64,000 nucleotides of DNA from Tubulanus polymorphus (Eukaryota; Nemertea; Palaeonemertea; Tubulaniformes; Tubulanidae). A program made the position numbers and the translations under genes. The notes under the pieces are model-generated. The model saw only the letters and a list, made by a program, of their open reading frames with translations, had not been told where the DNA came from and ran no database searches. Positions 1 to 64,000 of the stretch are shown here, piece after piece (position 1 is the stretch's first letter; every line of letters begins with the position of its first letter). The stretch lies in the NCBI RefSeq assembly GCF_964204645.1, contig NC_134026.1, positions 6,572,001-6,636,000 on the forward strand, written 5' to 3'.

Positions 1-2364
1 AAACCTAATATAGTTATAAATACGCTGGATATGGTTTTGATTTCTGACGCACATGTCGCGCAACATTGTCATTACATTTCTTATTCCGAAGTGAGGAACT
101 CAGATAGACGGATGAAGTGCTCTTAATGGACATCTTTATTATCATAATGATGGATTATTTTCTTCTCGTTACGCGAAATACAAGCGATACCGACGTCTTC
201 CAGTGACTACACGTTGAATTTCAACAGATCTTTTACACTGAGAATTCTGCGTTAGTTAAAGAAGTTCCAGGCAAGTTGCGACGTAACAAGGTAAAAATTT
301 ACCGATCTACATGCGGAGCCCAGCTTCAAATGTGTTACGTTTATTACAAGATCATTCAACTTTAGATTCAAATATTAACTCCAAGATACGTCGACCAATC
401 ACGAGGGCTTAGTATTGATTGAGTTAGAGTTCGTTACGTAGCTGCCAATTGTTTTAAGAATTAGTTTTAAACCAGAACTGTTGAATCGAGCTCTGGGTAG
501 TGAGTGATTTAGCAGGCCCGCTACACGGAATATTCAGACGCGGGTCAAAATATGCCCAGAAGGAATATTTCCCGCATGAATAAGACAAACAGGGAAAACG
601 TGAATTTTATAGATTCTTAGTAAGTTGCGAGCGCTACCATTTCTATCGAAACAGTGCAGATTTTCAGGGCCGATTTCAGCCCCGATTACAGCAGAAAGTG
701 ACATGTTTTTCTTTAATCTGTCCATTTCTGAATTAAGTTTCGTACCGATGAATCTTCGAGACATTTCGAAATATTCCAGGGTCGTGCAAACCCCTCGGAA
801 CCCCGTCTACGGGTCTGATATTCAAATAAATCCGGAACGAGCATAGAAGTACAGTCGATATATATCACAGGTTTAATAACTGTAAATAAGGATCCAATGT
901 CTGACGTGTTTATTGTCGGAAGTTTTACACATTAGACTTGTTCGGCGAGAAAAGGTACTCGACAGTCAATGCGACGGGTTTAAGAATCATTGTTCTACAA
1001 CTTCAATTCAAATGTGTAAGTTTGTTTTATATAAAAACGCCGTTTATTTGTAATTCGCACAGAGGACTCTCTCTTTCGCTATTCTATACCGCGACTATAT
1101 AGTGTCTCCTTCAACCGCCTTGGTTTTGGCTTCGAATTCAGCTGTGAAGTGAAATGAAAAGTGTGTCAGGGATAATTTGTCATTTTCTAGGGTGAGCTGT
1201 CACGGACATCGAGCTCTATCGAGATCAATACAAATTCAAGATGTCTCACCCCGATCCTTTGTGACGAGCTGTCAAATTATATCGTTGATTTATACGTTGA
1301 ATTGGAAAATATTCTCTACCCCTACCTCCCCCCCCCCCAAAGAACTTCACTAAACACTTGTGTAAATTATCTTTTGACAAGTCATTACACTACATCAAAA
1401 TAATGAAGACACATTCATGGTTGTTTATGTTTCGCGTTAAAAAAAAACACTTTTCGCGATTATTTTCTCATACAACGCGTCGAGTTTGTCGTATTATTTA
1501 TTAGACTGAATGAGTACAGAGCGGGTTGAAGAAAAATTCTGAAATGCATGCACGAATGTATTGCACAATTTTCATTAATTTTTCCATAACTATATTTATT
1601 ATTTATTATGATTAATGACGCCAAAATAATTTACAAAATTTCTCCACAAAAATAACCCCTATGATATATACGTGTATATTCTATCACATGGAATGTCTCT
1701 GGTAGAATATGTGAACCTTTTTCAGAGATCCGAGATCTTTTCCCTTTCAACTAAATACTGTACACCTTGGGCCTTTTTAGTTACTTTGAGCGCGGAGCCG
1801 CCGCCCAGAATTCTGCAAAAATCATCAAATTGAAAGCAAATTTCCTTGAGTCCTTCGTGTCTTCCAATTTATCAATAGGAATTTTTTTTTTGTTAATATT
1901 TCCGTCTTGATTTTCAATCTAGTATCTTATACAAATTACGTTCATTTCAATTTTCAATCTTATGATTTGCAAAAAGTGTTTTTTCATTTCTCCCATAATT
2001 TGAATAAGATTCATAAATTTCATTTTTTGCAGTCCTTCCGAGATTTTATGTGGAAAATGCTCAAATGATAAAGAAATTATCACTGTTATGTTTTTTCCTG
2101 TTCCCTTTCATTTCAAAACGCCTATTATGAAGAAAATTTGTTTTTACTTGAATTTCGTACTGTTTTACTGTACTGTACAAAAAGATTCGTACTCCATGTA
2201 ATTAAAAAAGGCCTTACCATAGCACCTATATTAGAACATTGAATAAAAGTTATGAGTCGTTTTGCCCACACACTATAGTTCAGAAATGACACTTCGATCT
2301 TTGTATCAGACAGCTCAATTATCGATGTAACCAGATACTTCAGGTACTTGCCGCTACCACAGTG
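1..2364. other. intergenic, no gene seen
   Basis: AT-rich stretch without a supportable coding exon on either strand. It contains homopolymer runs (a C tract near 1329-1338, a T tract near 1882) but no recognisable domain. Part of it is probably the 3' flank or 3' UTR of the minus-strand TMEM74-like gene that ends at 2625. Confidence 0.5.
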
Positions 2365-2365
2365 T

Positions 2366-2434
2366 TCCCTCGGTCAGGATTCGAACCTGATGTTACATGG
2401 CTGAGTCACGCGATGCCATCAGGTTCGAATTCCT
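2366..2434 (-). repeat. tRNA-like SINE fragment with paired B boxes
   Basis: On the minus strand the segment reads like a tRNA-derived SINE head: a B-box-like GGTTCGAATCC follows a degenerate A box. A 17-bp arm at 2376-2392 is matched by its reverse complement at 2417-2434 with one extra base, so a B box sits on each arm of a hairpin. Similar B-box fragments lie at 18344, 45363, 46805, 55010 and 59291. It is not a functional tRNA: no complete cloverleaf or acceptor stem is visible. Confidence 0.55.
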
Positions 2435-2624
2435 ATTGAAGGAGGTAGCCTTACACTAGGAATCTCTGTTCCTTCACATCTAACTCTATGTGTATATAAC
2501 GTGTGCTGCCCGAACCCTTCAGGGCATGTCCTATGAAAAATATTCCATGCCTCTCCGACTGTTCCCGACGGTGCGCTGCAACGAATTACTCCGAACATCG
2601 CCGAACGTTCCCGAGTTTCAACGA

Positions 2625-3020
2625 TCACCGCGATTCATGAAGTCGGTTCCAATCGGACGAACCCGCTGAACCGTATTGTTTAGAACCACCGGCATTTCCA
2701 TAGCGCTGATCCCCTTCCAGTTCACCTCGACACAGAACCACAACTAACAACGCCGCCATCGATAATCCCCCGAACCCGACTAGAATCATTCCCGTGATGA
2801 TACAAATATCCAAATCATCGGCTAAATTGGCGTAATATATTCCTAATTTCTCGTTTTCTCTGGCGCTCAGTTTTTGGTTGATAACGTGATCTCGCGGGGT
2901 CAAATAACCGACGCTTACCAAAACTATCCCGACCCCGATAGTCGCCAGAGCTACGAAACTTATATAATCCATAGTGTCGTTTGGTCGACTTCGACTAGTG
3001 GGCTGACAGCAGTCCGCCAT
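2625..3020 (-). CDS. TMEM74: TMEM74-family two-pass membrane protein
   Basis: Single-exon frame of 131 residues. Two hydrophobic segments (about 18-40 and 73-97) flank a charged loop with the hallmarks of the vertebrate TMEM74/TMEM74B C-terminal half: TPRD after TM1, V-N and S-A-R-E-x-E-K-L in the loop, YYA-x-L, LD-x-CII leading into TM2, and LCRGEL after it. TMEM74 proteins are reported lysosomal/autophagy-linked membrane proteins; the role here is inferred from family only. The ATG at 3020 is chosen because an in-frame stop lies upstream (complement of 3054-3056). The protein is about half the vertebrate length, because it lacks the long disordered N-terminus. The C-terminus is Gly/Ser/Tyr-rich. 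I cannot tell TMEM74 from TMEM74B orthology. An upstream non-coding exon is possible but not visible. Confidence 0.8.
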   Translation of the reverse strand: MADCCQPTSRSRPNDTMDYISFVALATIGVGIVLVSVGYLTPRDHVINQKLSARENEKLGIYYANLADDLDICIITGMILVGFGGLSMAALLVVVLCRGELEGDQRYGNAGGSKQYGSAGSSDWNRLHESR

Positions 3021-3059
3021 ATTAAAGAATGAGCGACGAGACTGCAGTATGTTCTATTC

Positions 3060-4358
3060 AGATTACCGTTGAATTTTCCCGGTCAAGTTTTCAGCAGATA
3101 TGACAAATTTCAGATACTTGCTATTATAGTCTTATGCTGACGTATATTTGTACTAGGAGTAATCATTTGCGAAATGATAACTCCAAGGTTTTTACTATTC
3201 CCTTGTATTACACTGAAGCTTCTTTCTCTCTGTTCTTTCAAAATGTAGCGTTTTTAAAAAGAAAGCACCACTCCGCGAAATAGATTCGCGTATTACGACA
3301 TATCAGCTCCTAAAATCCCTCGCTGACTAGATCTTGTTTTCCTGGTTCTCGATGAAACCTCATGAAACGCTGGGTTTCGTAAAGGTCTTAAAAATAAGTA
3401 GCAAATGAAAACATAACGTCGCATCTGCGTCTTAACTGCGTTGAAAGGTGGTGAAACGGTAACAGGATTGTGGCATCACATTCCCGAGACTTCACATCAG
3501 ATATATGCAGGAGACTTTGGTCGAATCATCGGCTAGAAATTCCGACATGATTCTATTGTTACGCCTGTCACCCCGAATATTCGTCGCATTTTTGTCGCCT
3601 TCGCCTAAAAGCAGAGAATGAGAAAAATCGAAAGATAAGTATATATACTCTCTGAAGCGCTGAGATATACCCGCATACCGGTGACGGCTACAAGGGTAAT
3701 CAATCGCTTTATGTCGCCGTAAAACCGTTCTACTTTTCACGTTACAACGAAGTTTTTCACGAAGTAATTCTGCACGCGATTGAAATACTGCATATCGTGA
3801 ACCGTAAATTAGATTATATTTAATTCGTTTTATCAGTAAATGCGAATTCTGAAGAATCGACAGCCGGTGACGTATGGGGAATATCGAAAAAGCCAATGCG
3901 CTTTAAAGCTATGACTTTGGATACTCGTGTGGAAATAGAAACTCTCTGAAGCTGTTTAAATTCTGAATGACATCTTTTATAAAATCTTCTTACCATCCCT
4001 AAATGCCATGTACAACCCGATAAACCGGCATCCCCGCCTAATGCCAGGTTTTTTTGTGAAACAAATATCCGCATATTGCTTGTACTAGTCAGGATTAACC
4101 CCCGAAATACCGCCATACTCTCTTTACTGCAAAATCCTAGATCGCTGGCGTGGGGCGGGCGGTTTATCAGGTATCGACCTACTTAATAGACGCCTTCTGA
4201 CTGGTAAACTCGATGACCGCTAGAACATTTTTCGAATAAAAAGTTTTAGTCCGTTATTGTCTCCTTAAGTTTATTATGAAAAATATGGTAATATTGACTA
4301 GCTGATAAGACTTCGTATATCTGCTTTAAATTGTCTTATATCGTTGCACAATAATCGG
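3060..4358. other. upstream flank of TMEM74-like gene, no gene seen
   Basis: Would contain the promoter and any 5' UTR exon of the minus-strand TMEM74-like gene. Overlapping minus-strand open frames of 134 and 98 codons (3492-4116) have no recognisable domain, no plausible partner exons and compositions that look random, so no gene is called. Confidence 0.4.
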
Positions 4359-4473
4359 TGCTGGCGTAGCAAAGGGGTTACTTCGATGTTCTAAGTTAGA
4401 GGATCTTGGGGTTCGAGTCCCGTAATTACGGGGCCCGAATCTGCCCTGTCTGTACCCCTTGCGCAATCCAGCA
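4359..4473 (+). repeat. palindromic-ended tRNA-like repeat, copy 1
   Basis: 115-bp element beginning TGCTGG-x-GTAGCAAAGGGGTTA and ending TACCCCTTGCGCAATCCAGCA, so the two ends are imperfect inverted repeats. Inside, at about 4413, is a good RNA polymerase III B-box-like motif GGTTCGAGTCCC; the left end resembles an A box. Two sister copies lie at 4796 and 5439 in the same orientation. Mobile origin (tRNA-derived SINE or MITE) is inferred. Confidence 0.6.
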
Positions 4474-4795
4474 TCGTTTTATTTCAACTTTATCCGAATG
4501 CGTGGTTTATTGCCCTGGAAGGAAAGAAAAGCCCATTTGCGGGAGGCGGTCTTATTGATTGAATAACCACAGCTAAATCATGTATGTAGTGGTGCAAAAA
4601 ATGTTGGTCTGGCGAAGCAACTAAATCATTCAATCGAAATTTTTCTGTATGGGAAGTCATAATCGAAGGCCATTTTAATCCCATATATACGTGATTACGT
4701 GTTTCGATTTTTTCTAAGCCCATTCGCGTTTATACACGGTGGGCGGTCTTACATGCGGCACTATAAACGTTATAATGTGGTTGTGTAATAACCAG

Positions 4796-4929
4796 TGCTG
4801 GTGCGGCAAAGGGGTTACTTCGATATAAAAAAACGTCAAAAACTCTAATGGAATGGATTTCCACTACGGGTTTCGAGTCCCGTATTTACGGGTTTCGATT
4901 CCCTTCTGTACCCCTTGCGCAACCCAGCA
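4796..4929 (+). repeat. palindromic-ended tRNA-like repeat, copy 2
   Basis: 134-bp copy of the element at 4359. Ends (TGCTGGTGCGGCAAAGGGGT and TACCCCTTGCGCAACCCAGCA) and the B-box-like GTTTCGAGTCCCGT at about 4870 are conserved; the stretch between A-like and B-like boxes is longer than in copy 1 and diverged. The B-box region can form a short stem ACGGG/CCCGT. Confidence 0.6.
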
Positions 4930-5438
4930 TTTTACTGTACAGGTAGCTTTAGTCAACCTAATGGTTTCATGGCCTGTTCGTTTTCTTTAAAATATGGACT
5001 TTTTGGCCCTATTTTAGGCTTCATATCAAAGCCCTACGTATACCTAGGACCAGGTACACATACGACAGGCCTAGGATTTTGTTCAACATCTCAATAGAAT
5101 TCATTTTTCAAAACCTTTTTCGGAATTTGAACGTCCTAAACCCCTGACTCCCCACGCTACGAGAAACACGGCATTAATTATTCCAGGAATTTTGAAATCG
5201 TTCTTTTTTCTATTTAAAAAAAGCCCGCCCGTCGAATTGGTTTTGATTTCCAATCAATGTGAATTGATTTTTCTATTCATACAGTTTAAGTATGTTTTTC
5301 TATTAAATAACTAAATCATTCATTTGAAGTTCAGGCATACTAAAAATCATACAACGATCATTTTTCCGAACTAGGGATTCCTCTCTAATCGATGGATCAT
5401 CCTCTGCTATATATGTTATAATGCGGGGAAAAACACGA

Positions 5439-5567
5439 TGTTGGCGTGGCAAAGGGGTTACTTCGTTGCATGAGAAACTCTAAATGTCGTTTAGAATATT
5501 TCTATGTGGTTCGAGTCCCGTATTCACGGATGTCGGATCATTCCTGTACCCCTTGCGCAAACCAGCA
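5439..5567 (+). repeat. palindromic-ended tRNA-like repeat, copy 3
   Basis: 129-bp copy of the same element, starting TGTTGGCGTGGCAAAGGGGT and ending TACCCCTTGCGCAAACCAGCA, with B-box-like GGTTCGAGTCCCGT at about 5509. Conservation is strongest at the two ends and the B box, with a variable interior. Confidence 0.6.
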
Positions 5568-7125
5568 TTTTCCACATTTTATATACATTATAGTTAGAAA
5601 TGAGGACAAAATTAGATTGTTCATGCGATCTTTAGATGTTGATCCTAGAAGTCAAATGCACGTGGGGAGATAATTACAGCCCACTTACACCTGACAGGTC
5701 CGCCATCCCCATTACACGATAAATCCCGATGTGATGCTCAACGGGCTAATAGAGGAAACAACATTAGGCATACGCATACATATTTACTTTTTGTAAATGA
5801 AAATGAAAAAATGGCCGTATCTTCGTAGTAAACACGATCGGGCTCCGGCGACCGATTCAGAGATGAGATTTGCATATCATTTACATAATATTTACACAGA
5901 CAATATACTATATACGATACGAGACTAGTCTTAATCTCCTCCGAAAAAAATTAACCTACACACCATCCCCTTTTGAAAGCACAAAGTCATGTAGACACGT
6001 AAAAAAAGTCGGAATATTTTTTGTCATAGCCCTGATATTTACATATATATTTGTAAGCACGCATGGGTCTGCTGCTACTTACCGTCTCTATACGTTAAAA
6101 GGATATTCTTCTTCTTCGCAGCAGCATTCCTTCATTTATTCCTTTACAAAATTACTACTAAATACTGCGCGGTATATACCACCAACGATATATAGACACT
6201 TATAATGAATTACATGATTTTACTGGAATCGATTGACAACAGCTGTGCGTCTAGCGGTTACTGAAGGGAGATATAGTGACAACAGATGACTCCATATATG
6301 AACTGTTATTTTATTTGTTTAAACGAACCCCCGCGATCGATCACTCAGATAACTCTCATCAGCCGTAATGTGTCCATTCAAAATACCCTCCCCCGTTTTA
6401 AACGATTAAAACGATAGCCTATCGTTACAACGTTTCACATTCCGACAATGCTAAAAACCAAGAACCAGCGTTACATTTCTAAAGTAAATTTCCTGCGACA
6501 GGTCTAATGAACCAATTCGCTTCCGTATAACTTATTGAATTCTGGCAGGATAAAGATAAGATTCATATATTTCTATATGTTGAAGTTTTGTAATCGGGAT
6601 ATAAAAATAGCATTGATCATTCAGGAACTCTAGACGTCATTTCAGCAATCGATTCTTTCTCCAGACTGTCAAACCGCCAGGTGGTGGCTTTGGACAAATG
6701 CTACAGGATGATAAACTATTGGGTTAAAACAGTATCTGGAAAGCAAACCAAACTTAATTCAATACTTTATAAAATATCTTTCAATTTATTTTTAAGGGAT
6801 ATATTTAAGAGCCCTTGTTTATCACTGTTTGGCTGTACCTTACTTAACGAACCCCGCAAAAACTATTTGAATTTGAATACCTTTAATACCCTTATATATT
6901 CTGAAAAACCCAACGGTCAAATTAGCTAAATTCATTAAGACCGGCTTAGATGTATATAGATCCCTCCAATAGTATATATAGTATTGTAAATAGTTGATGT
7001 ATATATATTTTGTTACGTTTTCGTTCTCTAAATTTTAACCACTTCAGTATTGTTTTGTAAATATTTGTATATACATGTGTAATAGTTTTCCTCCATATAC
7101 CATGGAAATGGTTGGAGTGTAAATA
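5568..7125. other. intergenic, no gene seen
   Basis: AT-rich; open frames such as 5870-6205 (plus) lack recognisable features and have random-looking composition. Nothing else stands out. Confidence 0.4.
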
Positions 7126-7160
7126 AAATCGTAATCGTAATCGTAATCGTAATCGTAAGC
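7126..7160. repeat. hexanucleotide microsatellite (ATCGTA)n
   Basis: About five head-to-tail copies of the hexamer ATCGTA. Read on the minus strand it gives a Tyr-Asp repeat in a short open frame, which is a microsatellite artefact rather than a gene. Confidence 0.85.
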
Positions 7161-9340
7161 TAAAAATACGTCGTGGTTTGTTGGATCTCCACCGTCACCC
7201 AGGCTAAATGCAGTGGCTTGCAGTAAACTATTTATTACATTAAGAAGCTCCACAAACAGTTCAGAAAGTGATGAAAAAAGTTCTTGAAGTACGCATACTA
7301 GAATAAATGAATTTGAGCTATGTTTCGGCCATCATAGCCAATAGCCATCATCTGGCATGGGTATGTCTCGGCACCATGACTTTCAGAGAGTTAAGCGTGC
7401 CATACGGGCGCTGCTCCGTCATTCGGTGTCGTTGGGTTTTTTTTATCTTGTAACCCTATTTTTGATAGACAATGATGATTACCAACCGCGAAATTCCACG
7501 ACGAACACGTTTTCGATAAACTGACTTTTACACGCAATGAACTTTTCGAAATTAAAAAAAAACACCGCTTTATAATACCACGCCACGTCCACGAGTAAAA
7601 CCTCCGATGACCTCCATAATAAGTAAATTAATACCGAGTCGAATGAGGTTAAAGGAACAGAAAGCGAATGAGGTATCGTCAATAATCCAATCTTCTTTAC
7701 GCCGAATATCTTTCACAGTTTAAGCAAACAAATAGTGCAAGGTCAGTGATTCAAAAAACACTGTACAATTCAGTCAAGTGGTGCCAACTGGAGCCTTGAA
7801 TGAATAAAAATTCATAATTAGTCCCATATCCGTGACACAGTTGCTCTCATTAGCAACTTGTTGTAATTGTTAATCATCCTTAAATATCTGTAATTAGTGT
7901 TTATATATGTTCTTACGATATATATGAACATTGAACAAATTCAACTTCAACGAAGTGTGTTTTTTTTAATCATTTTCATATAAGAGTAATAAGCATAAGA
8001 CATGAGAGTTGTCCCTGTACCCGGGCATGATTTTCTCTTCAAACTGTTCAAAAACTATAAAACAACATCTAGTGAATCAGGCAAATGGCTGCATGTCCCA
8101 TTTACATAACTTTCTTTCTGGAGTAGTTAGTAGATCATATTCCTTCTCAGTGTAATTAACTAATAGATTAATTCGAGGCAGCAACGATACTTCCGAAAAG
8201 CTTTAGGCTTGAGAGTTGAAACATTAATAAACGAAAGGTAGAAAAAAAAACATCCATATACGTCCAGTCTGATTAATAGTAGACAATGGAAACCTGAATA
8301 CAGAAATACTCGATAAACATGGTTCCCGTTCTGTCGACTCAAGTATTGCTTTCAATTGACTGAATTTTTGTGGTTTTGCGCCAAAAACGATGAATCAACA
8401 AAACGCGTGTCGGCGAAGAATCTCCAGCGACCGAACAAACAATCCGCGATATTTCAGCTCGTAACCGATCAAAGTGGGTAAATAAATATCGGCAAAGAAA
8501 GAATATCAGCGACACAAATATCATTAAAAAACGTTCCTGTAACGAACGTGAAACGATACTTGAAATATGTAGATCGCAAACAACATAAAAACCAGACATG
8601 TAGATAGATACTCATTAATATGCTGTACAGTAGCGAGGTTCAATACCTCATATAGGAGAAATGTGCAATGTTGCTTTCGAATAATGAATTTTCAGCAACT
8701 TGTAGAGAATACTTAACTGGACTTTAGCCCGAGATGTACGAGATCGTCCTTGTTTGTTTTTAAGTAACTTATAACCGCAAGTTCAGAGGGTTTCACCGAT
8801 TCAAAAATCGAAACAAAGATCTTAAAATTGACGCAAGATAGTTTTATAGCTAGATAGAATCAGCAGCGTCACTTAATTCATGGAATGATTTCGTTTTGAT
8901 GGAAATTGGCTGATTTTAAACCGTTTAGAACCTATTTTTGGAGACTGATATTTAAAGAGGTTAACTCACGAGGAATTGAGTTAACCCCGGAGTCCATAGT
9001 TCAAAGGTTTTCGGTTTCATTTGGTCTTTAAAGCGCCAGACCCGACGGTTAGGTTCATATCGTGTTCCAGTAACTGTGTTCAACTTTGAAATTTTCTCAG
9101 CCATAAAACTAATAACAATTCATTAAACGTTTAAAATGTTTACGGGTATAGTTTTGATTTATACTATCAGTGTGTATTTGTAAACGGAGCGAGTATGGCA
9201 ACCATGTTTCCAAACGCATTTTTAAAAGGATACAACAACACCCATCTATGGGAAGTGCTTTGGTTCGGTTAAGTAAATAACCATTTTTATCACAACTAAA
9301 GCAAAATCTACTAGCGGAGGTCTGTGCATAATGGACGGGG
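7161..9340. other. intergenic, no gene seen
   Basis: No coding exon or RNA gene can be supported. Short minus-strand frames (7479-7682, 8160-8599) have no domain signature. Confidence 0.4.
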
Positions 9341-9760
9341 CACTGAAATTGTTGGGATTCGAACCCAGCTGTGCAAATTTTTCTGATAGTCCGAACTTTT
9401 AGGGCAGGATTGCGGTATTGTGCGGCCTTCTAGAATTATTATCAATGGCCATCTCAAAGAACAGATGATGACTTGGACTGGTATTTTGCAACATTCATTG
9501 TATCCTGGAAGAGAGTCAATATCAAGGGCGAATTCTACACGATGGTTGCAAATGTACCAATCAGCTGCTTACAGTGTGCGGGCAACACTTCAAATGGCAA
9601 GCGGGTTCGAGTCCGGCTTGCTGTTTACAGTGCTATCCTCGCTTGCCAGAGGTCCGGTATCGCTCCCCAAAATTGCTTAGGGGAACAGCTTTAGCGTAGT
9701 CGGTTGGAATTCCTTGACGGGTGAAGATGACAGTGTGCGGGAAACACTTCAAAGGCCGTC
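9341..9760. repeat. repeat-derived block with B-box motifs and 26-bp direct repeats
   Basis: A minus-strand B-box-like motif GGTTCGAATCCC lies near 9350-9361. A motif starting ACAGTGTGCGGGCAACACTT at about 9571 recurs as ACAGTGTGCGGGAAACACTT at about 9730. GCGGGTTCGAGTCCGGCTTG at about 9601 is another B-box-like segment. Together these suggest decayed SINE-type sequence. Plus-strand open frames across it are not credible genes. Confidence 0.4.
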
Positions 9761-12700
9761 CCGTCGCGGGGTTTAATGAACAATCCAATACAGTTAGTAG
9801 GCTTAAGAGACCAAGATCCAAATGACGTAAAAAGCGGCACAGGCCTTATATTGACTTGCGTCGGTTCTTTTGAAATGCGTCATTCAACGCGCAGCTAGAA
9901 ACATTACACGCTAAATATAGAGCCGCACAGTATTAATAAACATTAATAACTACGTATATCACTAGTTCGTCAGTTATCTCTCTCATTTTATGACCTGTAA
10001 TATAAAAATGTCCAGACAGATAATAAACAGTTGATTAATTATCGATTGTAAATAACAATTCAAGTGTCGTAGTAGAACTTTTACGATGATTACTATTCCA
10101 CTTTGCTCGCGGGGTCAATCCGCGATATGTGCCAATTCATTTGTGAAACTATTAACGGTAATTTAGCTTTAGATCGAAGAAATTTATTGAAAATGAATAT
10201 ATAATTGATGAATGAAAATGAATACGAAGTTGGACATTGATTATTATCATCATACGTATATACATATATCCACGACTCTTGATTTGAAGAGTAGTTTTTC
10301 GATGGGAACGATTCATTAGGTTCCGTGTACTCGAAACGTACTTGACAAAGTTATCAAAATGTTCAGGTCACGATGATTCTATTTGGAAGTCAGCGGTGGT
10401 TTTTTTTTATTTCTACTATAACTACTACGAACTCCTATTCACTCGGGGCTTTTTAGGTCGTTCGATCGACAGTGAACCGCTCTTTTCGTGTGTAGTGTCA
10501 CTGGTGAAACATGTAGTACTAATTGGTGGTGAATATACGCTATAGAGACACGGCGAAGAAGAGAGATGAGAGAGAGGGAGAGAGAGAGGGAGACAGTTTA
10601 TTCAACAATATGTTTTCACTGGCATAGATATTTTTCGCGTGTATGATGTTATATACAACCGAGCAGCGCAGAGCGGTTGAGGTGGATTGATGATCCTCGT
10701 GCGTGCCGCTGCCGGCGTCTGTCAGTCAATCGTACTCACGAACCGACGCATCCGGAAAATACCAGCCGCATTTCTACTATCCGAGCCGTCGTGAAAAGAA
10801 CCTTTCTAATCAAGTTGGATGGAGAATTAAGTCGACCGTAACGACCCCTGGTGATCTATATTTCAGTTATTACGGACGGTTAACATTAGCAAGGTCACTA
10901 GACATCGCGCGAGTTAGTTCAGTGACAGGACGTCTCGGTCGTCGCCTGCGTTTCGTGTCATCCGTCAAAATCATGTTCGTTGCGACGTGCTGAAACAAAC
11001 TACGCACACGATTCACGCTTTGATCATTACGAATTGCGATTGTATAAAAATGTTTTTGTTGCATTTAATTCTACTTTGATATTGATAATTGTATACTGTT
11101 TGCGGACGGGAACTACGCAACTCAAAGCGTTTATTTGTGATTAAAAAAACCATGCCGTATATTCTAAGGTAGGGCACATATTTGCACGCTATGTATTTGT
11201 AACATTTTTATTCAATCTTCCCGCCAATAATCAGTAATACTGATTAGAGAGAGACCACCAGCTATTAGTGTTTACGTGACATAGAAACCGGACAGATAGA
11301 AACGCACGGCGGGGCCTTGGTTTTTAAAAACGTTCGTCAAAATCATCGTTTTTTTTATCATGTGTCATTCATTGTAGAATGATTAACGGGAAAAATGACC
11401 GACAAACTGGCGGGTTTATTCAGTTCGCGGTACTAGGTTCTGCTGTCGAATAAATCAACGAAAAATCCAACCCTAGGCATCCGCAAACATCGACGCCTAA
11501 TTTCATTCATATTTATTAGACTCAAAAATGCATGGCCTCCTTTTCTGAAAATGGCTTCTCTGATTTATTAAGCTGGGAAAGGCAATGTGGCATCGCGCAT
11601 TACTAACAAAAACGATATATAAAACCCGTCGACCCGTCCTAGGCGACATGCGGCCACCGGCTGGAGTTCAAAATTCAACATTGGCGGAAAAAATACTTCT
11701 CGCAGACCCACAAATACTATTCAAAGCCTATCTATTATCGTCACCCTTGAGGCCATGGCGTCGGATGTACTTCGAAATATTCTTTTTTTCTATGTTTCAT
11801 TCTATGTTTTGATTTTTATTTTGAAGTCAGCAGTTTGGAATGCGAGACATACATCTGTATAGTAGATTCGCATCTTTAAACATCAAACCGCGATACTTTA
11901 ATCAGTGAAAACATCACAACCCGATGATCTGAGCAGAGATGTAGTCACAATTGTACATAGTGTGATAGCATGTTGTAACATATAGTCATATATGTATATA
12001 TGTAGGATATCAGTCTGTGGATGTGTTTTTGATACAAGTATATATAATGTGTGTAACTGCAGGGGTTGTCGTTAGACCAGTAAAAATACTGAAGATCAAC
12101 AGATCATTTCACATCTGTACCACACTGAGAACCAAAAAATAAAAATTGTTTTAACCTCTTTTTCCCGCGCGTAACCGTAAATAAAAGGCCGTACGCTCTA
12201 ACACTTAATCACGCTATACACTTGTAACAATTTTCACCAACAAAAATTATTTTGGCCTCATCGCTGTGGTTTCGGGTGTGAACGAATAAAAAATAGATAT
12301 CCATTAATGAAAAAAATAACAACTGATATTTACATATGTATGGACCGTCAGTGTTGACTGAAGATATGTTTTTTTAACTCTTTTCGCAGTGGTTGCGTGC
12401 TATGTTAAAGCTTTCTATGTTTTTACCTCAAACATTTTCTATCGCTGAAAAAATTGTGTATTATGATTGCGAAGGTTGATAGAAATTCTTTTAACACAAA
12501 AAAAAACATTATTTTCTGATTCGCCGAAAGCGAAATCCACAAAAATCGAAGATTGAAGATTTCACAAATTAAAAGGTTAACTGGGACGCGAACGGTTCGG
12601 CTATTTTGGCGAATGAAATAATTCTTAGGTCACACACCAATGTGAACACCAGCTGGACCCAGTTTCACAGTTGTGAGTTAGGGTTTACTCCGAGTTCTAA

Positions 12701-13180
12701 GTCATTTCATTTTCGAAGAGTTAACTCAAGTATCAAACGTTAACTGACAACTGTGGAACTGGGTACAGGTAACAGTTGCTCAAAAGTTGGTTAAAGATAA
12801 CCGGTGGATAAATACCACAGTAACAACTTAGTTATTGTCACTTATATGCCAACTAACCACTGGTTAACCAACTTGTGAGCAACTGGCCCCAGCACTTCAC
12901 ACAGTCAGTGACGGCGCAGGATCGTTGCTCACGATTTACGATTGATCGTTTATGAAATAATAGCCGGCTTGTTGTCTATACAGTGGCTATAATTAGGCCA
13001 CTGTCGTCGTCGTTGATTAAAAACTCTCATAAAATGTCCAAATTTGTTGGTATGTATCTGAATGTGGCGCGGTCTGAACGTGTCGATTAACACAACATTC
13101 AGTTTAACCAATATTCATAATTACCAGGAATAATTAGAGAGATAGATAGCGAGAGAGAGGGAGGGAATTATGTTGGAGGG
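9761..13180. other. gene-poor upstream region of the collagen gene
   Basis: No coding exon supported. There is a (GA)n-rich tract at about 10556-10590 followed by a locally GC-richer stretch (10640-10990) that could be a promoter or untranslated exon but carries no convincing coding sequence. At 12640-12900 are degenerate copies of the ACTGTGGAACTGGGT repeat family seen elsewhere in the window. Confidence 0.35.
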
Positions 13181-13449
13181 AGTTAAGTGGTTTCAGTTAT
13201 TCGACCGCTCGTTGGTCTAATCCCAGTTGAAACCGATCGCGACGGGTGACTTTTTTTCACAACGCACTCGATTTTTTTCCTCGCTTCCCGATAAAAAGGA
13301 TCTAGATAGCTATTGATTGCGTGTCTCTTGTGATGTTCGAGGCTTGACTCTGTAAATGGAGTTTTAATACCCACGGAAATGAACCGGCGAACCTTTCAAA
13401 TTATCTGAATGGCCATTCAAACAGCTTGCGGGATTTTCAAGTGTCATCG
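13181..13449 (+). other. candidate 5' untranslated exon of the collagen gene
   Basis: The first coding exon of the collagen begins after a splice acceptor (AG at 17724-17725), so a non-coding exon must lie upstream. The best donor seen is ATCG/GTAAGTG with the exon ending at about 13449, after a locally less AT-rich stretch. The left boundary is a guess and other donors are possible. Confidence 0.25.
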
Positions 13450-15900
13450 GTAAGTGAAGCTATTAGTACTTAAAAAAGACACTTTTTTATTGGGTATTTT
13501 TTTTAAACCGCAATTTTTTTTTCGTACTGGGTGAAGTTTGCACTGGATGTATTCAGACTTGAATCATCCTTTATCTATAACGGCTGCATCAGCGGTGGAC
13601 ACTTAACATTTTATGGTTGAAATATTACCAAATAAATCTTACGCTATCGACAGACATTACTTGAACAATGCAAACCTTTTAGAAACTGGTTCGATGATTT
13701 ACAAGATTCGTAGTTCAATAAAGTATGTTCAAACTATAAACTAGACATCCGGGCATTCATTTCATACGACGATTTATCAGGTTCGAGTGAATAAATCTTT
13801 TTAATAAGAATAAATTGGCATTTCCGAAAAAAAATACGACAACAGCTACTCATTGTAGGGGGGATGATTAAAATGAGAATTTTGATTTACTCTGTCAGAA
13901 TTCACACCCCGTAGAAGAGAATAGACGCCGTGAACCACGACACGGAAAACCAGTTCTTACAAATTGGCGAGAACTTGAAAAATCTTCTTTTTGTAAGATA
14001 CAGTCTTCCGTTGTGTTTCAGAAATGTAAGGTTATATAAAGGTTATATGATAGACATGTCTACGGGTATTGAGCAAACAATCTCTAGTTACAGCTTCGTG
14101 TTTACGCATATTGAGAGCATTTTTAAGAAATTTCTTTGAATTTTTTTCTACATGTATCATTTTCGGTCGGTTGCGAACGTGCGTTTTTTTTGTCGAAGCT
14201 AGATATTTACATTTCTACAGCCGATATGACACGTTTATTCGTGTTATTTTCGGGTCTTCTATCCATCACACTGCGAACTATCTATATTTCTCTTTCAGTA
14301 GATGTTAGTTTTTAATATTCGGTGTATAATGATTGAGATGATGAATAGTGGTTTCGTATGACATTAACTTACAGAATAGGTCGTTATTATATTGATGAGT
14401 ATGACTTAATTTTCGGTATTTATTCCAATCATATTGAAGCACTTAATTTGTCTGCTATCATTATACACTTATTCTCCATGTCACTGGTCGATTTATATTA
14501 TTTGTTGATGTTCCGTACTTTAAGCCAACTTTTCTGATTTCACCCTCTTTTTAGTTGTTCTCGTTAAAGTGACCGTGAACCTGTTTTTATGTGTAGGAGA
14601 TAACAACCAGAACAACCGAAACAACCGGAACGATTGAAGCTACTCAAAACCCCTCTGTTAGTATAGAGGTTACGCAACAGAGTAACACTTTTTAGACCAG
14701 GGGCCCAGGGGCATGGAAAGCTGGAAAGGTTACCAATTTCTGCGCGAACATTAATAAATGTTACCAATTTCTAGCGTAACCATATACAATGTTCAATAGG
14801 GCATGGATTATGGAAACGCATTTTGGCGGGTATCCTGTGGTGGGTTAAGGTACCATTTATGATTTTAAAATGACTAGATCAGCTTTTGATGGTTCCTCGT
14901 TTTTAACAATTGGTCAGATGGATTGGTTGTCAACCTGTGACTCTTTACCTCGTTCTAGACCAAGTGCACTTAGCAGAGTGATAGAAATTGTAGTCGGGAT
15001 AAAATCTGGAAAATAGTAACTCATATTTGACACAATTTCGAGCCCACTTAAGTCCCAGCATTCGCTTTTCGTCCACCGTCCGCCCATTCACAGATTTTTC
15101 TTAATACTGGATCAATGCCCAGCATTGTCATGTCACCTCTGGAATTGGGTCACCTACGCTGACCAGACTAACTGACAATGAGTCAGTCGCCAGAGTTGTT
15201 TGACACAAGACAGACATGCGGCAAGCCCAGATTCAAATCTCAGCTTCTAATTCCATTTTTTTGTTTGTGTTTTCAGTAGAAAATGTAAAAATTAAATCTT
15301 AGAAATAAAGAACTGCCCTTGAGAACTCCTGGCTACTTGTCCTCTCTTTATTTATCTGGTTGAACCATGACCTGTGTTTACCCTATATAAAACTAACTGA
15401 TAGGTATTTTCCAACCCATTCAGATTTATTACTATGATAATTCACCATTTACAATGAATTATTGTACAAATATTGATTTCTAATTTACATTTATATTTTA
15501 CACAATAATGAACTTGGGTTAGTTCTATACCTGACATGGCATGGCATTTGGTATATGGCATGGCATGCCAAGACCATCAAATAGAATTTGATATTTTTCA
15601 TTTACATGTTATTATTGCAATTAAAAACTGGGCACTATTGGAGTGATAAATTAGTTCACAAGTAGTTTACATAACGGGGAGGGATGTCAGAGTTCAGGGC
15701 AGTGGCTGAAGTTAGTAAACAACCTACGTAAATACTTACGTCGCACATAAGACATTGAATCCGCGAGAAGTCGTTAGTATTATTCTAAAGACAGTGGAAT
15801 ATCTCGAATCGGATCAAACACCCTAGAACGGATTAACCATAATTACGGAATTAACAAACCCAACAATACAACATTGGTGGAGAATACAGATCCACAACAG

Positions 15901-16040
15901 CACCCTCTCTCCCTCTCTCCCTCTCACTCTCTCCATCTCTCACTCTCTCCCTCTCTCCTCTCCCTCTCTCCCTCCCTCCCTCCCCTCTCTCCCTCTCTCC
16001 CTCTCACTCTCTCCATCTCGCCCTCCCTCCCCTCTCTCCC
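15901..16040. repeat. pyrimidine microsatellite (CCCTCTCT)n
   Basis: About 140 bp of nearly pure CT on the plus strand, built of CCCTCTCT, CCCTCC and CACTCTCT variants. It lies upstream of the collagen coding exons and has no coding content. Confidence 0.9.
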
Positions 16041-16588
16041 ATAGGTTTCTCATTAAGTGTGGGATTCTGCCAGTTTACTGTTCACCTTCCACGCGAGAAT
16101 CGCGGTGAAATTAGCCGCAATTTTTGTATTATCCCGCGTTAAATCGAAGCAATTAGTGCGGTAGATTCTGCTAATCTGCGGAGATTTGTTTGTAATGTAG
16201 CACTGATCGACGAGTATCGGTAACGCGGTACGTTTCCGTTATCGCCTCATCAAACATTACGTCAAAATGTTGCTTAAGTTCCCTACGAGTGTTGATTCGT
16301 CATTCATTGAACACGCGGGCAATCAGACATTAAGCCTTAAAACACATCGACTGTCTGGGGCAATCAGACAACATCACTGCCGGGTCGCTTTTCCGAACTC
16401 GTTCTTAAAAATCTCTTCGGATCAAACTGAAATATGAGTTTGAAGATAAACCCGTAGCCAGGAAGATTCGATTTATTCATCAAGCACCTTTTTCAAAGAT
16501 CCACTCGTCGGAAATTTACCCCAAAGAGGGGAGGATTTTAGAATAGGATTCGAGTTTCTTGTTGATAATGTTTAAAATGACACATACT

Positions 16589-16953
16589 AGCTGCGATCAC
16601 ACGGAGTTGGAACGGACCAGGCCCGAACAAAATTTGGCCCGTGAAGTTAAGTGAGTCATTTCCGGAACCAGTTACAGTTCAAACGCAACAATTTGTCCCG
16701 TGCTAAAGTTTGGCTCGGGTCTTGTCCGAAGTTTTTAGCCGGGCCAACAAACAATCACGGGCCCATTTGGCACCCGTGTGAACAGTTGGCCAAATTTGTC
16801 ATGTGCTTAATTTTGCCTCGGGCCTTGTCCGACGTTTTCGGTCGGGCCAAATTTTGCCCGGACCAGACAGGGACGGGCCCATTTGACGCCCGTGTGAACA
16901 GTTGTTCCGGGCCAAATTTGGTACGGGCCAAAAACGCTCGTGTGATCGCGGCT
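16589..16953. mobile_element. MITE-like element with 14-bp TIRs
   Basis: Terminal inverted repeats GCTGCGATCACACG (left) and CGTGTGATCGCGGC (right) match at 13 of 14 positions. Both ends are flanked by TACTA, consistent with a target-site duplication. The 365-bp interior is full of alternating GGCCCG/CGGGCC and AAATTTGGCC motifs and has no transposase, so it would be non-autonomous. The superfamily is not certain. Open frames on both strands across it are by-products of the repeats. Confidence 0.65.
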
Positions 16954-17732
16954 ACTATGGAAATCAACTGGTTGTCGAAATTATTATGTGAATTACCGGT
17001 TTTTCTAGGTTTGGACACCGTCCCCGAATAAATCCTCACTGACGGCGGGCCTGAGACCTTCAAATCGAGATGTTTGAAATACGATATATACTTAACAACA
17101 ATCTATTCTTACTCCGCAGTAGATCATCAGTATCAAACGAGGAAAAATGGAGCGCAGTTTCAAAAGACAAATTTAGAATAGTTTTGAAATTTATGCTTCG
17201 TAAGTTCGTAAATTAAAAAGTCACCCTCGCCACCCAGGAATAAACAGATTTCTAAGAAACTGCAAGGTGTAATCCTACGTGAAACCAACAACAAAACAAC
17301 GCACGCAAAAAACTATCACTTTGTTTCTACGCGTGGAAACTTCAGTTTGTAATCTGATGCAAACAGGACGAAATAGTTACATTTTCTTCAAACTGTTGTC
17401 AAAACATAGAGGCGATTTTTTTGTGTGTTCTGTACAAAACGCATTCCGTTTTCGCTTTTTTTACGTATCGCGGCGGTAGAGAAATAAACCAAACCAAAGC
17501 TCCTTCCCCTCAACCACTCCCCCGGGTCGAGATCTTTCCTCAGATTTCACTAGAAATGATTTATTAAACCAAACGCGCTTTCCTGCGCTTATATTTACAT
17601 TTTCACTCTGGTGTTTATTCGATATTAAAGACTTCATGTGAGAATTTCGTTTGCAAATACCGTGTCAGCGAAATTACAGACTAATTTGTCTGAAAATTGA
17701 TGATTAATGTTTCGTTTATTTTCAGAACAGAA

Positions 17733-37670
<19,938 letters not shown>

Positions 37671-38278
37671 CCGTTCGAACCATAGCGATTTATTTAATGT
37701 ATATTGCAAACTGTGATTTGTATTCATGTTTTTGCATTTTTATTTGAATTTTCAAAAACGATTTGACGGTTAAACTGCTACAGTAATATCAGTGTTGTGT
37801 GTATGTGTGTCTCGTTGGTACAAATTTATACCTCGTTTCTCTTTTTTATGAGATGATACCCGCATGTCTCGCGGTTAGAAGAAAAACAAGTAAGTTTTGA
37901 CAAATGTTGTTTACTGAAAAATCCGTGATCGTTTGCAATGCAGCTCATGTGGACATTACGTCGCGCCGTCTAGGGGTTGTTCGCGTCATCTTCATCTACA
38001 TCGCCACCCTCAAGTGGCTATCTACGTCATCCTTTGTCATTTCAAAGATTATCAAAATATAATAATCGATAGTTGGATTTTCATGCAATTTAAGTCATTG
38101 CATACTACATGTGTACGGGCTATAAGTACATATAACATGTAGATGAACATGCGCATGTAACATGCGCCTGTAATGTTTTTACAATGTAATGTTTCTTCTA
38201 CTCGATTTAGAAGCGCTTTTTGTTCGGTACGATTGGATGTCGATGCGCATGCGTGTTATCACGTGGTGTATAAATGTT

Positions 38279-38284
38279 AATAAA
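38279..38284 (+). terminator. polyadenylation signal for the collagen gene
   Basis: Canonical AATAAA about 610 bp after the collagen stop codon, in the convergent intergenic space before the minus-strand chorismate mutase gene. It implies a 3' UTR of roughly 37671-38305. Confidence 0.6.
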
Positions 38285-38730
38285 GTTTCGTAAATGAATC
38301 AGATTTTCTTGCTGAATTGCCAATCGCTGCTTCAAGTTTTGTAGTATTGAGCATGCATGACTAAACGTATCAAACGTATACAGTTTCTAGTTTAACGTCC
38401 ACGGATTGAGGCTTTTGAGAAACGGCAACTGAAGATACGACCAGAAGGGTACACATCCCCTGAAATGTTCATTGAATTTGTCCTCTAAAAAATTACATAC
38501 TCGATGGTACATGTAACATGAATCAAAAAGCATTCCTAAGGAACTAAAAGGATCACTAATTACCCACAATATGGTCTTTATGGATTGCGTTCAAGGATCC
38601 AACCGGTTTTGAAAATCGAATGTTCACGAGATATTCCCCGCATTAAGCAACGAGGAAGTTTTCATAAAGTAAAAACATTTATATTTTATATAAAAAGAAC
38701 AAGTTCATAATGTTGATTCATATCTTTTTA

Positions 38731-39835
38731 TCAAGCATGCACGGAATATTCGAGCCGGTGATTTTTAAAACAGTGCTGCAAACTCAAATACAATACCAGA
38801 ATTAAAATAATTATTTGCATCACCAAATTGGCGATGGTGAACCCGTTGAGGTTTTCACACTTTCCATCAGGGGGACAGCGGTATTTCCCTGGTTTTTTAG
38901 TCATGTTTCCTTCGTATTTCGTGGTCTACAAAAATAACCCAAATACAATATTACACACTAGAGCGGCCATCGTGGTTCACGCGAGATTTTGATCGCAAGA
39001 GATTTTGGTCAAAAACTCAGTCATGACCATTTTGACCAAGTAATGATATAATGGCATATAATCCAACATGGCCGTCAGTGACGTCATATCCAGTCTTCGT
39101 TCTGATTGGTCAATACTCACCTCGTTCATGATTATTTGAAATATCTGACGAATGGCATCATCAGACAGCGGGCCTTCGTTCTTCTTAACGATCTTATCGA
39201 GGACGATTTTCTCTCTAGCCGGGTCGTAAATCGGACGTTTGTTTTTTATCTTCCATTTTGCGACATGACCGGCTACGATTGTTCTTTGATTAACGGCTTC
39301 AAGAATTACATCGGTGAAAACATCTATATCTTGCCGATAGCAGTCCAGGTTTTTGTCATCTATTGAGCACGCTCCTGTGTTCCTGAGTCAGAAATAGATG
39401 GGTAGACTTAACTAAAATCTGTGGAACTGGGTCCCGAGTTCGCAAGAATTTCACAAAATAACGAAGGCCAGATTTACGGACTGGTAGCATCTTAAACCAG
39501 AGGTGGAAATACGTCAAACTCTTTTGAATTGCGGGGCGTTTAACGGACGACTTAGAAAGTTTCCTTAAAGTTGTAGTTCATATTTCCGTGTTATCATGAC
39601 TATGTATGAGACTTTGTCGTTCTGCGAGAACAATGACAGAGCGAGCAAGTAACAGTACGCAATCAGTAGGTGTTCAATTCATAGTCAATCAAATAGTTAA
39701 CCCCATTTAAAACGAGTCTCATGCTCTATAAATCCTGCCCCGCCGGGATTCGGTTTTTACTTACTTGCATTCGCTTGCAGATATAGTTTCACATAATACA
39801 GAAATCAGAAGAATTGATACAACCTCGACGAGCAT
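38731..39835 (-). CDS. secreted/membrane-anchored chorismate mutase (AroQ fold)
   Basis: Three exons (39835-39765, 39382-39121, 38925-38731) join in frame to 175 residues. Exon 1 is a signal peptide (MLVEVVSILLISVLC) with a perfect AA/GTAAGT donor; its phase matches exon 2. Residues about 37-116 match AroQ-type chorismate mutase (CM_2): NQR, AKWK, RPIYDPARE, GPLSDDAIRQIF. Aligned with E. coli P-protein CM, all eight active-site positions are filled: R40 (R11), R57 (R28), K68 (K39), D77 (D48), R80 (R51), E81 (E52), T112 (S84), E116 (Q88). Thr and Glu at the last two are the yeast Aro7 choices. Exon 3 adds a sequon (N118-M-T), a CPPDGKC pair, a hydrophobic anchor (about 140-160) and a short tail. 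The predicted topology is type I, with the catalytic domain outside. Family reaction: chorismate to prephenate. Animals lack the shikimate pathway, so substrate and role are unknown. Confidence 0.87.
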
Positions 39836-40541
39836 TATGGCTGCGTGTAGCCCCGCTATATCACAGTACAGTATAGAACAGTACCAGTACTGCTGTTAAT
39901 CGATTTTAACGATACGAAAATAACTCCGGAATTTCCACTGACATGGTTTGATAACCACTACGTATACATTCAACAATTATAACTGACCTTTCAAATAGAC
40001 TTATTCCTTTGACCGTAATGGATACACGAATAAACACAGTTAATAATCGGTGAAAATGCCACGTTAGAATTTTATTAGATTTTTTCGATTATTTCAGTGC
40101 AAAAAAATTAAAAAGGAATTTAATTTCAATAAAAATGAAAATTCCAATTCAGTTGATCCATTTTTTCTAAAGTTCTAAAATCGAGGTACGAGAATAGGTT
40201 TAAAAATTAGGAGATAAACATGTTTATTGCTATTTACCGAGACGAGCGAAAAACCAGTTTTAAAAGAGACGACGAAAAATATATCGGGCGGCATTCGACA
40301 ATAGAAAGCCATATACGTATAAATTACAGTTAAAAATCAGGTGGAGCTCGCATATAATGAGTTGGTCTAATTGAGAATCAGTAAACCGTGTCGTTTGATA
40401 TAATACTCTACATTCAGTACTGTTGTTAACAGGACGTTTACGAGTCTATAACGTTATTAACGGTCGGAGACATTCAATGCCAATCTAACCTCTTCAAATT
40501 CAAGTTGAGTGTTTCGCAAACAGAATCCGACAAACAGAACG
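39836..40541. promoter_or_regulatory. shared divergent promoter region
   Basis: 706 bp separate the start codons of the minus-strand chorismate mutase gene and the plus-strand six-exon gene. No further coding exon is visible in between, so both promoters and 5' UTRs must lie here or overlap. No specific core element is claimed. Confidence 0.5.
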
Positions 40542-43500
40542 ATGGCTTTGGACTTCAGAGCTAAAACCTACCGTCCGTTAAATCGGTATGATACAAGATT
40601 AAAGTAAGTGTCTCCGATCAGAAAGTAATACATGTTTCTAGATTTTCGTAGTGAAGATATGCTTATTGGCGACATGTTACTGTGTGCGAATAGAAAAAAT
40701 ACATGTCGCGAAAAGGATTAGTTAATAGTTAGTCTAAAAACGATGGATCGAAATCAAATTATATGTATCAAATTATTGAATGATCCCAATGATTCGAAAT
40801 TTCATTGACTTCTTCACGATTTTAGACAATTCAAGTAAAACTTGTTGAGCTTTGTAGTTAAGGTACCCAGTTCAACAACAGTGTTGATCGAACATGGCAG
40901 ACGAACAGAATTGAACTTTAAAAGTCAAACTTAACAACCGAGAACACTGTAGAACTGAGTTCTGAAAATTAAATGATATAGTGGCGCAGAGCCATGACTT
41001 GAGACTATCATAGTTCTAGACCCAATCTTACGATTAAGACCAGTCTAAGCTCATTTTGGTTCCATCATAACCAATCTAACAACTTAAGACTAGTCTTGGT
41101 TCTATAGTCAATCAAACGACTTCAGACACGATCTTAAGATTTAACACCACTTTTGGCCTTATGTCACGACTGCGCAACTGTACTCAGGGGCCTTAACATT
41201 CCATGCAGTATATATTTCCGGTATATATTAGCCTTGTACGAAACGGACCTACGATTACGTATTATCGAATCCGGACTTTGTGCGACGTCTAGATCCGTAC
41301 AATCAACCTTACCTCACGATTACGCATTATCGAATCCGGACTTTGTGCGACGTCTAGATCCGTACAATCAACCTTACAAACAAATACATGTTTATAGTTA
41401 TCGTCAGCTATCATTCATATCGAAATCATTCATCATTTCATGAAAATGATTAATTTCCTATAACATAAATCAACGAAATATTAATCTTACAGTAGCTATG
41501 AATGTACAAGTAGAATAGCCCGTATACACTCAGAGACATGGTACATGATTACTATGATGAGAAAAATCCGACCATGCACCCATTTAAAAGATTAAAACCA
41601 GAATCTGTTATTCAAAAACGAACATTAAAAATGGAGCACAGAGAGAGAGTTCGAAACGTCGAGTCCTCCGTTTTTTATTTGAAATTTTTGATAAACGAAT
41701 TCTGCTTCTTATCTTTTAAAAGTCGGTTTTGAACGAATTTCATTTCAGTACTTCATACGGTAAGATGACGACTTGGTACCGAGCCCGAAATCAACTGAGC
41801 GATCCTGACAGAGATATGATCAGAAACAACATCGTACTTCCCACTATTCCAAACAGCCCTATGAAACCAGAACTGAATCATATTCCGAATCCGCTGAAAG
41901 TGAAAGTATCCGGCGGAAATTTCTACATCCCGCGACCGTTTACATTACCGGATCAGGGTGCCCGTCCCCCTTATGCCGCTAGTGACTGCGATCTAACCGC
42001 TAGTCTCTATAAAACATACGAGGCTAATTTCCAACCAGGAAAAGTAAGTCTGAAAAAAAATATTATCAAAATGTTATTATCGAGAAAATTAATTCTTACT
42101 CTTTATAATAATAAATTTTTGGAATTAGAAAACAAGACCCTATTAGGCAGGTTGCAGTTTGCACAGTTCCGAGTTATGATTTAACTCATCGAAAATGAAC
42201 TAATTCTAATTCGAGTTCAGAGTTAACTCTAACTCACAACTGTGGAACTGGGTCCTGAGTTCAGAGTTAACTCTAACTCACAACTACATGGAACTGGATC
42301 GAGCCATAGCTCAGAATTAACTCTAACTCACAACTATGGAACGCCAGAATCGATTGAATTGAGCCAATTAATTCTACGTCACAGATTGGTTATGTTATTA
42401 TTTTTAGAAATCGGATGCAGTTCACTTGCAGTACTACAGATCCGGGGGTTACGATGATTTTCATAAGGCTTTTCTTACTCATAAACTCAACAGACAAAAA
42501 CCATCGGAAATGGTCGCGCCGTACGGACCCGCTCAGTAAGATCTATATATAGTAACGGTTTTGAAATATGGAAAACATCAAGCAAATTGAGTGACATACA
42601 TGCGCGCATGGTTTAAGCGGTATAGATAGTATATTGTTGTGTCCCTAGGGGCCGGTTCAAAAGTCGAGACTTAAGTCCCAAAAAGTCCCTTAAATCTTGA
42701 GACTGGTCTTGAATTGTTAGATTGGTTATAGAACTCAGATGTTCTCGAATTGGTTTTAAACCTAAGACGGAACCAGCCCCCAGGATTGTTCTGGGGGTCA
42801 AATTCTTCTTTAAAAAGGGCCGAATCCACAAGGCTTTTCCTAAGGGCATCCCGGGGCTAAATCTTAGAACGGGTGGTATGATTTAAAAGGTAAAGAAATA
42901 TATTTCATTATTTCAAAAATGCCACCTATGGCTGAAATGTTGACTTAAATGTTGACTCGCGTTAGGCGAGGGGGTGTTTGTTCATCGTCGGGGGTTGACT
43001 GTATGTCTGAAGAATAGTTCACATACACCCCCATAAATAACAAATTGAATATTTCCATCTCTCGAATTTCATACTCAAAACAATAGTCGACATCATCTCG
43101 TGTTTATTCCCGAATAATTTATTGACGACAAATTCACGTTCGTTCTAAACGTCCGATTACGCAGGAAATAGTTGTATAAATCAAATTTCAGGACGCGAAA
43201 TGGCAATGTCGGCAGTAACTGGAGACATATCAAATCAATCAACGAAGCTCGTGGAATACGTAACGCATTTATTGATGGTAAATGCAAAAAGAAAAGAGTT
43301 TGTAATTGATAAACACCTGATGAAGCTACTATACACCAGTATATAGCGAAATCTCGTGCGTCTAATAAACAAGTTAACCTAGTACTTAAGTACTACTATA
43401 ATACCTTAAGTACTATTTGCTCGTTTCGTTGTAATGATATAGATATCAACCTGAAGCCTGCAACTACAAGCACTTCTTTACCATTTAACAGTCTGAAAAA

Positions 43501-44703
43501 TGCCTAATGTCTGGTGTCCGTAGTTCATTTTCAATCATAAATGTCTCGCGCGAAGTTCTGAACACATGTGAAGTTTAGATGATTAAATATTAAAAGAATG
43601 GTGATAATGTAATCGAATGTCTGGGGAGCAGGTCCGGGCTGATGGGAAGCAGGGTCCAGGTGGAGGGTTCTTGGCTAACCATTAATGTTTAACTTGATTA
43701 TTCAAATTTCGCTTTAAGGTCAAGTAAGTCTCGATGATCTGTACAGAATGGACAAAGAAGAAAGTAAACTATCACCACAGATCAATAAGCGGCCTCCAAT
43801 GACTAAAAGAGTCATAAAATCGCGTAAGTTGAAACTGTCGGCCCCAATAATGGTTCCCATTAGTTAATGACAGTAACTGTAAAGTGTTAATCTAAAACTT
43901 TCACCTGACAATCAACGATATTACGGTGAACAGTGTGTGATCTCAATGACCAGCGACTTCCTCAATAATGACACATACAGTCGCTTTAGATTAAAATAGG
44001 ACACATACTCAGTGTGACTCCCATTGGCTATCAATGACTTTTATCCCTGCTGGATGGTGTGCAATTTTCCCAAATATTACTAAATGGAGGCTGGGGATTT
44101 ACAATAAATCGAATACAATTTGGTTTATGATAATGTACCTGCTGATGTCTCCGTTCCACTCAAGATTTTAATCATCCCGTGAGACCAATAGCGAATTGAT
44201 AGAGATTTTAGTCATAGGGCTTTTGTATCCCGCCATAAAAGCGATAACAATGTGAATCTGATTCCCTTGAGTGTGGACAGTTTATTGATACGAACGCCTC
44301 AAGATCATATATCCCCCTCATGAGGTGGGGTGATATACCCTCGTCAGGTGAGGGGATATCCCTACATCGGATGAGGTGATATCCCTTCCTCAGGTGAGGT
44401 GATATCCCCTCATCAGGTGAGGTAGTCTCACCTCGTCAAATGAGGAGATATTTCCCTCATTAGGTGAGGTGATCCCCTCATCGGATGAGGGGATATCCAC
44501 TTATGTGAATCAAATGTGAACATAAATCTAATCCTTTGATTCACACGTATTTCAACTGCTGATTTGAAAATAGAATTTAATATGTTGATCGTCGATGATG
44601 ATGATGAGAGGCTTCGATAGTTTCTGTATGCTGTTTTTCAGTGGATAACGATCTTGATGCGATTCAAGCCATAGAAAAACGTAACTGGTATCTGGTTCGC
44701 TGA
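40542..44703 (+). CDS. unrecognised 245-residue protein, six exons
   Basis: Exons 40542-40603, 41749-42043, 42408-42535, 43192-43277, 43719-43823 and 44642-44703 join to 738 nt with a consistent phase series (2,0,2,1,1), good GT-AG sites and a TGA end. The product is basic, hydrophilic, rich in Tyr, Pro, Asn and Arg, with no signal peptide or membrane segment. Distinctive stretches are KTYRPLNRYDTRLN at the start, GGNFYIPRPFTLPDQGARPP, YYRSGGYDDFHKAFLTHKL, and AIEKRNWYLVR at the end. I do not recognise the family. The Tyr/Pro-rich, domain-less character recalls small axonemal (microtubule inner) proteins, but that is only an impression. It is transcribed head-to-head with the chorismate mutase gene. 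The fourth exon was found only because it is needed to keep frame, which supports the model. Confidence 0.75.
41251..41377. repeat. 65-bp tandem duplication
   Basis: Two adjacent copies, at 41251 and 41316, run on for about 62 bp with one visible mismatch (GTATT against GCATT). They lie in intron 1 of the six-exon gene and look recent. Confidence 0.9.
42195..42340. repeat. tandem GAGTTAACTCTAACTCACAACT repeat
   Basis: Three units of about 50 bp (AGAGTTAACTCTAACTCACA followed by GGAACTGG variants) in intron 2 of the six-exon gene. This is another occurrence of the ACTGTGGAACTGGGTCC family. Confidence 0.75.
44305..44500. repeat. minisatellite, CCTCATCAGGTGAGGTGATATC units
   Basis: About eight degenerate units of 22-26 bp in intron 5 of the six-exon gene. 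CCTCA and TGAGG occur within each unit, so single units and the whole array can fold back. Confidence 0.8.
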
Positions 44704-45362
44704 TTCATCAGATCTCAACTCGTCGTACGTGTCTCGATTAGGTTTATGAAAACGACGAAGTTCATTTTCTAGATTATCCAGACTTCATGGAAAAAAAATT
44801 GTTTTTGTCGTGAAAAATTTTTCGAGGAATGCACCTTTGTCATAAGGCAAAAAAATATCTCAGTCAAATTCGTCATAAACGGATAAAACAATATCAAAAG
44901 CGATGGCAATGATTCAATTTCCATCAATTCAACAGAAAAGAATCTAAAATGTGACGCTATTCAATGATATGTTGAGTAAGTGCTTTATATACGTATATCT
45001 ATTCTATAAAACGCTTTAGAAAATGTGAAAATGTATGTTTTTGTTTTGTCTCGTTTGTGTTGAAATACATTTATCAATCATTTGTGTTTAAGTATATCTT
45101 TCAATTCAGTTTCGAGGAAAAACACTTTGATCCAAGCCGTCCAGCACTTTCTATTCAGAACGTCTAGTTCTATGATGGACTCTAAAAACGAACTCTGATT
45201 CGCTTCAGGGTCCAAGCGGCCATATTGGATCGCGCGCGAGTTCAGTGAGAATATACGAGATCTGGGTGAACGGTTTGTGTTCACCAGGTTCTGTAGTCGT
45301 ATTCACTTGAGGTTGTGAGCGGCTGACCCAATAAATTCAAAATAACGTCACTAAAATTCAGC
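44704..45362. other. 3' flank of six-exon gene, no clear gene
   Basis: Probably begins with the 3' UTR of the upstream gene. A minus-strand frame at 45078-45284 has protein-like composition but no visible start or splice partner, so it is left uncalled. Confidence 0.35.
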
Positions 45363-45439
45363 CTCCCTCGGCAAGGATTCGAACCCTGTATCATCGAGAC
45401 TACCACGGTCGTGGTCGAGTCCAGCACTGCCGAAGGGAG
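45363..45439 (-). repeat. tRNA-like SINE head
   Basis: On the minus strand, a 77-bp unit with B-box GGGTTCGAATCC and ends CTCCCTTCGGCA/TGCCGAGGGAG that can pair like an extended acceptor stem. An internal CACGACCGTGGTAG segment resembles an anticodon arm. It is the most tRNA-like repeat in the window but does not fold into a clean cloverleaf. Confidence 0.55.
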
Positions 45440-45664
45440 ATGTCTTGTGCTACTGCTGTTCATGTTCTTCACCCGCCACTTTCTTGCATTGCCTTGCTAG
45501 AGATGTAATGCGAGTTGAAATGAGTTCCATTTTAGATATCTCCAACTAAGAACTGTGGAACTGGGTCCGCAATTTGCTTTTCACCGATTCAATGTAACAT
45601 CGCTGATCACCGCGACACACGATAGAAACATTGAATTGAAATTGATGACTGATTTGTCAATCTC

Positions 45665-45830
45665 TCATTCACACTTTCTGCAATTATTTCTACGGTTATC
45701 GACGTATTTTTCGATCAGTTTATTGAGACGATCTTTTTCGATGTCTATAATCGGAAACTTTCTCTCCATTCTATCTATGAATCGGTCGTAATCTTTATGT
45801 AAATATCGATTCCATTCACCGCTTAGAAAT
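45665..45830 (-). CDS. candidate terminal exon of an unidentified gene
   Basis: A minus-strand frame ends RMERKFPIIDIEKD...NNCRKCE and stop, with a charged, coiled-coil-like composition. A pyrimidine tract and AG just before the codons for GEWNRYLHKDY would make a good acceptor at about 45830. No upstream exon could be joined. It may be a real last exon or chance. Confidence 0.25.
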
Positions 45831-45946
45831 CGACAGGAAAAAAACGACCAAAGCAAGAAGCAATTATCGAAATCACGTCCGACAACTTCGTGAGATGAAA
45901 TTACACGCGTTGTAGAGTCTGTAGATTCTAAGATCATAATATTCAC

Positions 45947-47885
45947 GGCTCAATTACTGAATGTTCTCCCTTTTCAGTAACTCCTATATTCCCCCGGTTG
46001 GTGGGTATATTCACTAAATTCCATCCCCTAATGACCACCCCATCCCCCATGATATCCGGTGGCGGGGGCGAACAGCGACCAAAACACGGCTATACGCGTT
46101 AGTTCAAACAACGGTCAGATCATAATCGGCATGAACTAAAATCGTCACCGTCGTTTTGAAGATAAATCCTGGTATTCAACAAGGATATTTAAGCGTAGAA
46201 ATCAAAGCAAAAGCTGTCTCTTCATCCCGTTCATCCGTTCTCCCAAGCAATGACGTACGTATAAACTGTGGGGCTTAGTAACAACTAAGAACACGGTAAC
46301 AGATTCACCAAAAAGCCCCGATTAACTACGAGTTTCCTTTTACTACTGAAAATATCAATTAAGAGTTGTTCAAGTCATGTGTTTATCAATCCCTAGTCAT
46401 TTCCCGAATGAGCGGACTCGACTGTAGGATTACATGATGACAGAATACACGTGATAATTACTGGTTCTGTCTGCGATTTATGACGGACGAATGGGTGACT
46501 CTTTTTCGTAGAAAAGGGTTGGTAGAATTCAGTCCAAATCCATTATGAACCCTTTCGTACCCGAGACATCCTATTTAATATTCCGTGTGTCATAATGTGT
46601 TGTTTGTGGAGAAATGCGTGTGTGTATATTTCAGACGTTTTAGAGTTAGGCTTTGAAAAATTATCTCAGTCGAGAGGATTGCTCGTAGGGTTTTCGGGTT
46701 TACGGGTTGGTTTAGGACAAGGATGAGGGTAGAATTGACATAAGATTTAAAGATTGGGCTATAATTAGTATTCGGCTATAATTTGGGCTATTATTCGTAC
46801 GGTGTGGCCTTCGTGCCTCAGTGGTTAGCGTTACACTTAGACTAGCATTAAACGGGTTTCGAACTCCGGATTTATCTGGGTTTTTTTTCATTGGAAAACT
46901 GATATTTTAATGAATACTGTAACGTTTTTCTCTTCAAATATACATACTTTCCTTAAGCGAGGTAAAACCATCATCTCAACGAATATGATCTGGCTATAAA
47001 CATATCTCATGAACTTGTATATAATAAATGTATTCAATCAAATACGGTTTCTGCTTCTGGGGCCTTCGTGAAGTCAAGCCCGCGATGATGTAACTGTCTC
47101 CTCGAATTCGTCGGTCGTGGTAAAAGACTGATCCGATCCTCCTGAGTTCTTGAGCGTGTAACACTTAAAACATAAGCGCTGAGGAACTGGGAAAAATGAG
47201 CTGAAACACGTAAGATGAGACATTTTCTATCACAGCGCGGTATGTCGTATTTCATTAGTCGCAGTGACAAAAATCAAGCCTAATTCGATCATCCATTTAT
47301 GACGCACTACAGGAAGTTTCTAGAATGTTCTAGAATGACAGAGCCTGACGCTATCATCGGCGAACTCCGCAAATTAGCTTCTTGCACAAATTAGTTTCCA
47401 GGCGGTTGCTATGAAGCGGGAAATCAGCGGGAGCTCAACAGGCACCCGGCTGCATTAATGACAGGACTGAGGCACAAAAATCGGAAATTGATTGCGGAAT
47501 GAGTATGGAGCTATATGAGCCCCTGCATCGAGTAAAAATGGAATCAACAATTTATCTATAGGTGAACACAATAATCTATTTCATCTACACAACACATTGA
47601 ACTTCAAATCTAAATAAGAAATAATCGAATATGTTTGTATCAACTCAGATTTAACATTTTCATGAGCAATCATTTTTTCTCATTTTCGTATCTTTTTCTG
47701 TTCTTCACAGCCATTATTTTCGTGTTACACAAGTTTACCTAACACTTCACACGCGGACCACAAGTGCAGAGATCATTTCTGACGGTTTTATCGACAGTTT
47801 CTGACAGGGAAAGAATACCTTTATGACAAGTGCAGTGCCTGACAACTACTGCGTCATTGACGGGATATAGAAATTTCTGAATTGA
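45947..47885. other. intergenic between six-exon gene and GPCR
   Basis: No coding exon supported apart from the candidate at 45665-45830; contains the SINE fragment at 46805. The 3' UTR of the minus-strand GPCR probably occupies part of the right end. Confidence 0.4.
46805..46872 (+). repeat. tRNA-like SINE fragment
   Basis: A-box-like GTGCCTCAGTGGTTAGCGTT followed 30 bp later by B-box-like GGGTTTCGAACTCCGG, on the plus strand. Confidence 0.5.
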
Positions 47886-48992
47886 TTACATCGACGATAT
47901 TTTATAGATATCTATAACCGACCCGTTCTCCGGCGTATTACTAGTACTGGGTGTTTTAGCTACAGACCGTTTCGAGACGATCGAAGCATTTTCCTGATCC
48001 GAATAGTCACGGCTGTTCATTCCCGTCGAATCTCGCGTGAACAAACGCTTCAAATCGCGACGAAAACTCTTCCCGCCCCCGATACAATAGAGATAGAAAT
48101 TAACGGCGCAATTCGCGTACCATAACTTGTGACAAATGGCGTAGACGAACTGACTTATCACCTCGGAATCGATGTTTTTGTTAAGTGGGTAAACAGTCTC
48201 TACGAATCTATAAACGCGTATCGGAACATTCAGCGCAATATACGCGGCTGAGACTAACAACAGCATTTTCGTCAATTGGTTTTTTTCCGATTTTTCGCGA
48301 ATGTCGTTTTTAACCGATACAGTTCGAGGGCCGGTGATTTTTTTCATTTCGGCTTTCGTACGCGAATAGATCGATAGGATCAGCGCGTTTAACACGGTCA
48401 AAGCGATTATCGGCAACAAACCGTGAAACGCCAGATCGAATATACTCATGAATTTATCGAACACGGGACTGTAACCGGTGCGGCGGCAAACGGTACGATT
48501 AGTTTTCGGCGATAAAGCGACGGTCATAGTAAACAACGGATAAATATTGAGCCCTATGACTATTGTACCGATCAGAGCGATGGCGAGAGCCGCCCTTTTT
48601 GTTGTACAGTATCTGGCGACTTTAAAAGTCCATCGGACGGCCACGTATCGATCCGCTGTCATACCGACAACCAACCACGACGAATAGTTTATAAAAGCGT
48701 ACATTATAAAAGTAAAACCGCGACAAACCTGATCCGTCAGCCAGTTCTTTAGGAAATTGAAATACATCCAGTAACTGGAAAGCGGGAATATCAGTATGAT
48801 CGAATCTACGACCGCTAGGGCGGCCATATAGACGGTCGTCGATGAAGTGCGCTTGCCTCGTAAGCGACGGATCATAATCGCGAAACTTAAAACGTTGCCG
48901 ATCAATCCGGAAATCACGACGAACGGCGGAATGTACAGGTCAATTATTCCGATTCCGTTTTTTAGTGCGCGATACGTGTTCTCATTCATCAT
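47886..48992 (-). CDS. class A GPCR, peptide-receptor-like, single exon
   Basis: Rhodopsin-family receptor of 368 residues from the first ATG in a frame that is open to 49055 (that upstream end begins GTG, behind an in-frame TGA). Landmarks in ATG numbering: N33 in TM1, D63 in TM2, C90 before TM3 paired with C169 in the second extracellular loop, intact D114-R115-Y116, and N298-F-Y-L-Y in TM7 where NPxxY is usual. A sequon N165-R-T and a Ser/Thr-rich C-terminal tail suit a plasma-membrane receptor. The overall look (NCAVNFYLYC, then K-S-F-R-R) recalls protostome neuropeptide receptors, but the ligand cannot be named. A spliced upstream start is possible because residues before M1 also look coding. 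Confidence 0.88.
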   Translation of the reverse strand: MMNENTYRALKNGIGIIDLYIPPFVVISGLIGNVLSFAIMIRRLRGKRTSSTTVYMAALAVVDSIILIFPLSSYWMYFNFLKNWLTDQVCRGFTFIMYAFINYSSWLVVGMTADRYVAVRWTFKVARYCTTKRAALAIALIGTIVIGLNIYPLFTMTVALSPKTNRTVCRRTGYSPVFDKFMSIFDLAFHGLLPIIALTVLNALILSIYSRTKAEMKKITGPRTVSVKNDIREKSEKNQLTKMLLLVSAAYIALNVPIRVYRFVETVYPLNKNIDSEVISQFVYAICHKLWYANCAVNFYLYCIGGGKSFRRDLKRLFTRDSTGMNSRDYSDQENASIVSKRSVAKTPSTSNTPENGSVIDIYKISSM

Positions 48993-51428
48993 ACAATCAT
49001 CGAGTTCAGATATACCTATAAAACACTCGTATGTCCCAAGCTCTACGGTTCCCACTATATTGATATCTCAATACGTCGATCCAGACTTTTAAGAAGAAGT
49101 TGATATTTCTAAAAGCGAAAACTAACAACAAGTTCTATCGACCATGTCCTAAACTGAAACACTTGAAATACTGAAGAAATTCGCTGAACGACGCAGCAAA
49201 TTGTTATTCTTTAGTTCGATACGTTACCGCATTTACTCACGATCAGATCCTCAACAGTTCGCGTTCAATTCAGCCACGAGTTGATTCCTTTTGTATACGT
49301 GCGTTCTTCTAACAAATTTAGATAGATAAATCCAATCACGTCTAATTCGATATTAATTCCCATTTTGTAGTCTGTATGAGGGGTATAAATTATATATATA
49401 AATCACGACAGGTCCGAGGACAATATCTGTACATCAGGAATCATCAATCGAAGCAGTGTCACTTTCCACCAGCCCCGATACATGAACGCGTCAAATTTAA
49501 CGACGACGGATTTCGTTTTTTTCGTCGTCAGTTTTTTTTCTTATTAACGATGAAACAAGAAACCGAAACATCAATGAATTTGCTGATGGTAATCGCACAC
49601 TCTCCACGCGTCGGCCGCCGTAAGCAGGATGGGTCCGATATCTAAAGGATCAGATGACCATTTAGCGACGACTCAAGTCCGGTTCAATAAATACAATAAT
49701 CATTAACTGGTCGATTGGCTAAAAACAAATCTAACGATTTTCTACAAATCAGAAAGGTCAGTTACATTGTTTCAGTTGTACGTAGAATGTTTGAATTTCT
49801 GTCCACTGATAAAATATATTCCATTGTCCATGTCTTTTGTTGTTTTAAAAACGAAAAACTAAGATATTTTAGCAGATGTTAGTGAGATACGCTATATTTA
49901 TCTGCCCTGTCCAGGGCTGCTCATCGCACTAACTGATCTCATCTCATCTCATATTTTCCAATTAAGATCTTGTATCGTTTGTCGTTTCGAGTATAGAGCA
50001 GTCACGAAGGTTTGAACAGTTTATGGAGCTTTCGCTCTTGTGTTAAAGTGTTATCCGTTAATGAACACGTTACTGGACGATGACAACAGTAGTTCCGATC
50101 ACGAGAACTGGTAGTTAAAGGAAATGGCACGACTTGCCGCATTAGTTTTGAGTTATTCGACAGGTTTAGATGTCTGCTGCTGCTGCCGGTAACGACTATA
50201 CGCCATCTCTGAGTGGGTGATTTACGCATGGACTCGATGACGTCGCGCAATAAGCGGACATCCACAATTTAAAATCTAACGGCTAAATTGCTTCGACGAT
50301 TTTGATTGGTTTGTATCTCGTGTGTAGTTTATCTTTAAGAGAATTGGTCTTGTATATATGCCATTAGAAATGAAAACACATGGTCTATCGCGCTGACCTT
50401 CGTTAGATATTACACCATCTTGTTAACACCAAGCATTATCTCCAAAATGTTAATATTCTATAAGGGGACCTATACTAGCTATGGCTAACGTTCACCTCGC
50501 ACAGTTTTGGTACATCAGCAGACCTCGTGGTTCGTGGTGAACCCCATCGTCCTCAATGTGAAAAAAATACAGCACAACTCACATTGATTGATTGATAAAA
50601 CGATTCATCGCGTATAATAATAAATCTTGTTGTTTTTTTTAACCCAGTGTGTTTCGTGCGCAAATTTTTAAAAGAAATGTATTCTATGTTGTGGATAAAT
50701 CACACCATTAGATGTAAATGATGGATTGGTTTGGGATCGCAGTAAATCATATTTTACTCGCTGCACGGAATGGCGACAGCTTTATCGGCTTCACCTATAT
50801 CTGTCGAAAAATCATTTTCAATGATTATGAAAATAAGTTTGATAAGAGATTTATGTTGAAATGTGTACTGTGTAACAATTCGCACCTTGACCATCCTCGC
50901 TTGCCAGGGTTTGGTTGCCGCCCGCCGAAGCACATGCCAACATAAACCCTGGTCGCAAACCCTTCATTGGTCTATTACGCCGCCCAAAATTTCTTGGGCG
51001 GACAGGTTGCCGCTCAGCGCCCACCAGTCTATATATCTAGCCAATCGATGATGTATCTGCGCTTCTTGAATTACCCGGAACAAGTTTTGAATTCTGACAA
51101 ATTGATTTCAAAGTAAAATGAACGTTTCCTCACCTCCATCACGAACCGATACGACGAAATGCAACCCGACCTTGCTACATAAGAACAGAAACTGAATTAC
51201 ACTGTACAAATATCTGTTGACAGTCAATGTAAATGCGACATCAAACTAATTCAATTCCTCAACAATCAATTGGATTCTAATAAATTTCTTAGAATTCTGA
51301 AATCAGGAAATAATTTATTCATCTTGTTTACTTATTGGTTATAATTAATCAATCAAATGAGTTTAAATGAAATGATCAATAGATACGCGTGTAAGTTGTA
51401 TGGAGTTAATCGAACTTGAAATCAATGG
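48993..51428. other. upstream of GPCR, no clear gene
   Basis: Would hold the promoter and untranslated exons of the minus-strand GPCR. A minus-strand frame at 50002-50265 is not recognisable. At 50895-51024 there is a repeat-like block with CCAGGGTTTG and AACCCTGG in opposite orientation. Confidence 0.35.
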
Positions 51429-52388
51429 TTTTGACTGAATTTCTACGGCGGATTTTCATACACAAATATATTCACGAATTTCCGGTCCCAGTAAAACATA
51501 TATGTAAAAATTTACCACAAAGTTACAAACATGAAACTGAGTGAATATAGTGAAGAGAAATTCTCTCTGTTCTGCTGAGATTGGCAAGTATACGGTAACA
51601 GTTGTTGGAAGTGTGGATATTGCAAATGCGAGAGAAACTGTTACAAGCATTATTGCTGTACGCTTTGATTTTGTAGTTTTCTGATCAGACGAAACCATTT
51701 TTGAGCCTCTGAATAACTGAATTATCATAATAGAATTTGATATGATAATGGAAGTTAACGGTAGAGAGTAAATGTGGATGATTATAATGGTGAACGATGT
51801 TATTTGGTCAGCTAATTCGTAGTAACATCCGAAAAAAAATGATCAGAAAAATGCAACGATAAAGTATGAAGAAGATTTATGACCAGTACATTTACTGCAG
51901 TAATTATCAATATAGCAAATCTGGCGAATCTCGGTGTACATATCAAACGAGATGTGAACGGGAAGAGCACAACTGCCGCACGTTCTAGAGATATTGCTAC
52001 TATAAACCACGAACTATTACAGGACGCAAGTATCATTACAAATTCATAAATTTTACAACTGATCAGTGAATTCATCATGAATATAGGATCATCTTTAACG
52101 TGCATGAGAAAAACATTGTAAAACAGGCATCAGAGTTAGACTAATGCAGTAAATAGTATCACAGACTGATAAAACGATAAGATATTTAGCGTAAGATGCG
52201 TATACTGCGGAATCTACGACATCATTATCAGGAATGTAGCTGAATTTCCGAAGGCTCCAAACAAATACAAGATAGGCAGAATGGCCAATGAAAGCGCGTG
52301 GTAAATTCCAGGCTTGTTTGATACGGATATTAGAACGATGTAACCGCTGTAAGTTCGACCAATCGGAATCTGGGTTAGTAAATTCATG
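51429..52388 (-). pseudogene. GPCR pseudogene of the tandem family
   Basis: Clear similarity along its whole length to the two intact receptors at 53134 and 55283, but split over several frames. The start region (MNL at 52388) is open until a TAG at the end of TM1, coding similarity then moves to another frame through TM2, another from TM3 to TM5 (51812-52105), and another for TM6-TM7 (51456-51728). The C-terminus is also shifted and stops early at CV. These are several independent indels, so it is a decayed copy and not a spliced gene; no intron signals sit at the breaks. Confidence 0.85.
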
Positions 52389-53133
52389 TTGCACTGGATA
52401 CACGAAGCATTGAGAAATGAATCTCATGCGAATGAAAAATCAAAATAGATATTGATTTATTTCTGGCGATTAGATTTATTTGTTCTAGTTGAAATCGTTT
52501 TTACATACATGAGGTTAATTTATTTGGAAAATCAATTCTTCGAAACAACACAAAACCTAAATTGTGTGAAATGCTTTATGTGTCAGATATAAGACAACTA
52601 AATCACAATGAATTCCTAACTGCAGGCAAGATAATCACACGTGGACTGCAGCGCAATGATCAACCGTCTGATGAACCAGTGTTCAAGCCCGATACTTGTG
52701 CCGGATCATTTTGATACTGTTTTTGATTATTTCGATATGATTAAAAAGAACGGCAATTTTTCTAATACTCTATCTGGAAAACCTATATTTTGTTTTCTGC
52801 AAACCTTCAATAGAATAAAGCAATTAAATGAATTTAGTTTAAAAAGTTAAATTTGAAACAAATGACAAATTTATCCTTTACCTCTTTGTATTTGTGTATG
52901 TTGTGTAGAAAAATAAGCAAATAAAAATAAACAGATTCAACGACCTGTGGATGAGTTGAATTCATGATTCGCGATAATTAACTGTTCAAGGTGTGGACTG
53001 AATGTATCAATAGACTGACGAAAATTAAAATCCACACACTCAATGATAATGGAAGCCAAAGATTTATTGTTTGCAACAAGCTAAAGATCAATTCTCAGAA
53101 ATCTGGGTCAGTGAGATCACTTGAACTTAATGG

Positions 53134-54084
53134 TTATTTCACTGAATTTCTACAAGAAACTATCATACAGAAATATTCACGAATTTCTCGTCCTAATAAA
53201 AGATATACGTAGAAATTAATGACAAAGTTACAAACATGGATGTGTGTGAATATATCAAAGAGGAAAGCTCTAAGTTTTGGATCAATTGGTAGAAAAGAAG
53301 TAATAGTGGTTGGAAGTGTAAACATTGCAAATGCGAGTGAAACTGTTACAAGCATTATCGTTGTACGTTTGGATTTTGCAGTTTTCTGATCAGACGAAAC
53401 CATTTTTGAACCTCTGAATAACTGAAATATTATTACAGAATTTGATGTAAGAATCAAAGTTAACGGTAAAACATAAACGTAGATTACAATTATGATGAAA
53501 AATTTTATTTGGTCGAATAATTCGTGGTAACATCCGAAAAACTGATCGGGAAAATATAGCGACAAAGTGGGTAGAAGATATAGAACCAGTGCATTCACTG
53601 CGATAATTGACAATATTGCAGATCTAGCGAATCTCGGTGTACATATCAAACGAGATGTGAATGGGAAGAGCACAACTGCCGCACGTTCTAGAGATATAAC
53701 TACTATTAACCACGAACACATGGAAGAGGCAAGATGAATTACAAATTCATAGACTCGACAACTGATCAGTGAATTCATCATGAATATTGAACCAGTTCCT
53801 GTGTGCAAGAGAACAAATTGTAAAACAGGCATCAGTGTAAAATTGATACAGACCGTGAAATCACTGAGAGACAAAACGATCAGATAGTTAGCGTAAGACA
53901 AACCGCGGAATCTGCGACTAATCATAATCAGGAAAGTAGCTGAATTTCCGAAGGCTCCTAACAGAAACAAAATAGGCAGAGTGATCAGTGAATACGTGAG
54001 GTAGCTCCCAGACCTGGTCGCCACGGACATGAGAATGATGTAACTAGCATATGGTCGACCAATCTGTATACGAGTTAGATTCAT
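53134..54084 (-). CDS. small class A GPCR, tandem family member A
   Basis: Single exon, 316 residues, ATG start and seven hydrophobic segments. N47 (TM1) and D75 (TM2) are kept, as is the C109-C185 disulphide pair. The DRY motif is E133-R134-A135, TM6 lacks CWxP (it reads FTLPTT), and TM7 has N290-F-Y-V-Y. Loops are short and there is almost no C-terminal tail (ends SCRNSVK). It is very similar to the gene at 55283 and the pseudogene at 51429, which shows local tandem duplication. An AATAAA on the minus strand at 53068-53063 is a suitable poly(A) signal. The ligand is unknown; peptide or chemosensory use is a guess from family expansion. Confidence 0.85.
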   Translation of the reverse strand: MNLTRIQIGRPYASYIILMSVATRSGSYLTYSLITLPILFLLGAFGNSATFLIMISRRFRGLSYANYLIVLSLSDFTVCINFTLMPVLQFVLLHTGTGSIFMMNSLISCRVYEFVIHLASSMCSWLIVVISLERAAVVLFPFTSRLICTPRFARSAILSIIAVNALVLYLLPTLSLYFPDQFFGCYHELFDQIKFFIIIVIYVYVLPLTLILTSNSVIIFQLFRGSKMVSSDQKTAKSKRTTIMLVTVSLAFAMFTLPTTITSFLPIDPKLRAFLFDIFTHIHVCNFVINFYVYLLLGREIREYFCMIVSCRNSVK

Positions 54085-55009
54085 GATTCCATAGGGGGAG
54101 CCAGTTAACTTACTGTCTGAGAGTGTCTACTGACTATCTGAGAGTGCGATTGTCGTAATGAGAGTGGCTGTCTGGGTGTCTGAGAATCCACTGACGCTGT
54201 ACATTGACTGACAGTGTCTCTTCGCTTATTGGAAAATTGATTCAATGTTGAAGAAATCATGCGAAAGATTATTTGTATCAAATTGAAAAATCAATTTTCA
54301 GATTTATGAAGTTTCACTTTCGCTTGAAATGCAACTAAATTATAAATATATACAATCCAAACAATACTTCATTGTAAATGGTGAAGCATTTTACATAAGA
54401 TGACATCCGACTAGTATTGAAAATATCTACCAATTCTAAGGGGGGAGGTTCTGTTCAACATCATCCAAACGCAATATTACACTGACATGCAGCCAGGAAT
54501 TATCGAGGGCAGTTCTTTAACCTACAAACAAAAAACAGATTAAGCAAAACTACAGATCTCACGGATCTAACCCTCGATTTAAACGCAACGTTAACAAAAA
54601 CACGACATGTGCTGAGTTAGTATGTTAATTTGTCCGGTTAGTGTGGTGACCAACGAGATGTAGTACTAGCTGGTGAACAGTCAGTCGCAATCACCGCCAT
54701 CATGACTACCATCCCTATTTGCACAATCACCGCGATCCCCATCCTCGTGACTATCAATTCCATCACCACCATCTCCACCTTCACCACTTCACATGTTGAA
54801 CCAGTCGTCCAGTCAACCAGTCGCTCGGTCATCCAGCCACCCGGTCATCGAGTCATCCAGTCTAGGTCACAATATAGTTCCTTATTCGGCAACAAGGATA
54901 CACATGCACAAATAGCCAGGAGTTCTCAAGGGCAGTTCGTTATTCCAGAAATAGACATATTTTTCCATTTCTGATTAAAAAGACACAAAATCTTGACCAA
55001 AACCTAGAT
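54085..55009. other. spacer between GPCR paralogs
   Basis: Contains degenerate CTGTCTGAGAGTG repeats just upstream of the receptor start (54100-54210) and a simple CCAGTCATC-type repeat at about 54795-54860. The block at about 56255-56330 upstream of the sister receptor carries the same CTGTCTGAGAG motif, so the duplication included 5' flanking DNA. No further gene seen. Confidence 0.45.
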
Positions 55010-55075
55010 TCGAATCGAATCGGGAATATCCGGGGTGCAAGCCACGTGCGCTAACCACTACTCCACTGAGCTTTA
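55010..55075 (-). repeat. tRNA-like SINE fragment
   Basis: Minus strand: A-box-like AGCTCAGTGGAGTAGTGGTT, then GCGCACGTGG, then a B-box-like CGATTCGATTCGAATC. It lies between the two intact GPCR paralogs. Confidence 0.5.
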
Positions 55076-55282
55076 GTTTGTCAGGTAGTCACCACTTTAC
55101 AGCCTTGTGATCATATAATTCTTTGATAGGTTTCTAAAGAGGTTTCTTCGGAACATCACATAAAAAGTTATTTGTAAATGTGAGTTGGATAGAATGACTT
55201 ATTATATTTATTCATTTATTTATTCTCCGTAACACATCAAATCTGGTTAAAGTTCCGTAAGGAAATCGCTTGGAATTAATGC

Positions 55283-56233
55283 TTATTTTTCTGAAATTCT
55301 ACAACAGAGTTTCATACAGAAATATTCACGAATTTCTCGACCCAGTAAAAGGTATATGTAAAAATTTACCACATAATTACAAATTTGAAACTGAGTGAAA
55401 ATATCAAACAGAGAATCTCGTTGTTCCGTAGGGATTGGTAATAAAACAGTAATAGTGGTTGGAAGTGTAAATATTGCAAATGCTAGTGAAACTGTTACTA
55501 GCATTATTGTTATACGTTTTGATTTTGTAGTTTTCTGATCAGACGAAACCATTTTTGAACCTCTGAATAACTGAATTATTATAACAGAATTTGATACAAT
55601 AATCAAAGTTAATGGTAGAATATACGAGTGAATGACTCCCACGATAAGAAATGTTGTCTGGTCGTTTAATTCATGGTAACATCCGAAAAACTTGTTGAGA
55701 AAATTCATCGACAGAGTAGGTATGAGGTAAAGAACCAGTACATTCAGTGCGATAATTATCGATATAGTAAATCTAGCGAATCTCGGTGTACATATCAAAC
55801 GAGATGTGAACGGGAAGAGCACAACTCCCGCACGTTCTAGAGTTATAGCTAATATTAACCATGAACTATTACAGCCGGCAAGTGCCATTACAAATTCATA
55901 GATTTGACAACTGATCAGTGAATTCATCACGAATACAGGACCACCTTCAACACGCCAGAGAACAAACTGTAAAACAGGCATCAATGTAAAACTATTGCTC
56001 AATACGAAATCACAGATTGACATAACGATAAGATAGTTCGCGTAAGATAAACCGCGGAACCTGCGACTAATCATTATCAGGAAAGTAGCCGGATTTCCGA
56101 AGGCTCCTAACAGGAACAAGATAGGCAGAATGACCAATAACACAGTACGGTAGCTACCAGACTTGTTCACCAGAGACATAAGGACGATGTTACCAACGTA
56201 AGTTCGACCAATCAGCATTCGAGTTAGATTCAT
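55283..56233 (-). CDS. small class A GPCR, tandem family member B
   Basis: Single exon, 316 residues, same length and landmarks as the receptor at 53134: short N-terminus (MNLTR), GN in TM1, E-R-A in place of DRY, a cytoplasmic RGSKMVSSDQKT segment, NFYIY in TM7, and a very short tail. Differences concentrate in TM2-TM3 and the extracellular loops, where ligand specificity would be set. AATAAA signals on the minus strand lie at about 55225-55208, some 60-75 bp after the stop. Part of the same tandem array; no ligand assigned. Confidence 0.85.
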   Translation of the reverse strand: MNLTRMLIGRTYVGNIVLMSLVNKSGSYRTVLLVILPILFLLGAFGNPATFLIMISRRFRGLSYANYLIVMSICDFVLSNSFTLMPVLQFVLWRVEGGPVFVMNSLISCQIYEFVMALAGCNSSWLILAITLERAGVVLFPFTSRLICTPRFARFTISIIIALNVLVLYLIPTLSMNFLNKFFGCYHELNDQTTFLIVGVIHSYILPLTLIIVSNSVIIIQLFRGSKMVSSDQKTTKSKRITIMLVTVSLAFAIFTLPTTITVLLPIPTEQRDSLFDIFTQFQICNYVVNFYIYLLLGREIREYFCMKLCCRISEK

Positions 56234-57344
56234 TATTCAAGAGGATCGACGTATGACACGGCTGTTGAGAGTTTACTGACTGTCTGAGAGGGTACCATCA
56301 GTCTGAGAGTGCACTGACGGAGAGCACACTCACTGCCCGGGTGTGTACAAAGACTCTCGAGTCTGAGGCCGAACTTGAGAATGAGCGTATCGTCCCTCAT
56401 TATCTAATTGTATCTCAATTTTGGCGAATTCATCTGTAGAATTAATGTTAACAGTGAAATATAAATTTTCAGAAATCTGACACAATTTTTGCTCGGATTT
56501 ATGATTATCAAATTTATTACAGTGTGAGTTATAAATGTAATTTGATATGATTTCTGAATTCATTGTAAATGGTAAAATACCTTATTGTCAAACATCTGAA
56601 CATGTGAACATTAGATATGAAACGTTATCTAATTATACTGGTCGTCAAATTTGTTGAGGATTTTGTATTAGAAGCATAATTTGTGTATTTGTATTTCATG
56701 TTGCATATTATACTTGCCGTTAGTTGAATTGTATATAACGTGTATTTTGTAGTTCAATGACTGTTACGTATCATGAGCTGCCTCCTAACCTTAGAAATAA
56801 ATCATACCATTGCAACGCATTGTCTGTTTTACTCGCTATGGTTGTGGTCTCCGGCTCCCAAGTGCATAAAACCATAATCCTCAGGTCCACCAGATGCAAC
56901 GGTCTTTAACAAATTATTCGGTTGTTTCAATCGGAAAATGATTATCGGAATGTCTCTCTACGCGCGTCCTACTGATTTACAGGCAAAGTTCTGGAAAAAA
57001 CCAGAGTCCTCCGCTGACCACCCTCAACTGATTCGTACTTCAGGTGCATGCCCGTCAGAAGGATAGCAACTAAGAAATAAAGTCTAAACTTGATCCGTGG
57101 CCCATTGTAGTCCATCCAAGAAAATGTCGGATCAAATGGAGTGTCCTGTTCGACATCACATTGAGATGATTGCTTGTAGGTCTGAGAGTGTGCTGACCGA
57201 GAGTACTGACTGTCCGAAAAATGGAATTGACCGGGTTTTCTCGCGTACGTATTGGGAAATTGATTCAGTATAAATAAAATCCAGAGATATCGCACTGAAA
57301 ACGTACGCAATTTGTCCTCAATAGATAAGATAGTGCACTAAAAC
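56234..57344. other. intergenic between GPCR array and coiled-coil paralogs
   Basis: The left end carries the CTGTCTGAGAG repeat block shared with the sister receptor. Minus-strand frames at 56330-56563 and 56969-57310 are not recognisable as genes; the second repeats the same CTGAGAG-type sequence (about 57180). Contains the promoter of the plus-strand gene at 57345. Confidence 0.4.
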
Positions 57345-57380
57345 ATGAAAAATATACGTCGCTGTTCTATACGAGTCAAG

Positions 57381-58199
57381 ATGGCAACCTTTAGAGAAGT
57401 TGTCACGTTTGAAGACAAAATTTCTGTTTCTTATAACGGCAGAAAAATAAACGTTTGGTCGGATTCACGAAATCGTGATAGAAAAATTCAGAAATACTAT
57501 TACGATCCATTGTTTGATCTGGAACCTGGACTTACAGCTTCATATCACGATTTATTACAACTGGTGATAACGTTGTGGAGCGAAGAACTGGAGATTGCGA
57601 TAGAAAAGAAAATTAATGAATTGTACGGGGATGAAATGAAACTGGTTTTAGAAATGATGCCGATTGATAGCGTAAGTTTAGTGTAACTTATTACACAATT
57701 AAAACTAACAGTTTTCTATGAACGCCTGTCACAGTCCACACCATATATCATTTATCATTGGTAGGTCAAATTAGATTGGAGAAACCCAATTGGTGGGATC
57801 AAAGAACCATCTCAACCTATATCACTGTCTCAGTGTCCCATGAATCAAACGTTTGGCCTTGCATGTGATAGCGTTGTCAAGGCTAGAGACCTCAAATGCT
57901 ATATTCGCGAGTCTCCACATGTGATAGTTTGGGGACTTCACGCGGATTGTGAAATACAGGGCTGCAAATGTTCATACAAAGTGAATTTGCCAAACGTTGA
58001 AAATCCGGCCATATTGCAGGCTTTGAGAAATGAAATCGCTTCACTCAAACGAAAACTAGATAATACAATAACCAGTCACAACGCACTGAAGGACAGCATC
58101 AAACAGCATTATGATAACTTTGAAAACCGGTTCGAACAAATACAACTGAATAATATCGATGAATCAACTCAACAAATGCCAAAGCAATCTGGAAAGTAG
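57381..58199 (+). CDS. unrecognised two-exon coiled-coil protein, paralog 1
   Basis: Exons 57381-57671 and 57765-58199 (phase 0, GT-AG) give 241 residues. An ATG at 57345 would add 12 residues, but the one at 57381 aligns with the start of the paralog at 59390 and has a matching context. The first exon has SYNGRKINVWSDSRNRDRK, KYYYDPLFDL and VITLWSEELE; the second starts VKLDWRNPIGGIK, has SQCPMNQ, several Cys and YKVNLP, and ends in a charged heptad-like region (SLKRKLDN, SHNALKDSIKQH). There is no signal peptide or membrane segment. I do not recognise the family. The shared architecture with the next gene shows both are real. AATAAA follows at 58499. Confidence 0.75.
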
Positions 58200-58498
58200 A
58201 GTAGAATATGACGTCACATGAGTAGAAACAGAAGAACCTAAACGGGTGATGACGTCACTGGTGGAATTAATGACCGTCACCCCACGCAATGCTATCAGTT
58301 TTTACTGACTTTCGCCAATGCTTTCATCTAGCCATCGCTGTGCACACACGTTTTAATTGCGTGTATAATGATACGTATAGAAGAAGAAACTGTCACTGTA
58401 CATTATAAATGTAACTGGAGTAACCGTTATTGTATAACTGTAAATTGTTTATTTTTTGTATCCTGTGCCCGAAAAAATTTGTATAATTTCTGGAGCAC

Positions 58499-58504
58499 AA
58501 TAAA
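58499..58504 (+). terminator. polyadenylation signal, paralog 1
   Basis: AATAAA 300 bp after the stop codon of the gene ending at 58199. Confidence 0.55.
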
Positions 58505-59290
58505 TTAAATCTGAATCTTCGCCCAATTACAACCATATTATATTTAGGATGTGTACATCACAAATTTAGGATGTGTACATCACGATTTTCACGTATATCG
58601 GCCCGTGTTTTTATGTTTTTCAAAATTAATTCTCGTGCGATAATTCAAAACTTTCAACGTTTATGAATACTGAAAGTTCTAGGATAAAGTCGAAATATCT
58701 AAAAAAAACTAACTCAAGGAAACTTTGGGCTCATTTTTCCAATTTCTTAGTACAAGGGGTTGGACTGGCATTCCTTCGTCGATCCCATCAAAATGATTTT
58801 CTACGAAGACTATACCTGACCCCACACGATGGGCATGGATTTAACCGTCTTATGCAGAGGTCCAGTGTTTGAGTCCGCTTCATGCAATACATTTCTTTAT
58901 CGCCGAATTCGTTCTTTTCATCAATATTTTGGTTTGTTAAATACAGTACCGGTACGCATATTTCTTTTCTTGTTCAAAATGTTCATAATGATTTGTTATT
59001 CCTTGGAGTAATCATTTCTTAACAATACTCCGAGGTTAGTCTAAATGAAATAGGTTTAGAAATGAATACGTAAGTTATCTCAAGCAAATACGCTAACAAC
59101 ATGAAAGAATCCCCCATTTCTGGACAGCAAGGGCGATCTAGGAAAATTGAAAGCCGGACTAGAAGAAATAAAAGAAAAGGCATTTCTCAGATAAACCAGC
59201 CAAGTAGCGGGATCAAAAGATGTTAAGACATTTTTTGAAAATACATAGATTCTAAAAGAAGAAAATTCCGAGATGCACCACCCCTTCGAT

Positions 59291-59353
59291 TCCCTGCCGC
59301 AGGGATTCGAACCTGGTGGCACTTATGATACTGCGACGGTCGCGCGCGGATGC
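59291..59353 (-). repeat. tRNA-like SINE fragment just upstream of paralog 2
   Basis: Minus strand: GGCATCCGCG, then CCAGGTTCGAATCCCTGCGG (B box). It ends only about 40 bp before the start codon of the plus-strand gene at 59390, so it may form part of that gene's promoter or 5' UTR. Confidence 0.55.
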
Positions 59354-59389
59354 CAAGCTGTTTCATGACCTTGTTTCATTAGGTCAAAG

Positions 59390-60278
59390 ATGGCGACCCG
59401 TGGAGCCGGTGGATCTGTCATCAACCGTACCACATTTGAACACGAAATTGCCATGTCTTATAACGGACGAAAAGTAAACGTTTGGTCGAATTCACGAAAT
59501 CGCGAAAGACAAATACAGAAATATTATTACGACCCGTTGTTTGATCTGAAACCTGAATTGTGTGATTCAAGTAATTCTGTATTACAACTGGTGATAACGT
59601 TGTGGAGCGAGGAACTGGAGACTGCGGTTGAAAAGAAAATTAAAGAATTGTACGGGGATGAAATTAAACTGGTTTTACAAATGATACCCATCGATACGGT
59701 AAGTAAGTTCGAACTCAGCTTGAGACCGACACAGTCCAGTCGAATATCATCTAATAATTGCTTTATTTATTTGTTAGGTGAAACTAGACTGGATAAACCC
59801 ACCTGGTGGGATCAAAGTACACGTGGATCCTATATCACTGAGTCATTGTCCGATGAATCAACTGTTTTTAGTTTCATGCGATAATGCTGACAAGGCTACA
59901 GCCTTCAAACAGTGTTTGCGCGATATGCCACACGTGCTAATTTGGAAGCTTCATCTGAATTGTTTGCGACAGGGCTTCAATTATAGATACAAAGTGAATT
60001 TACCAATCCTTGAAAATCCGGCATTAACGAAAAGTGTGAGAAACGAAATTGTCTCTTTAAAACGACAGATTGATAATAGGACGACAAAAGCCAGTCACAA
60101 CGCACTGAAGGACAGCATCAAACAGCATCACGATAACTTTGAAAACCGGTTCAACCAAATACAACAGAATATTGATAAATTAAGCCAACAAATGCCAAAG
60201 AAGAAGATAAGAAATAGTGACATCACAGGATCAGTAGAGAAACAGTGCGAGAAACTGGATAAATCAAATGGAATATGA
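59390..60278 (+). CDS. unrecognised two-exon coiled-coil protein, paralog 2
   Basis: Exons 59390-59698 and 59778-60278 (phase 0) give 269 residues, with the intron at exactly the same place as in paralog 1 (after PID-S/T, before V-K-L-D-W). Shared blocks: SYNGRK, VWS-x-SRNR, KYYYDPLFDL, ITLWSEELE, LYGDE, GGIK, CPMNQ, YKVNLP, NEI-x-SLKR, SHNALKDSIKQH. It differs by an extra GGSVIN segment near the start and a longer basic C-terminus. Function unknown; the helical C-terminus suggests self-association. AATAAA lies at 60373. Confidence 0.75.
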
Positions 60279-60372
60279 TGTCACTTCAAAAAAGAAGAAA
60301 GAACCAATAGCAGACCCAGCATCAAAGGGGTACAGTTAACCAGTAATTTGTTATCAATTTAAGATTTAATGA

Positions 60373-60378
60373 AATAAA
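60373..60378 (+). terminator. polyadenylation signal, paralog 2
   Basis: AATAAA 95 bp after the stop codon at 60278. Confidence 0.6.
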
Positions 60379-60945
60379 GCTCATCAGATTAACTGTTTTA
60401 TTCAAAATGGGGTTCTTCGTTTAAACAATTTAAACGTGTAGGGCTGGCAAGTGGGTAAACTACCTATTGTTTTTTATTTGTAATTTGCCAAGATACACAT
60501 AAAACCAGTCCTCAAATTATATTGAATGCAGTCTTTGGATAGAATTAGAGGTTTTTATTGCAAACGTTTTTATACACTATTTTTGGTTGGCACAAACTTC
60601 ATGCAATAAGCAAAATCGACACCAAAAATAACAAACTGGTATTTCTTTTATCAATTCGATTTTAAAACAAAAATAAATATTTCGAAATCAGTTTCAATTG
60701 CAAAAAATAACCCATTGTTACAAATATAATCTGCTATCAACGTTATTTAGTCGGAATATAATCAGGCAATATGTCAGAGGTTCTTCACTGTTAGTCATGT
60801 TTTATGAAGATATCACATGAACTGCATATCAATTTGGCATGGACGGAAAACAGCAATCAATTTTATTAATTCCCCTCGAACTTTTAGCGAATTTACACCA
60901 ATCAGATCCTACACCAGATTGAAGAAACATTAACCAACATTTATC
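60379..60945. other. intergenic, no gene seen
   Basis: AT-rich sequence between the poly(A) signal of paralog 2 and the piggyBac-like MITE; no exon, RNA gene or notable repeat was found. Confidence 0.45.
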
Positions 60946-61214
60946 TTAACCCTTTCAGTGCCGACTAATTAACACCCTATAGTGCTGGACATAATTTGAA
61001 AATTTTGAAAAATTCCACCCTAATGTGTTGAATAAGAGGAATACCACTATAGTGTGTCTACACCGCAGTGCAGTGTATCGTTAGTTACTAATATTTCATA
61101 TGTTTGACAGGTGCTGCCATTCAATAGAGCTAAAAACTAATTACATCAATACACTGCAGTACGGTGTGCTAGCAAAATACATCACTGATTTATACACCGC
61201 ACTGAAAGGGTTAA
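60946..61214. mobile_element. piggyBac-like MITE
   Basis: A perfect 16-bp inverted repeat (TTAACCCTTTCAGTGC at 60946-60961; GCACTGAAAGGGTTAA at 61199-61214). If TTAA is the target-site duplication, the TIR begins CCCTTT, the typical start for piggyBac elements. The 260-bp interior has no transposase and includes CAGTGCAGTG/CACTGCAGTA motifs in both orientations. Confidence 0.75.
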
Positions 61215-61486
61215 TTTAAGTACGTGATATCAAGTTAAATAGTACGTTTAGTATGTTAACACCTCCTTTGGTTTTAGTAATATGAGCACTATGTTGACTA
61301 TAAAGTTTAGAATCTTTATACAATTGTCTTTAAAGAGTATCTTTTATAATAATGGTCACCATTGAGATGAAAATTTCAGTGGGAAAAATTGATATGGAAG
61401 AAAATGAAAAAATCCTAAAAGTAATAATCAGTTAACGTATCAAAAACTGGTTTTTACACATAAACAAGCAGCCTATCAGCTGATAC

Positions 61487-62009
61487 AGCTCCGCTGTTAT
61501 ATGGCAAGATTTTACAAGGACCACCTACACAGCACTCTAAAGAGTTCAAATCCAGAAAACGGCTCTATATCTTTTTAGGCCTTGGCCGATAGTATCATAC
61601 GTACCAAGCTTTGTCAAAATCAGATAATGATTGTAGGACTAGTAGCAAATGCATGATTTTACAAGTGTGACCTGTACAGCGCCTACTAGATATCAGATTG
61701 GGAAAATGGCTCAATTACATTTAGCCCATGACCAAATATCCGTCAAGATTGGATAATAATTGTAGGACAAGTAGTGATTTAAAGATTTTACAAGAGCCAC
61801 CCGTACAGCATCCCCTAGAGATTAAATTTGGAAAACCGCTCTATAAGTTTTTAGCCCTTGGCCCATAGTATCTACATACCAAGTTTGGTCAAGATTAGAA
61901 AAGAACTGTAGCACTAGTAGCAAACTGGAGCAAAAGTTGGACGGACGGACAGACAGATGACGACGGATAATCACTATCAGCTCTGCTGACTTTCAGTCAC
62001 AGCGGAGCT
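61487..62009. mobile_element. non-autonomous repeat element with AGCTCCGCTGT ends
   Basis: Ends AGCTCCGCTGT and ACAGCGGAGCT are exact inverted repeats 523 bp apart. The interior holds about three degenerate 150-bp units (TACCAAG-x-TTGGTCAAGATT, ATTGTAGGACTAGTAGCAAA, ATTTTACAAG...ACAGC) and near the right end GGACGGACGGACAGACAGA with GCTCTGCTGACTTTCAGTCA. Such units are common in invertebrate genomes, by my recollection. No coding capacity. Confidence 0.65.
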
Positions 62010-62665
62010 AAAAACTTCAATAAAGACTAACATACAGATTGTGTGAAGATACCCATGCCAAGATCAGTGTTCTCCAATGGGGATTTTAGAGAGGCAACCA
62101 CCCCTGTTATATCTGCTGCCCCTGAATTTAATTTTCATCGAAGGTGACTCCAAACCACTGAGCAAAAGCTTTACAATTAAGCATCTGGCAACAACCAACA
62201 GCATAAGGAGAACACTGCAGCAGGGCTAGTTACAGCCATAGCTTGATAGCCTGATCATCTTAGTTCGTACGGCTATCTGACAACTTTTCTTAAGATTTAA
62301 CCATTTTTAAAAGCAAATCGCAACTGAACAACGTAGCATAAACTGGGCCCTGGTCTCGACTACGAATTGAGCCCTCTTTGACCTATAGATACATACAATT
62401 TACAGCTGTTTTGATGCCCTTTTAAAGACAGAAACCTCAACAGACACTTTTATCATCAACATGAAAACATTTTATCGAATACAAAATTATCGACTAAAAA
62501 TTGTCATATCCATCATAGTTAATCTCTTTAACTGAGATATTCTTATACGAAATGCAATCATACAATCTACATCAGTGACAATATAATAACATAGAACCAG
62601 AAGCACCGTAGAAAGAATCCGTACAGAATGGCTAAAATATATTTTCTATAAAACAGCAGAAAAGA
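62010..62665. other. intergenic / 3' flank, no gene seen
   Basis: Sequence downstream of the minus-strand PPxY gene; nothing coding or clearly repetitive recognised. Confidence 0.4.
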
Positions 62666-62671
62666 TTTATT
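62666..62671 (-). terminator. polyadenylation signal for the PPxY gene
   Basis: AATAAA on the minus strand about 20 bp past the stop codon of the gene ending at 62692. Confidence 0.55.
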
Positions 62672-62691
62672 GTGAATGATTTTTCTAGGGT

Positions 62692-63665
62692 TTATTTCAT
62701 CGTTCCCACTGCGTCGTCGTACGAAGGAGGAGCCATCGAAGGAGCTGTGGGCTGAGGAGCTCCAGGAGGAAGATAACTGAAAATACAGACATTGATAATC
62801 ATTATCACAAACCGATTAGACATTATTACCCGTATTGAAACCTTGTGCTCATCAACATATTTCTGAGAACGAATAAATGCCAAGAAATACAGCAAATTCA
62901 AAAATTGAAAATACAATTCACAAGATTCATAAAGCCATGGTTTTCAAATTGGCTAATGTCCAGATAGGTGGGACAACCATAATGCAGGCCCATAGCCAGC
63001 CAATTTTCATGGAAAGTGGAACTTTTTGTAAAGTGCCCATGCATCAGTCGGGTCCTGAGGGTACTCGCATGGAAAATTATTTTCTAAGTTCTAGCATGTT
63101 TGGGGTGAAAATTTTGAACGAAAACAAATGAAAAAGTGTTACCCATGAGTGAATCTTTTGAAATCGATGCTCAAATTTTCCGGCATCAGGACTTAACTTC
63201 ATCAATGAGCAGGGGATGAGGGTTGGTTGGAAGCCACACAGGCATGTTATGTACCGTAGATGACTTCGTAAATTGAATTGTAAATACAAATTGGGACTCA
63301 AAAACAGCAACAAATTTTCTTATGACCTTAACTGAATTCAACTAGTTCTCAAAGCGACAATATAAAGGATAATTTGTATGATTTGTAGAGGTTTATTATT
63401 ATGAGACTTACCTATTCTGTGCAGGATTATAAGGCGGAGGATAGTGAACTGGATCTACAGTAAACGGCAGTCCACCATTAGTTGCACTTGTATTATCAGT
63501 AGGTATCGGATAGGCTGAATCAGGAGGAGGGTAAGGACTATTTTGATATTGAGTTGTAGGAGGGTATTGCTGAGGTTGTGGCGGTCCGTATGGATTGTAC
63601 GCAGGTTGTGGTCCCGCTGGTCCGGTTATTACAGTAGTGGCACCCAACGTTCCAACACTGTTTTC
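62692..63665 (-). CDS. 3' end of a gene for a proline-rich PPxY protein (partial)
   Basis: Last two exons seen: 63665-63412 and 62776-62692. The first begins after a good acceptor in phase 0; its AG/GTAAGT donor leaves two bases that join the T of the last exon to make Ser. The visible 112 residues are Pro/Tyr/Gln-rich (NPYGPPQPQQYPP), include two WW-domain-binding motifs (PPPY and PPSY), and end SYDDAVGTMK. The 5' part lies beyond the window. The last bases offer a possible donor (AATAAG/GTAATT, minus strand at 63995), perhaps the preceding exon. A cytoplasmic PPxY tail of a small membrane protein (Shisa, WBP1/VOPP1 or NDFIP-like, recruiting NEDD4-type ligases) is one option; identity is not established. 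Confidence 0.65.
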
Positions 63666-64000
63666 CTGTTCAAAATACAAATAAAATTGCATAATTCAAC
63701 AAAATAAGTTCATATTCAGCTGCATCTTTTTATCTCCCTGATTTAGTACCATAACTTGTTGCCTATTCTAGATTTCTTCTTGCGATATCAAGAATCAATA
63801 ACTATGTAGCCATTCAAGGTTATATTTACAGATGCTGGGATATCGGATGATCTAAGCTACTATTCACCCCCAAACTTTTACTACGAGCCCCTGTGAGTTA
63901 GCCTTATAAGTAGAGCCATTCAGCTTCGAGTGAAACCTATAAGATCATAACCGTTCCACAGTACGTTTCACTCTACTCCGGTTTTGAAAATTACCTTATT

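What the first reader, a model, noticed from the sequence alone, without database searches (positions are those of the whole stretch)
38731..39835. An animal chorismate mutase with signal peptide and membrane anchor
Three exons join exactly into a leader, an AroQ chorismate mutase domain with all eight active-site positions conserved (R40, R57, K68, D77, R80, E81, T112, E116) and a C-terminal transmembrane segment. Metazoans do not make chorismate (established), so an extracellular, membrane-tethered enzyme would have to act on chorismate from microbes, algae or food, or have a new role. Secreted chorismate mutases are known as effectors in plant-parasitic nematodes and smut fungi; a membrane-anchored form in a free gene next to a collagen is, to my knowledge, undescribed. 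The introns, the secretory leader and animal neighbours argue against bacterial contamination.
Basis: partly seen in the sequence, partly recalled or inferred. Interest (0 to 1): 0.93.

Follow-up and report, generated by a model that had tools for sequence, protein, structure and literature searches.

The report
Membrane-anchored animal chorismate mutase gene pair
An animal genome that shows no sign of the pathway making chorismate nevertheless carries two related, intron-split genes for what looks like a secreted, membrane-anchored chorismate-converting enzyme, suggesting the animal may use, destroy or sense this compound when it comes from microbes or algae.

Summary
On the minus strand, exons 39835-39765, 39382-39121 and 38925-38731 join at GT-AG sites into a 175-residue protein: hydrophobic leader, AroQ/CM_2 domain (PF01817, 67.3 bits, cut-off 27), C-terminal hydrophobic segment and short tail. 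Six of eight catalytic positions carry the standard residue and two a conservative one (T112, E116). AlphaFold of exon 2 (pLDDT 91.2) matches solved AroQ enzymes at 0.7-1.7 A. The 267.8 Mb genome gave one other CM_2 hit: a paralogue on another contig, 57 of 112 residues identical, same layout and intron phases, constrained protein, but E81 replaced by A. Six shikimate or chorismate/prephenate-using families are not detected in the genome; the control family gives 25 exon hits. So this is an established animal gene family, not contamination. Nearest prokaryotic sequences found are short AroQ proteins (about 40% identity); it fails the exported AroQ-gamma profile. Expression, catalysis and distribution in other animals are untested. 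Best reading: an ectoenzyme acting on microbial, algal or dietary chorismate; main rival: a non-catalytic binding ectodomain, above all for the paralogue.

The parts
39765..39835 (-). Exon 1: start codon, leader (about residues 1-21), ends in phase 2 at a GTAAGT donor
   Evidence: splice sites; core VVSILLISV
39121..39382 (-). Exon 2: AroQ chorismate mutase domain (R40, R57, K68, D77, R80, E81), ends in phase 0 at a GTGAGT donor
38731..38925 (-). Exon 3: end of helix 3 (T112, E116), Cys-containing stalk, hydrophobic segment about 142-160, hydrophilic tail, stop
39383..39764 (-). Intron 1 (phase 2), GT-AG
38926..39120 (-). Intron 2 (phase 0), GT-AG
35673..37667 (+). Neighbour: long exon of a collagen-like gene, convergent with the CM gene
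   Evidence: PF01391 21.2 bits, below cut-off 27.2; ORF 32620-32991, 37.4 bits, above cut-off

Best explanation
A true animal gene for a type I membrane-anchored AroQ chorismate mutase. The leader sends the protein into the ER (inferred), the three-helix AroQ domain folds (predicted) and dimerises (inferred from AroQ relatives) on the luminal or outer side, and the C-terminal segment anchors it to the plasma membrane or a digestive or phagosomal membrane (inferred). Since no chorismate synthase or other tested shikimate gene was detected in the genome, the substrate would come from outside: microbes, algae or food. The product, prephenate, is acid-labile and gives phenylpyruvate without an enzyme (recalled chemistry), which host transaminases could turn into phenylalanine; that would suit the lack of detected prephenate enzymes and the Glu at the E. 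coli Gln88 position, a change linked to acid optimum in yeast CM (recalled). Shown: gene structure, domain, catalytic residues, paralogue, constraint, non-detection of the six families. Inferred: catalysis, location, substrate source, benefit.
For: Exact gene model; PF01817 67.3 bits; catalytic residues; AF2 of exon 2 pLDDT 91.2, Foldseek to 2d8d_B TM 0.86, rmsd 0.9 A, 77 columns, and 1ecm_B TM 0.82, 1.4 A; agreement with 88 bacterial rows in 546 of 704 cells at catalytic positions against 1549 of 6159 at other core positions (rows partly chosen by a YDPxRE-like pattern, which inflates 77-81; the AroQ-gamma row L098 was left out); paralogue with the same layout, 57 of 112 residues identical, pS 0.886, pN 0.354; five cysteines and the NET sequon conserved in both; no PF01264, PF00800, PF00425, PF00275, PF02153 or PF01202 match in the genome while PF00351 gives 25 exon-level matches.
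Against: No transcript, activity or localisation data. T112 and E116 are not the commonest residues at their positions. The paralogue has lost E81, so catalysis is not required of the whole family. The conserved N110-E111-T112 sequon overlaps a catalytic position; a glycan there might hinder the site. Free extracellular chorismate is expected to be scarce. No prephenate-using enzyme was detected. The leader has no basic residue before its core (sequence). DAHP synthase, dehydroquinate synthase/dehydratase and shikimate dehydrogenase were not searched.
Confidence: 0.5

Rival explanations
1. Pseudoenzyme: the CM fold is reused as a ligand-binding or protein-binding ectodomain (sensor or receptor for chorismate-like microbial metabolites or another ligand) with little or no catalysis.
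For: Paralogue E81 to A; anchor with a short tail; no prephenate enzymes detected; cysteines and NET sequon conserved outside the catalytic set.
Against: In the window gene six catalytic positions are identical to and two conservative with AroQ enzymes, better kept than the rest of the core.
Confidence: 0.27
2. Defence enzyme: the ectodomain destroys chorismate released by or available to microbes at an epithelial surface or in phagosomes, depriving them of chorismate-derived siderophores, folate or quinones.
For: Same anatomy as the main reading; duplicated gene.
Against: Microbes make chorismate inside their own cells, out of reach (general knowledge); no immune-type domain among the 16 window ORFs or joined ORFs scanned, out of 143 ORFs of 70 aa or more.
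Confidence: 0.13
3. A real gene, but not extracellular: the true start lies elsewhere or the leader is a mitochondrial or signal-anchor sequence.
For: No predictor could be run; no basic residue before the hydrophobic core (sequence).
Against: Paralogue has a diverged but equally leader-like exon 1 of the same length (71 nt) and phase; conserved cysteines and sequon.
Confidence: 0.08
4. Bacterial contamination, mis-assembly or chance gene model.
For: The domain is of a prokaryotic type and the closest sequences found outside this genome are bacterial; the collections searched are of prokaryotes, plasmids and viruses.
Against: Two introns at the same phases in each of two copies on contigs of 31.9 and 27.4 Mb; animal neighbours; no other shikimate genes detected; best bacterial identity about 40% (31 of 78; 43% local).
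Confidence: 0.02

Closest known systems
Short AroQ chorismate mutases (PF01817): standalone ORFs of Calditrichota and Desulfuromonadales MAGs; CM domains of Bacillus and Thermus DAHP synthase (PDB 5gmu, 2d8d)
   Same: Three-helix domain, same catalytic positions, closest in sequence, profile and predicted fold.
   Different: By eye no leader precedes the domain in the standalone ORFs read; at most 31 of 78 core residues identical.
Exported AroQ-gamma chorismate mutases (TIGR01806; e.g. PDB 2fp1, 6cnz; class described in passages of PMC10520331)
   Same: Leader; similar VAxWKxxNxKPIxD wording in the Nostoc row (printed) and in 6cnz.
   Different: AroQ-gamma's best-studied member has six helices and a C-terminal disulfide (PMC10520331); here a short domain ends in a stalk and hydrophobic segment; TIGR01806 40.2 bits against 74.15; not with the Nostoc AroQ-gamma row in the tree; Foldseek TM 0.57-0.62 to standalone AroQ-gamma structures, up to 0.67 to exported CM fusions.
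Secreted nematode CM effectors (passages of PMC4828791)
   Same: CM in animals without the shikimate pathway; presumed horizontal origin.
   Different: Reported to cluster with Burkholderia CMs; described as secreted. Here an anchor is present. No nematode sequence was compared here.
Bemisia tabaci CM (passages of PMC4607527)
   Same: CM of bacterial origin in an animal nuclear genome.
   Different: Tabulated there with Enterobacteriales affinity, in a symbiosis setting; no membrane anchor mentioned in the passages seen. Not compared by sequence.
Smut effector Cmu1 (passages of PMC12607891)
   Same: Secreted CM.
   Different: Presumed there to stem from duplication of an endogenous fungal CM; a plant effector.

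Membership tests
AroQ / CM_2 (PF01817) | Score above the curated cut-off | tested here: met
   67.3 vs 27 bits, window gene; 54.7 bits, paralogue
AroQ / CM_2 (PF01817) | Three-helix AroQ fold | tested here: met
   AF2 of exon 2: helices 12-46, 54-67, 74-86 of the piece, pLDDT 91.2; Foldseek to 2d8d, 5gmu, 1ecm. Model ends before T112
AroQ / CM_2 (PF01817) | Eight catalytic residues | tested here: met
   Window gene: six identical, T112 and E116 conservative; paralogue: E81 is A. Roles recalled from E. coli CM
AroQ / CM_2 (PF01817) | Homodimer with an arginine from the partner chain | not testable with these tools
   Only a monomer of exon 2 was predicted
AroQ / CM_2 (PF01817) | Chorismate mutase activity | not testable with these tools
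   needs an assay
AroQ-gamma exported CM (TIGR01806) | Curated profile score | tested here: not met
   40.2 bits (window) and 17.9 bits (paralogue) vs 74.15
AroQ-gamma exported CM (TIGR01806) | N-terminal export signal | tested here: inconclusive
   hydrophobic leader in both copies; no predictor run
AroQ-gamma exported CM (TIGR01806) | Extra C-terminal helices | tested here: not met
   after E116 only about 25 residues before the hydrophobic segment
Nematode secreted CM effectors | Kinship with nematode/Burkholderia CMs | tested here: inconclusive
   no nematode sequence held; Burkholderia 6cnz is a weak hit, 21 bits
Nematode secreted CM effectors | Soluble secreted protein expressed in gland cells | tested here: inconclusive
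   C-terminal hydrophobic segment in both copies argues against a soluble protein; expression not testable

The most novel reading that the evidence does not exclude
A previously undescribed animal family of membrane-tethered extracellular AroQ enzymes, fixed and duplicated in an animal that cannot make chorismate, which works as a salvage or detoxifying ectoenzyme on microbial, algal or dietary chorismate, with the A81 copy drifting to a binding role.
Probability: 0.4. Interest if true: 0.87.

Novelty: new variant of a known kind. Interest (0 to 1): 0.78.

Why it matters
Apart from reported regains in cnidarians (PMC6040629, PMC3018139, passages), animals are held to lack the shikimate pathway. 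A duplicated, conserved, seemingly membrane-anchored chorismate mutase in a genome without detected shikimate genes would mean that some animals meet chorismate at a membrane surface and gain from converting or sensing it. That gives a concrete, testable route of feeding or host-microbe metabolism, and a second architecture of secreted chorismate mutase besides the secreted plant-parasite effectors.

Tried and rejected
Viral collection: three scans with the protein, its core and the two-copy alignment found no relative. First prokaryote scan with the two-copy alignment: 65 stretches matched a pattern, none a relative, its patterns being from the animal-type N-terminal motif. Plasmids by tblastn: 13 records, best 39% over residues 32-110; the phage and E. 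coli collections were not searched. First tree is discarded: five rows (L093-L097) were read on the wrong strand; it did not group the animal pair. Corrected tree: pair 100/99 on a long stem, little else resolved, bootstrap not settled; no donor lineage is claimed. A COX1 search gave no match, so no mitochondrial contig was found and the species stays unidentified. Considered and rejected: contamination, chance ORF, AroQ-gamma membership, GPI anchor (a 15-residue hydrophilic tail follows the hydrophobic segment). Whether all eight residues meet in one pocket was not tested: the fold tool takes contiguous translations, so exon 3 (T112, E116) and the dimer are missing from the model.

Full report
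What is there. On the minus strand of the window, exons 39835-39765 (71 nt), 39382-39121 (262 nt) and 38925-38731 (195 nt with stop) join at GTAAGT/AG and GTGAGT/AG sites in phases 2 and 0 and give a 175-residue protein. It starts with a hydrophobic leader (core VVSILLISV), continues with an AroQ domain at 39-116, then a short Cys-containing stalk, a hydrophobic segment around 142-160 (Kyte-Doolittle mean 2.54 over 19 residues) and a 15-residue hydrophilic tail. Leader and anchor are read from hydropathy; no predictor was available.

Is it a chorismate mutase domain? Pfam CM_2 scores 67.3 bits, E 1.4e-18, cut-off 27, the only Pfam family at E up to 1. All 19 NCBIfam families listed at E up to 1 lie below their own cut-offs, best the DAHP synthase-fused CM types (56-57 bits); AroQ-gamma TIGR01806 has 40.2 of 74.15 bits. 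For the paralogue all 16 listed are below cut-off, TIGR01806 17.9 bits. Of 10 distinct PDB sequences at E up to 1, nine are CM proteins or CM domains (5gmu, 2d8d, 3nvt, 5j6f, 6cnz, 1ecm and others) and the last, at E 0.88, is unrelated. The 1ecm match (37-113 on 8-85) and the alignment with a PheA CM domain put R40, R57, K68, D77, R80, E81, T112, E116 on E. coli positions 11, 28, 39, 48, 51, 52, 84, 88 (the catalytic roles are recalled). The contiguous exon 2 translation with 24 of the 80 bacterial loci gave an AlphaFold model of mean pLDDT 91.2 with three helices. Foldseek gave 64 matches at E up to 10, 50 shown; the nine best are AroQ CM domains at rmsd 0.7-1.7 A (2d8d_B TM 0.86, 0.9 A, 77 columns); 1ecm_B has TM 0.82, 1.4 A; standalone AroQ-gamma structures 0.57-0.62 and exported CM fusions up to 0.67. 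The model lacks T112/E116 and the dimer, so a joint pocket was not shown.

A second copy. The genome (267,791,593 bases, 77 contigs) gave two CM_2 hits, both of two candidates scored: this gene on a 31.9 Mb contig and one on a 27.4 Mb contig. A protein search at E up to 10 gave five matches: three are this gene's exons, one the paralogue (E 1.4e-23, 51% over 26-112), one is noise at E 6.6. The paralogue also has three exons (71, 256, 261 nt), GT-AG sites, the same phases 2 and 0, a leader-like exon 1 and a C-terminal hydrophobic segment (KD 2.57) with a basic tail. Over 112 aligned codons 57 residues are identical; pN 0.354, pS 0.886 (too high for a Jukes-Cantor dS); over the whole proteins identity is 40%. 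Introns align only by one 15-base match at E 0.068. Both copies share cysteines at window positions 23, 29, 38, 128, 134 and the sequon N110-E111-T112. The paralogue has A at E81. Such a pair argues strongly against contamination and for an old animal family under purifying selection.

Where would the substrate come from? Chorismate synthase (PF01264), prephenate dehydratase (PF00800), chorismate-binding enzymes (PF00425), EPSP synthase (PF00275), prephenate dehydrogenase (PF02153) and shikimate kinase (PF01202) have no match at E up to 0.001 in the genome; in the 14 control genomes they ring in 14, 14, 14, 14, 13 and 11. The search works exon by exon, so short exons could be missed; as a positive control in the same genome the aromatic amino-acid hydroxylases (PF00351) give 25 exon-level matches.

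Relatives. The nearest over core 39-116 is a 113-aa ORF of a Calditrichota MAG, 31 of 78 residues (43% in tblastn's local alignment); next at 29 of 78 come two further short ORFs (L094, L096) and one 401-aa ORF (L029). The kept loci are mainly short ORFs (about 92-131 aa) of Desulfuromonadales and related MAGs and ORFs of about 350-430 aa from Bacillota, the length of DAHP synthase fusions (not scanned). In the phylum of the Calditrichota MAG, 53 of 82 genomes match the two-copy profile. Over 88 bacterial rows (the 80 loci, six genome loci, two plasmid rows; the AroQ-gamma row L098 left out) the window protein agrees in 546 of 704 cells at the eight catalytic positions and in 1549 of 6159 at other core positions; the paralogue in 458 of 704 and 1596 of 6159. 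R40, R57, K68, R80 and E81 agree in 88 of 88, D77 in 84; T112 in 1 (S 44, G 38), E116 in 21 (Q 66). The rows were partly chosen by a YDPxRE-like pattern, which inflates agreement at 77-81. In the corrected tree (35 rows, 96 columns: 24 of the 80 loci, six genome and three plasmid rows, two animal) the animal pair is a clade, 100/99, on a long stem, and not with the Nostoc AroQ-gamma row; deeper order is unresolved and the bootstrap had not settled. An earlier tree with five mis-stranded rows did not group the pair and is discarded.

Neighbourhood. The gene converges on a collagen-like gene; other neighbours with Pfam hits above cut-off are rhodopsin-type GPCRs (up to 97.5 bits), Neurensin/TMEM74 and a collagen exon (16 of the window's ORFs or joined ORFs were scanned, of 143 listed). 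GC3 of the CM coding sequence (0.455) lies within the range of four neighbouring ORFs (0.325-0.534).

How it most likely works. A type I membrane protein displaying an AroQ dimer outside the cell or in a digestive or phagosomal lumen, converting chorismate from microbes, algae or food to prephenate. Prephenate decays to phenylpyruvate in acid (recalled), which host transaminases could use, so no prephenate enzyme is needed. Glu at position 116 occurs in 21 of 88 bacterial rows and is linked to an acid optimum in yeast CM (recalled). Shown: gene structure, domain, residues, paralogue, constraint, non-detection of the six families. Inferred: secretion, topology, dimer, catalysis, substrate source, benefit. 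The A81 copy may be a binder.

Literature. Ten searches of the held library were made. Six asked for chorismate mutase together with animal terms or secretion and listed papers that hold it (one search listed 20 of 65 and one search listed 25 of 66, the other four listed all they found: 6, 2, 12 and 6). Searches ranked first papers without the term and so tell little; one search asked for the shikimate pathway. In the titles and abstract openings seen, animal CMs are those of plant-parasitic nematodes and sap-feeding insects; most listed papers were not opened. Passages read: PMC4828791 calls CMs rare in animals and treats nematodes and insects; PMC4607527 tabulates a whitefly CM with Enterobacteriales affinity; PMC10520331 describes exported AroQ-gamma in bacteria, some fungi and nematodes; PMC12607891 sets fungal and nematode secreted CMs apart by origin; PMC6040629 reports loss of the pathway on the animal stem with regain in cnidarians, and PMC3018139 pathway genes in a sea anemone; PMC6005172 does not mention chorismate. 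No membrane-anchored animal CM was seen in these. Unremarked automatic annotations in other invertebrate genomes could not be searched here, and I think them likely.

Changes made on checking: 'eight of eight conserved' is now six identical and two conservative, the identity to bacteria is given by both measures, and the nematode membership rows are marked inconclusive, since no nematode sequence was compared.

Noticed in passing
G000 C4:5640981-5643059 (within L003): Second leader-CM-TM gene with the same intron phases but catalytic E81 replaced by A: candidate pseudoenzyme.
   Followed up: yes
window 4358-4478, 4795-4934, 5438-5572 (+): Three vault RNA matches in tandem, all above the Rfam gathering score.
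   Followed up: no
window 47889-56236 (-): Cluster of rhodopsin-type GPCR ORFs; between 51459 and 52439 similar sequence is split over overlapping frames, one piece at 29.6 bits just below the Pfam cut-off, and looks like a decayed copy.
   Followed up: partly
window 57342-58196 and 59369-60275 (+): Tandem pair of similar-looking proteins (SYNGRK near the start) without a Pfam family above cut-off in the parts scanned.
   Followed up: no
window 41247-41377: Two copies of a 65-base tandem repeat, 97% matches, about 1.4 kb beyond the CM start codon.
   Followed up: no
window 36430-36636: 33-base (11-codon) imperfect repeat, 6.3 copies, in the long exon of the collagen-like gene.
   Followed up: no
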